Source: Sphaerolaimus hirsutus
Taxonomy: Eukaryota; Nematoda; Chromadorea; Monhysterida; Sphaerolaimidae
Direction of reading: 5' to 3'
NCBI GenBank assembly: GCA_964036195.1
Contig: OZ038456.1
Coordinates: 22,235,792 to 22,299,791 of the forward strand
DNA: 64,000 nt
Below are positions 1 to 64,000 of the stretch, piece by piece. The translations under genes were made by a program, and so were the position numbers. The notes under the pieces were generated by a model. It had not been told where the DNA came from. It did no database searches and worked only from the letters and a program-made list of their open reading frames with translations. Position 1 is the stretch's first letter; the number at the start of each line of letters is the position of its first letter.

Positions 1-716
1 TTTGAAAAAAAACTTGTGTTTTTTTGGCAAAAACAAAAAAGTTTTTTTAGTAAAAACTGAAGTTTTTGTTATAAAAACTCGAGTGTTTTTTTAAAAGAGT
101 GTTGTTTTACAAAAAGTTGCATTTTACAGCATTTTACTGTTGAAACAGTGGTTTTCCTATCAAATATTGGTTTTGCATACATTTTGTTGTGTATTGGAAA
201 ATTTACATTAGTTCACTGGAGGTAGTTCCAAATGGGTGACCAATACCTTTGCCAGCTTGGGAGGTGGGGAGCCCTCAGCTCAATTGTGTGAGCTAGCAGA
301 CCCTGGTGGACACTCCTCAACACTTTGATCACAGTCCCTGATATTGTCGAAACCAGCAGGAGATGCACTCACCATTATTTTTGGGATACTTATTTCATCG
401 TTAAACTTGGATACTATGTACATTTACACAGTTACACTATTACGTTTACACAGTATACATACATGCATGCACATATGTAGGTATGCACATACACACATTG
501 TTCAGTTCAAATCTTGTGCCTTCAATCGCTTGGATAAAAAAAACTCAAAAACATTTCCATATTTTATGTGTTTCCATGTTTCCGTGTTCTCCAAAAAAGA
601 ACTCATTTAAGTTTCCATGTTTTTCAAAATTGTTGAGTTTCCGTTTTTCTGTGTTCAACAAAAACACAGAAACTCAATGAGTTTCCGTATTTAATATGTG
701 TGTTTTTGCCATCGTT
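1..716. repeat. Degenerate ACACAGAAACTC-type hAT-like element remnant
   Basis: Bases 1-125 carry iterated AAAACTCGAGTTTTT-like motifs. Bases 540-716 carry ACACAGAAACTCA motifs ending in TTTTTGCCATCGTTG, the same right tip as the intact element 47802-48965. The left end is not in view or has decayed. Bases 210-340 hold no recognised repeat. Confidence 0.5.
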
Positions 717-1026
717 GAACACAATTCAAAACATCAACACATTGATTTGATGCAGCAGCATAAAAAATGTTGAGATCCGTCAGTAATAACAGCCTGTAAA
801 GCTACCAAAAAAAAGATGTAATTAAATTGAGAAAAAATTCTAAAATGCAAAAATTTAGTGGAAAAAATTAGAAAAATTGAATCCTGCTTCAAATTTTTTT
901 AATTACAAAAACTAAATACGAAAATTCAAAAACTATTTTTGGAATATAAATTAAAATTTGAAAATCCATTTGTGAAAACAAACACTTAAAATTTTGTCAC
1001 ACTTATCCAAAGAGTTTGCCATTGTT
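717..1026. other. AT-rich spacer with nothing recognised
   Basis: No gene, no element tip and no tandem repeat seen; only poly-A/T-rich sequence. Confidence 0.4.
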
Positions 1027-1138
1027 AAGCCGGAATTACAGCTCAGCGGCATTTGACGTGAAATGATGATGTCGTAAAATTGATTACATCAAAATAGACA
1101 AAGGTAATTCCTGATAAATGAGCTGTAATTCCGGCTTT
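1027..1138. repeat. Short palindromic element (AAGCCGGAATTACAGCTCA)
   Basis: AAGCCGGAATTACAGCTCA at the left is inverted at the right as TGAGCTGTAATTCCGGCTT, with about 70 bp between. This is compatible with a very short MITE. Confidence 0.55.
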
Positions 1139-1437
1139 AGACAAAGATGGGTTGTCCGCTGTGCAAGGAATGGCTATCAATCTCTGCTGAGGGATTGCTG
1201 TCCCCAACAAAAAAGGGATTTTTTAATTTTAGGTCAATCCGCCCTGCCATACTTTTATTATCATTATTATTATTAAACTGCTGGAACATTTAAAAAAGAA
1301 AGGAGTTACCTCATTTTTCATAACAATCTCACAGGGAAACATGCAGCCCAATATGGCTGCCATTTGTTGTTAAGGTGCCCACAACACTTACCTACATAAA
1401 TGCCAAGTGCCAGGTGGTGCCCCATGCCACACCCCTG

Positions 1438-1602
1438 GGGGGACTCCCAAGCCCTGTAAAGTGTAAAGTAAAGTGTCAAATGTAAAGTCAAATACAAAGT
1501 AAAGTGTCAATCAAAAATAAATAAAAAGATTTTTTTACTGAACTTTGCATTTGACTTTACATTTGACACTTTACTTTACACTTTACAGGGCTTGGGACTG
1601 CC
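1438..1602. mobile_element. Solo copy of the 168-bp palindromic family
   Basis: GGGACTCCCAAGCCCTGTAA at the left is inverted at the right as TTACAGGGCTTGGGACTGCC, with an interior of CAAATGTAAAGTC-like units. It is the same architecture as the exon D insertion and the satellite monomer. Confidence 0.7.
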
Positions 1603-1689
1603 ACCTGTTCTGCTGTAGCAGATTGATGAATGATTTTTTTCAAGATTTTCCACAAAAAATTTAAATGAGAAATAAAAAAAACTACACTA

Positions 1690-2125
1690 AATACAGCTGC
1701 ATAAAAGTGCACAGCAAATTTTTGGTGTGCTGCCAACACAAGCGATGAATACACTTGCGTTGGAACCTTTTCAAACAAAATGGTTGTGGCTTGCCCACAG
1801 CCATCTTTTGACAGCGGGTAAGTTGAAAGTGCATTTTGGGTCGTGGTCCACTCACTCACACAAACGTTGCCCCCAACAAGCAGGTGTGGGCCACAAAACC
1901 ATATCAACTCAACAATGATTTTAAACTTTGTATTTATGAGAATAGTGGTTGTAATTGATGAACTGTGATTTTGAATTTTCTGGGCATGACCTCTTTATTT
2001 GTCTGGCCCAGTCACACTAGATATTCACAGGGCACGTATTGCCCATTGGCCCCTATAGGTTTTTATCCGATAATTAGAGCCCACATTGAATTGACACAAG
2101 TATTATGCAATTTGCATCACGACAC
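1690..2125. repeat. Dispersed repeat, copy A (partner at 45855-46270)
   Basis: About 430 bp align collinearly with 45855-46270, sharing for example CAACACAAG, ATGAATACACTTGCGTTGG, GCTTGCCCACAGCCATCTTT and GTCTGGCCCAGTCACACTA. No termini were identified. Both copies keep a stretch of about 60 codons open on the minus strand with a similar peptide (SEWT...SKDGCGQA...PTQVYS), but no family is recognised. Confidence 0.6.
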
Positions 2126-2515
2126 CCAAATACACTCTAATTAAGGTGTAGGCAAGTGCCAAAATAAAGCCATAGTCCAGATAAAGCCAGCACAATTTAT
2201 TGTGGCGATTTTGGTTTATCAATTATAGGAAAATTTTGCAATAAACATAGAAAATCAAAACATCAGATTTTTTAGGACAAATATTCACGCGAAAAGAGCA
2301 AAAACAATGACTGCCAGCCGATTCAAAATATCAGCTGGACACACACAAAGTACAGGAAGAGGCCCTATTGGGACACTGCAAAATCGAGTACATAGCACAT
2401 AACGCAAAAGATAATGGCGCTGCACACACTAGTTTACTAACAGAAGTACCCTCAATCCCCAAATAAGACCCCAGGGGAGTTATGTTTTTGTCAGATATTT
2501 TGGAGGGGGACTTAG

Positions 2516-3819
2516 ACAGCGTTCACACTGCCTTTTTGTGACGACTCTGACAACACTTGAAAAAGTTCCATAAGTCAAGTGAAACTAGCCATATTCATGA
2601 GTGAATGTGGTAAAGTATACATACCACCTAGATGTATATGCATGTCAAATATCAGGTGAATCGTGTGTGTTGTTCAAGAGTTATACATGTTTATAAAAAA
2701 ATTTGCCACTGTCGGAGTCCGGCAGGTGCACCGACAATTAAAAAAAAATTTGGTTGTCACATTGCGCGAGTGTGATGACAATTAAAATATTTGTTCTAGT
2801 CATCACAATGAGCATGGTTAAAAAGGGTCGCTACTTGTCACCAATAAGGAGGCCGACCAGTCGTCACACTCATGAAAATCTGCTAAAAAATAGATTTGTC
2901 ATCACCAGGGTTGGCAAAATCCCAGAAAAAAATAAAAATAAAATAAAAATAAAACAGAAGATTGAAGAATAAAATAAAATAAAATAAAATGGGAAATTAA
3001 TAAAATAAAAATACAATTTTACTAAAATTCAAATTTTAGTCAAATTTTAGTAAAATTGTACAAAAATTGGAATTTTTGTACAATTTTATAAAATTTTACA
3101 AAAACACGTGTGTCTGTAAAATTCTATAAAAGTTTTCTATCCCCTTGCTTAAGATTCTAGCTGCCAATTTGCAGAACTGGTGCCTTGTTGTGGCTTTCAT
3201 TGTTGTAATTGAAAAATATTTTTGCTCAAAGTTGCAAATTTTAACATCTTTTGATATATTTTCACATTAAAAATTACTAATTTATGTGATTTTCTTCCCA
3301 TTTTCTTCGTTCCATACCTTTAAAAAGCCTATGTATTGAACCCCGCAAGCCCCACCCCCCAAAAAACAAGCAAACAAATTTTCAGCAATCTTTCCCTTGG
3401 GAGGAGCAATTAGCTACATATCTATCCGGCCCCTGTGAGGGTCAAAATTCAAGATATTATACCTATGTCGCAACCCATGTCACAAGTCAACATTAAAATT
3501 TTTTGTATTCATCTGCATGCTTCTAGTGTGGACATCGTTTTATGGCCTTGCATCCAAGATTCCAATTTTTTGTAAATTTTTTGTAAAATATTTTAAAAAA
3601 ATTTGTAAAATGGTTTCATTTTATTTTATTAATGACATTTCAGAATAAAATAAAATAAAATGAAACATTAATAAAATAAAAATAAAATACAATTTTAATA
3701 AAAATAAAATACAATTTTAGTAAAAAGAATTTTACTAAAACCAACCATGGTCATCACAAAACTGTCTGTGACGAGTAATATCTATTGTCGTCACACAAGT
3801 GCAGTGTGAAAGGGGCCTT
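2516..3819. mobile_element. GTCGTCACAA-motif element (GCGTTCACACTGC termini)
   Basis: GTTCACACTGC at the left is inverted as GCAGTGTGAA at 3801-3810. The subterminal region is rich in GTCACA/TGACGAC/GTCACC words. The same family recurs at 8418-9250, 49358-49750 and 55595-56102. A CAGGGTTGG element is inserted at 2906-3749. Confidence 0.6.
2906..3749. mobile_element. hAT-like non-autonomous element, TAAAATAAA family (copy 1)
   Basis: The tips are CAGGGTTGGCAAAATC and TAAAACCAACCATG. A perfect 8-bp target duplication GTCATCAC lies at 2898-2905 and 3750-3757. The subterminal regions are iterated ATAAAATAAA on both sides, with an 844-bp length and no coding capacity. Confidence 0.8.
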
Positions 3820-4111
3820 ATTCAAGGGGGGAGTTATTTGAGGGGGGGTTATTTTTTCCTCAGAAAACTTGGACTTGACTCATTGCAGATACAGCCTGTC
3901 AACTCATGTTATTCAGGTATTAAACTGTACACAGCAACAAAAAGTGTATAAGCTGCATTCACATCATGTATTTATCTGCTGTCGCTGCCGTCGGGTGATG
4001 TTTTTATGTATTTTGTATTGTATCCTTTTCATACACATGGGGAGTTATTCAAGAGGGGGAGTTTTTCAAGGGGGGAGTTATTCGAGGGGGGTCTTATTCG
4101 AGGATTTGCGG
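3820..4111. repeat. Right part of the fold-back 2449-4111
   Basis: G-rich GGGGGAGTTATT and GGGGGGTCTTATTCGAGG blocks surround about 150 bp of unique sequence (3870-4035). Confidence 0.5.
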
Positions 4112-4312
4112 TAAACTCACTTTGGGTGCTCAGAAATACGCTTTGAACTCATTTGAGTTTACCAGAATGAGGTGTCTGTAAACTACAGTTGACGAGGATG
4201 TAAAATAACGCATTCTGGTAAACTCGAATACGTTCAAAGCTGATGTATGGGCACCCAAATTGAGTTTACTTCTGTTAGTAAACTAGTGTGTGCGGCCACA
4301 ATGGGCACCAAG

Positions 4313-5631
4313 TAACGATGGCAAAAAAAGATTCGAAAATTCGAAAACATTTTCGAATTTTCGAATTTTTTCATAATTTTCGAATTTTTATTTCACCCCT
4401 TGAAAAAACACTTAAAAATCGATTTTTTTTCTTCAAAAAATTCGAAAATTCATAAATTCGAAAATTCGAAAATAATTTTCGAATTTTTCAGGAAATGCAA
4501 GGTCACAAAATGCATTCTTACGTTACATGTGATATTTCAATCAACAATTGATATGAGGTGTGTCTGAGAAACAGTAATCTAACAAATAAAAACGTCAAAA
4601 AAGCGGACATGTGTTAATTGTAAAGACATTCTAAAATCATGTAAAAATAAGATCTAAAATGAAAAGTTGTGTTGTTGTTGCAAGTTGCTGAACAGAGCAC
4701 TGTCCAACAAGTCCATGCGACATGTTGCCGCTTCCAGTTCCTGACCCCGTAAAATGTCAGGTAGACTTTAGAGTGTCGAATGTCATGCAACGTGTCAAAG
4801 TCATGGAAAATGCTCTGGAAAATGGCAAACTTTTTTGAACAAACCCCCGAATCCTACAAATCCTCGATTAAACCCCCCTTGAATTTACTCCCCTTGAACT
4901 AACCCCCCCTCAAAATGAGCTGGGGAAATACTACCCCCCTGGAATGAAGTAAATACATCATGTATTCAATGTAGATGATGTATTAATTGCAACCAAGGTG
5001 CATCGCAACTACACATAGAGACTAGTTTGTGTAGCGATGCACGTTGAGTCATAATATATCCTGTTTGAATGCATTTATTACATGTTTTGGGTACGTAAAT
5101 GACTACTCTTTACTACAATACTTACAAAAATTTCTGACGAAAAAATAAACCCCACTCGAATTAACCCCCCTCAAATTTTGATGACAAAATAACAAACCCC
5201 CATGGGGGTGTTTCGAGGTAATACGGTATATCAAATCACAGTGAAAATACCCACTCAGAGGGTTCATTTTTTCAGAGTGGTCGCTCTGACCTGGCAGTAT
5301 TTAGAGGGGAGGGGCTAATTCAAAGGGGGTGGTGGGGGATATTTTGAAGAAATACGGTAATTTTAAAAAGCGATTCAACCATTAAAACTATATGAATACT
5401 GCATTCGAAGCTTCAAATTCAAAATTTCTTCAAGAAAATTCGAAAATTATTTCAAAAAATTCAAAAACTACCCAAAAAAATTCGAAAATTGCCAAAAAAG
5501 ATTCGAAAATTCAAAAATTCGAAAATTAAATTCGAAATTCGAAAATTAATTTGAGGAAAAATTCGAAAATTCATTGGAGAAAAAACACTTAAAAATTTAA
5601 ATACTTTTTTTCGGGGTGTTTGCCATCGTTA
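4313..5631. mobile_element. hAT-like element, TTCGAAAA family (copy 1)
   Basis: The tips are TAACGATGGCAAA at the left and TTTGCCATCGTTA at the right. A perfect 8-bp target duplication GCACCAAG lies at 4305-4312 and 5632-5639. Dense ATTCGAAAATTCG motifs occupy both subterminal regions. Inside are a fragment of the 168-bp family (about 4739-4831) and a fold-back (4851-5226). Confidence 0.85.
4851..5226. mobile_element. Fold-back element, GATGTACATCATGTA subfamily, decayed left end
   Basis: It contains TTAACCCCCCTCAAA blocks, the TACACATAGA...TTTGTGTAGCGAT stem and the right end GAGGTAATACGG followed by TA. The interior matches 18837-19266, 25665-26048, 48170-48498 and 51270-51678. Confidence 0.65.
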
Positions 5632-5821
5632 GCACCAAGTGAACATCGGAAATGCAAGCGCCGATAATCGTTCCGCGGCCCGTAGTATGTACGTAATGCA
5701 AACATGAATACTTCACACGCAGAAAAACAACATATTAGCTGCGTGGGGGAAATTGACATGCAAGCGAACACCTACCTAAAACTGGTTGCATTCAAATACC
5801 TACCATAAGAATATGAAAGTA

Positions 5822-6192
5822 CCGTATTTCCTCGAAATACCCCCAGGGGGTTTATTTTTTCATAGTGGGAATTTTGAGGGGGAGGTAATCATTTCGCCAG
5901 AAATTTTTTGAACTCCCAGTACTAATAACGTACGAAGACGTAGAAAAATGCGACAAAAACCACAATGTAAAAGAGTCTACAGCCTTATATAAGTATGTAG
6001 ATGGTATAAACCATGTTCTAACGTAGCACAATCATTGTTTTTATGTGTGTTATGCATTGCCCAGGTCATAAAACGCAGCTTTTGTCATTGACGTTCTCTT
6101 TATACTCAATTGGAGGGGGGTATTTCGAGGGGAGGTTTATTCATTCATAATGCCTATTTTTAGGGGGGGGGGGGTATTTCGAGGAAATACGG
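5822..6192. mobile_element. Fold-back element, AGACGT...GTAGATGGTATAAAC subfamily
   Basis: The 371-bp element has ends CCGTATTTCCTCGAAATACC and GGTATTTCGAGGAAATACGG (perfect 20-bp inverted repeats), flanked by TA at 5820-5821 and 6193-6194. The interior has ACGTAGAAAAATGCGACAAA and GTAGATGGTATAAACCA, shared with 7568, 46510 and 60331. Confidence 0.8.
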
Positions 6193-6375
6193 TAAATGCA
6201 TACAAAATAGATGCCTAAAAGCAATGGCACAACAGTTACTCAGCTGTCTGTATATCACATGTGATTTATCACTTATGGCATACATAACACGCAAAATCAC
6301 TAATAATTTACTCGTAATTTCACCTGTCCACTGGTGGGATTGACACATCAATCAATTCAATGCCTTTGGGAGCAT

Positions 6376-6790
6376 AGTTGTTAAAAAGTGTTTACAATAG
6401 ATACATATACTCAAGTACTGCATAAATACATATACTCAGGTACTGCATGAATACATTTAGGTACATTTCCTACTGAAAAATACTGGTACTCACTTACTCG
6501 CGTGTTCGTGAGTATAGAAAACATATTTCAAATAGGCTTTTATATAGGCTTTTTCAAGGCTAAAGAAAATGGGGAAAATGGCTAAAAATAGGGAAAATAT
6601 ACAAAATAAACAGGCAAAGTGAATTAACTAGTGAATTTGAGGGTAAAAAGTTTGGAAATTAGTGATTTTGCGTGAAAATTGGGGCAAAATTTCTGAAAAA
6701 GACCCACTTTTACATGTCCCAGGACAAAAGTAATTAACTCAGATGTACTTGAGTAAAAAAATATAAAAACTTTTAAAAAAAATAACAATC
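6376..6790. mobile_element. AGTTGTTAAAA / TACTCAAGTAC hAT-like element (decayed)
   Basis: CATAGTTGTTAAAAAG at the left is followed by ATATACTCAAGTACTGCAT repeats and partly mirrored at the right by ACTTGAGTAAAA...AATAACAA. It is the same family as 8639-9154 and 60079-61020. No clear target duplication. Confidence 0.5.
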
Positions 6791-7114
6791 ATCTTTGTGA
6801 GTCTATAGCGAATGGATTTCACAAGCCAACACAGGTGTTCATAGCTGATTGGCTCACCATTATCACTGTGAACATGTTGGCCGCGCAATGATTTGTTGAT
6901 GGGTAAAAGTGGCAGAGTTTGCAATGTTGCAGCAAATAATGCAAGTTTTGTATAATAATATGCAAGTTATGGCGATTTTGTACACAAGTTGTCCACTTAG
7001 GTGCTTTTCACTCTTTACATACAATACTTCCTCGAATTACCCCCCCCCCCCCCCCGGGGTTTTCAGAATGGAAATTTTGAGGATATTGTTTGTTTATAAA
7101 TACATAGTGGCCAT

Positions 7115-8302
7115 TAACGATGGCAAACAGTCGGAAAAAAAGTATTTAAATTTTGAAGTGTTTTTTCTGAAATGAATTTTCGAATTTTCGAATTTTTCTG
7201 CAAAATAATTTTCGAATTTCGAATTTAATTTTCGAATTTCGAATTTTCGAATCTTTTTTGGCAATTTTCGAATTTTTTTGGCTAGTTTTCGAATTTTTTC
7301 AAATAATTTTCGAATCTTTTTGGCAAAATATTGAATCTTAAGGTTAAAACACAGAATTTGGACTGTTTTGATGTTCTGCTCAGTTTTTATAACCTTATTT
7401 TTACCATGATTTAGCATTAAAAATGGTGGAAGGAGTTATGCAAACCAGTGTGCTGCTTCTTCATTTAATTCACACATTTTATTCACCAACACAGCGAAGG
7501 CAATAAAAAGAACAATTGAAAAATTGGCATCAAATAAAATATCGACATAAAAAATTGGTATCAAATACCGTAATTCCTTGAATTAACCCCCCTGCTGGCT
7601 GCCCCCGGGTTTATTTTTTCAGAGTGGAAACTTGGGGGGAGGGATTAAACGAGGGTGGGTATTTCGAGGGGGGTATTATTTTGCCAGAAATTTTTCAAAA
7701 TCCCTGTACTAAATTGTTGTTTGTAAGTAACACAGATGTCAACAAAAACTGCCATTTATAAGACTCAATAGACTAACACACACCTGATGTAACACAACAC
7801 AGTCACTGTTTTTGGCATGTGTTCTGTGTTTCCAAGATCACAAACCACATTCCGTTCTCTATACACCAAATTGGGGAGGGGGGGGGGGTATTTCGAGGGG
7901 AGGTTTATAAATTCATAGTGTAAATTTTGAGGGGAGTATTTCGAGGGGAGATATTTCGAGGAAATATGGTATAAAAACGGATGTGTCGATGTCCGCCTCT
8001 TCCACCGCAGATGACATTTCAACGTTTTTTTTTGTTACGTTTCACTTTTTCATACGCGCCCTGTATCAATTGCCGATTTATATAGCACGTTGAACTTAAG
8101 GGTGCGTTTTGTTGCCTTGAATTGACTGAAAAATTCGAAAACTATTTTCGAATTTTTGAATTTTCGAATTTTCGAATTTTTTGAAAAATAAATCGATTTT
8201 TAAGTGTTTTTTCTAGGGGCGAAATAAAAATTCGAAAATTCCAAAAAAATTCGAAAATTCGAAAATGTTTTCGAATTTTCGAATCTTTTTTTGCCATCGT
8301 TA
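7115..8302. mobile_element. hAT-like element, TTCGAAAA family (copy 2)
   Basis: The tips are TAACGATGGCAAAC and TTTTTGCCATCGTTA, with a perfect 8-bp target duplication GTGGCCAT at 7107-7114 and 8303-8310. TTTTCGAATTTTCG motifs lie at both ends. A fold-back is nested at 7568-7969. Confidence 0.85.
7568..7969. mobile_element. Fold-back element nested in the hAT-like copy 2
   Basis: The ends are CCGTAATTCCTTGAATTAAC and GATATTTCGAGGAAATATGG, flanked by TA on both sides. The interior contains the AAACTGCCATTTATAAGACT...TGTGTTCTGTG core of the GTAGATGG subfamily. Confidence 0.75.
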
Positions 8303-8417
8303 GTGGCCATTCAAGAGAGGGGTATTTCAGGGAAATAGGTAAATGTTTACTCAGCGGACCACATGCTATGCATTTTTTTCTAAAGGAAACAGTTCATCAT
8401 GATGTCATCGTCTACAA

Positions 8418-9250
8418 GGCCCCTTTCACACTGCCCTTGTGTGACGACAATAGATCTTACTTTTCACAGACCGTTTTGTGATGACAAATCTATTTTTAGC
8501 AAATTTTCATGAGTGTTACGACTGGCCTTGTTATTGGCGACAAGTAGGGACCATCTTTTAACCATGCTCATTGTGACGACTAGATCACAGAGCAAAATTG
8601 TTCTATTAAAAAACATTTGTCACTTTGTATGTGCATCTAGAGTTGATATTTACTGAGTTGGTATTTACTTTGAAATACGTGTAAAACTGCGAACTTGGTA
8701 AATACTCATGGGTACAATACTTTAATTGTACCAGTACCCATCTGTATGTGTACTTTTTCATCAGTAGTGGGTACTTCTGAGTATTTCAGAAGATGCAAAC
8801 ATGCTCACAAATAGCAAAAAGTAACCATGTATTAACTATATGTCTGCATTAATTAATATTTCCATGTGTTATTTGTTTTTAGAATGCAGGCATATATTGT
8901 CTATAAATACCTACTGTCACTTACCTTAAGTACCCATGTACCCGACAAATTATCGATTTTGTCCTCCCGTGACCAAAAAATACTTAATTTACCCAAAAAT
9001 ACTCAAAAATACTGAAGAAAAAATTTACGCTATTTTAACCAGTACTGGGTAAAAACAAAGTATTTTACAGGGTATTTTTTGAGGATGGGTAAAAATGAAA
9101 GTATTTTCCAGTACGTGTACTTTTGAAAAAGTTCAGCACTTATAACAACTCTGCGTGCATCTAGAATTTTTTTGAAAACGTGTGTACATAAGCATCCTGC
9201 TCGCGCGTTGTCGACTAAGACATAAATAGTTTTGGACGAATAATGAGCGC
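8418..9250. mobile_element. GTCGTCACAA-motif element, copy split at 8639-9154
   Basis: 8418-8638 is the inverted counterpart of 2750-3820 (CCTTTCACACTGCCC, TGTGACGACAATAGAT, ACAAGTAGG), then it is interrupted by the 8639-9154 insertion. The distal end is unclear. Confidence 0.5.
8639..9154. mobile_element. hAT-like element, TACTTTTAC/GAGTAC family
   Basis: The left tip is AGAGTTGATATTTAC and the right tip TTATAACAACTCTGC, with a perfect 8-bp target duplication GTGCATCT at 8631-8638 and 9155-9162. It is internally rich in GTACTTTT/AAATACTC words. Confidence 0.75.
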
Positions 9251-9529
9251 TCCGCTGAGTTTTACCAGTAAAAAAAAACACGAAATAGTATTCATGTGTT
9301 TTAACGACCTAACACATAACAGAAACTGCATAAAAATAATGATATGTGGCATACCGATCATAAAAATTTCACCCTGTGGATTTGTCACAAAGCAAATGGT
9401 CATGATCAAAGTTGACAGTCAAATGGACAACTCGAAAAATGAAGTGTTCAGCAAAACTTCTGCCAATAGCGGGAACAAAAAATCAGATATAGAGCAAAGA
9501 ATGATTGCTTTAGATCTTTATGTGGAATA
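9163..9529. other. Non-repetitive stretch, no recognised gene
   Basis: An open frame of 106 codons runs from 9243 into the next element on the plus strand, but the peptide matches no domain I know and its end is made of repeat sequence. Confidence 0.3.
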
Positions 9530-9894
9530 CACAGCAAAAAATAGGTGTTTGGATGCGCGGTGAGGCATCGTGAAGTGTTTTCACGCCGACGCCTCCCGAC
9601 GCTTCACCAAGCTGCTCTGCACCACCACACGCTTCACAAAATTTTTCGTGAAGACACTTCATGCTTTTTAATATGGTGCTGGCGCGCAAATGTATACGTG
9701 CGTGAAGCGTGTGGAAGCGCCAAGCTGCGTGAAGTGTCTTCCACATTTTTGGAAGCGTGTGAAGCGTTGGTGAAGCGTTGGTGAAGCGTTGGTGAAGCGT
9801 GTGGAAGACACTTCACCGCAAATTTCTAGATTCTTGGTGAAGCGTGTGGAAGCGCGCCGCTTCCCGACGCATCACACACCCATTTTTTGCTGTG
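9530..9894. mobile_element. GAAGCGTGTGGAAGCG-motif element (copy 1)
   Basis: CACAGCAAAAAATAGGTGT at the left is inverted as ACACCCATTTTTTGCTGTG at the right. The interior is built of GTGAAGCG/CGCTTCAC and GTGGAAG words. No convincing target duplication. Confidence 0.65.
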
Positions 9895-9917
9895 ATAAGA
9901 TTAAACTCGGCGTGGGT

Positions 9918-10608
9918 TAGTGATGTAAAAGCGCCATGGCGCTGGCGCCTGGCGCTAGCGCCAAACCAAAAAGCGCCATGGCGCTTTTGGCGCTTGGCGC
10001 GTTTTTGTCGTGGCGCCATTGGCGCTTGGCGCCCAGACCTCCAAAAGCGCCATGGCGCTTTTGGAGCTTGGCGCTATAAAGCCGTGGCGCCATTGGCGCT
10101 TGGCGCTCACACTTTAAAAAGCGCCAAAAAAGCGCCATACCGTCTGTACGTTTTCGATAGGTGGCATCAAATATGCCATCAAAATATGAGATGATTTTTT
10201 TTTGTTTTTGGGTTTTATTTGAGGATATATGGTACTTGCATTTACTGCGAGTAATTTTTTACACAAATTTTCACGCAGCTTCATTCATCAAGTAGAGCAA
10301 CAGCTTTGTGTATATATTTAGCATCCAGTTCGATCCATATATAACGTAACATGTAACTTTAGATATTGATGTACATGGATAATTAAAAATCGAACAAGAA
10401 ATTTTTGGAGCTGGCGCTATTGGCGCTTGGCGCTATTGTCCTCTGGCGCCATTGGCGCTTGGCGCTATGGTCTGGAAAAGCGCCATGGCGCTTTTGGCGC
10501 TTGGCGCTGAAATGCTTTGGCGCCATTGGCGCTTGGCGCCGGAATGCGAAAAGCGCCATGGCACTTTTGGCGCTTGGCGCCGAAACTCTGGCGCTTTTTA
10601 CATCACTA
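9918..10608. mobile_element. hAT-like element, GCGCC family (copy 1)
   Basis: The tips are TAGTGATGTAAAAGCGCC and GGCGCTTTTTACATCACTA, with a perfect 8-bp target duplication GCGTGGGT at 9910-9917 and 10609-10616. Both arms are arrays of GCGCCATGGCGCTTTTGGCG and GGCGCCATTGGCGCTTGGCG units, separated by about 260 bp of AT-rich core. Confidence 0.85.
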
Positions 10609-10945
10609 GCGTGGGTACATAGCATAAATCGCGGGTGGCATTTAAGGGGGGGGGGGGGGTCCACCAAACTTTCATGTCGTCCCATTCTGTTGTACGTTGG
10701 CCGATTTTGTTGCCGTTCAAGTATGTTGGGGTTTGAGGTTGGGGCTACGACCAGATTTTTTTATTTCCTCAAATAATCCCCCAGTCCCGAGAGAAGGGGG
10801 GTCTATAAAAACGTGGTTATTTTGCATGTCCGATCTGGCATATTGAATTGAAAGCTCAATAATTCAGCCATTTCTGGGGCGATTTGGATCGTTTAACACT
10901 TAAAATGATTGGGACAACTTGCGGATTTCATTTTTGTAGTTGTAT

Positions 10946-11649
10946 TAGTGATGTCTGAATAACGTATGCCGATTTGACCCGGTTTTTCAACACGAAAAAT
11001 AAATATTTCTTAACATGCTATCATATACTATAGACAACTAGAATTCATTTAAAACAAAAATGATTTCAAAAACAAAAAAAAGCAATATCTCGTCCCAATC
11101 AAAAGTTACGGTGCTTCAAACATTTCACTCCTATCCACATAATAACCACATGCATGCAACTTCAAAACTCCATATCTCGACCATTTTTCATCCGATTTTC
11201 ACCAATGAACACTTAAAATGATCAGAATGCTATGGAGATTTCACTATTAAACCCAGATTATCCGTATATTTCATCAGATCTCCCATACAAGAAAATAATG
11301 CGAACTCTAGAATGAAATTGTCATAATGAAAATGAATACAAATAAACTGAATAGAAACGATATCTCCATGTTATTCTGATCATTTAAAGTGTTCATCCGT
11401 GAAAATCGGCTGACAAATGGTCGAGATATGGAGTTTTGAAGTTGCATGCATCGTTCTTCATGTGGTTATTTATGCGGATGGGAGGGAAAAGTTTGAAGCG
11501 CCATAACTTTTGATCGGAAAAAGATATTGAACTCATTTTTGTTTTATATTAATTCTCATTGTCTAAAGTATATGACAGCAAGTTCAGAAATATTTATTTT
11601 GCGTGTAAAAAACCGGATCAAATTGGCATACGGAATTTACACATCACTA
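10946..11649. mobile_element. TAGTGATGT...CGTATGCC palindromic element at the palindrome centre
   Basis: TAGTGATGTCTGAATAACG at the left and ATACGGAATTTACACATCAC-TA at the right form the tips. Arms of about 250 bp include CCATATCTCGACCATTTTTC and its inverse. Other copies are at 17285-18835 and 36921-38955. This copy supplies the empty-site sequence for insertions in those two. Confidence 0.7.
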
Positions 11650-11850
11650 ATACAACTACACAAATGAAATCCGCAGGTTGTCCCGATCATTTTAAGTGTG
11701 AAACGATCAAAATGGGCCCAGAAATGGCTGAGTTATTGAGCTTTCAATTCAATATGCCAGATCAGACATGCAAAAAACCGCGTTTTTATAGACCCCGCTT
11801 ATCTCGGGACTGGGGGATTATTTGAGGAAACAAAAAAATTTGGTCGTAGC

Positions 11851-12757
11851 CAGAGTTGGAAAAACGTATTTACGTTTACCCGAAATACCCGGTTATTTGG
11901 GTATTTATACTTATGTTTACGTTTACGTTTTCCAAAATACCATTACGTTTTGTTACGTTTTCCTCACCAAAATACCCGGGTACTGGGGAAAAGGTAATAA
12001 AACTTGTCATCATTCACACATGCACATGTTCAAATGGGCCGCACCACATGCAGCCAACAATATTCTTGTGTTTTTGCATAAATGTAAATATTTAACATAA
12101 ACGTAAAAAGTGACTGCATGCTTGCACTTACACATGGAATACTGGCTAGATATTCATAAATGTGTTCAAATGCTGATCACTTTTTGTTTGTTTGTGTAGC
12201 CTTGTCGTTATAATTTTTTTGTGATGAATTCTGACGACGCACTTGCAACAACTGTGCAAAGCACATGTTTTGAAACTGGCAGGGCGAGTGCAAGCTCTGG
12301 TGCTAATCCCAGACTCTGTAAGATGCCCTGAAAAATGTAAAATTTCATGCAAATGTCAAAACTTATGTAAAATGCTCAGCAAAATGAGAAAGATTTGTCA
12401 CCTTCCAGGGCATTTTGCATGACTTTAGACACTTTGCATGTCATTAGACATTTTCAAAACATTTTACAGGGTCTGGGACTCCCCCAGAATCACGTATGTA
12501 GTTAGATTTCGCCACACTTAAAACAGAAAGTGGTGCAGATGGAGCGACTTACCCATCTAAAGGTGAAAATAATGGTGTTTTCGAAAGCACAATGGCAAAT
12601 ACTGTGTGTAAGTATAAATTTTACGTTTACTATTCTTTTTACATATTCCTTGGTATTTTAAAAATACCTTACGTTTTAGTATTTATACTTTTGATTTGGA
12701 AAAGGTATTTACGTTTACGTTTACGTTTTCCAAAAATACCAGTATTTGCACCAACCT
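11851..12757. mobile_element. hAT-like element, TTTACGTTTACG family
   Basis: The left tip is CAGAGTTGGAAAAACG, followed by TATTTACGTTTACCCG. The right side has TTTACGTTTACGTTTTCC and ends near TTGCACCAACCTC. No clean target duplication, so the right tip has probably decayed. A solo 168-family element lies inside (12302-12492). Confidence 0.65.
12302..12492. mobile_element. Solo copy of the 168-bp palindromic family
   Basis: TAATCCCAGACTCTGTAA at the left and TTTTACAGGGTCTGGGACTC at the right, with AAATGTCAAAAC...GACTTTAGACACTTTGCATG inside. Confidence 0.65.
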
Positions 12758-12885
12758 CAAACCCCAACATACTTGAACGGCATCAAAATCGGCCCATGTA
12801 CAACAGAATGGGACAACATGAAAGTTTGGTGGACCCCCCCCCCCCTAAAATGCCACCCTCGATTTATGCTATGCGTGGGTGTTGG

Positions 12886-13100
12886 CTTTTTTTAAATAGC
12901 CAAATTTTTTTGTTTCCTCAAATAATCCCCAAGTCCCGAGATAAGGGGGGTCTATAAAAACGTGTTTTTTTGCAGGTCTGATCTGGCATATTGAATTGAA
13001 AGCTCAATAACTCAGCCATTTCTGGGCCCATTTTGATCGTTTCACACTTAAAATGATCGGGACAACCTGCGGATTTCATTTTTGTAGTTGTATTAGTGAC
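12886..13100. repeat. Partial extra copy of the palindrome arm
   Basis: TTTCCTCAAATAATCCCC to GTAGTTGTATTAGTGA repeats 10768-10946 in direct orientation and stops where the next element begins. Confidence 0.65.
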
Positions 13101-13102
13101 TA

Positions 13103-13573
13103 GCAGGATTCTCTCCGACCTTCGGTCGGGTTTTGTGGTTCTCTACAATTAATACCATTGGAGAAAATATGATACTTTAGTTAAGTTTGCCCACATGCTA
13201 GGCATGTGTTTTGAAATGCAGTATGTAATGTAGCAACAATAACAAGACCAATACCAAAGATGCAATGTTTTAGAATGCATTTTTGTAAACTTGGTTGGTA
13301 AAACGTAAAACTGTTAACTGTAAAATGGTTGGGCATGAAACTCGGTAGTAAAATGTGGACAGTTTGCGATTTGGTATGATGGTGTGCAGTGTGCATTCTG
13401 TGTGGTATAGGTTTTGTGATATGATAGTGTGGTTTTTGCAAGGTGTCAAACTTTGTTGTAATCTTCAATTGGTTACATTTGTGCTTTGCTGTTCTTTTTG
13501 TGTTTGTAAATCCTTGTGGTATTAATTGTAGAGAACCACAAAACCCAACTGAAGGTTGGAGAGAATCCTGCTA
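13103..13573. mobile_element. GCAGGATTCTCTCC inverted-repeat element
   Basis: GCAGGATTCTCTCCGACCTT at the left and AAGGTTGGAGAGAATCCTGC at the right are the outer parts of inverted repeats of about 50 bp (which include GAGAACCACAAAAC), flanked by TA. The 370-bp interior has no recognised protein. A decayed relative of the tip is at 44391-44420. Confidence 0.7.
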
Positions 13574-13599
13574 TAGGTACCCACTACTCAGAGGCTTGC

Positions 13600-14103
13600 A
13601 AAAACTGACACCCCAATGGGGGCCCCCCTCCAAATGGCACCCCCTGGGAACCGCCCAAAAATGAGACCCCCTAGGGCCCCACAAATATGGCACCCCCTGA
13701 GGACCACCAAAAAATGGCACCCCTTAGGGACCCCCCAAAAATGGCACCCCCTTGGGACCCCCCAAAATAGCACCCCCTGGGGACTCCCCAAACATGGCAC
13801 CCCCTAGGAACCCCCACAAAAATGGCACCCCCTGGGGACCCACCCAAAGTTGGCTCCCCCTGGGGACTCTCCAAAAATGGCACCCCCTGGGGACCACCCC
13901 AAAATGGCACCCCCTTAGGACCCCCCTGCAAAAAAAAATATAGCACCCCCCTGAGGACCACCAAAAAATGGCACCCCTGGGGACCACCCAAAAAATGGCA
14001 CCCTATGTGGACCCCCTTGAAATGGCACCCCCATATGTACCTCCAGAAAATGGCACCCCGTGGAGACCCCCCAAAAATGGCACCCCATGGGGACCCCCTC
14101 TAA
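13600..14103. repeat. Minisatellite, unit about 28-29 bp (AAAATGGCACCCCCTGGGGA)
   Basis: About 17 imperfect tandem copies of a C-rich unit. Unit length near a multiple of three in places leaves apparent open frames on both strands that are not genes. Confidence 0.9.
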
Positions 14104-14478
14104 ATCCTGTAAACACAGCCCCTAGTTTGAAAACTCCTGTAAACTCAGCCCCTAATTTGGAAACTCCTATAAACTCAGCCCCTAACTTGCAAACTCTCGT
14201 AAACTCAGCCACTTATTTGTAAGCTCCCATAAACTCAGCCTCTAATTTGAAAACTCCCATAAACTCAGCCCCCAATTTTGGAAACTCCTGTAAACTCAAC
14301 CCATAATTTGGAAACTGCTGTAAACTCAGCCCTAATTTGGATACTCCAATAAACTCAGCCCCTAATTTAGAAACTCCCATAAACTCAGCCCCTAATTTGG
14401 AAACTCCCTTAAAATCAGCCCCTAATTTGGAAACTCCCATAAACTCAGCCCCTTATTTGGAAACTCCCGTAAACTCAT
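14104..14478. repeat. Minisatellite, unit 30 bp (AAACTCAGCCCCTAATTTGG)
   Basis: About 12 tandem copies of AAACTCCYRT plus AAACTCAGCCCCTAATTTGG, abutting the previous array. Confidence 0.9.
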
Positions 14479-14479
14479 T

Positions 14480-16850
14480 TTCAGGTTTATGGTAATGTAG
14501 TGTGAAAATGGTATGAATATTTCAAAAAATCACTATCATCAATCCACAAATGCATCAATTCACAATTTTCAATTTTTTAGCCCCAAGGGTTAGACTTAAA
14601 AGGTTATGGTAATGTAGAGTAGAAATGGAGTGCACATCTCAAATCACTGCAATAAAAAACCCACAAACGCATCATTTCACAAATTGAAAGTTTTTGTGCC
14701 CAGGGGTTCATTATCAGGGTTTTAGTCAAATGGTGTCAAAATGGAGTGCATATTTGAAATCGCTACAATCAGAAACCCACAAACACATCATTTTATGATT
14801 TGAAAATTTTTGGCCCTGGGGGTTCATTTTCAGGGTTATGGTAATGTAGTGTCAAAATGAAGTGCATATTTCAAATCAAGGCAATCAAAAAGCCACAAAT
14901 GCATCATTTCACAATTTCTAATTTATTAGCCCCATGGGTTCAATTTAAGGCTTACAGTAATGTAGAGTTGAAATTGAGTCATTTCAAATCAGTGCAATAA
15001 GAAACCTGCAAAATGCATCATTTTACAATTAGAAATTTTTGGGTCTAGGGGTTCAATTTCAGAGATTTAGTAATGTAGTGTCAAAATGGAGTGCATATTT
15101 GAAATCGCTACAATCAGAAACCCACAAATGCATCATTTTATGATTTGAAAGTTTTTGGCTTAGGGGGTTCATTTTTATGGTTATGGTAATGTAGTGTCAA
15201 AATGAAGTGCATATTTCAAATGAGTGCAATCAGAAACCTGAAAATGAATGATTTCACAAATTGAAAGTTTTTGGCTCCAGAGGTTCATTTTCAGGGTTAT
15301 GGTTATGTAGTTTTCAGGGTTATGTAGTGTCAAAATGGATTGCATATTTCAAATCAGTGCAATTAGAAACCCACATCGAATCATTTCACAATTTCTAATT
15401 TTTTAAGCCCTGGGCATATTTGAAATAGCTACACTCTGAAACCCACAAATCCATCATTTTATGGTTTGAAAGTTTTTGGCCCAGGGGGTTCATTTTTAGG
15501 GTTATGGTAATGTAGTGTCAAAATGAAGTGCATATTTCAAATGAGTGCTATCAGAAACCCGAAAATGCATCATTTCTCAATTTGAAAGTTTTTGGCCCAG
15601 GGGGTTCATTTTTAGGGTTATGGTAATGTAGTGTCAAAATGAAGTGCATATTTCAAATGAGTGCTATCAGAAACCCGAAAATGCATCATTTCTCAAATTG
15701 AAAGTATTTGGCCCCATGGGTTCATTTTTAGGGTTATGGTAATGTAGTGTCAAAATGGAGTGCATATATCAAATTGGTGCAATCATAGACCCAAATTTGA
15801 AATCAGTGCAATCAGAAACCCAAAAATGAATGATTTCACAAATTGAAAGTTTTTGGCTCCAGAGGTTCTTTTTCAGGGTTATGGTTATGTAGTTTTCAGG
15901 GTTATGTAGTGTCAAAACGGAGTGCATATTTCAAATCAGTGCAATTAGAAACCCACATTGAATCATTTCACAATTTCTAATTTTTTAAGCCCTGGGCATA
16001 TTTGAAATCACTACACTCAGAAACTCACAAATCCATCATTTTATGATTTGAAAGTTTTTGGCCCAGGGGGTTCATTTTAGGGTTATGGTAATGTAGTGTC
16101 AAAATGAAGTGCATATTTCAGATGAGTGCAATCAGAAACCCGAAAATGCATCATTTCTCAAATTGAAAGTATTTAACCCCATGGGTCCATTTTGAGGGTT
16201 ATGGTAATGTAGTGTCAAAATGGAGTGCATATATCAAATCAGTGCAATCAGAAACCCAAATTTGAAATCAGTGCAATCAGAAAGCAAAAATGCATCATTT
16301 CACAAATTGAAATTTTTTGGCCCCAGTGGTTCATTTTCAGGGTTATGGTAATGTAGTGTCAAAATGAAGTGCATATTTCAAATGAGTGCAATCAGAAACC
16401 TGAAAATGCATCATTTCTCAAATTGAAAGTATTTGGCCCCATGGGTTCATTTTTCGGGTTATGGTAATGTAGTGTCAATGGAGTGCATATATCAAATCAG
16501 TGCAATCAGAAACCTAAATTTGAAATCAGTGCAACCAGAAACCCAAAAATGCATCATTTCACAAATTGAAAGTTTTTGGCCCCAGTGGTTCATTTTCAGG
16601 GTTATGGTAATGTAGTGTCAAAATGGAGTGCATTATATATCAAATCAGTGCAATTAGAAACCCACAATGCATCATTTCACAATTTGATAATTTTGGCCCC
16701 ATTTTGGGTTCAATTTCAGGGTTATCGTAATGTACTGTCAGAATGGAGTGCATATTTCAAATCATTGTAATCAGTAACCCACAAATGCATTATATCACAA
16801 TTTATATTTTTTAGCCCCGGGGGCCTCACTTAAGGATTATGGTAATGTTA
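14480..16850. repeat. Satellite, unit about 115-120 bp
   Basis: About 20 diverged copies containing GGGTTATGGTAATGTAGTGT, AGTGCATATTTCAAATCAGT, CAGAAACCCACAAATGCATC and AAGTTTTTGGCCCAGGGGGT. Some copies are internally truncated (for example near 15400 and 15960), giving a local higher-order pattern. An isolated patch lies at 45291-45850. Confidence 0.9.
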
Positions 16851-17045
16851 TTGTTAACTCCCATAAACTCAGCCCCTAATTTGGCAAACACCCATCAACT
16901 CAACTCCCATAAACTCAGCCTCTAATTTTTAAACTTGTGTCAACAGCCCCTTATCTTTAAACTTCTGTCAACTCAACCCTAATTTATCAACACCCAGCAA
17001 CTCAACCCTGAATTGTAAACTCAGCCCCTAAAAACTCAAGTCAAC
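16850..17045. repeat. Diverged 30-bp minisatellite tail
   Basis: CATAAACTCAGCCCCTAATT units reappear after the 115-bp satellite, so the satellite is embedded in the 30-bp array. Confidence 0.75.
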
Positions 17046-17454
17046 CCCCTATACATGTGCAATTGCATTCTTGGGAAGCAACTTTGCCATCTACTAACCC
17101 TGTTTGTCAAGATTGTGGATCGTGTTTGTAAAGGGCATTTGTACTAATAAATAGTGACTGCATTGTGTGCAAAAACACACACGAATCGGGCACAATGAGG
17201 CCTGTGATTGTGCATCCTATCTTTTGCATTGAAGCATGCTTAGCGTGCAGTTCTTTCGCAATTGTATAGGTGGAGATGTGTAGATTCCGTATGCCAATTT
17301 GATCCGGTTTTTTAACACGAAAAAAATTTTTTTCTGAACTTGCTATCGTATACTTTAGACAATGAGAATTAATCTAAAACAAAAATGAGTTCAATATCTT
17401 TTTCCGATCAAAAGTTATGGCGCTTGAAACTTTTCCCTCCCATCAACATAAATA

Positions 17455-18349
17455 CCGTATTTCCTCGAAATACCCCCAGGGGCCAGATTTAATACTCCCT
17501 ACAGATTTGTAGGGTAGGGCGTACGCCCGACAGATTTTTTTAAGTTCAGCCGCATCGACGCACATGCACCGAGAGCAAGGCGGTTCGTAAAATACACGAA
17601 ACCATCCCTTAAGGTCGCCGATATTGAAATATGATGCATATCGCTTTGATTTTGGCCCGGAAATCACGATTTCGTCATTTCTTGGCCGTCTGCCAATTCG
17701 TTTTTTATTTTATTTTGTCGGGCGGGTTACTCGCATAAGACGCGCTTTTGTACGCTCGTGCATGCATTTCTTTCTTGTTGCTGCCCTCATGGTTTCGGTT
17801 GTAGGCAGTGAACACTAAAAAAGTGACCACCTGACTACACAAAAGCGCGACTTTTGCGAGTAACCCGCCCGACAAAATAAAATAAAAAACGAATTGGCCG
17901 ACGGCCGAGACATGACGAAATCACGATTTCCGTGCCAAATTCGAAGTGATATACGTCATATTGCAATATCGGCGACCTTAAGGGATGGTTTCGTATATTT
18001 TACGAACCGCCTTGCTCTCGGTGCATGTGCGTCGATGCGGCTAAACTTTAAAAAATCTGTCGGGCGTACGCCCTACCCTACAAATCTGTAGGGAGAATTA
18101 AATCTGGCCCCAGGGGGTTTATTTTTTCAGAGTGGAAATTTTGAGAGAAAAACATGAAAAATGCAACATAAACCACCATTTATAAGTTTTTACAGCCTTA
18201 TATTTATAAGGATGTAGATGGTATAAACGATGTTCTAACATAACACAGTAAGTGCTTTGAACGTCTGTTATGCATTTCCCGGACCACAAATACATAGTGC
18301 CGATTTTGAGGGGGGGTATTTCGAGGGGGGGTATTTCGAGGAAATACGG
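17455..18349. mobile_element. Fold-back element with a second palindrome inside
   Basis: The ends are CCGTATTTCCTCGAAATACC and GGTATTTCGAGGAAATACGG, with TA duplication at 17453-17454 and 18350-18351. The core GTAGATGGTATAAACGATGT lies right of the inner palindrome 17478-18112. Confidence 0.85.
17478..18112. repeat. Palindrome with GGCCAGATTTAAT ends
   Basis: Arms of about 300 bp (TGTAGGGTAGGGCGTACGCC, GGTTACTCGCATAAG, CCAATTCG) are inverted around a short spacer containing GTGAACACTAAAAAAGTGAC. It recurs at 58652-59287 at the same position of another fold-back. Confidence 0.8.
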
Positions 18350-18836
18350 TAACCACATGAAGAACGATGCATGCAACTTCAAAACTCCATATCTCGACCA
18401 TTTGTCAGCCGATTTTCACGGATGAACACTTTAAATGATCAGAATAACATGGAGATATCGTTTCTATTCAGTTTATTTGTATTCATTTTCATTGTGACAA
18501 TTTCATTCAAGAGTTCGCATTATTTTCTTGTATGGGAAATCTGATGAAATATACGGATAATCTGGGTTTAATAATGGAATCTCCATAGCATTCTGATCAT
18601 TTTAAGTGGTCATTGGTGAAAATCGGCTGAAAAATGGTCGAGATATGGAGTTTTGAAGTTGCATGCATGTGGTTATTATGTGGATAGGAGTGAAAAGTTT
18701 GAACGTTGATGGATCTATCGTCGATCATTACATCAGAGATTGTCATAAATACTGAACTTTTTTCAAAGTATATGTATATTTACCTACCTATATATTTTTC
18801 ATCTGAGAGCGTTTTTTATACTGGAACAGATAATAC

Positions 18837-19266
18837 CTACTGTATTACCTCGAATTATCCCCCCCCTTGAATTAACCCCCCCCCTCGAATTAACCCCCCC
18901 TCAAAATGAGCTGGGGAAATAATAACCCCCCCCCCCTTGAAACACCCCACCCCTTCGGAATGATGTACGTCATGTACATAATAAATACATCATGTATGCA
19001 ATGTACATGATGTATATTACTGTTAATTTGCATTCCAGCTACACATAGATTAGTTTGTGTAGCTATCTACGTCTTTATGTCCAAATATATCCTGTTTGGA
19101 CACATTTATTGCCTGTTTTGGGTATGTAAATGCCTACTATTTACTACGATTCTTACGAAAAGTTCTGACGAAATAATAAACCCCCCCTTGAATAAACCCC
19201 CCCTCGAATTAACCCCCCCTCAAATTTTGCTGGCGAAATAATAAACCCCCATGGGGGTATTTCGAG
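18837..19266. mobile_element. Fold-back element, GATGTACATCATGTA subfamily (right end missing)
   Basis: It starts CTGTATTACCTCGAATTATC after TA and has the ATGATGTACGTCATGTACAT and TACACATAGATTAG core. It breaks off at GTATTTCGAG where GC-rich sequence begins. Confidence 0.7.
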
Positions 19267-19550
19267 ACCGTGACGCCGTCCGTCACTGACCGTGACGGAA
19301 CCGCTTTAAGGCATAAACGCATTACGCGCTGCCTTAAAGGGTTTACCAATCACAAGCGCGCAGTGGCACATGCATGTGCGCATTTCTGCTCGCGGAAACA
19401 CTCGCTTAAAGGGGTTCCCAAATTATAAACACGCAGTCGCGCGCGGTGCTAAAGTGTTTGCCATTTATCAATGCGCTACTAAAGGGTTTCCATGACCGCA
19501 AGCGCCTTAAGAAAATATAAACGCGTTGGGAATCGCGCGTGCACAATATG
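19267..19550. repeat. GC- and CpG-rich repeat (AACGCG/TTTAAAG motif)
   Basis: Iterated GCGCGC, TAAAGGGTTT and CATAAACGC words. It is related to 31680-31951 and 36655-36919. Function unknown. Confidence 0.6.
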
Positions 19551-19844
19551 AGCAATTTGTTTGTTCAATTATAGATTATTATTTTACTGTAGGTTGTATG
19601 ATCCTGACCACTTATTTTTACTGCAAAAGATGACTGACCAGTGGTCAAGTTCAACGTTATTACACTTTTTGGGTACATTAAGAATTATTTTTGACATAAC
19701 ATTTTCATTTTTGAAGGCACAAGTAACATAATATCAAGTCAACTGTGATGATAAAGGATGGATGGATGACTGAAAATAACAACAGCTCAAGCTACTTTTT
19801 AAAATAAAGATAGTAGTCCATGGTCCATCCCTAGCCATATGCAA
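19551..19844. other. AT-rich spacer, nothing recognised
   Basis: No element tip, tandem repeat or credible open frame seen. Confidence 0.35.
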
Positions 19845-20152
19845 ACACACACTAGTTGATAATGAAATCAAATGTCAGCTGGTTTCTGATCCCGAGCAGC
19901 TAGCTGGGCCCAAGCTGGTTCAGTTCAGCAGCCTGCTGAAAAATGACTTTGCTGAAAAATAACCTTGATGAAAAAGGACCTTGCTGAAAAATGACCTTGC
20001 TGAACTGAAATCATGTTGAACTGAAGCTGTCTGTGGTGTTGAAAGAAATATTGAAAGAAAGTGATGTAAATAAATTGTATGAAGTATTAAAATGTGTGTG
20101 TGTACTTCATTGAATTGGGATTAGTTGACATTCTTCATTGTCAACTAGTGTG
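19845..20152. mobile_element. CACACACTAGTT palindromic element with GCTGAAAAATGACC repeats
   Basis: AACACACACTAGTTGATAATG-like left end and CATTGTCAACTAGTGTGTGC right end. The interior (19915-20010) has about five copies of a 17-bp GACCTTGCTGAAAAAT unit. Confidence 0.6.
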
Positions 20153-20265
20153 TGCATGGTGAATCACTAGTTCCGTGTTGTCATCACTTCCCTGCATCTG
20201 CTTTAACGTCGTGCATCTGCATGACCAATAATAAATATTTGGCAAATGGAACAATTTGAAAAAGA

Positions 20266-21930
20266 TGAAAAAAGACACAATGATGCCCTTCTCTTAGATG
20301 AAATAGGAATGTGTATGTGAGAAATAACGCAACTATATGATTATGCAGAGGCGTCAGTTAAACCCATGCGGAGCAATGAAAGAGTAAGCCAAAACAAAAT
20401 GGCAAATGGTGGGCAGCATTTAAACCAATTTTGTTTTCACATACTCTTTAATTGCTCCCGTTAAATTGCTGTTTACCACTCGCCATTTTGTTTTGGCCTA
20501 CTCTTTCATTGCTCCGCGTTAATTTTAACTGGTGCCTTCCATTCACGATTTTGCTAGTTAAAACTGCGTGAGCAAGCAGGCACAAATCCAGTCATTAAAA
20601 TGTCAGTATGACAATGGTAATTAACTAATTAAGGCCCATTTATTTTTGTTCTGAACTTGTCAATAATTTGTACTTGTCGATAATTTATACTTCTCGCTCA
20701 TAAAACATGAAAAATCATTGATGCCAGTTTATTATTTCGCCAGCAAAATTTGAGGGGGGGGGGTAATTTGAGGGCGGGTTATTATTTCGACAGAAATTTT
20801 CGCAAGTATTTTTACAGAAGTTAAACCCTAAAGAAGTGAAAAAAGACACAATGATGCCCTTCTCTTAGATGAAATAGGAATGTGTATGTGAGAAATAACG
20901 CAACTATATGATTATGCAGAGGCGTCAGTTAAACCCATGCGGAGCAATGAAAGAGTAAGCCAAAAAAAATGGCAAATGGTGGGCAGCATTTAAACCAATT
21001 TTGTTTTCACATACTCTTTAATTGCTCCCGTTAAATTGCTGTTTACCACTCGCCATTTTGTTTTGGCCTACTCTTTCATTGCTCCGCGTTAATTTTAACT
21101 GGTGCCTTCCATTCACGATTTTGCTAGTTAAAACTGCGTGAGCAAGCAGGCACAAATCCAGTCATTAAAATGTCAGTATGACAATGGTAATTAACTAATT
21201 AAGGCCCATTTATTTTTGTTCTGAACTTGTCAATAATTTGTACTTGTCGATAATTTATACTTCTCGCTCATAAAAAATGAAAAATCATTGATGCCAGTTT
21301 ATTATTTCGCCAGCAAAATTTGAGGGGGGGGGGGGGGTAATTTGAGGGCGGGTTATTATTTCGACAGAAATTTTCGCAAGTATTTTTACAGAAGTTAAAC
21401 CCTAAAGAAGTGAAAAAAAGACACAATGATGCCCTTCTCTTAGATGAAATAGGAATGTGTATGTGAGAAATAACGCAACTATATGATTATGCAGAGGCGT
21501 CAGTTAAACCCATGCGGAGCAATGAAAGAGTAAGCCAAAACAAAATGGCAAATGGTGGGCAGCATTTAAACCAATTTTGTTTTCACATACTCTTTAATTG
21601 CTCCCGTTAAATTGCTGTTTACCACTCGCCATTTTGTTTTGGCCTACTCTTTCATTGCTCCGCGTTAATTTTAACTGGTGCCTTCCATTCACGATTTTGC
21701 TAGTTAAAACTGTGTGAGCAATCAGGCACAAGTCGAGTCATTAAAATGTCAGTATGACAATGGTAATTAACTAATTAAGGTACATTTATTTTTGCTTTGA
21801 ACTTGTCGATAATTTGTACTTGTCCCTCATAAAATGTGAAAAAATCATTGATGTGGTTTATAATTTTGCCAGCAAAATTTGAGAGGGGGTAATTTGAGCG
21901 GGGTTTATTATTTCGTCAGAAATTTTCATA
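20266..21930. repeat. Tandem triplication, unit about 572 bp
   Basis: Units start at 20266, 20837 and 21411 (571 and 574 bp; the third diverges at its end). Each includes an element of about 185 bp with inverted GGAGCAATGAAAGAGTAAGC / GCCTACTCTTTCATTGCTCC and a piece of fold-back (TTATTATTTCGCCAGCAAAA). Units 1 and 2 are almost identical apart from poly-G length. Confidence 0.9.
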
Positions 21931-22200
21931 AGTATTGTAGTAAAGAGTAGGCATTTACATACCAAAACAGGTAATAAATGCATTCAAACAGGATATATTG
22001 GTATGTATCAACGTGCATCCCTATACAAACTGATCTACTTGTAGTTGCTATGCACTTTGGTCGGAATTTATACATCATGCAATTTTTGACAATTTCTTTT
22101 CCCATGTTTGCGACGGCCCCTGATATCTCAGTAAAATTGGTGTCTGATGTGATTTTGCGATACCCCACTTTCACTTCAAAGTGCACACATGTACTATCAT
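21931..22200. repeat. Fold-back remainder and spacer
   Basis: Up to about 22035 it matches the inverted interior of the GATGTACATC subfamily (ACCAAAACAGGTAATAAATG, GTGCATCCCTATACAAACTG). The rest is unassigned. Confidence 0.5.
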
Positions 22201-22204
22201 GTGA

Positions 22205-22500
22205 TATAGTGTGACAGACGCCCCCCCCAGCTAGCAGTCATACACACACTGCAGTCATACACGCACTTTATACAAAAGCATACCCAACTCCGAAATCCAC
22301 GCACACAAGTGTAGACATGCCCCCCCACATGTAGACATGCCCCCCCCCCCCCCCAGCTGGCAGTATTACATGCACACGTGTGGAAGTGTGCCACGGCTTG
22401 TGCAATTTACTATGCGTATGCGCGTGTATGCGCGACTGTGCTCTGCTACATTTGCATGTGTGTTGTATACAGTGGCAGTTAGAGGAGGGGGGGGGGGCAC
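22205..22500. repeat. CA-rich and poly-C/poly-G low-complexity stretch
   Basis: CATACACACACTGCAGTCATAC repeats of about 20 bp, C-runs up to 16 and a G-run near 22485. Confidence 0.7.
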
Positions 22501-22755
22501 GCAATGAGCCGTGTTTGTGATTTGCGTGTTAGCATTATAAGCAGTGATTTCTTTCAAAAATATCCATTTTGCCTGACTATCATTTTCCACCCTGTGACTT
22601 TAAATAAAAAAAATCTGATTTAAAAAAATCAGTTTAAAAAAATCAAGTGCCAACCCTAGTAAGGGGACAGTAGCCAAAAAATTGCCAGCTCCCCCCTACA
22701 AAACCCCTGCACCTTTACCCTTTTCCACTGACATCTATCAACCCTTCTATTTCAG

Positions 22756-22910
22756 ACACTGGCGGATGTCAGCAAAGCAGTTGGCTATGACAGACGCGCC
22801 GCCCCAAAAGAGCTGCAATGAAGAAAGTTCCAGCAGCCCATATGGCAAAAGGCGGCAGTAATTCTCGCAGCAGAAGCAGCAGTAAGCGAAGAAGTTCGTC
22901 AGTTAGCTAG
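22756..22910 (+). other. Possible 3' terminal exon of an unidentified gene
   Basis: A pyrimidine-rich tract (CCCTTCTATTTCAG, ending at 22755) looks like a genuine acceptor, and the next 150 bp is the only locally non-repetitive, GC-balanced block. In the frame starting at the acceptor there are 21 codons (TLADVSKAVGYDRRAAPKEL and Q) and then TGA at 22819. In another frame, 22818-22910 reads MKKVPAAHMAKGGSNSRSRS and then a Ser/Arg-rich tail to TAG. I cannot tell which frame is real or identify the protein. No upstream exon is recognisable among the repeats to the left. Confidence 0.3.
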
Positions 22911-23870
22911 TAATCTACTATTGTAAAAAATTGCGCTTTTTCTATACCAAAATAAGGGTGCATTTGAAAACTCACTTTGTAAAATTGAATATTTTCTCAA
23001 TGTGTTTGGAAATTCATTTTTTATTTGAAATGTGTGCAGTTTATATTTTGTGGATATAGATTTTGATTTTGCTTTGAATTTGAGATACTGTCGCTGTTTT
23101 ATATAAAAAAAATTGCCTCATCTTCAATATAAACTCTGTGGACTTGTTTGTTGTTTTTAGTCTCATGTTTCCAAATGACACTTATGTCCAAAATGTACTT
23201 GTGGATAAATGTATCAAAAATCCAAATTTGAAGAAGCAGGATTCATTTTAGTTGAGATTATTTGAACCAACAAGTCCAGGAGTATACTTTTATGTTTGAG
23301 AATTTTTAGGTTTCTCAGTATTTCAGTGAATTTGCAAGGATTGAAGTGAATTTGCGAGATGTTTTAGCGCTAGGGAAAATATGTCCAGGAGTTTATTTTT
23401 GCCATGTGAGAATTTTAAAGTTTCTGAGAATTTCGGTGAATTTGCCAGGATTTTTGTGTGCTATTGAAATTTTTTCAGTAAACTCCTCAGACTGCAAGCT
23501 AATGCATTTTTGTAAAGTGACATTTACACAAAATAATTGTGTGCCAGCCAGTGCATTATTAACCAAGAATAACTGATATAGGATGCATATTTTGCAGTCT
23601 GATGGGAGTATACATAGACTTTTTGCATGTGAATATTTTTGTTTGTTTGGAGGTTTCAGGCTTTCAGGTAGTTTTTAGGGTCAGTTGTGGCCCATAATTA
23701 TTGGTTGTGAAATTAATAACATTTTGAATGTTGTAAAGCATTCCTTGTGCATCATAGTTCACAAACTTCTTTTCACAACTCGATTTTAGTTCAAGTTAGA
23801 CGTTCAAGTTCAAGTTTACCATACTTTGCCAATATTGCAATGCACATTTGAAAGTGGTTTCGCAACCCAT
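22911..23870. other. AT-rich, apparently single-copy stretch
   Basis: This has no tandem repeat and no known element tip. There is an internal partial repetition around GTGAATTTGCGAGATG and GTCCAGGAGT (about 23275 and 23380). It could be the 3' untranslated region or flank of the possible exon at 22756. Confidence 0.3.
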
Positions 23871-23899
23871 CAAATAAAATCTTGATGGAAAGCCAGGGG

Positions 23900-24150
23900 T
23901 CTTCTAGATTTTGACCTTGGGGGGGGGGTTGTATAGATCCTTTGTATAGATAGATAGCCAGAAACAAATTGGGGTTGAGAGGGGGTGGGGTTGCAGGGGT
24001 TCGATATACAAAAAGGTTTGAAAATGGTGCAATTTTGAGTAAAAATTTGTGTATAATTTCTCAAAAATCACTCAAGACAGTTAGGCACCACCAAACCCCC
24101 CCCCCAAAAAAAACCATTGGAGATCCCTGCAGAAACCAGTTGGCCCAGTA
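23900..24150. repeat. Diverged GATAGATAG/poly-G repeat
   Basis: Contains GTATAGATAGATAGCCAG, poly-G runs and an inverted-like CCCCCCCCCAAAAAAAACC. Confidence 0.45.
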
Positions 24151-24341
24151 GACATCCATCTGAATAAGATCTATTTTGCTGGTTTTCATAAAGATTTTAG
24201 TTGACAGGTGGCGAAACCATGTTCAAATGCACTGTGCCTTCTTTTTCGACATTGCACTTGAAAATTGTCCTGCAATCTAAATTGAACTAGAATGAGTTGA
24301 CACAAAACAAGTTGCCATAGAGTGTGTTGCGCCATTAAATA

Positions 24342-25411
24342 TGTACACCTCTGATCACCCACAGGTAGACACTTCGAAAATTTTGATAAAAGAATGTGCC
24401 GCGGGCGAACTGTAGCTCAGCGGCCAACTTCGGCACATACAAAAGTAAGCCCCAACATTTGTTTCGAAGTTCATATAGGTGACCCCCGTGAAATCAGCTG
24501 TGGGCTGAGTAAACGGCCCACAGTTTTTTTTATACAACTTTGGGGTGATCACTCGCACATGGACACGACTCATAACTGACTGAAATCATGTCTCTCAAGG
24601 CCGTTTTTCGACATGAAATACAGAACAGGCTCATGGTGAAGTGCCAAACGCCACTTCAACGGCATTTTTACCATTAAAAATGAGATAATGACGTTTCATT
24701 TTGTAGTGCTTTGTACCGCGGAACGCACCCGACCAGAATTTTTATTGGATAACTTTCTAATGCTGCGAAATGTGATCAGGAGAAAAGTTCCACATGAAAG
24801 AGGCATTGTTTTTAAACTGAAGGCATTGTTTTTAAACTTACTGCGCGGAAATACACACCCTCCCACATTTGAGAAAACGCGTGGTGAAATTTTAAGGAGT
24901 CACTAAATTTTGAACCAGGAAGCAAATTAGTAGTGTGGAAAATATAGCGAGGTGTTTTAAATTACATTTAAATCACATTTCGCAGCGTTAGAAAGTTCTC
25001 CGATAAAAATTCTGGTTGGGTGCGTTCCGCGGTACAAAGCACTACAAAATGAATACGTCATTATCTCATTTTTAAGGGTAAAAATGCCGTTGAAGTGACG
25101 TTTGGCACTTCGCCATGAGCCTGTTCTGAATTTCATGCCTAAACACGGCCTTGAAAGACATGATTTCAGTCAGTTATGAGTCATGTTCACGAGTGAGTGA
25201 TCACTCCAAAGTTGTATTAAAAAAACTGTGGGCCGTTTACTCGGCCCACAGCTGATTTCACGGGGGTCACCTATATGAACTTTTAAACAAATGTTGGGGC
25301 TTACTTTTGTATGTGCCGAAGTTGGCCGTCAAGCTACAGTTCGCCCGCGGCACATTCTTTTATCAAAATTTTCGAAGTGTCTACGTATGGGTGATCAGAG
25401 GTGGTGTGTAC
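24342..25411. repeat. 1.07-kb palindrome with arms of about 420 bp
   Basis: TGTACACCTCTGATCACCCA at the left is mirrored at the right (GGGTGATCAGAGGTG). The arms share CGCGGGCGAACTGTAGCT, GGCCCACAG, GTGCCAAACGTC-like and GCGGAACGCACCC sequence. The spacer is about 200 bp. It fits a long-inverted-repeat transposon or an inverted duplication. Confidence 0.85.
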
Positions 25412-25660
25412 ATAAATGTATTTTGTAAATTGGTAAAAGTGTAAATGTATTTTGTAAATTTGTTAATGTGTGATGTGTATGTAAATGATGTGAAATGTGT
25501 AATTGTAAAATGTACTGTATACAAATGTTAACAGGTTGACGTGTTAAATAAATATGCAGCCATGTTGCAATTTCAAACGTAATCAATCAAAAAATCAATT
25601 AAAAAACCAAACAAATTATTCACTAGGGATGACCATAGCAGTTCCTTGCAATGTTTATTG
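25412..25660. repeat. TGTAAATGTATTTTGTAAAT low-complexity stretch
   Basis: Several imperfect copies of AAATGTATTTTGTAAATT between 25418 and 25520; the rest is AT-rich spacer. Confidence 0.5.
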
Positions 25661-25664
25661 TATA

Positions 25665-26048
25665 CCGTATTTCCTCGAAATACCCTCCGTTGGATTAACC
25701 CCCAGCTCGAAATACGCCCAGGTGTTCGAGCTGGGGAAAAAATAAAAAAACCCCTCGAAATACCTCTGGAATGATGTACATCATGTATGCCACCAGTTTT
25801 GATTGCAGAAACACATTTACACTAGTTTGTATAGGGATGTACGTTGAATGCCCCAATTTCCTATTTAGTCACATTTATAACCAGTTACGGAAAAACATGT
25901 TCCTTACTATCAAATTCGCGAAAATTTCTGACAAAATAATATCGCCCCCCCCTCGAATAAACAACACCCCCCTCAAATAAACCCCACCCCCCTCTAAATT
26001 TCCACTCTAAAAAAATAAACCCCCTGGGGGTATTTTGAGGAAATACGA
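25665..26048. mobile_element. Fold-back element, GATGTACATCATGTA subfamily
   Basis: The ends are CCGTATTTCCTCGAAATACC and GGTATTTTGAGGAAATACGA, flanked by TA. The core is ATGATGTACATCATGTATGC and TTTGTATAGGGATGTACG. Confidence 0.75.
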
Positions 26049-26540
26049 TAGTATAAAATATTCAGGAAATGTGCACCCACACAGTGAACCACCACTATCA
26101 TTTTTTGGATTGTTCAGATTGTTGTCTAATGCCAAGAACTGATAGTGGACTAAGGCTGATATACATGGCACACAAGTGCTGCTAGTTAAAAACATCAGCC
26201 ATTATATTACCACAGGCACAGCCACCACCACCCTATGTGACGACCAATTTTCCACAGTGTAGCACCTTCCACCAAAGCACATCCAGTTAAACTGGAGCCT
26301 TCAGCGAGCATCTGTCTGAAAGCTACAAATATGTTTCAAACCGATGCCAGTACTGACAATTATGCGCAGATAGTAGGAAGTCAGGGTGAGTGTCAGCTAT
26401 GTGTGGTAAACATAACGACTTAACATAACAATTAAATTTGCTTGCTAGCGTGACATGAAATATCAGTCTCAAACTGTGTTTGGGAGCTTTTGAAAAAATC
26501 TTTAAAAAACAGGTCATTAAGAAAAGACGTTTCTTCCATC
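26049..26540. other. No gene or repeat recognised
   Basis: A roughly 490-bp moderately complex stretch with no acceptable exon signature or element tip. Confidence 0.35.
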
Positions 26541-27480
26541 CCTATTTGTGATGAACCCTACTCCCCACCAACCGTGTACAATTGGCAGTCTGGCGCTGAA
26601 TCCAAGAGGGGGTAAGCCAACAGGGGGTAAATGCCGAATCCAAATGTAAAGATGCCGCAATCGTACTCTGTGCTGCGATTTGGGGGGGGGGTTAGGGGAT
26701 AGTAGCCAAACAAATTGCCCAGTGATAGATACATATAGCTGAGCGATTTTGGGGGGGGGTAGAGAAAAGTAGCCAAAAAATTGTCCCCGGATTGATTCCG
26801 GGCGATTCCGGGGGGGGGGGGTAGGGGAACAAGCCAAAAAAATTGCCCCCGGGATAGATAAATGGCTGGGCGATTAGGGGAACGTGCAAGTAGCCAAAAA
26901 ATTCACCTCCGGACAGATAGATATTGGGGCGATTTGGGGGGGGGGGCTTTGGGGCAAGTGTAGCTTAAAAATTGCCCCCCGGGATAGAATTATAGCTGGG
27001 CGATTTGGGGGAGGGCAAAAAGTAAAAAAAAAATTGGCGCGGGGATGGGTAGATATACTCCAGTCACTTTACACCCAGCACGTGTGGTTCCCGCTGGAAG
27101 CGTGCCAACGAGATTTTACGCATGCGATTTACATAAAAAGTTGAAAGAAGTCATCTCTGTTACAACGCTATACGTTAATTTATTTTGCAACAACGATTTT
27201 TTCATCTTTTATAAAAATCGCATGCTTTATAAACATTGGCACGCTTCCAACGTGAGACATAAATGAGTGCGAGGGCAGAGTATCATGTTCGCTGAGTATA
27301 GCTGCGCGATTGGGGGGATAGGGAAAAGTAGCCAAAAAAATTAGCCCCGGGATAGATAAATAGCTGGGCGATTTGGGGGGGGGGGCAAAAAGCCAAAAAA
27401 AATTTTATAGGGATAGATAGAGAGATAGCTGGGCGATTGGGGGGGTAGGGGATTGACTTTTCGGGATCGGGATCGGAATT
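26541..27480. repeat. GATAGATAGCTGGGCGATT repeat array, part 1
   Basis: Irregular units of about 60-90 bp made of GATAGATAAATAGCTGGGCG, ATTTGGGGGGG and GTAGCCAAAAAATTGCCCCC. Related arrays are at 28430-29345, 34385-34480, 51058-51145 and 59770-59880. An ACTCCAG-type element interrupts it at 27051-27296. Confidence 0.85.
27051..27296. mobile_element. ATACTCCAG...CACGTGTGGTTCCC element
   Basis: TATACTCCAGTCACTTTACA at the left, an inner inverted pair GCTGGAAGCGTGCCAA / TTGGCACGCTTCCA and a right end near GAGTATA. A sister copy is at 39146-39395. Confidence 0.6.
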
Positions 27481-27929
27481 GGCTTTTTGTTCGGGATCGG
27501 GTAAAAAGCAAAAAAATTGTATTAATTGTATTGTAGCAAAAATGTAAAAGGCATATTTCAAGTGGCATATTGTATTTTCATGTGGTTGCACACATGTTTA
27601 ATCATCTCTTTACTGAAATTTGAATGGTACAAGTGATTTTAACAAGCTTTATATCACTCAATGGTAGAAAATAGAAGAAAAACCTGATGAATCAAAGTGT
27701 ATCAGACAAATAACAATTGGTAGATATTACAGTTCATCCTAACCTAATTGCTTAAGGGCATGTTGCAAAAAAAAGTATATCAGCGTTTTCTGGCTTCAAA
27801 TTTAGCACTCCAACAACAATGACGTTATAAATACTGTACTTTTACTCATCAAATACAATACTATAAGCACATCAGATCAACCATAAACATCTCAAAATGA
27901 AAATGAAAAGTAAATTTGGGGACACAATA
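27481..27929. other. AT-rich spacer, nothing recognised
   Basis: Apart from a short GGGATCGGGATCGG patch near 27460-27500, no repeat or gene signal is seen. Confidence 0.35.
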
Positions 27930-28078
27930 CAGGTTCGATATATCGAAAAAATGGTCGATATTCGATATCGATATTTGATATTTTTTCAAAATTATTGATA
28001 TAGATATTCGATATTCGATATTAAAAAATGGTCAAAATCCAGTATTTGATATTCGATACGATATATCGTTTGAACCCT
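27930..28078. mobile_element. TCGATATTCGATA-motif hAT-like mini-element
   Basis: CAGGTTCGATATATCG at the left and CGATATATCGTTTGAACC at the right, with iterated GATATTCGATATC between. The right tip (GAACCCTA) resembles that of 32003-32383. No clear target duplication. Confidence 0.55.
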
Positions 28079-28158
28079 AGATTTGAGAGCAGTGTGCTTC
28101 AAAACTTAATGCAGACTTGTCAGCATCCAACCAATTAACAAACATAACACAAAAAAAC

Positions 28159-28280
28159 CTTCCCACCTTCTCAAAATGCTCCCTCAACTGGGTCTTGACG
28201 AAATCGCTTGGCAAGCCGCCAATGAACACCTTTTTATTTTCGCAACTTTTTGCCCCCTTCAAATCGCGCTGCAACTCGCG
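28159..28280 (-). pseudogene. RRM exon fragment, copy 1
   Basis: The minus strand reads ...CENKKVFIGGLPSDFVKTQL and REHFEKVG, then a donor-like AAG|GTTTTT at 28159/28158. KVFIGGL is an RNP-2 motif and the rest fits alpha-1 of an RNA recognition motif (hnRNP/DAZAP/Musashi-like). This copy is in frame over about 40 codons with an upstream ATG, but no partner exon with RNP-1 is present nearby. The surroundings are GATAG-type repeats, and near-copies occur at 29416 and 34554, so it is best read as an exon caught up in repeat amplification. Confidence 0.55.
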
Positions 28281-28330
28281 CTGCATGTTGTTTATGGATA
28301 CATTAACTAGTGATTTTGAAGGTTATGATG

Positions 28331-28624
28331 GGGACAAGTTATGAAAACTTCGACCAATTGTGTTCCTATCAAATGCACAATGAATTTTGGCTTGTTGCCA
28401 AATCACCTAATTGAGTCCGGACCAGATAGATGGCGATTTGGGGGGGGGGGTACGGAAAATAGCCAAAAAATTCGCCTGGGACAAGTTATGAAAACTTCGA
28501 CCAATTGTGTTCCTATCAAATGCACAATGAATTTTGGCTTGTTGCCAAATCACCTAATTGAGTCCGGACCAGATAGATGGCGATTTGGGGGGGGGGTACG
28601 GAAAATAGGCAAAAAATTCGCCTC
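28331..28624. repeat. 147-bp tandem duplication
   Basis: GGGACAAGTTATGAAAACTT starts at 28331 and again at 28478; the second unit runs into the GATAG array. Confidence 0.85.
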
Positions 28625-29345
28625 CTGATAGATAGATAGCTGGGCGATGTGGGGGGGGTTACGGGGTAGCAGCCCGAAAAATTGCCCCGGATTAGATAGA
28701 TAGCTGGGCAATTTGGGGAAGGTGAAAGTAGCCAAAAAAATTGCTTCCGGATAGATAGATATTGGGGCGATTTGGGGGGGGGTTGGGGCAAGTAGCTTAG
28801 AAAGTGCCTTCGGGAAAGATAAATAGCTGGGCGATTCAGGGAAAGGGTAGGGGAAAGTAGCCAAAAAATTTGCCCCCGGGATAGATAAATAGCTGGGCGA
28901 TTCAGGGGGAGGGCAAAAAGCCACAAAAATAGGTGTGGGGATAGATAGACAGAGAGATAGCTGCGCGATTGGGGGGTGGGTAGGGGAAAGTAGCCAAAAA
29001 ATTCACCTCCGGATAGATAGATATTTGGGCGATTTGAGAGGGGGGCGTTTAGGCAAGTAGCTAAAAATTGCCCCCGGGATAGATAAATAGACAGGCGATT
29101 TTTTTGGGGGGGCTTCGGGGCAATTAGCAGAAAAAATTGTCCCCGGGATAGATCACAAACTGTGCGATTCGGGGGGGAAAAGCCAAACAATTGCCGCTGG
29201 GATAGATAGATAGCTGGGTGATTTAAGGGGGTGTTGCTCGGCAATTTGAGGGGAGGTGGGTTAGGGGAAAGTAGTCAATAAAATTGCTGCCTGGATGGAT
29301 AGATAGGTGAGCGATTTATGGGGGGGGGGGGTTAAGGGGAAAGCA
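28430..29345. repeat. GATAGATAGCTGGGCGATT repeat array, part 2
   Basis: About a dozen irregular units with long G-runs. On the minus strand they leave open frames (peptide SYLSI...), which are by-products of the repeat. Confidence 0.85.
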
Positions 29346-29415
29346 ACAAAAAAAATTGCTTCGAGGACAGAATTTGCTTTGATGTTACCATCAAAACACA
29401 AAACAAAAAATCTAC

Positions 29416-29510
29416 CTTTCCAACTTTCTCAAAATGCTCCCTCAACTGGGCCTCGTCGAAATCGCTTGGCAAGCCGCCAATGAACCACTTTGTTTGCCGC
29501 GACTGTTTGA
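29416..29510 (-). pseudogene. RRM exon fragment, copy 2 (frameshifted)
   Basis: Same exon as at 28159, with donor AAG|GTAGAT at 29416/29415. FIGGLPSDFDEAQLREHFEK is readable, but the bases before FIGG are altered (AACAAAGTGG instead of AATAAAAAGGTG), which breaks the frame. It lies within the duplicated block 29246-31951. Confidence 0.55.
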
Positions 29511-29980
29511 TTTAAGTCACACTGCATGTTTTGTATGGATACATTAGTGATTTTGAAGGTTATGGCGGTGGCGGGTGGGGACATTATGAAAACAGCAACC
29601 AATTTTGTTCATTTGATATGTTGCAAATAATTTTGGCTTGTTGCCAAAAAACCCATCTCAACGTTATCAGGATGCAGGAGCTTCAAAATGTTGTAAAATC
29701 AATCAAAATTCATTCAAACTAACAAAAATATTCTGTCCAGTAGATGCATGTCGCTTGGCATAGGGAATGTTCAAACGGAATAAAACATTAGTGCAAAAAT
29801 TTCCTTTTTTGTTAGTTGCTCCTTTTCGCAGTATTTTTGAAAAACCGGTTTTCAATTTGCCCGGTATTTATGTCACTGTGAAATTGTCTTATCTGCTGCG
29901 AACAGATGGTGACATTGTGGGCGTTGTTGTGCTGTCGTTTTTTTAGCATTGTTGTGTTGTGCTGTCGTCGTTTTGCAGTG

Positions 29981-31492
29981 TCTGGAAGTCCTGTAAAAGG
30001 CCCTGTAAAATGTCAAATGTCATGCAAAGTGTCAAAAGTCATGGAAAATGCCTGCAAAATGGTGACTCGGCTGCCATTTTGCAGGGCATTTTACATGACT
30101 TTTGACACTTTGCATGACATTTGACATTATACAGGGCATTTTACAGTGTCTGGAAGTCCTGTAACAGACCCTGTAAGATGTCAAATGTCATGCAAAGTGT
30201 CAAAAGTCATGGAAAATGCCTGCAAAATGGTGACTCGGTTGCCATTTTGTTGGGCATTTCCCATGACTTTTGACACTTTGCATGACATTTCACATTTTAC
30301 AGGGCATTTTACAGTGTCTGGAAGTCCTGTAAAAGGCCCTGTAAAATGTCAAATGTCATGCAAAGTGTCAAAAGTCATGGAAAATGCCTGCAAAATGGTG
30401 ACTCGGTTGCCATTTTGCAGGGCATTTTACATGACTTTTGACACTTTGCATGACATTTCACAATTTACAGGGCATTTTACAGTGTCTGGAAGTCCTGTAA
30501 AATGCCCTGTAAAATGTCAAATGTCATGCAAAGTGTCAAAAGTCGTGGAAAATGCCTGCAAAATGGTGACTCGGTTGCCATTTTGCAGGGCATTTTACAT
30601 GACTTTTGACACTTTGCATGACATTTGACATTATACAGGGCATTTTACAGTGTCTGGAAGTCCTGTAAAAGGCCCTGTAAAATGTCAAATGTCATGCAAA
30701 GTGTCAAAAGTCATGGAAAATGCCTGCAAAATGGTGACTCGGTTGCCATTTTGCAGGGCATTTTACATGACTTTTGATACTTTGCATGACATTTGATATT
30801 ATACAGGGCATTTTACAGTGTCTGGAAGTCCTGTAAAAGGCCCTGTAAAATGTCAAATGTCATGCAAAGTGTCAAAAGTCATAGAAAATGCCTGCAAAAT
30901 GGTGACTCGGTTGCCATTTTGCTGGGCATTTCCCATGACTTTTGACACTTTGCATGACATTTCACATTTTACAGGGCATTTTACAGTGTCTGGAAGTCCT
31001 GTAAAAGGCCCTGTAAAATGTCAAATGTCATGCAAAGTGTCAAAAGTCATGGAAAATGCCTGCAAAATGGTGACTCGGTTGCCATTTTGCAGGGCATTTT
31101 ACATGACTTTTGACACTTTGCATGACATTTGACATTATACAGGGCATTTTACAGTGTCTGGAAGTCCTGTAAAAGGCCCTGTAAAATGTCAAATGTCATG
31201 CAAAGTGTCAAAAGTCATGGAAAATGCCTGCAAAATGGTGACTCGGTTGCCATTTTGCTGGGCATTTCCCATGACTTTTGACACTTTGCATGACATTTCA
31301 CATTTTACAGGGCATTTTACAGTGTCTGGAAGTCCTGTAAAAGGCCCTGTAAAATGTCAAATGTCATGCAAAGTGTCAAAAGTCATGGAAAATGCCTGCA
31401 AAATGGTGACCCGGTTGCCATTTTGCAGGGCATTTTACATGACTTTTGACACTTTGCATGACATTTGACATTATACAGGGCATTTTACAGTG
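29981..31492. repeat. 168-bp palindromic satellite, 9 units
   Basis: Units begin at TCTGGAAGTCCTGTAA at 29981, 30149, 30317, 30485, 30653, 30821, 30989, 31157 and 31325, all exactly 168 bp. Each unit is self-complementary (TGTCATGCAAAGTGTCAAAA against TTTTGACACTTTGCATGACA). Two types alternate in part of the array (TTTACATGACTTTTG and TTCCCATGACTTTTG), forming 336-bp dimers. Confidence 0.95.
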
Positions 31493-31679
31493 TCTGGAAG
31501 TCCTTGGAAAAATAAAAAGCGACTTTGGAAACCATTTTCACTTTCAAAACGGAAAAGTGTCAGAAATTTGAAGCAAAACCTGAAATCTGAAATCTTAACA
31601 AAAACGGACGAAAATCAAAGTAATCGAGCATTTTAATATCAGAGCATCAAACATTCCGCGGAACCCCAAAATTATTCAA

Positions 31680-31951
31680 AAATCGTTAACGCGGTTCCCG
31701 GCTGCAAACACGCAATGCATTTAATGCAAAAGCGTTTATGATATGGGAACCGCGCGCACTAAAGGGTTTCCCCCCCGCAAGCGCGCAGGTGGCACATGCG
31801 CTGCGCGACTCCCGCCTGGGAACCACGCGCGCTAAAGCGACTCCCCCCCGCAAACACTTTAGTGCGCGGCCGTTAAAGCGCTTGTGATTTTGGCGAGCGC
31901 GCAGCGATAAACGCGCTGGAAACACTACGCGTTTCCGGCGCGGACAGCCTG
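31680..31951. repeat. GC-rich repeat tail of duplication copy 1
   Basis: CpG-rich GGTTCCCGGC, GCGCGCACTAAAGGG and CCCCCCCGCAA words, related to 19267-19550. Confidence 0.6.
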
Positions 31952-32002
31952 CTTGGGACTGCCCCTTGTTGGGCAGTCGGTGCAGCTATGCCTTGCCACG
32001 AG

Positions 32003-32383
32003 TAGGGTTCAAATGGGATCCCGATCCCGAATCCCGATAAGTTTTGGGATTTTGCAGGCTCAATCCGATAATCCCCCCAATCCCGATCCCAAAATAATTA
32101 CTCCCTAATACCAATCCCAGAAAAACGTACTAAATTGGTGAAATGACTTTTTTGCACTATGAAATGTGAACGGAAAGCTACGTTGTACATTTTAAGCCAC
32201 TTTTCTGCCATCCAAGCATGTTTTTCCAAGCGGCCTACTTTGTTCAAAATCCCGATCCTGATGACGGAACGGAACCCTAACACTGATCCTGATCCCGACC
32301 CCAAAAATTAAAAAAAAACGCGTTCCCGATCTCGAAAACTAAAAAAATTGCAGTGACAAAAAGTCGATCCCGTTTGAACCCTA
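32003..32383. mobile_element. hAT-like element, GATCCCGATCCC family
   Basis: The tips are TAGGGTTCAAATGGGATCCC and GATCCCGTTTGAACCCTA. The target duplication is GCCACGAG/GCCACCAG (7 of 8) at 31995-32002 and 32384-32391. The interior is rich in ATCCCGATCC. Confidence 0.75.
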
Positions 32384-32496
32384 GCCACCAGTCAGTGTGA
32401 AGATATGAAGTGATACCAGCTTTGCAGACATCGCCAGTGATAATTTTTTTACGCAGCTAACCAAATATCATAAGATAGTGATACCAAAGGGGCAGG

Positions 32497-32864
32497 CCTG
32501 ATATGCACATCTGTCGTTACGCACATTTGCCCGTTTTTTCACTTGACACTTTTTCAAGTGATTTTCAGATATGAGTAAAGTGAAAAAAAGTTGCGCAATG
32601 ACATTAGTGAACTTTTTTCACTTCACTCATATCTGAAAATCACTTGAAAATGTGTCAAGTGAAAACAAACAGTGAAAAATAGCCATTTTTCACTGTTTTT
32701 CACTTGACACATTTTCAAGTGATTTTCAGATATGAGTGAAGTGAGAAAAGTTCACTAATGTCATTGCGCAGTGTTTTTCACTTCACTCATATCTGAAAAT
32801 CACTTCGCAAAGTGTCAGGTGAAAAACGGGCAAATGTGCGTAACGGGCAGATGTGCGTATCAGT
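32497..32864. repeat. Nested palindrome (CTGATATGCACATCTG)
   Basis: The outer inverted pair is GCACATCTGTCGTTACGCAC / GTGCGTAACGGGCAGATGTG. Inside, CACTTGACACTTTTTCAAGT and TTTTCAGATATGAGT occur four times in alternating orientation, so the DNA could fold as one long or two shorter hairpins. Confidence 0.8.
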
Positions 32865-32984
32865 GCACCCTCATACCAAATACCGTAAATTCGCTAATAA
32901 TGCGACATATCTCTAATAATACAACATCTCCAATAGTGTCACACCCTTGGGCAATGGAAGACATACAAATGTAAGAGCATGATA

Positions 32985-34100
32985 AAATAACCTAAGAATA
33001 TAATGGAAACTTTTTTCATAAAACTTCATCTGAGTCTTCAGAGTGGGATTGTCTGTGATCGTGACATCTGCGTTGTTGATCATTTCAAACTGCTGTGGTA
33101 AAAAAGTGCAGACCTACTTTTTGGATTTTATTTTTTTATCATAAACTATGCAATCGAGCACAGTTTTTGTGAAAAAAGCTAAGCTCTCAATTCAGAACAA
33201 AAAACTTGGTGCCATTTTCAAAATTTCAGCCACAATTTTCAGTGAGAAAAAAAATCTGATGACGTTTGTTTGTATGGGCCAATTAATCTCCAAAACTATA
33301 TTAATAAAAATCCAAAATATCAAATTGATAGATGATGTCAAGCAAAAGTTTTGAATTTCCAAAGAAACGTCTGGAAAAAAGATGATTTTTGACTTCAATC
33401 AATTTTTTTTGTAGGAAGATGGCATTTCCAGATATATGTATGGAAAGAAATTCTTAGTTTCTATGTACAAAGATTCCAAATGCACCATAAAAATGGGGCT
33501 CAGAATTTTTTATGTGAAAAGTGAATTTTTGTATGGAAGCACCCTTCCAAATTATGTTTAATAAAAAATGGAGATATACAAATGAAAGAACATGTAAAAA
33601 TAACCTAAGTTTATGATGAAAACTTTTTTCATACAACTTCATCTGAGTCTTCAGAGTGGGCTTGTCTGTGGTGGTGAGACGGGTGTCAGGCTCTTTCAAA
33701 CTGCTGTGCCAAAAATTGGCAGACCTACTTTTTCTATTTTATTTTTGTAAAATAAACTATGCAATTGGGCACAGTTTTTGCAAAAAAAAGCTAAGCTCTC
33801 AATTACAAACTGAAAATTTGATGCCATTTTCAAAATTTCAGCCATCATTTTCATTGAGAAAAAAACATTTGATGAAACTAGTTTGTATGGGCCAATTAAT
33901 CTCCACAACTTTCTTAATAAAAATACAAAATATTATATTGATAGATAAAGTCAAACAAAAGTTATGAATTTCCAAAAAACAGCCTGAAAAATGGTGACTT
34001 TTGACTTTGATCAATTTTTTCAGTAGGAAGATGACATTTCCGGATGTATGCATGGAAGGAAATTTTGAGTTTCTAGTTATGGAGATTCCAAATCCATGAA
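32985..34100. repeat. Tandem duplication, period about 613 bp
   Basis: CTTCATCTGAGTCTTCAGAG occurs at 33024 and 33637, and the downstream GCTAAGCTCTCAATT...GGAAGATGGCATTTCC sequence is repeated with about 15 percent divergence by eye. It lies just left of the assembly gap. Confidence 0.85.
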
Positions 34101-34184
34101 AAAAAACGCAAAAAAATTTTTTGTAACAGGAACAAAATAGGCATGTTTGGTTCTTAGGCGAAGCGAGTCTTAAATACCTGGGTT

Positions 34185-34384
34185 NNNNNNNNNNNNNNNN
34201 NNNNNNNNNNNNNNNNNNNNNNNNNNNNNNNNNNNNNNNNNNNNNNNNNNNNNNNNNNNNNNNNNNNNNNNNNNNNNNNNNNNNNNNNNNNNNNNNNNNN
34301 NNNNNNNNNNNNNNNNNNNNNNNNNNNNNNNNNNNNNNNNNNNNNNNNNNNNNNNNNNNNNNNNNNNNNNNNNNNNNNNNNNNN
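34185..34384. other. Assembly gap (200 N)
   Basis: Exactly 200 undetermined bases. Duplication copy 2 starts at the first base after the gap. Confidence 1.
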
Positions 34385-34553
34385 TTGAGGGGAGGTGGGT
34401 TAGGGGAAAGTAGTCAATAAAATTGCTGCCTGGATGGATAGATAGGTGAGCGATTTATGGGGGGGGGGGTTAAGGGGAAAGCAACAAAAAAAATTGCTTC
34501 GAGGACAGAATTTGCTTTGATGTTACCATCAAAACACAAAACAAAAAATCTAC

Positions 34554-34650
34554 CTTTCCAACTTTCTCAAAATGCTCCCTCAACTGGGCCTTGTCGAAAT
34601 CGCTTGGCAAGCCGCCAATGAACCACTTTGTTTGCCGCGACTGTTTGATT
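34554..34650 (-). pseudogene. RRM exon fragment, copy 3 (frameshifted)
   Basis: A near-identical counterpart of copy 2 in the second block (34385-36919), carrying the same frame break, so it was duplicated after that mutation. Confidence 0.55.
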
Positions 34651-35116
34651 TAAGTCGCACTGCATGTTTTGTATGGATACATTAGTGATTTTGAAGGTTA
34701 TGGCGGTGGCGGGTGGGGACATTATGAAAACAGCAACCAATTTTGTTCATTTGATGTTGCAAATAATTTTGGCTTGTTGCCAAAAAACCCATCTCAACGT
34801 TATCAGGATGCAGGAGCTTCAAAATGTTGTAAAATCAATCAAAATTCATTCAAACTAACAAAAATATTCTGTCCAGTAGATGCATGTCGCTTGGCATAGG
34901 GAATGTTCAAACGGAATAAAACATTAGTGCAAAAATTTCCTTTTTTGTTAGTTGCTCCTTTTCGCAGTATTTTTGAAAAACCGGTTTTCAATTTGCCCGG
35001 TATTTATGTCACTGTGAAATTGTCTTATCTGCTGCGAACAGATGGTGACATTGTGGGCGTTGTTGTGCTGTCGTTTTTTTAGCATTGTTGTGTTGTGCTG
35101 TCGTCGTTTTGCAGTG

Positions 35117-36460
35117 TCTGGAAGTCCAGTAAAAGGCCCTGTAAAATGTCAAATGTCATGCAAAGTGTCAAAAGTCATGGAAAATGCCTGCAAAATGGTG
35201 ACTCGGCTGCCATTTTGCAGGGCATTTTACATGACTTTTGACACTTTGCATGACATTTGACATTATACAGGGCATTTTACAGTGTCTGGAAGTCCTGTAA
35301 CAGACCCTGTAAGATGTCAAATGTCATGCAAAGTGTCAAAAGTCATGGAAAATGCCTGCAAAAAGGTGACTCGGTTGCCATTTTGTTGGGCATTTCCCAT
35401 GACTTTTGACACTTTGCATGACATTTCACATTTTACAGGGCATTTTACAGTGTCTGGAAGTCCTGTAAAATGCCCTGTAAAATGTCAAATGTCATGCAAA
35501 GTGTCAAAAGTCATGGAAAATGCCTGCAAAATGGTGACTCGGTTGCCATTTTGCAGGGCATTTTACATGACTTTTGACACTTTGCATGACATTTCACAAT
35601 TTACAGGGCATTTTACAGTGTCTGGAAGTCCTGTAAAATGCCCTGTAAAATGTCAAATGTCATGCAAAGTGTCAAAAGTGGTGGAAAATGCCTGCAAAAT
35701 GGTGACTCGGTTGCCATTTTGCAGGGCATTTTACATGACTTTTGACACTTTGCATGACATTTGACATTATACAGGGCATTTTACAGTGTCTGGAAGTCCT
35801 GTAAAAGGCCCTGTAAAATGTCAAATGTCATGCAAAGTGTCAAAAGTCATGGAAAATGCCTGCAAAATGGTGACTTGGTTGCCATTTTGCTGGGCATTTC
35901 CCATGACTTTTGACACTTTGCATGACATTTCACATTTTACAGGGCATTTTACAGTGTCTGGAAGTCCTGTAAAAGGCCCTGTAAAATGTCAAATGTCATG
36001 CAAAGTGTCAAAAGTCATGGAAAATGCCTGCAAAATGGTGACTCGGTTGCCATTTTGCAGGGCATTTTACATGACTTTTGACACTTTGCATGACATTTGA
36101 CATTATACAGGGCATTTTACAGTGTCTGGAAGTCCTGTAAAAGGCCCTGTAAAATGTCAAATGTCATGCAAAGTGTCAAAAGTCATGGAAAATGCCTGCA
36201 AAATGGTGACTCGGTTGCCATTTTGCTGGGCATTTCCCATGACTTTTGACACTTTGCATGACATTTCACATTTTACAGGGCATTTTACAGTGTCTGGAAG
36301 TCCTGTAAAAGGCCCTATAAAATGTCAAATGTCATGCAAAGTGTCAAAAGTTATGGAAAATGCCTGCAAAATGGTGACTCGGTTGCCATTTTGCAGGGCA
36401 TTTTACATGACTTTTGACACTTTGCATGACATTTGACATTATACAGGGCATTTTACAGTG
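35117..36460. repeat. 168-bp palindromic satellite, 8 units
   Basis: Units start at 35117, 35285, 35453, 35621, 35789, 35957, 36125 and 36293. Order of unit types matches copy 1 except that the unit at 30653-30820 (with TTGATATTATACAGG) is missing here. Confidence 0.95.
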
Positions 36461-36654
36461 TCTGGAAGTCCTTGGAAAAATAAAAAGCGACTTTGGAAAC
36501 CATTTTCACTTTCAAAACGGAAAAGTGTCAGAAATTTGAAGCAAAACCTGAAACCTGAAATCTTAACAAAAACGGACGAAAATCAAAGTAATCGAGCATT
36601 TTAATATCAGAGCATCAAACATTCCGCGGAACCCCAAAATTATTCAAAAATCGT

Positions 36655-36919
36655 TAACGCGGTTCCCGGCTGCAAACACGCAATGCATCTAATGCAAAAG
36701 CGTTTATGATATGGGAACCGCGCGCACTAAAGGGTTTCCCCCCCGCAAGCGCGCAGGTGGCACATGCGCTGCGCGACTCCCGCCCGGGAACCACGCGCGC
36801 TAAAGCGACTCCCCCCCGCAAACACTTTAGTGCGCGGCCGTTAAAGCGCTTGTGATTTTGGCGAGCGCGCAGCGATAAACGCGCTGGAAACACTACGCGT
36901 TTCCGGCGCGGACAGCCTG
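36655..36919. repeat. GC-rich repeat tail of duplication copy 2
   Basis: Counterpart of 31680-31951, differing at only a few bases. Confidence 0.6.
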
Positions 36920-37123
36920 TTAGTGAGGTCTGAATAACGTATGCCGATTTGACCCGGTTTTTCAACACGAAAAATAAATATTTCTTAACATGCTATCATA
37001 TACTATAGACAACTAGAATTCATTTAAAACAAAAATGAGTTCAAAAACAAAAAAAGAAGCAATATCTCGTCCCAATCAAAAGTTACGGTGCTTCAAACTT
37101 TTCACTCCCATCCACATAAAAAC

Positions 37124-38474
37124 TAGTGATGTAAAGGCACCGGGGCACCGGTGCCCCGGTGCTGGGCACCGAAGGGCACCAGCACCGGTGCTGGTGCGGT
37201 GCCATTGCAATCTTCAGGGGTGCCATGCCGGTGCCGGTGCCATTGTTTTCAGAATAGCACCGGTGCTGGTGCGGTGCGGTGCTGTTTGTTTGCCGGTGCC
37301 AAAGGTGCTAGCACCAGGGCCAAAGTAAAAGGCACCGGGAAAGGCACCGGCCAAGGCTTCATGTGCTGTGCAATTTTGTCCATAGTATGTGCTTATTCAT
37401 ATTTCAAAAAACAGCGATATATTTACCCAACCGTTTTTGCCTATTTTGTAAACCTCCCATCAAATAAATATACCTACTGTGAAATCCATTATACCCGACA
37501 CGTGATCTGATGAGTGAATCTAAAATTTTGTTGAATTTAAAATCATTTTTATTTTTTATATTTACCGTATTTGCTTGAATAAACCATCTGGGGGATCATT
37601 ATTTCGTCAGACATTGTTAAGGGGGGAACTATTCTAGGGGGGAATGATTCAAGGGGGGGAATTATTGTTTCATCAAAATTTTCAAGCATGTTTCTATCAA
37701 CTCATCTCACGAAATATGCTACATAAACATAATAACGTGTCATTTTTGTTAAAATAAGGTACAACAAATTAATCAAATCTTTAAAGGGGAGGATTTTTCA
37801 AGGGGGGGGGGGGGGAATTTTTATTTCCTCACTAGTCTTACAGTGGGGGATTATTCGAGGGGGGAATTATTCAAGTGGGGGAACTATTCAAGCAAATACG
37901 GTATCTTACTTTTTTGTTCAAAATTTGTTGTCAGTTTATGACAGAGATAGTTCCATTCTCTGTACAGCAACGACTCCGATCAGTAGACAATAGTGGCTAT
38001 GGACATTGTAGTGAATAAAATATTTTATCTTTCATTTGTAATCATTGTAATTGCTTCATAAAAGTGATTGCCACATCATTCTAATCATTTTAAGTGCTCA
38101 ACCATCAAAATCGGTTGAAAATTCATGGAAATATGCACGTCCAAAGGTGAGGCCACTGAGAAACTGCCTGATATTTACTACAGAAATTCCAGCCCGGTGC
38201 GGTGCCTTTCGGTGCTAGCACCGGCAACCCGCCGGTGCCCTTCGGTGCCGGTGCCATTTTTTCCAAAAGGCACCGGTGCCGGTGCGGTGCGGTGCCATTT
38301 TCTGGACGGTGCCCCAATGTGCCAGGTGCCCTTTTCATGCGTTGGCAAAGGTGCCGGTGCGGTGCGGTGCCATTTTCTGGCCGGTGCCCTAGGGTGCCAG
38401 GTGCCCTTTTCATGCGTTGGCAAAGGTGCCGGTGCGGTGCGGTGCCATTTTTCCCGGTGCCTTTAACATCCCTA
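37124..38474. mobile_element. hAT-like element, GGCACC family (copy 1)
   Basis: The tips are TAGTGATGTAAAGGCACCGG and GGTGCCTTTAACATCCCTA. The target duplication is ATAAAAAC/ATAATAAC (7 of 8), and the pre-insertion sequence is visible at 11135-11155. Both arms are iterated GGTGCCGGTGCGGTGCGGTG. A fold-back is nested at 37565-37901. Confidence 0.85.
37565..37901. mobile_element. Fold-back element, CCGTATTTGCTTGAATAA subfamily (copy 1)
   Basis: The ends are CCGTATTTGCTTGAATAAAC and GTTC-like ACTATTCAAGCAAATACGG, flanked by TA. The core is ATTTTCAAGCATGTTTCTAT...AAATTAATCAAATCTTTAAA. Confidence 0.85.
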
Positions 38475-39028
38475 ATAATAACCACATGCATGCAAAATCA
38501 AAGCTCCATATCTCGACCATTTTTCAGCCGATTTTCACCGATGAACACTTTAAATGATCAGAATAACATGGAGATATCGTTTCTAATCACAGTTTATTTG
38601 TATTCATTTTCATTATGACAATTTCATTCAAGAGTTCGCATTATTTTCTTGTATGTGAAATCTGATGAAATATACGGATAATCTGGGTTTAATAATGAAA
38701 TCTCCATAGCATTCTGATAATTTTAAGTGTTCATTAGTGAAAATCGGCTGAAAAATGGTCGAGATATGGAGTTTTGAAGTTGCATGCATGTGGTTATTAT
38801 GTGGATGGGAGTGAAAAGTTTGAACGTTGATGGATCTATCGTCGATCATTACATCAGAGATTGTCATAAATACTGAACTTTTTTCAAAGTATATGTATAC
38901 CTATACATTTTTCATCTGAGAGCGTTTTTTATACTGGAACAGATAATACCTATATGTCATTTTTGGTTATTATTTTAGTATTGCAGTATTTGGCAATTAC
39001 ATTCTCTTAACAATCATTTTGCGTGTTA

Positions 39029-39125
39029 TGTATCTCGAGGGGGGTTAATTTTTTTCAGAGTGATGATTTTGTGGGTAGTATTTCGACGGTGGGGGTATTT
39101 CGAGGGGTGTTTCGAGGAAATACAA
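39029..39125. repeat. Decayed fold-back fragment
   Basis: TCTCGAGGGGGGTTAATTTT, GGTATTTCGAGG and GTTTCGAGGAAATACAAG are recognisable. Confidence 0.5.
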
Positions 39126-39145
39126 GTTGTGTGCATGGACTGCAT

Positions 39146-39395
39146 ATACTCCAGTAACATTACACCCTGCACGCGTGGTTCCCGCTGGAAGCGTGCCAAA
39201 TATTTTTCCACGCATGTGATTTTTATAAGAAGTTGAAAGAATTCATCTCAGTTATAACGTGATACGTTAACTTATTCACAACAATGATTTTTTCATATTT
39301 TATACAAAAATAGCATGCTTTATGATTATTGGCACGCTTCCAACGTGAGACATAAATCGGTACGACGGCAGAGTATCATGTTCACCGAGTATATA
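39146..39395. mobile_element. ATACTCCAG element, second copy
   Basis: Aligns with 27051-27296 (CGTGGTTCCCGCTGGAAGCG, TTGGCACGCTTCCAACGTGA, GCAGAGTATCATGTTC), ending near CCGAGTATATA. Confidence 0.6.
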
Positions 39396-39735
39396 AATAA
39401 CTACCGCCAAGCATGTGTCAGTCCCGCATATTGTAAAATGTAAGATTCCCTGGTTAAAAAAATAAAAGAACATTTTACTGCACATTTAAGACTTTACATG
39501 ACATTAGGGAGATTTGTGTGACACTCGACGATGGGTATGTTCTCCAGAAAATAAAACATTTTCAGTGTTTTGTGTTTTCAAATATGAGTGCCTGTGAACT
39601 GTGGTTGTAAGCTGATTTCTGAGTTTTCGAAATTTCAGTTGAAAACTACCTAGTGTACACAGGGCTTAAATATGTGCCGAAATTTACGTAGCTTCTTTCG
39701 TCTTCCTCGGGGCTCCAAAGTCATGGCGCTTTTAC
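39396..39735. other. Spacer; stray GCGCC-family right tip at its end
   Basis: Mostly unassigned. TGGCGCTTTTACATCACTA at 39725-39742 is a right tip of the GCGCC family without a left partner. Confidence 0.4.
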
Positions 39736-39743
39736 ATCACTAC

Positions 39744-41181
39744 CAGGGTTGGCAAAATCTCATTAAAAAAAAATAAAATGGAAAATTGAAGAATAAAAAT
39801 ACAATTTTACTAAAATTCTAATTTTTGTAAAAGTTTAGTAAAATTGTACAAAAATTCGAATTTTTGTACAATTTTACTAAAATTTTACAAAAACTTGAGT
39901 GTCTGTAAAATTCTATAAAAAAGTTTTCTATCCTGTTGCTTCAAATCCTAGCTGCAAATTTGCAGAACCGGTGCCTTGTTGTTGCTTTCATTGTTGTGAT
40001 TAGTGATGTAAAAGCGCCATGGCGCTGGCGCCGACGAACAGCGTTCAAATGCATACCTAGCTAGTGTTGCATAATGTTGGAAATAAAATTGTGAATGTTG
40101 TTGCTGTGGTATGTGCAGTGTACTAGGCCAGCATAGAGTACCTACCGTGTTTCTTTGGAATACACCCTCCCCGTCAAAATGGCCACTATGAATTAATTAC
40201 CCCCCTTGAAATAGTCCCCAAATTAAGTGTAAGGATAACGTAAATTATAAAAGCTGCGGTTTGTGATCCAGGCAATGCAGACCACACGTTAAAAACAATG
40301 ACTGTGTTCCGTTAAAACAGGGTTTTTTATACCATTTACATTCTATATAAGTCTATAGACTCTTATACATGTTGCTTATTATTGCATTTTTGTACGTCTG
40401 AGTACGTTACAAACAACAAATTAGTACTGAGAGTTCAAAAAATTTCTGGCGAAATAATAACCCCCCTCGAAATATCCCCCTCGTTTCCCCCCCCCCCCCT
40501 CAAAATTCTTACTCTGAAATAATTTTTTAAGCACTTTTTTTCCGGATGGCTTGCGATAGTTAACCCGAACTCTTAGCTGTAATATAAGATCAATTAAGGA
40601 AGAAAACTTGACTGGACTTGACTTACCTACATCTTGCGTCTTAAACAAATGGGTAGATAGCACTGCATCCGCATGGCTTCACTTTATGAGCAGCAAAAAT
40701 TTTTTGGCGCTGGCGCTATTGGCGCTCTTGAAAAGCGCCATGGCGCTTTTAAGTCTGGCGCTTTTTACATCACTAGTTGTGATTGACAAATACTTTTGCT
40801 CAAAATTGCAAATTTTCAGATCTTTTATATATTTTCACCTTAAAAATCACTCATTTATGTGATTTTGTTACCATTTTCTTTGTTCCATACCTTGAAAAAG
40901 CTTATATATTGAATGCCGCAAGCCCCCCCCCCCCCCCGCCGCCCACCGCTACCCCTGAAAAGTCTACATTAATTTTTTTTGTATTTATCTGCATGCTTCT
41001 AGTGTTCACATTGTTTTACTTCCTTGCATCCAAGATTCAGATTTTTGGTAAAATTGTTGTAAAATGGTTTCATTTTTTTTCATTAATGGCATTTTACAAT
41101 AAAATAAAACGATATGAAACATGAATAAAATTAAAATAAAATACAATTTTAATAAAAAGAATTTTACTAAAACCAACCATG
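39744..41181. mobile_element. hAT-like element, TAAAATAAA family (copy 2)
   Basis: The tips are CAGGGTTGGCAAAATC and AAAACCAACCATG, with a perfect 8-bp target duplication ATCACTAC at 39736-39743 and 41182-41189. A GCGCC element is nested at 40001-40775; without it the element is about 655 bp. Confidence 0.85.
40001..40775. mobile_element. hAT-like element, GCGCC family (copy 2)
   Basis: The tips are TAGTGATGTAAAAGCGCC and GGCGCTTTTTACATCACTA, with a perfect target duplication GTTGTGAT at 39993-40000 and 40776-40783. A decayed fold-back (40145-40540, inverted GTAGATGG subfamily core) is nested inside. Confidence 0.85.
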
Positions 41182-41227
41182 ATCACTACCTACTTTCATG
41201 GTGCCATCATTTTTGAGAAGTCGTGGT

Positions 41228-42249
41228 CAGGGTTGGCAAAATCTCAGAATAAAAATAAAAATAAAATGGAAAATGTAAGAAAAAAATATAATAAAATAAA
41301 ATGGAAAATTTCAAAATAAAATATTAAAATTGTATAAAAATTTGAATTTTTGTAATTTTTTTTGAAAATTGTATAAAAATTCTTATTTTTGTAAAATTCT
41401 ATAAAAATTCATATTTTTTTTGTAAAATTGTTATCTTGTTGCTCATGGTTCAACCTGTTTATTCGCAGAGCTGGGACAGTCCCAAGTCCTGTAAACTGCC
41501 AAATGTCATATGAAATGTCATGCAAAGTGTCAATTGTCATGCCAAATGTTAAGTAAGGTGTCAATTGTCATGACACATATAAATTAAAGTGGCAACTGTC
41601 AAGCAAATTGTATCCAAATCTTGTGTTTTGTATCCAAATCTTGTTGTTGTTTTTGCTTCCAAATCTTATGTGAACATTTGGATACAAAAACATAAGATTC
41701 AGATAACAAACAAAAGATTTGGATTCCAAAACTTAAGATTTGGATACACAATTTATTCTTTGCATGACATTTGTCATGACAATTGACACTTTGCTTGACA
41801 TTTGAGATGTCAATTGACTCTTTATTTTACATTTGTCATGACAATTAACACTTTGCATGACATTTTACAAATGTGCCCATCACACTCCAGTAGTCCCTCT
41901 ACTGAAAATGCAAACTGCATTAATATCAATAATTGTAACTTCACACTTGCAACTAGCTAACAATACCTACTGCATGCAACTTCTGCAAAGTTATGGAAAA
42001 ATTTCTCAAGCGTTTTTCATGTTTAGGTCTAATTATAACATTTATCTGGCCTTTGCATGCAAGATTCTGATTTTTTGTAAAATTTATGTAAAATTTTTGT
42101 ATAATTTTTGTAAAATGGTTCATTTTATTATTTTATGAACATTTTGGAATAAAATAAAATAAAATGAAACAAGAATAAAATAAAAAAACACATTTTTATA
42201 CAATTTTTATACAATTTGTATACAAATGATTTTTATAAAACCAACCCTG
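41228..42249. mobile_element. hAT-like element, TAAAATAAA family (copy 3)
   Basis: The tips are CAGGGTTGGCAAAATC and AAAACCAACCCTG. The target duplication is GTCGTGGT/GTCGAGGT (7 of 8) at 41220-41227 and 42250-42257. Inside is a decayed 168-family element (41470-41875) with its own TGTATCCAAATCTTGTG palindrome. Confidence 0.8.
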
Positions 42250-42371
42250 GTCGAGGTCTCGTTTTTCACAAAAAATTATCCATTGCGTCTGACCCTGACA
42301 AAGTTACAGCGAGACATCCCCCGAACACAGGTGATTAAAAGTTCAATTTCGACAAATGGGTAAACACGATA

Positions 42372-43528
42372 CCGTATTCCTTCTAATACCAGGGCAAGGG
42401 CGCCCTTCTATTTTTTCGTCAACCTTTTTACCCGCCGTTCTGTTTGAAACAATATTGGAGTTGGATACCCGCCCTATTGTGCCTACACACACTAGTTTTC
42501 ACCGTGACTTCGTGGGAAAACTGAAATTTTTTCAAATGCAAATTAAAAATCACAATTGAATGATTTGATTTTATTTAAATTTGAGTTTAAATAAATGATA
42601 GTTAAACTTTGAAAATTTGAAAACTAAAACACATAAAGCATACAAAATGAGTAGGCTAAATCAGAGTTGCAAAAGTGTATTTACACTTACCCGTAATACC
42701 CGGGTAAATGGGTATTTATATTTACACTTACACTTTCATAAAATACCCGTACACTTTTTTACACTTTCCTGGGCAAAATACCCGGGTACAGAAAGTGTAT
42801 TTTTTTCTTTCAGATGGCCCTGTTTTATGCGTTTGAGAAAGCATAAAACAGGTTCATGTACAAAAAATAACTGCACAGTGCACACATGCAGTTATGCATT
42901 GAATGTAGAAAATATTGCAAATGTGCAAACTAGCACCTCTGACCTTTGAACAGTACTCATAGTTATCTACAGTTTGATCATACTTTTGTAAAAAGTACAA
43001 GATCAATTGAAATTCACCAGCTGGACACAAAGTCGACTGGCTTTTGCATTGATATTTGCTGCATGTACATTCTTGCATTTAAACAGTGCGTATCACATTG
43101 CTTAATCAGTAAAATATCAACACTGCAAAAGTCCCATTATTAAGCAACTTCATACCACTAAATTTGTTACAGTCTGAAATGTTTCATAATTGGCAGTAAA
43201 ATGTGAAATAATGAATGAAAATGATAGATAAATTGATCTAAATGTGAAAACAGTGTTGTTTTCTAATGCTCAACAGTGAGAGCTGTTTCTAATTTTTTTT
43301 TACACTTACACTTTTTTTACACTTTCCTGGGTATTTTTAAAATACCTTACACTTTTGGTATCCATACTTAAAATTTGGAAAGTGTATTTACACTTACACT
43401 TACACTTTCCAAAAATACCAGTATTTAAACAACTCTGGGCTGGATGTCGCCATGTCATGTCACCATTTCAGTTTTCACATCAGTCACGGTGAAAACTAGT
43501 GTGTGTAGGGCCATTAGAAGGAATACGG
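42372..43528. mobile_element. Fold-back variant (CCGTATTCCTTCTAATACC) hosting two other elements
   Basis: CCGTATTCCTTCTAATACC at the left and ATTAGAAGGAATACGG at the right, flanked by TA. Inside are the CACACACTAGTTTTCACCGT / ACGGTGAAAACTAGTGTGTG inverted pair and the hAT-like element 42662-43437. 52298-52702 is a relative. Confidence 0.7.
42662..43437. mobile_element. hAT-like element, TTTACACTTACAC family
   Basis: The tips are CAGAGTTGCAAAAGTG and TTTAAACAACTCTG. The imperfect 8-bp target duplication is GGCTAAAT/GGCTGGAT. The subterminal motif is ATTTACACTTACAC, a one-letter relative of the TTTACG motif of 11851-12757. Confidence 0.75.
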
Positions 43529-43672
43529 TAATTTAGCGTTCCGACTAACTACTTCCGCGTGCGCACCTATAAAACGTTGAGATTTGGGCAAAGTTTCAAT
43601 CACAATTTCACAATTTCAAACACTAGAACTAGAAAAATGACGCCATCTCCTCGATGAAACTTTTGTTGTTCC

Positions 43673-44341
43673 CAGCAAAAAATTGGGTGTGTGGATGCGC
43701 GGTGAAGCGTCGGGAAATACACTTCCCGACGCTTCACCAAGCACGCAAGCGCTTTCACACAAATCACGAACATCTGCGTGAAGGCACTTCACGCTTCCTT
43801 ATATGGCGCTCCCACACAAATGTATTTACCGTATTTGCTTGAATAATTCCCCCCCTTGAAAAATTCCCCCCCTCGAATAATCCCCCCGTGTAAGACGAGT
43901 GAGGAAAGAATAATTCCCCCCCTCGAATAATTCCCTCCTTTAAAGATTTGATCAGTTGTTTGTACCCAATATTAACAAAAATGGCACGTTCTTGTGTAAA
44001 TAAAGCTTATTTCATTAAATGTGTTGATAGAAACATGCTTGAAAATTTTGATGAAACAATAATTCCCCCCCTCGAATAATTCCCCCCCTTGAATAGTTCC
44101 CCCCTCAAAAAAGTCTGACAAAATAATAATCCCCCAGGGGGATTATTCAAGCAAATACGGTATGCGTAGGGGAAGCGTGTGGAAGCGCCAGCGCGGTGAA
44201 GTGTCCTCCACGTGTTTGGATGCGTGTGAAGCGCACGGTGAAGCTAGGTGAAGCGTGTGGAAGACACTTCTCCGAGATTTTCGCGCCGCTTCACGCGCAT
44301 CCAGCCCGCTTCCACACGCTTCACAAATCCATGTTGTGCTG
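43673..44341. mobile_element. GAAGCGTGTGGAAGCG-motif element (copy 2), with fold-back inside
   Basis: CAGCAAAAAATTGGGTGTGT at the left and a right end near CATGTTGTGCTG, with CGCTTCAC/GTGAAGCG words. A fold-back is nested at 43829-44160. Confidence 0.65.
43829..44160. mobile_element. Fold-back element, CCGTATTTGCTTGAATAA subfamily (copy 2)
   Basis: 332 bp with near-perfect ends, and TA at 43827-43828 and 44161-44162. It interrupts AAATGTATT...TATGCGTAGGGGAAGCGTGT; copy 1 of the host repeat (about 9690) lacks it. Confidence 0.85.
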
Positions 44342-44390
44342 TGGTTGTTTTCAACGGCCTTGGCTTGAGGCTATGTGGGACAAGCATAGC

Positions 44391-44760
44391 AGGATCTCTT
44401 CGACCTTTGGACCGGTTTCGCAGTGTACTAAACCAACCGACAAAAGCATTACTTCATAATTTTAAATTTAAGTTGAATATAAGGGTGGATGTAGGCCTCG
44501 AACTCGACTCGACTCGACTCGACTCGTGCCTCGAGGGTAAAACATACTGAGGGTGTACTAAACCAACCGAAAAAAGCATTATTTCATAACTATAAATTTA
44601 AGTTCAATATAAGGGTGGATGTAGGGCTCGACTTGTGCCTCGAGGGTAAAACAGGATACTGACTCGACTCGTCTGACTCGACCAGAAAAATATGGCCGAA
44701 ACTTGAGACTCGAGATTTTTGCCTGACTGACTTGATATTTTGGCAAATTTGGAGTCAGGG
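44391..44760. repeat. 130-bp tandem duplication with ACTCG repeats
   Basis: TGTACTAAACCAACCGA at 44424 and 44554, followed by (ACTCG)n and GTGCCTCGAGGGTAAAACA in both units. Confidence 0.75.
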
Positions 44761-44777
44761 TTTCCATCGAATAATGT

Positions 44778-45290
44778 CTAAAATATCAATTTTGATATGA
44801 AACTTTAAACATATTTTTCAAAAAATTTGCGCGTGAGTGCGCATTTCCACACCACATGCATGATATATTGTGGATTGGCTTGGCATATGTATTGAATGGT
44901 GTTAAAACTCAAATTTCTTATTACCATACAATGTGCCTGCACACACTAGTTTTCCCATGAAATCTCAAAAACTCATAAATGAGCTTTGAATGTGTTTGAG
45001 TTTTCCACAATGAGGTGGCCATCAACTACAGTTGAAGGAGATTAAAAATGACTCATTGTGGAAAACTCAAACACATTCAAAGCTCATTTATGAGTTTTCG
45101 AGATTTCATGGGAAAACTAGTGTGTGCAGGCACATTGTATGGTAATAAGAAATTTGAGTTTCAACACCATTCAATACATATGCCAAGCCAATCCACAATA
45201 TATCATGCATGTGGTGTGGAAATGCACACTCACGCGCAAATTTTTTGAAAAATATGTTTAAAATTTCATATCAAAATTGATATTTTAGAC
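44778..45290. repeat. 513-bp near-perfect palindrome centred on a CACACACTAGTT element
   Basis: The CACACACTAGTTTTCCCATG / CATGGGAAAACTAGTGTGTG element (about 44930-45140) is flanked by inverted copies of about 150 bp of outside sequence (TGATATATTGTGGATTGGCT and its complement), so symmetry extends well past the element. Confidence 0.85.
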
Positions 45291-45850
45291 AGGTTATGGT
45301 AGTGTAGTGTTTTTAGGTTATGGTAATGTAGTGTCAAAATGGATTGCATATTTTAAATCAGTGCAATTTGAAACCCACAAATGCATCATCTCACAATTTC
45401 TAATTTTTTAGCCCCAGGGGTTCTGCTACCTAAAGGTTATGGTAATGTAGTGTCAAAATGGAGTACATACCGTATTTGCTTGAATAATCCCCCTGGGGAT
45501 TATTATTTCGTCAGACATTTTTGAGGGGGGAACTATTTGAGGGGGGAGGGAATTATTCAAGGGGGGGGGGAATTATTATTTCGTCAAAATTTTCAAGCAT
45601 GTTTCCATCAACTCATTTCTCAAAACATGCCTTATAAACACAATAACATGCCATTTTTGTTAAAATTAGATAGAACAAATTAATCACATCTTTAAAGGGG
45701 GGATTATTCGAGGGGGGAATTATTATTTCCTTACTCATCTTACAGGGGGGGGGGATTATTCGAGGGGGGAATTATTCAAGGGGGGAACTATTCAAGCAAA
45801 TACAGTATTTGAAACACTGCAATTAGAAACCCGCAAATGCATCATTTCAT
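45291..45850. repeat. Isolated patch of the 115-bp satellite, split by a fold-back
   Basis: GGTTATGGTAATGTAGTGTC and GAAACCCACAAATGCATCAT units; the fold-back 45470-45805 is inserted at GAGTACATA. Confidence 0.8.
45470..45805. mobile_element. Fold-back element, CCGTATTTGCTTGAATAA subfamily (copy 3)
   Basis: 336 bp, TA at 45468-45469 and 45806-45807. Without it the satellite reads GAGTACA-TA-TTTGAAACACTGC, matching intact units GAGTGCATATTTCAAATC. Confidence 0.85.
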
Positions 45851-45854
45851 ATAT

Positions 45855-46270
45855 TGAAGTGCAGTAAAGTACGCAGCCAATTTCTTGTCTGCTGCCAACA
45901 CAAGATATGAATACACTTGCGTTGGTGCCTTTAAAAAAAAATTAGTTATGGCTTGCCCACAGCCATCTTTTGACTGCTGGTAAGTTGGGAGTGTATTTTG
46001 GCTCCTGGTCCACTCACTCCCACAAAAGTTCCCCCAACAAGCAGGAGTGGGCCACAAAACCATGTCAACAATGATTTTAAACTTTCTTATTATCAAAAGT
46101 GTGGTTGTAATTGAAAAAGTGTGATTTTCAATTTTCTGCGCATGACCTCCTTATTTGTCTGGCCCAGTCACACTATGACACATTGCCCATTGGCCCCTAA
46201 CGGTTTCTAACAGATAATTAGTGCATACATTGAATGGACACAAGTGTTTTGTAATTTGCATCTTGACACT
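45855..46270. repeat. Dispersed repeat, copy B
   Basis: Partner of 1690-2125; see that entry. Confidence 0.6.
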
Positions 46271-46318
46271 GAAGGGGCTGCAGTGTGCGGCTTCTGGGGG
46301 GTAGAAAAGTTGCACATA

Positions 46319-47197
46319 CCGTATTACCTCGAAATACCCCCAGGGGGTTTATTATTTTGCCAGCAAAATTTGAGGGGAAGATAATTCGAGGGGGGGTTTA
46401 TTCAAGGGAGGGGGGGTCTATTATTTCGCCAGAAATTATCGGAAATTCCCCATAGGCAGACGTAGAAAAATCGAACAATCACATAGATTTATATGTGTTT
46501 CTAGGCATACCGTATTTCCTCGAAATACCCCCCGGGGGGTGATTGTTTCATAGTGGTCCCGAGAGGGGGGGGGTTAAACGAGGGGGGGGTATTTCGAGGG
46601 GGGGGGGTTATTATTTCACAAGAAAATTTTTGAAAACCAAGTACGAAATTGTCGTCTGAAACGTACGCAGACGTCGAAAAATGCAACAAAAACCGCCATT
46701 TATAAGGTTCTGTAGACTAATATTAGTATGTAGATGGTATGTACACTGTTCTAACGTGATACCGACATTGTTTTAACGTGTGTTCTGCAGTACAGTGAAC
46801 ACAAACTACAGTTATTGTCAATTGTCATGTACATTCCCTTTACACTCATTTGGGGGGGGGGGTATTTCGAGGGGGGGGGTGATTGTTTCATAGTGGTCTC
46901 GAGAGGGGGGGGTCAAACGAGGGGGGGGGTATTTCAAGGGGGGGTATTTCGTGGAAATACGGTATATTACTGTATACACATAAACCCTTCCTAACGTCAC
47001 TCAATCATCAGTTTCCACATGTGCTCTGCATTGTACAGATCACAAACTGCGGTATTTGTCATGTATATTCACGTTACACTCAATTTTAGGGGGGGGGGGT
47101 ATTTCGAGGGGGGTTTATTATTTCCTCAGCCGAAATTTAGGGGGGTATTTCGAGGGGGGGGGGGTTATTCAAGGGGGGATAATTCGAGGTAATACGG
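46319..47197. mobile_element. Fold-back element containing another fold-back
   Basis: The outer ends are CCGTATTACCTCGAAATACC and TTCGAGGTAATACGG, flanked by TA. 46510-46962 inside has its own ends CCGTATTTCCTCGAAATACC and GTGGAAATACGG, also flanked by TA. Sequence right of the inner copy (CATAAACCC...CACAAACTGCGG) completes the outer core. Confidence 0.7.
46510..46962. mobile_element. Inner fold-back element, GTAGATGGTAT subfamily
   Basis: The core is ACGCAGACGTCGAAAAATGC and TATGTAGATGGTATGTACAC, with long G-runs in the right arm. Confidence 0.75.
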
Positions 47198-47267
47198 TAC
47201 TTAACAATCTACCAAAGTCAAAAAAACTTTTTGTTCTCGAATTTCCAGAATAAAATATATTAAAAAA

Positions 47268-47273
47268 TTTATT
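47268..47273 (-). promoter_or_regulatory. Candidate polyadenylation signal of the Patched-related gene
   Basis: TTTATT on the plus strand gives AATAAA on the minus strand about 145 bp downstream of the TAG of exon E, before the next fold-back element begins at 47197. Position and orientation fit a polyA signal, but AATAAA is frequent in AT-rich DNA. Confidence 0.4.
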
Positions 47274-47416
47274 TCGATTTTTTTAACGATAACCTCATGA
47301 TGGATTTTTTTGTGCTGAAAAATGCATAGCATACGCCTAGCAAAATATCGAATAAAGAAAGAAGAAGGTTAATATCTCACAAACATCAAATAATACCTGA
47401 CGACAAGAAAACAACA

Positions 47417-47647
47417 CTATTTTCCCTTGCCCCTGACAGGTTGTACCGCGGCCAAAACCACTGGAAGCACGAACAGACCATGAAAAAGACCCAAAACTAT
47501 GGCAAATGGTAGCATAAATAGATAAACGTCCGTGGCATAACTGTGCACAAAATAAAGACCCATTACAAAAAAAGTTGTAGTGGCCCCCGCTTGCAGCATG
47601 GGGCCTCCAATTGAACAAAAGCATTTGTGCAGACGTTCCACTGTGGT
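47417..47647 (-). CDS. Patched-related protein, exon E (TM11-TM12 and stop)
   Basis: The exon starts after acceptor CCCTCATTTCAG in phase 0, matching the donor of exon D. It is 231 bp: 76 codons and a TAG. The product begins TTVERLHKCFCSIGGPML, then AGATTTFFVMGLYFV (TM11) and FMLPFAIVLGLFHGLFVLPV (TM12), with the IGGPMLQ and LHGL-x-x-LPV-type motifs expected at the end of the second RND half. The short polar tail VRGKGK then ends at the stop, which suits a last exon; a further small exon spliced from CCT|GTCAGG cannot be excluded. The intron to exon D is about 8.6 kb and is filled with mobile elements. Confidence 0.85.
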   Translation of the reverse strand, partial: TTVERLHKCFCSIGGPMLQAGATTTFFVMGLYFVHSYATDVYLFMLPFAIVLGLFHGLFVLPVVLAAVQPVRGKGK

Positions 47648-47801
47648 CTGAAATGAGGGGGGGTGAGGGTATTTGAGAGAGATGTTTGGGGGGATTTCGT
47701 GTGGCGTAATTTTATGATTGGAAAAGTTTAGAAAGTTCATTGTTAAGGTAAGTTCATCGTTTCAAGTAGAAAATTGTCACTGTTTAAGGTGGAGCTACAG
47801 C

Positions 47802-48965
47802 CAATGATGGAAAAAACACAGAAATTGAACACAGAAACTCATTGAGTTTCTGTGTTTTTGTTTTACACAGAAACACGGAAACTCATAAATTTTGAAAAAC
47901 TCAAAACTCAAAAGAGTTTTTTTTTGGAGAACACAGAAACACAGAAACACGGAAACACAGAAAAGTTTTTTGAGTTTTTCTGTTTTTTTTCAGCGAAGCG
48001 GTTGAATGCACATTAATTCAGTTAAACTAAACAAAATAAGATAAGCATCTATAGTATGTAAATATGTACATAATGTATTCATATTTTTTAATGGTACAAA
48101 AAAGAAATTCAAGATGACATGCACATCTCATGGTGGATTTGACAATTTAAGTTTCAACATTTAAGTATACCATATTACCTTGAAGTAACCCCCCTTGAAT
48201 TAACTCCCCTCAAAATGGACTGGTGAAATAATAAGCCCCGCCCCCCTCGAAATAGCACCCTCCGGGATGATGTACATCATGTATCCAATGTACATGATGT
48301 ATTTATTACTGCTAATTTGCATCGCAGCTACACATAGACTGTACTAGGTTGTGTAGCTATCTACATGTTTATTTCAAATATATCCTGTTTGTACGCATTT
48401 ATAACCTGTTTTGGGTACATGCCTACTATTTTCTATGATCCTTACAAAACTTTCTGACGAAATTATAATGCCCATGGGGGTATTTAGAGGTAATATGGTA
48501 GTTGTAGCTCAAATCAATTCCGTAGTCTTCCATACAGTGCACATCCATTGAAGAATTTTGGAGTACTGCGTAAATTGTCATTTCTGGGCATTTTGTTGCT
48601 GGTGTTGTGATGTTGATGTCCTCATTGTGGACATTTTTATGGACTTTTTTGACACTTGAATGAATACACAAATGTTATGTGGGGTTAAAACATGTGCAAA
48701 ACCACTATTTTTTAGAAAACCACTGTTTCCAGATCGAAATGCTGTAAATCAAAATTTTGGGGGGGGGGGAAAACTCGATTGTTTTGGAAAAAACTCGAGT
48801 TTTTTTAGAAAAAACTCAAAAAACTCGAGTTTTTACAAAAAACACAGAAATCAAAACAGAGTTACTCAAGTTTTTTTCAAAAAAAAAACTCAAAACACAG
48901 GTATTCATTTTTGAAAAACTCAAAACACAGAAAGTGTTTTTTTTTGGAGAACTTACCCATCGTTG
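47802..48965. mobile_element. hAT-like element, ACACAGAAACTC family
   Basis: The tips are CAATGATGGAAAAAACACAG and TTACCCATCGTTG, with a perfect 8-bp target duplication GCTACAGC at 47794-47801 and 48966-48973. Subterminal CACAGAAACTCATT / AAAACTCGAGTTTTT motifs. A fold-back is nested at 48170-48498. It lies in the intron between exons D and E. Confidence 0.85.
48170..48498. mobile_element. Fold-back element, GATGTACATCATGTA subfamily
   Basis: The ends are CCATATTACCTTGAAGTAAC and ATTTAGAGGTAATATGG, flanked by TA on both sides, with core ATGATGTACATCATGTATCC. Confidence 0.8.
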
Positions 48966-48973
48966 GCTACAGC

Positions 48974-49106
48974 TAGTGATGGAAACGCACCGAAAGGCAC
49001 CCGCACCGGTGCGGTGCGGTGCCCTTTTTCGAGGGTGCCGCCCTGCCGGTGCCGGTGCCACTTTTCAGAATAGCACTATTTTTTGCCGGTGCTTTTTCCA
49101 TCACTA
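48974..49106. mobile_element. hAT-like mini-element, GGCACC family (copy 2)
   Basis: The tips are TAGTGATGGAAACGCACC and GGTGCTTTTTCCATCACTA, only 133 bp. It abuts the GCTACAGC duplication of the previous element; its own duplication is imperfect (GCTACAGC/GTCACAGC, offset by one base). Confidence 0.7.
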
Positions 49107-49357
49107 GGTCACAGCACAAAGACAAAAAAAGCTGAAACGACTAATTCAATCTCAAACAAATTACAGATATCAAAGTTCATATCTCAAGAATTACTGGAGA
49201 TTTTGGAATAATTTTTGGACACGATATAAACACCTATAGACAATACAAATAAGCAATCGTGTGAGCAGATTGTGAATAGAGCAGCGTCGAATTTCATCTT
49301 TTTTTTTACCGAGATACTAGAAAACATTAATCAAAAAAATAATTTATTTAAGCGGCG

Positions 49358-49750
49358 TTTACACTGCAAAATGTGCCGACAAATCAAAAAGTGAAAAAGT
49401 TCCATAAATCCAGAATAAAGTTCCATATCTGCGAGAAAAAACAGGTCAGTATACTCACTAGTTAGGTGCACTCACATGCCAAATTTCAGATAAATCGGCC
49501 TTTTTGTTCCAGAGTTATAAGCATTTTAAAAATTTCACGTTGTCGGTTCGCTTTTTTTGATCGAAAAAATGTTGTTGTCGGCACAAGCTTTTGATTGGCG
49601 ACAATGCGGCGATGAGCGCTTGTCGTCACAAGAAAAAAAGTGTTGTCATGTGAGCCTGATTTTTGTTGTCGATTGTCGCCACGAGCTGCGAACGTGTTTT
49701 TTTTTCATTTTTTTGTGACGACAATGAGTAAATTTTACAACAGGTGCTGA
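49358..49750. mobile_element. GTTGTCGGCACA-motif element, partial
   Basis: GGCGTTTACACTGCAAAATG at the left, then CGACAA/TGTCGG words. Same family as 2516-3819 and 55595-56102. Confidence 0.5.
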
Positions 49751-49917
49751 AGTTTACCACAGTTGCTTATATAAGTCTGTGAGCAAGTAGTATATAGTGA
49801 GTGATAGGCGGAATGCATATTCACTATGGCTGGTTGTCGAGGGAGGACGTAATTGTCTCACTCACCCATAGCATGGTCAGACACACCAAACTGCGGCAAT
49901 CACAAAATTGTATGATA

Positions 49918-50935
49918 AAAAAATTTGGAACACGTAAACACCATCCCGGTCAAGTAAGCCACCCATTTTTTTATTTCACTTCGAAAGCTATATCTCGGGC
50001 TATGGTGGGGCTATAGAGCTGAAACTTTGAGAAACTATAGTTGTAACATCCCTCTACTCTGCATCAATGGGGGGAGGCATGGCGACTCACTACAGGGTGG
50101 GTCGCCCTATATGCAACAATTTTTTGCCAGGATTTTAGTGTCCCAAACAAGTACACCACCCACTTGATTAGCTACACTAAAGGTGCTGTATCTCCAGTTG
50201 TGGGGTGGTAGAAAGCTAATATTTTGGGGGTATCTTGGCCACACCCACCCCTACTATACTCCAGTAGGGCAGCTCCCGACGACCCACTACAGTTTGTGCC
50301 ACTTTGTATAAAGTTGTTGTTTTTTAAAAAACGACTCAAGTGTCCCAAGCAAGTTCACCACCTAAACGAATTAAAAATTTGTTTTGAGAACATACCTTCT
50401 ATAAAAACTGAATCAGGTTTTAACCCTAGTTCTGCTAATCAAATTTATTTGGGTGGAATAAAAAAGTGAAAATTCTGTAAAATTTTATTCCTGCAATGAC
50501 ATCATTATGACATCATAGAATTCACCCCAAATAAATTTCCTTATGTCGCCATTTTGGAGGTCATGTTGTTTACGTAACTTTAAACCTTAGACCCTTTTCT
50601 ACTGAACTTTGTAAACCAACTTTTATTGTGTGGAACAAAAAATTGGTTTAAAGTGAAATTTTTGGTCTGCCATTTATGGTGGGGGTGGCTAAACAAAGGA
50701 AAAAATTGAATTAGCAGAACTAGGGTTAAAACCTGATTCAGTCTTTATAGAAGGTATGTTCTCAAACCCTGTAGTTGGTCGCCATGCCTCCCCCCATTGA
50801 TGCAGAGTAGAGGGATGTTACAAGTATATATTCACAAAGTTTCAGCTCTATAACCCCACTATAGCCCGAGATATAGCTTCCGAAATGAAATAAAAAAATG
50901 GGTGGCTTACTTGACCGGGAAGGTGTTTACATTGA
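49918..50935. repeat. Inverted-repeat element with a second inverted pair inside
   Basis: Outer arms (GGTCAAGTAAGCCACCCATT and its inverse) are about 170 bp. The inner pair GAGAACATACCTTCTATAAA / TTTATAGAAGGTATGTTCTC is about 65 bp. Confidence 0.75.
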
Positions 50936-51057
50936 GCCAGCATAAAACCGACAGCACCAATGAAAAGCCCATTTTGGAAAGTATCCTCATTCAAATTTTC
51001 AGATCAAATGGTGTAGTTTACAAGTAAGTTATTGCTAAAGTTCGATTTGTGGGAAGC

Positions 51058-51145
51058 AAATTTATCTATCTATCTATCTATCCTGGAAGCAAATTTTTTT
51101 ACTCCTATCCACCGAATTGCCCAGCTATCTACCTATCCGGAGTGA
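51058..51145. repeat. (TATC)n and GATAG-type repeat fragment
   Basis: Four TATC units followed by the inverted CCGAATTGCCCAGCTATCTA motif. Confidence 0.65.
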
Positions 51146-51269
51146 TTTTTGAGAAATTTTACCCAAATTGTTGCTCAAAATCGCTACTTTTAATATTTTT
51201 TAAATAGATTTTCACCTCCAAAATCACTAGTACATGTTCATTATTGGTTATTTTCAACTGTTTTGACTA

Positions 51270-51678
51270 CCGTATTTCCTCAAAATACCCCCCCTTGAAT
51301 TAACCCCCCCCCTCGAAATACCCCCAGGTATCTTTGAGCCGGGGAAAAATAAACCCTCCTTGGAATTCCCTCATCTGAAATGATGTACACCATGTATGAA
51401 ATGTACATGGTGTATATATTGGTTGCAGTTTGCATCGCAGCTACACATACTGGTTTGTGTAGCGATGGGCGTCAATATGTCCAAATATATGTACCTTACT
51501 TTGGTTTGTTGATCACCAGTTTTAGGTATACAAAAGCGTACTCCCCACTATGAATTTTGTGAAAATTTCTGACAAAAAAATAGATCCCCCTTCGAATAAG
51601 CCCCCCCTCGAAATACCCCCCTCAAAATTTTCTACTCTGGAAAAATAAACCCCCTGGGGGTATTTAGAGGAAATACGG
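51270..51678. mobile_element. Fold-back element, GATGTACATCATGTA subfamily
   Basis: The ends are CCGTATTTCCTCAAAATACC and GTATTTAGAGGAAATACGG, flanked by TA. The core is GATGTACACCATGTATG and CACATACTGGTTTGTGTAGC. Confidence 0.8.
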
Positions 51679-51699
51679 TATATATTTTCTTATATAAAC

Positions 51700-52295
51700 A
51701 CCTGCCCATTCAAGTCCGGCCCCCTATTTTTGATTTCACTGCAGATGCTCTATCTCCTGCTGTGGGTGGGGTGGAAAGCTAATATTTGGGTGGTATATAG
51801 GTGAAACCCCCCACTACTTTTCAAGAATGGAAGGGGCTGTAGCGACTCACTACAGAGTGGGTTGATATATAGGTATGTAAAATATTATTTTGGTTTTTCA
51901 CTGTCCCACACAGGTCCGGCCCCACTCTATTTGTGATTCAACTGTTTGAAAAAGGGGTGTCAGGCGCTGATGGCATGGCATGGCACCCTTTGGTGCCCTT
52001 AAATGGCACCAGTGCCATTCCATCATTAATCCTGAGGCCTCCCTCCCTAAGCAACCTGTTGCATAAACAACTTTACCTCAAAAATGCCTCCATTAGAAAA
52101 TTTACTGGGGGTGAGCTGACCTGGCATTACCCACTTGATGTTGATCACCTGACATTAACCACTCCTTTTATAAACAAACTTTAAATTTCATTATGTAAAA
52201 AAATTTCAGCAGCTACTGTCCTCAAAATTCAGAAACCATGGCATCATATGCTCTGTTGCCATTAACCAAGAAAATGGGTTGTGTTCCAAACAAGT
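51700..52295. other. Unassigned stretch with a 60-bp GGCACC mini-palindrome
   Basis: CTGATGGCATGGCATGGCAC to GTGCCATTCCATCATTA (51967-52026) is a tiny element with GGCACC-family tips. 51715-51870 resembles the arms of 49918-50935. Confidence 0.45.
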
Positions 52296-52297
52296 TA

Positions 52298-52702
52298 CCA
52301 TATTTCTTATAATAAAGGGTGGATCTCTAATAGAATCATGTCTCCAAAAGAAGGTATACTTTTTGACTTTATTTATGCCATGACAAAATCGAAGGGTGGT
52401 CTCCAATAGATAATACAAAAACTACTTGAATTGTGCCAAATGCATAAAAAATGGCAGTGGACACTGTTATTTAATGGCTTTGATCCAAAGATTTCATGCT
52501 TTTTTAAGATTAAATGTAGAATGGATAAATTATATGAATTATCATTTGAATTGACACTCAATAAAGCTGTGAAGTAACACTTGAAAAACCTCAGCATTAA
52601 AAAGTGGCTTAAGGTGAAAAAATAGGACAGCTTCCAATAGAAGGGTGGGTAAAAAGTTTACAAAATAAATAGAAGGGTGCCCTTCTATTAGGAGAAATAC
52701 AG
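52298..52702. mobile_element. Fold-back variant (CCATATTTCTTATAATAAAGG)
   Basis: The left end CCATATTTCTTATAATAAAG and right end CTTCTATTAGGAGAAATACAG are flanked by TA, with internal AGGGTGG(T/A)TCTC-like steps. The interior is unrelated to the other subfamilies. Confidence 0.6.
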
Positions 52703-52761
52703 TATTGCATTTAGCTTACCAATAATGGGCTTTCAGAAAATTTCTCAAACAATATGATACC

Positions 52762-52862
52762 ATATTTCCTCTAATTACACCCTGAGGGTTAATTTTTTCA
52801 GAGTGGTAATTTTGAGTGGGGGGGGGGGGGTAAACGAGGGGTATTTCTGGGGAAGTTATTAT
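52762..52862. repeat. Fold-back fragment
   Basis: CCATATTTCCTCTAATTACA then TTTTCAGAGTGGTAATTTTG and a 13-G run. Confidence 0.55.
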
Positions 52863-53507
52863 TTCTGAAATATTCTTTTATTCTCTAAAAAACACAACCA
52901 CCCAATAGATGGATGACAAATAATCCACTTTTTGGAACTTTTTTTAGACACTTGAAAAGCTGGTTTACGATACTTTAAAGTGAAGGGTTTGATGATAAAA
53001 GTTTTGTAAAGAACAACACCTCTAAAATGTTTGAATTGCAAAATTTACTTGGGGGACTTCAAAGACTTTTCTTCATTTTAGTAGTTAAATGAACAAAATC
53101 GGCCGTGAAATAATGGAGTTATTGACATTCAAAGTTCGCGTATTTGGGCCTTTTTTCAGACCCACCCTATCTCGGGTCAGGGGGGGTTGTAGAAAGTTGA
53201 TTTCGATTTTCAATACCGCCCCGACCTGAAACCTCATTATGTTAAATTTTCGTTAAATTTCGTCAAGTGGTTGCAGAGTTATAGCCATGCTAACTTTGGC
53301 GGACCCCCCCCCCAAAATGCTACCCAGAAAATCCCCTATGCTTTCACCTCATTCGTATAATACGTAACCCGACGCGTGTCAAGTTAACATACCGGATATC
53401 TATTACATTTGTCCTTTTAAGGAATTCTTTAGCACTGTTTGAGCGAGATATCTAGCTTTCTGACGGTGCACTTTTATATCTGTGCTTAATCCATTTATTT
53501 TTCATAC
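52863..53507. other. No gene or repeat family recognised
   Basis: About 640 bp with a C-run near 53307 but no exon-like block. Confidence 0.35.
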
Positions 53508-54303
53508 TTGGGGAGTTCCATTCTAAAAGTTCACAAGCGCCAAATCCAAAAAAATCGAGTTAAGCGTGGATTTGACCTCCAAGTATAGTTTTTCACATTT
53601 TAGGAAAAAAATCAGCGTTATAGTCCATTTCGTTCCCGAGATACAGTGGTACCGTTTTTCAGAAAAATCACAATTTTCACATCAAAAGTGCACATATCCA
53701 TCTCAGATCCCCTATGAAAAACAGGACTTTCATTTTGTAAGTGCACATATCCATCTCGGACCACCGGATTTTCATTTCATAAGTGCACATATCCAAAAAA
53801 TAGTTTCATTTCCAAAAATGCACGCGTGCTTCGGCGCGGCCGCGAAGAGCTGGCCGGAATTCCCATACAAAAAAAGTTTCATTTCCAAAAATGCATATGT
53901 GAACTTCCAAATCTTTTTTGCACTATAAATCAAATATGCATGCATATATTGATCTGAAAATTTAGGTAGAGGTACTTTTAGACACGGGCTTTGCAATGAT
54001 GTGATTCGTTTTATCCTACGATGCACCGTTAAGAAGTTATTGACCATTAAATTTCAATTGTTCAGATTTGTTCCCAATTTTGGGTGACTTACAAAATCTC
54101 ACATAACTCCCTAAATATTTCCCAGCCAACAAAATTAGTGATTACAAAAATTGTAGAGAAATGTCTGATCTATCTGAAAAGTGCGGGGCAAGCGTCTTCC
54201 CCCAAACATAGCGTTGTCAGGCCAGCGTCAAACTTTAAAATGCGATTTTGACAAATCGAAAAACTTGGATATATGCATTTTTAGAATGAAACTCCCCACT
54301 TGA
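53508..54303. repeat. CTTGGGGAGTT inverted-repeat element
   Basis: CTTGGGGAGTTCCATTCTAA at the left and TTAGAATGAAACTCCCCACTTG-type right end. Four imperfect AAGTGCACATATCCA steps lie at 53685-53790. Confidence 0.55.
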
Positions 54304-54412
54304 AAGTTCAATCAGTTTAAATAAACTGTGAATCAAACGGAATCCGTCTGTTTGAATTCGAATTTGAGACACATCTTACTCGTACATAAAAGAAGGAAAG
54401 CTGACTCATTTC

Positions 54413-55422
54413 TAACGATGGCAAACCCTCCAAAAAAAGTATTTAGATCTTTAAGTGTTTTTTCCAAAATGAATTTTCGAATTTTCGAATTTTTCCTGAC
54501 ATTAATTTTCGAATTTCAAATTTAATTTTCAAATTTTTGAATTTTCGAATCTTTTTTGACAATTTTCGAATTTTTTGGGCTATTTTTCGAATTTTTTCAA
54601 ATTATTTTCGATTTTTTTTGGAAAAATATTGAATCTGAAGCTTTAAACACAGAATTCGGACTGTTTTGGAAGTGGGTGACACACTGAGTGTACTCAGTGC
54701 ATACAGTGCTAACTTCACAAGATACGGGTACTTCTCAAACCAATACTCGAAACCACTCTTATACTCCAGCGACATTACACCTTACAATGAAATCTACAAT
54801 ATCCCATCTGAATAAAAGGACAAACATAACATTTTTTTAATTATATTATTCAAATTGCTTCTTTTTTTAATTTTGGTTCTTTTATTCAGATGGGATATGG
54901 TAGATTTCATTGTAAGGTGTGATGTGGCTGGAGTTTATCTTTGATCACATCCCTTTTACTTATGTGTGCAGTTCTTATGGGCAGTCCCAGACACCTGTAA
55001 AATGCTCTGTGAAATGTGAAGTGTTATGCACATTGTCTAAAGTCATGGAAATGCTGTGGAAAATTTCAAATATGTTAGCCATTTTCCAGGGCATTTTCAT
55101 AACTTTTGACACTTGCAAGACATTTCACATTATACATTTCAATGTTTTTGGACGTTTTTTTGTTTTGTTTCGCTATTTCATACGCACCGCGTACCATTTG
55201 TCGTTTTATTTAGCACGTTGAATCTATGAGTGCGTTTTTTTGCCTTGAGATCCCTAAAAAATTCGAAAAGTATTTTCGAATTTTTGAATTTTTGAATTTT
55301 TTGAAAAATAAATCGATTTTTAAGTGTTTTTTCTAGGGGTGAAACAAAAATTCGAAAATTCCGAAAAAATTCAAAAATTCGAAAAGTTTTTCAAATTTTC
55401 AAATCTTTTTTTGCCATCGTTA
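54413..55422. mobile_element. hAT-like element, TTCGAAAA family (copy 3)
   Basis: The tips are TAACGATGGCAAAC and TTTTTGCCATCGTTA. The target duplication is CTCATTTC/CTCGTTTC (7 of 8) at 54405-54412 and 55423-55430. Inside are a palindromic ACTCCAG element (54764-54940) and a 168-family element (54973-55135). Confidence 0.85.
54764..54940. mobile_element. ACTCCAGCGACATTACACC palindrome (copy 1)
   Basis: TACTCCAGCGACATTACACC and ATATCCCATCTGAATAAAAG on the left are inverted on the right. The loop is AT-rich. Confidence 0.7.
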
Positions 55423-55594
55423 CTCGTTTCATGTCTGCCAAGTTTACCTATATTTAAAAAACAAATTTATTATCTCCCCCTTGCGCGCCCACCCTATTTT
55501 TTACTTCTGTGGGGCATTTTTTGTCTTATTTTGTTTTTGTCGGTTTGGGTCTCGTTAACGAGACCCAAACCGACAAATTGAGCAAAAACGACGC

Positions 55595-56102
55595 TGAGCG
55601 CGTCGATAATGTTTCGGTTCATCGTTGTGTTGCTGTCACAAGCTGCGAACGTGTTTTCTGTGACGACAATATTGTGATGACGATATGTTTCCCATGGGAA
55701 AGCGCAAGAAACTATGTCACCATTTAACCATTCAGAAACGTGGCGCCAGGTGTCAAGGGCGCCACAGTCAAACGTGTGTAACCATTTGTGGGTGATAGTG
55801 AACAGTTAATTATCTTAAGTCATGCTAAAAGCGCTGTAAATTGTCAATTTTTTTATTACTGCATATTTGACATAATTTAGGACATTTTACATGACCTTTG
55901 ACCCTTTGTATGACATGTCAGCCGTTGTCGGTTTGCTTCGGTTCCAACGAGGCTTTTTTTGTTGTCGGTTCGGTTTGTGTTGAACGAGGCTTTTTTGTCG
56001 GCACAGGCAAAATTTCTGTAAAATTTGTGCGTTGTCGTGACAAAATGTCCATTGCCGACAGAAAAAAGTTTGCTGGCACAGCTCGCAGTGTAAACGCCGC
56101 TT
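55595..56102. mobile_element. GTTGTCGGCACA-motif element, partial
   Basis: The right end GCAGTGTAAACGCCGC mirrors the left end of 49358. Interior words are TGTCGTGACAA, GTTGTCGG and TTGCCGACAG. Confidence 0.5.
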
Positions 56103-56204
56103 TACATAAACTTCCCACTCAGCCAGTGCTAAGCCTTAAAAAATTTCTCTCAGCACCCTTCCATTTTTGACCTCAGCCTCCGTCCAAAAAACCCCTATTC
56201 TCAC

Positions 56205-56658
56205 CTCGCTTTTTATATCCTTATAATAATGATAAGGAATATGTCCGGAGAAATCGATGGAAAATCCAATGCACACAATCACAGCCACGGTGGTGATGAT
56301 GTCCAAGTCCAAGCCGAACACGACCATGTAGCCGACCAGGGGCAGTCCCGCACCCTGGACAAGGCCCTGTGAAATGTCAAATGACGTGAAAAGTGTCAAA
56401 AAACATGTGAAATGCACTGGGAAATGACATGTAAACGGTTGCCATTTTACCGGGCATTTTACACGACTTAATACACTTTGCATGACATTTGAAATTCTAC
56501 AGGGCACTTTCCAGGGTGCGGGATTGGCACCAGGCCAAACACGATGCTCGCCAATCCAACTACTGCGGCTACGATTGGCCAGAAGGATGCGAAAAATATC
56601 ACGCAAACTAGCAGCATTGCCAGCATCGCCAGGCCGATCGATGACGCCGTGATGCTAC
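56205..56658 (-). CDS. Patched-related protein, exon D (TM8-TM10), interrupted by a 194-bp insertion
   Basis: Acceptor CTCCCCAG|GT, donor GAG|GTGAGA. The first part encodes TM8 and most of TM9 (SIGLAMLAMLLVCVIFFAS, then PIVAAVVGLASIVFGLV); the second part continues GYMVVFGLDLD and TM10 with GFSIDFSGHI, the diagnostic GFS-x-DF motif of Patched-related proteins. Between VFGLV and GYMVV sits a 188-bp palindromic element (56341-56528) plus a duplicated ACCAGG. With those 194 bp removed the exon is 260 bp (2+258), exactly the length needed to join exon C (phase 1) and exon E (phase 0). Read straight through, the upstream frame meets a TAA inside the element about 11 codons past its edge. The allele is therefore broken or relies on splicing within the element. 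Confidence 0.85.
56341..56528. mobile_element. Palindromic element (168-bp family) inside exon D
   Basis: The terminal inverted repeats are 18 bp with two mismatches (GGCAGTCCCGCACCCTGG against GCCAATCCCGCACCCTGG). They are flanked by a perfect 6-bp direct repeat ACCAGG at 56335-56340 and 56529-56534. The interior is the palindromic CCTGTGAAATGTCAAATG...CATGACATTTGAAATTCTA sequence also seen in the satellite arrays at 29981 and 35117. On the gene's strand the two halves supply a donor-like CCCT|GTAGAA at 56500 and an acceptor-like TTTCACAG|GG ending at 56367. Removing 134 bp between them would keep the reading frame and leave 20 extra codons. Confidence 0.85.
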
Positions 56659-57207
56659 CTGGGGAGTCGATAATTGGGGAGTCGATTTTTTAAAGTCGAT
56701 AAATCCAAAATTTTGAAAATTGAGTTAAGCACGGAAACGGCGCCTAGAATTAGTCGGCGCATTTCTCACCATTTCAACGTTTCTTGCACATTTTCAAAGT
56801 ATCACATTTTGACAATTAGCTACGATTGAAAAACCTCCAGGAAAAAATCGACTTGTATTCCAGAGGTATTCCAGTGTCCAAACTTACTTAACTAAAAAAA
56901 TGCAGGAAAAATGCAAAAGCAAAAAATACCATATTTTCTTGAATAATTACCCCTGTTAGACGAGTGAGGAACAAATGATGCCCCCTTGAACAATCCACTC
57001 TTAAGGCATATGATAAAGTTGTTTTGTCCAATTTGTGTAGTTGGTAAAAGGTATTTACGTTTACTAAATAAATATGTATACTCAAGTACTGCGTAAATAC
57101 ATTTACGTTTCCTCGCGGAAAAAATACCAGTACTCACTTACTCGCCGAGTACAGAAAACGTACACAGCAAATAAAACGCTCGTGAAGTGCACTGAAGCGG
57201 TTGGAAG

Positions 57208-57434
57208 TAGGGTGTCAAAAAAATTTTTTTACGGAAAACGGAAAACGGAAAGGTAAAATTTTTCACTTTACGGAAAATGGAAAACGGAAATGTAAAAAAA
57301 TAAATTCTGCCGGAAAACGGAAAACGGAAAGGTAATAAAATTTCAGCTGCCGGAACACGGAAAGGTAAAAAAATTTCCTGCGGAAAGGCGGAAACGGAAA
57401 ACGGAAACGGAAATTTGAAAACAGAGACACCCTG
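57208..57434. mobile_element. hAT-like mini-element, ACGGAAA family
   Basis: The tips are TAGGGTGTCAAAAAAATT and TTTGAAAACAGAGACACCCTG. A perfect 8-bp target duplication GTTGGAAG lies at 57200-57207 and 57435-57442. The interior is almost entirely iterated GGAAAACGGAAA. Confidence 0.85.
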
Positions 57435-57442
57435 GTTGGAAG

Positions 57443-57870
57443 TGCCTCTCGTGATCACACTTCAGAGCCCGATCAAGCCTGATCACTGGGCACTTCACCA
57501 CTCGTGATCACACTTCCAACCCTGATAAAGCCTGATCACCATTGGAATGCACTTAATGAGCGCTTCACGAATGCCATTCATGAAGGCACTTCACAAAGGC
57601 TGCCCATTTCAGGGAAGCGTTTTATATTTCATGAAGTGCCTTCACCACAGAAATGTGTTATATGTTTTTGCACGTCACACCGCTTGCACCATTCGTGAAG
57701 ACACTTCCCAAATGCATAACAAATTTATGAAGTGCCTGGCCATCTGTGAAGTGCCTTCACAAGAATTTTTTTGAAGCGTTTGGAAGTGCTTTGGAACCCG
57801 TGAAGTGCGTTGAAGTGCATCTTGAAGACACTTCACCGCAGATCACAGCAGATCACCAGCGCTGTGGTTG
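57443..57870. repeat. GAAGTGC/CACTTC repeat stretch
   Basis: Iterated GAAGTGCCTTCAC and GATCAC words resembling a diverged member of the GAAGCGTG family; it also surrounds the 57208 insertion on its left (57170-57207). Confidence 0.55.
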
Positions 57871-58188
57871 CTCTGGTATTTTTGTGGGGCAGAAAATTTC
57901 ATTTTGCCAAACAGAAACTGATAAACATAAGACATTTTCTTAAGAAACAATTATTAGGAGAGAAAAACATCTTTGATGTATACCAGAGTAAAAATATAAA
58001 ATACAGACTTTTCTGTGAGACCAAATATTTACTTTTACGTTTCCTGAGAGCGTTAAAAAACCGTTTTTACGTTTTGTCTAAAAAAAATATTTTACTCACA
58101 TTTTACGCAGTTTTATTGACGTCTTACGTAAGTTCGTATTGTCATTTAGAGAATATCACAAATCAAAAATTAATTTAAAATAACAAAC

Positions 58189-58493
58189 TCATGGAAGAAA
58201 TCTGATCCGCGTAAATCCCCAAATCCTCATAGACGGTCACATTGAATTCCGGATAACTATCGGCTATATTTCGCCAATTTTCCAGCAACCTCACTCTGGT
58301 GGTCCAGTCAGTTGCGTTGTGAAATCCAGTGCGAAAAATAAACGCGCTAACGCAAGTACCACTCGAAGAAAAAGTATTCGTCAAATTAAAAGTATAAAAA
58401 GTATCGTCGGATACTCTGCAGGCGGTTTGATTCACGTGGACACTGTGCCTCCAGCGGCGATATTGGGGAGTGCCCATAAATGCGGGAAGCAAA
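58189..58493 (-). CDS. Patched-related protein, exon C (second extracellular loop)
   Basis: The exon is 305 bp (1+303+1), with acceptor CAACTTTTCAG and donor ATGA|GTTTGT. The product starts LLPAFMGTPQYRRWRHSV and ends NVTVYEDLGIYADQISSM. Tracts 'LPxF...P-Y-R-x-W', paired cysteines, N-glycosylation sequons (NQT, NLT, NAT, NVT), 'R-x-x-E-x-W-R-x-I-A' and the final 'DQ' are hallmarks of the large loop just before TM8 in Patched-related proteins. A further in-frame acceptor-like site lies about 20 bp upstream, but its phase does not fit exon B. The domain is intact, with no stop or frameshift. Confidence 0.85.
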
Positions 58494-58578
58494 CTGAAAA
58501 GTTGGGTAGCGGCTGAAAGTTTTGTTGCAGATAAATATGCCCCTACAAACAAACACTAGTTGACATTTGGCAATGACA

Positions 58579-58632
58579 CACAGTTGCAAAAGTCTATTTA
58601 TGCTCACCCGAAATACCTTGGCTAAATGAGTA
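58579..58632. repeat. Left tip of a CAGTTGCAAAAG hAT-like element
   Basis: CAGTTGCAAAAGTCTATTTA and CACCCGAAATACC match the left end of 42662; the remainder was displaced by later insertions. Confidence 0.45.
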
Positions 58633-58651
58633 CTGTATTTCATCGAAATAC

Positions 58652-59287
58652 CCCCAGGGGCCAGATTTAATTCTCCCTACAGATTTGTAGGGTAGGGCGT
58701 ACGCCCGACAGATTTTTTTAGGTGCAGCCGCATCGACGCACATGCACCGAGAGCAAGGCGGTTTGTAAAATATACGAAACCATCCCTTAAGGTCGCCGAG
58801 ATTGCAATATGATGTATATCACTTCGATTTTGGCACGGAAATCATGATTTCGTCATTTCTTGGCCGTCTGCCAATTCGCTTTTTTATTTTATTTTGTCGG
58901 ACGGGTTACTCGCATAAGTCGCTCTTTTGTACGCTCGTGCATGCATTTATTTCTTGTCGCTGCCCTCATGGTTTTGGTTGCAAGCAGTGAACACTAAAAA
59001 AGTGACCACCTGACTACACAAAAGCGCGACTTATGCGAGTAACCCGCCCGACAAAATAAAATAAAAAACGAATTGGCAGACGGCCAAGAAATGACGAAAG
59101 CATGATTTCCGTGCCAAAATCGAAGAGATATACGTCATATTGCAATATCGGCTATCTTAAGGGATGGTTTCGTATATTTGACGAACCGCCTTGCTCGCGG
59201 TGCATGTGCGTCGATGCGCCTAAACTTTAAAAAATCTGTCGGGCGTACGCCCAACAAATCTGTAGGGAGAATTCAATCTGGCCCCTG
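58652..59287. repeat. GGCCAGATTTAATT palindrome (copy 2)
   Basis: Same sequence as 17478-18112, and again entered directly after CCCCCAGG of a fold-back left arm. Confidence 0.8.
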
Positions 59288-59894
59288 GCCCCAGATTTGA
59301 TTGGGCAGATTATCCTTGAGAGGGAGGACATGACGGGCGTGTCTGGCAATTCGAGATTTAATTGGACAGGCATGCCCTCGCCCGCCCGCCCGCCCTTTTT
59401 TTGCCCAGAACCGCTCAAATTCGCTCCATTTTGAAAACTGTGACCTTCATAATCATTATTCTCATTGTTATACATCGTTATATACTTATTTTTTATATAT
59501 TTATGGCGATTTTAAAATGTTTGGCCGGCTGCCAAGAACTATCTCCGATTTTCCTTTTTCTTTTCGGGAGTAAAATCCCTCCCAACCCGCTCGTTGCGCC
59601 AGGCACCTGACATCCGCCACCCGACTGCCAGACATATCGAGATTTAATTGCGTGCCGGGCGGCAGCTGTCAGGCGCCTGGCGGTATAACGATGAGAATAG
59701 CGATTATTATGGTCACAGTTTTCAAAATGGAGCGAATTTGAGCGATTTTGGGCAAAAAATGGGGGGGGGGAAATCGCTCATAATTTGCTACACGTAAATA
59801 GATTGTTGCAGAGCGATTTGGGGGGGGGGGTCAGGAGATAGTTGCGAAAAAATTTGCCTCGGGATAGATAGATAGCAGATCGGCATCCGACAGC

Positions 59895-60025
59895 TGTCCC
59901 AAACCCTGTACAAAACCCTGTAAAGTGTAAAATTCCCTGTAAAATGTCATGTGTCATGTAGAAGGCCCTGTAAAATGTAAAATGTCATGTAAAAGACCCT
60001 GTAAAATGTCTGATGTAATGGAACA
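59895..60025. mobile_element. 168-family fragment
   Basis: CCCAAACCCTGTACAAAACC and repeated CCCTGTAAAATGTCATG steps; the right half is missing. Confidence 0.55.
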
Positions 60026-60078
60026 CCTTAAAAATTGCCCACAAATGTAAATTTTTATTGCCCAAATTTGTCCTGTGC

Positions 60079-61020
60079 ATAGTTGTTAAAACGAATTTAC
60101 TTTTACTTGATAAATATGTATACTCAAGTACAGAGTAAATACATTTCCATTTCCTCCAAAAAAGTTCTGGTACTCAGTTTTACGTATACCTTTCAAAAGT
60201 ACTCAAGTACACAAAACGTATTTAGGATCATAGTTTTTAGAGATTTTAAAAGGCATAGAAAGGAAAAAGGGAGACAATATGCTAAAAATATGGGAAACTA
60301 GTTGAAAATGGGAATAAAACCAAATATATACCGTATTTCCTCGAAATACCCCCCCCCACCCCTCGAAATACCCCCCCCCCCCCTCGAAATACCCCCCCTC
60401 AAAATGGACACTATGAACTTATAACCCCCCCCCCCCTCGAAATACCCCCCCCCAAATTTAGTGTATAGAGAACGTAAATGACAAAGGCTGCGGTTTGTCA
60501 TCCCAACAATGCAGAACACACGTAAAAACGATGACTCTGTTATGTAAGAACAGTGTTTGTACGTCTACACACTTATAAATGTCTTTAGAGTCTTATCAAT
60601 GGCGATTTTTGTTGCATTTTTCGACGTCTGCGTACGTTTCAGACGACATTTTAGTACTGGGATTTCAAAAAATTTCTGGCGAAATAATAAACCCCCCCTC
60701 GAAATACCCCCCCTCGTTTAACCCCCCCTCAAAATTCTCACTCTGAAACAATAAACCCCCCGGGGGTATTTCGAGGAAATACGGTAGTCTAAAATTGCGT
60801 AAAATAAGCAACAAAGTTATGAAAATGAGTGATTTTGAGTGAAGATTTTTGCGATATTTTGCAAAAGTACTCACATTTACATTTTCTGAGAAGAAAAGTA
60901 TGTTTACTCATGAGTAAAAGTAAAAAAAATTACTTTACGTTTTCTGTAGTCAGGGGGTGAGTAAAAAATAAATACTTTACATTTACTTTGAAAAAAGTTT
61001 AGTAATTTTAACAACTCTGG
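60079..61020. mobile_element. hAT-like element, ACTCAAGTAC/TACTTTTAC family
   Basis: ATAGTTGTTAAAACG at the left and TTTTAACAACTCTGG at the right. The target duplication is TCCTGTGC/TCCTGTGT (7 of 8) at 60071-60078 and 61021-61028. A fold-back is nested at 60331-60784. Confidence 0.8.
60331..60784. mobile_element. Fold-back element, GTAGATGG subfamily (inverted)
   Basis: The ends are CCGTATTTCCTCGAAATACC and GGTATTTCGAGGAAATACGG, flanked by TA. The core has TTTTTCGACGTCTGCGTACG. Confidence 0.8.
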
Positions 61021-61490
61021 TCCTGTGTTCGTATCCTCTTGAGGTGCCAATTTTTTTGCACTTTTTTAAGTAACCGGTAGTTTAGCAAGTTAAAGTTGTG
61101 TGTGGGTATTAAAGTAAAAATCACAGCCAAATTACAGAATGGTAGGTGCAAAAATTATTTTACAAGAAAAATAAATGTCCTTTTTGCGACATAAGGTTAT
61201 CGACATAAGGTAAATTATCGGTTGTTGAAAAAAGTGCAAAAAAGTTTAGCACTTAAGCCACATTTGAAAACAGGACCTGTGAACTCCCAGCAGAAACACG
61301 TACACACAGACCACAGGACTTGCTGCTCATTCTGTCTTAGCAACATTCATATTTGAACATTGTATTTTTTTAAATATGGACGATAAAAATCAACGTTTGT
61401 GACAATGATTTTTGCGATTTTCAACGTTTTTAATTACATCTGACATCCTCAGATGTTTTTTATCTAAACTTTTAATTACAATCATGCAAA
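61021..61490. other. Spacer, nothing recognised
   Basis: AT-rich sequence with a weak GTGCAAAAAAGTTTAGCA/inverse symmetry but no element tip with a duplication. Confidence 0.3.
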
Positions 61491-61783
61491 TTTGCCCACC
61501 CTGCACCTCTGGGGCTGCAGGGCAGAATATCCTTTTCCTTTTTTATTCTGCCCGGCAGACGTGCAGCAATTGCCCTCGCAATTAAATCTCGTTTGCCATT
61601 TTTTGGGCAAATCTGGCACGAGTGAGGGCACGTCTGGCAGACGCTTGGTCGTGTCAGGTGCCTGGCAGGCGTGACGGGCGTGTCAAGCGCCGGGCAAGGA
61701 GGGCAAAAATTTGTCTGCCCAATTAAATCTGGGGCCTGGGGGTTTTGAGAGGGGGAGGGGGTTAAACGAGGGGGGCAACCAAC

Positions 61784-61939
61784 TTGTATACAAAATGAAC
61801 TCCATCAGGATTCTTGTTGAAAAATGACAAATAAATGAAGTAATCTCTTAGCCACAATTGAGTAGAGGGCCTTCCAATAGACTTTTCAGAGTGTTCGAAT
61901 TTGTACACCATATCGTCGAATTTTTGTATACGGTCCTTG
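61784..61939 (-). CDS. Patched-related protein, exon B (second extracellular loop)
   Basis: The exon is 156 bp, with acceptor TTTGTTTTCAG and donor AA|GTTGGT. It reads from KDRIQKFDDMVYKFEHSEKS through an STQLWLRDYFIYLSFF motif to GVHFVY. The element 'acidic/basic helix, then ST-x-x-WL-x-x-Y' is typical of the loop after TM7 in Patched-related proteins. Joined to exon A it gives VNNPGDFRD-KDRIQ, and joined to exon C it gives GVHFVYN-LLPAF, both with matching phases (2 and 2). The donor abuts a fold-back fragment (about 61735-61777) that forms the first bases of the intron. The intron to exon A is 1.76 kb and holds the GCGCC element 62091-63016. Confidence 0.8.
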
Positions 61940-62090
61940 CTGAAAACAAACAATGCCTAAGTTAGGTAAAGTCGGCAGACGTAAATATCGCCCTACAAAC
62001 ATTTGCGTCAGTCTCTCCAGTGGAGAGTGCATGACGTTTTTATTGCGTCACAATATTTTACCAATAAGAATGGATCGGGCCACTTATGAG

Positions 62091-63016
62091 TAGTGATGTG
62101 AAAGCGCCATGGTGCTGGCGCCTGGCGCTAGCGCCAAAGCAAAAAGCGCCATGGCGCTTTTGGCGCTTGGCACTAAAATGCTGTGGCGCCATTGGCGCTT
62201 GGCGCCGTGTTTCCGAAAAGCGCCATGGCGCTTTTGGCGCTTGGCGCTACTTTCCAGTGGCGCCATTGGCGCTTGGCGCTGCCATTTTTTAAAGCGCCAA
62301 AAAAGCGCCAGAGAGTGATAATTGCGCCGCGGTGTTCCTGTGCCTTATTGCCTATTTTCAGCAATTTTTGGTTATGTAAAATTTATGTAATTATTTTACA
62401 TAGGTATTTTACTCAGATATGTAATTTAGCCTGTTATCTCACAGTTTGCACCTTAAACCTTGAAATATCCAATAGATTGAAACACTGCAACCGCCAACCC
62501 ACAGACAATCTTTCAGCTTCCACCACTTCATAGAGACAATTTGCTATCTATTTGAACCAGTCTTAGTTACACTTGTGTGTTGAGCAAGAAAACTTTGTGA
62601 TTTCCATTATTTGACCATTTTTGTGTTTTTGGAGGCAATACAAGTTATTGAAAGTGAAGAAAACAGTATACTCCAGCGACATTACACCTTACAATGAAAT
62701 CTACCATATCCCATCTGAATAAAAGAACTAACATAACATTTTTTCATCATATTTATCAGATAAATATGATGAAAAAAATGTTATGTTAGTTCTTTTATTC
62801 AGATGGGATATGGTAGATTTCATTGTAAGGTGTAATGTTGCTGGAGTATACTTTGTCTCACCTGTATCATTAAAGGCAATATCATTTTGGCGCTGGCGCT
62901 ATTGGCGCTTGGCGCCATTTTGCTGTGGCGCCATTGGCGCTTGGTGCTAGATCCGGAAAAGCGCCATGGCGCTTTTGGCGCTTGGCGCCAAAAGTCTGGC
63001 GCTTTTTACATCACTA
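62091..63016. mobile_element. hAT-like element, GCGCC family (copy 3)
   Basis: The tips are TAGTGATGTGAAAGCGCC and GGCGCTTTTTACATCACTA. The target duplication is CTTATGAG/CTTATAAG (7 of 8). GCGCC arrays form both arms; the palindromic ACTCCAG element 62667-62855 is in the core. It lies in the intron between exons A and B. Confidence 0.85.
62667..62855. mobile_element. ACTCCAGCGACATTACACC palindrome (copy 2, almost perfect)
   Basis: TATACTCCAGCGACATTACA through TGATGAAAAAATGTTATGTT-type arms is inverted with hardly a mismatch over about 90 bp per arm; the loop is TTTATCAGATAAA. Confidence 0.85.
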
Positions 63017-63699
63017 CTTATAAGAACTTGGCCCTCATCACAGTTACCAGTTGCGTATTGTACAAATGCGAGTAAAATCTCAAAGTTAGCTAAAAATCGC
63101 TCCATTAAATTAAATTCGCTCCACTTTGCCAATTTTCACTGTCATAATAGCTATTTTCATTTATATAGGTAGCTAGGGTTAGCCTGTTTTATTCATATTT
63201 ATAGCGGATTTTGAAATTTTGGCTGGCTGCCAAGTTCTCTTCCGTTGGAACAGAGCCAACGAATGAAAAAAAATAAAATAAAAACGGTAAAACGGTAGTT
63301 TTAAGCAGTCAAATTCTTTCGCTTTCAACGAGCAACGTTGAAAATGTAGATAACTAGGGCGTGACACGCACGGACGCGGCGAAAACGTCCATTTTTGTTT
63401 TAATATGATTTTCTTTTTCAATTTCTCGCGTCCGCGTGGGACACAAGTTTCGTTGTTCGCTCTATTCACGAGCGAATTCTAACTCTCCGATTTTGTAGGA
63501 TGAAATGTCCGCCGACTTTATATAATATTATAAAGTAGAGTAGCGCAAAAAAGCAAAACAAGGCTGTTTCATTCATGAGTGAAAAAGTAGAGTAGCATAC
63601 TTATTTTTGAAAAAATGGAAGAAAAACTGTATGCAAAATAATAATCTCCAACTTTCATCAAATAATTTCAACCAGGAAAAATATCAAAATGCAACTCAC
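63017..63699. other. Intron sequence between exons A and B, right part
   Basis: No further exon recognised. 63090-63240 shares the AATTCGCTCCA...CTGTCATAATAGCTATT motif with the inverted pair at 59425/59710. Confidence 0.4.
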
Positions 63700-64000
63700 T
63701 CACGAAAATCGCCTGGATTATTGACGAGTATCGAAATCAATCTGCCCTCTCTGTATTCATACTCATACTGAAACTTTGTGAATTTATACAAAAGGCTATC
63801 TTTGGGCATGATTTTATTGTCAGACATATCAGTTTTTAATTGCGTAATTCCAATTGCAGCGCCAGTATAATATATAATTAAAAGAACAATTGTGAGTGCT
63901 CTCGCCCGATTACTGCACAGAAATTCACAGTATTTTATAAGCCATGATTTTGAGTCATTTTTATATGACGACTGGGTTATTTTTATTGGTAGAGGAATGT
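63700..64000 (-). CDS. Patched-related protein, exon A (TM7 region; continues past the window edge)
   Basis: This exon is open to the right edge of the window. It encodes a hydrophilic stretch, a membrane segment (core ALTIVLLIIYYTGAAIGI), then a region ending in VNNPGDFR. The pattern of a helix, then G-x-x-x-L-K-T-D, then MPKDS-L and an aromatic-rich stretch before a beta-strand-like RLISILV matches the start of the second half (TM7 and the beginning of the second extracellular loop) of Patched-related/PTCHD RND-family membrane proteins. Two overlapping donors occur (GTGAGTGAGT). The downstream one leaves phase 2, which is what the next exon needs, so I end the exon there; the upstream one would end at 63704 in the wrong phase. 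The codons upstream of the helix are open, but an acceptor or start may lie beyond the window. The family call rests on remembered motifs, not a search. Confidence 0.8.

Follow-up and report, generated by a model that had tools for sequence, protein, structure and literature searches.

A palindromic transposon copy in a patched-related gene probably belongs to a family of exactly removed introners

A conserved transmembrane exon of a patched-related gene carries an insert that probably belongs to a family of palindromic, non-autonomous DNA transposons acting as introners, in that the MITE would be removed exactly, as an intron. Copies of this family recur in the coding sequence of unrelated genes, and subtracting the element restores the reading frame unchanged in four gene families. 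The window, by which we mean the whole stretch of 64,000 nucleotides that was analyzed (C9:22235792-22299791), belongs to a genome of 348 Mb in 762 contigs.

In a protein similarity search, the minus strand of the window was recognized as the second half of a patched-related (PTR), sterol-sensing-domain gene. Among the named relatives, a protein of Strongyloides stercoralis ranks first (30% identity, E 1.7e-42), and the next is a clam protein (E 1.7e-6). A profile search returned chiefly nematode proteins, and the matches to patched-related proteins include the conserved GLFHGL block. Judging by these similarities, the patched-related gene is probably that of a nematode, or possibly of a close relative of nematodes. 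When four single exon pieces were compared with Pfam, Patched was not matched, and only weak unrelated matches were obtained. The preliminary description had stated that the other exons are intact, and within the window they are indeed open as modelled; two more exon blocks lie outside the window, after exons A to E. The other modelled introns of the gene are GT-AG. The features of the gene and of the insert are given below in gene order, with transmembrane segments (TM) numbered by analogy with patched-type proteins.

63700 to 63998, minus strand: exon A of the patched-related gene, its 5' end as modelled and provisional
61784 to 61939, minus strand: exon B of the patched-related gene
58189 to 58493, minus strand: exon C of the patched-related gene
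56205 to 56658, minus strand: exon D of the patched-related gene, insert included (454 bp)
56531 to 56658, minus strand: 5' part of host exon D, with TM8 and the first half of TM9
56531 to 56533, minus strand: 5' copy of the target CTG, which remains in the exon
56337 to 56530, minus strand: segment that exact excision would remove, GTGCCAATCC...CTGCCCCTG, 194 nt, the element plus one CTG copy
56340 to 56530, minus strand: the MITE proper, palindromic, 191 bp, with near-inverted ends GTGCCAATCCCGCACCCTGG versus GGGCAGTCCCGCACCCTGG
56337 to 56339, minus strand: 3' copy of the target CTG; the removed segment thus ends in TG, not AG
56205 to 56336, minus strand: 3' part of host exon D, with the second half of TM9 and TM10 with GFSIDFSGH
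47417 to 47647, minus strand: exon E of the patched-related gene, the last, stop codon included

Without the 194 extra nucleotides, which lie within TM9, exon D is 260 bp long and keeps its phase with exons C (58493-58189) and E (47647-47417), as the preliminary description had claimed. Skipping of exon D was rejected, since in our own reading of the exon model it would shift the frame, the phase being 1 at the end of exon C but 0 at the start of exon E. The codons VFGL/V/GYMVV flanking the insert, said from the start to belong together, are uninterrupted in 10 of 10 homologues in a first alignment. They are likewise continuous in a second alignment, in which the insert is absent from all 49 covering homologues (52 aligned, three not covering; two of the 49 only partly aligned at the site). 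The view of a mobile palindromic element in a conserved exon is supported. The idea that the insert is conserved coding sequence, which orthologues sharing it would have indicated, was rejected on account of its in-frame stops and its absence from the same 49 homologues.

The element is short (191 bp), bounded by inverted repeats and present in many copies (40 places scored of 4041 first-look candidates), all of which are features of a MITE. Folded as DNA, it reaches -55.7 kcal/mol compared to -25.0 +/- 3.3 kcal/mol for 200 shuffles (z -9.3), indicating a hairpin. Both the 18-bp terminal inverted repeats and the perfect ACCAGG repeat described earlier were found: the ends agree at 16 of 18 positions by our own count, and ACCAGG occurs at 56335-56340 and 56529-56534. 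The target duplication, however, is more plausibly just 3 bp long (CTG, as seen on the gene strand), because only the CTG before GT is common to all seven insertions considered below, and the neighboring C and GT of the 6-mer would be supplied by the element's own ends. A 6-bp duplication was thus discarded in favor of 3 bp plus element ends.

Elsewhere in the window, tandem arrays at 29971-31614 and 35107-36582 are built from a 168-bp unit that matches most of the MITE at 77-82% identity and in the same orientation; in these arrays the MITE has apparently turned into a satellite. A protein search with the translated 168-bp satellite returned nothing at E 0.001 among 767 candidates. On the plus strand, a further family copy at 12300-12487 has exact GT..AG ends after CTG, with flanks that are possibly coding, and a related palindromic element on the minus strand at 1435-1604 reads CAG/GTGGCAG...CCCCAG/ with GT-AG at its edges; coding flanks were sought at these two places and could not be demonstrated. 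Truncated or degenerate relatives of the element are located at 54979-55136, 4766-4834 and 59893-60010, and other long inverted repeats with more than 90% complementarity, possibly other foldback elements, at 44775-45291, 24346-25403 and 17472-18118.

Eight of the 40 scored places were read together with their flanks. These are the places closest to the window copy, a choice that may favor exonic ones, and they represent seven independent insertions (L001 and L002 being the PTR pair). Six of the eight places, or five of the seven insertions, lie within exons recognized through homology, and all of these share one orientation; the same-strand identities are PTR (twice), a nicotinic receptor, GH63, OATP and DOP1. 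GTGCCA opens the element at every one of the eight places and is always preceded by CTG. The strand on which the element starts with GTGCCA is open on both sides, in a phase fitting complete removal, in all eight cases; other frames are open in places too, and at L007 the plus-strand frames, of 72 and 74 codons, are open as well, so that homology was taken as the deciding criterion. The common orientation corresponds to a two-sided p of 0.06 for the five homology-identified insertions, calculated by hand, and to p 0.016 for seven of seven if L004 and L005 are included, which gave no Pfam match and lie between open frames only.

Removing the element end to end fits the homologues without a gap in PTR, the nicotinic receptor, glucosidase I and OATP. 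At the nicotinic receptor (L008, junction at C14:5947568), the left Pfam match ends at position 130 (residue 59 of 60) and the right one begins at 133, with one split-codon residue between them; joined by X, the two sides align with the nAChR alpha-7 structure over 69 residues without a gap (E 1.2e-23), X standing opposite W. At glucosidase I (GH63, L006, junction at C7:23562224), Pfam position 462 is followed by 464, and the joined sequence aligns without a gap to the glucosidase I structure 5mhf (E 4.2e-17), with X again opposite W; the junction codon at both of these sites is TGG. At the OATP transporter (L007, junction at C15:1800278), 36 residues fall on 36 Pfam positions across X, and the alignment to the SLCO1B3 structure (E 4.5e-15) has no gap, X being opposite T. 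L003 resembles DOP1 (5.6e-10) in an alignment that has a length difference.

GT stands at the start of the element at eight of eight loci, and the 5' target copy is CTG in seven of seven insertions. The 3' copy is more variable. CTG is found on both sides in four insertions, which end in TG (L001/L002, L004, L007 and L008), and CTG is followed by CAG in the three that end in AG (L003, L005 and L006). L003 to L008 are 88-94% identical to one another, with RNA folds of -128 to -151 kcal/mol, and are apparently young copies, while the PTR copies are 81-83% identical to them and have RNA folds of -88 and -89 kcal/mol.

The place closest to the window element, C9:22336251-22336452, is 99% identical to it; the other 38 of the 40 scored places reach at most 83%. 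It belongs to a second PTR gene 44 kb away (L009/L010, C9:22332436-22339934), which is on the same strand, keeps all five exons and carries the same insertion, and whose introns align only partially to those of the window gene. Between the two inserts there is a single substitution, together with two length changes of one base each. An assembly error, named beforehand as a finding that would overturn the claim, is unlikely, as two loci share the insertion and each has its own private changes. Over 590 codons, the genes differ by 31 synonymous changes per 417.5 sites and 25 non-synonymous changes per 1349.5 sites (dN/dS 0.24, Fisher 2e-7), a ratio that spans all the time since duplication; for the 416 codons of exons A to E only, dN/dS is 0.27 (bootstrap 0.14-0.49). 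Exon D shows three synonymous and no non-synonymous changes. The tract formed by exon D, the element and some 100 bp of intron is only about 1% diverged, compared to 4-17% in the flanking 100-bp bins, and exon C has one 100-bp bin without any divergence. The element has also changed less than synonymous sites have (p 7e-4 with two substitutions counted). Because the exon D tract is so alike and the element falls below synonymous divergence, the insertion may have spread late by gene conversion and may be younger than the duplication. The sharing of the insertion by two genes with constrained coding divergence nevertheless fits poorly with an assembly error or a merely recent break.

Under the introner reading, the element would insert into coding exons at CTG on the gene strand and duplicate this target. 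As it begins with GT, a donor would arise immediately behind the first CTG, while the second copy would become the 3' end of the removed segment and, where it reads CAG, would complete a normal GT-AG intron. The transcript would lose the element end to end, leaving the protein unchanged, and in the window PTR gene the 3' end would still be TG. We infer that removal occurs, that the spliceosome carries it out on the RNA, that CAG is derived from CTG, and that the hairpin assists where the end is TG; copies ending in TG would either be tolerated by the worm with the help of the hairpin or not be removed. A more specific account, which we regard as possible but somewhat doubtful, is that transposon-derived introns in this worm's lineage are removed exactly even though many end in TG, with a long hairpin joining the ends, and that AG is gained later, when a single T of the duplicated target mutates to A. 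Several observations weigh against the introner reading. Four of the seven insertions, including that in the window, end in TG, and according to passages of PMC2374985 TG does not serve as a constitutive acceptor in human, where TG acceptors occur only next to an AG site. GTGCCA scores low as a donor (-3.16 in a rough, approximate matrix), the orientation by homology amounts to five of five insertions (p 0.06), and the places read are the most window-like and maybe enriched in exons.

The preliminary description had proposed that splicing takes place within the element, by pairs that leave 20, 10 or 6 extra in-frame codons in the window copy, an explanation to which we give very little credence. 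In the range tested, 26 GT-AG pairs leave the frame of the window copy open, one of them (56530 to 56355) adding six codons, but inserts shuffled as a control have 19.2 +/- 10.7 such pairs, and 76 of 300 reach 26. By splice matrices that are rough approximations, 93 of the 300 reach the best score, and 54 have a pair removing exactly 194 nt. The internal GT-AG options of the element are at chance level. A pair that takes out exactly 194 nt, said earlier not to exist, is present in the window as well (56560 to 56367) and would swap ten host codons for ten element codons. Over a wider range, the window copy has 46 open pairs and the second PTR copy 33. The 14 that are homologous and open in both all use two host acceptors, which would delete TM10; none of these shared pairs has its acceptor within the element. 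Exact GT..TG removal from end to end keeps the frame open in both, along with TM9 and TM10. Moreover, internal AGs leave differing phases across the eight loci, and extra residues would land in conserved ungapped blocks. Tolerance of the element by splicing thus holds in its general form, by the family pattern, but not through the internal pairs proposed: whole removal is favored because the other genes fit their homologues by complete removal.

A more serious competitor, in our judgment still unlikely, is that the exonic insertions break genes, so that the PTR pair and the other genes would be dead or weakened alleles, recent or present in one haplotype, and the codon fit would reflect clean transposition, since every clean insertion fits exactly once subtracted. 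The youth of L003 to L008 and the poor quality of TG ends as acceptors (passages of PMC2374985) agree with this, and the low divergence of the exon D tract permits a late spread by gene conversion. The earlier suggestion of a recent, gene-breaking or heterozygous insertion is weakened, however, by the presence of the same insertion, with private changes, in two gene copies under coding constraint, with exclusively synonymous changes in exon D. Low divergence is also found outside exon D, in the exon C bin, and in a genome of 348 Mb six of the eight places lie in exons of five unrelated gene families in one orientation. AG at the 3' copy in three insertions is what selection for splicing would favor. 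Precise somatic excision at the DNA level, like that of ciliate internal eliminated sequences, would need no splice sites and would render the TG ends of four insertions irrelevant, and the preservation of TM9 and TM10 by end-to-end removal in both PTR copies agrees with it. We nonetheless consider it highly improbable, as DNA excision does not need the single orientation relative to the gene seen in all five homology-identified insertions, and three of seven insertions have a 3' AG. We know of no somatic DNA excision of such sequences in nematodes.

Regarding removal by splicing as the favored reading, a worm precedent may be mentioned: Rushforth and Anderson reportedly described in 1996 that C. 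elegans Tc1 is spliced out of mutant pre-mRNAs, and this removal is said to use sites near the insert and often to be imprecise. Tc1 shares with the window family that splicing would free a worm gene of a transposon, whereas removal of the window family would be exact at the element ends. According to passages of Gozashti et al. 2022 (PMC9860276), many introners belong to the non-autonomous DNA transposons, have inverted repeats and duplicate a short target, and one kind carries its 5' splice site but relies for the 3' site on the sequence into which it inserts (Fig. 2C). The window family would resemble this kind in having its own GT and taking its 3' end from the target, and is unlike the introners described there in that four of seven insertions end in TG. 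The same passages report a survey of 3,325 genomes in which, as far as animals and land plants are concerned, introners turned up in no more than two groups, each of them animal; the string 'nematod' is absent from the main text. We found no report of a nematode introner in the titles and passages of the literature searched, with subscription papers mostly outside its scope.

Passages of PMC7789003 describe introner elements of Amoebophrya whose inverted repeats form hairpins, whose direct repeats at the exon edges measure 3-5 nt and whose ends are non-canonical, and propose that the hairpin helps splicing. The window family shares the hairpin, the short direct repeats and the non-canonical ends; Amoebophrya, in contrast, is a dinoflagellate with varied splice motifs, whereas here a single family with a fixed GTGCCA start is found in an animal gene with GT-AG introns. 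For the origin of the element, the NuwaI group of the PHIS superfamily offers a lead, by target duplication and ends alone. NuwaI elements have a CWG duplication and ends usually starting with GGG, and they occur in animals only; the hosts named in passages of PMC4482050 are fish, a beetle, a crustacean, a mollusc and an anthozoan, with nematodes absent. In the window family, CTG on both sides in four of seven insertions, and CTG followed by CAG in three, may correspond to a CWG duplication, and one end reads CAG/GGGCAG, but the other end begins with GTG.

How new introns arise has long been debated, and introners rank among the foremost explanations. A nematode-like family whose copies are young, whose target is defined and whose 3' ends occur as both TG and AG would allow intron birth to be followed stepwise in an animal, and it would test whether TG works as a constitutive acceptor. 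If TG-ended copies are indeed removed exactly and AG is gained later, the family would exemplify, in an animal, structure-assisted splicing at a non-AG end or, with lower probability, excision from the DNA, and it would display intron birth before and after maturation of the acceptor.
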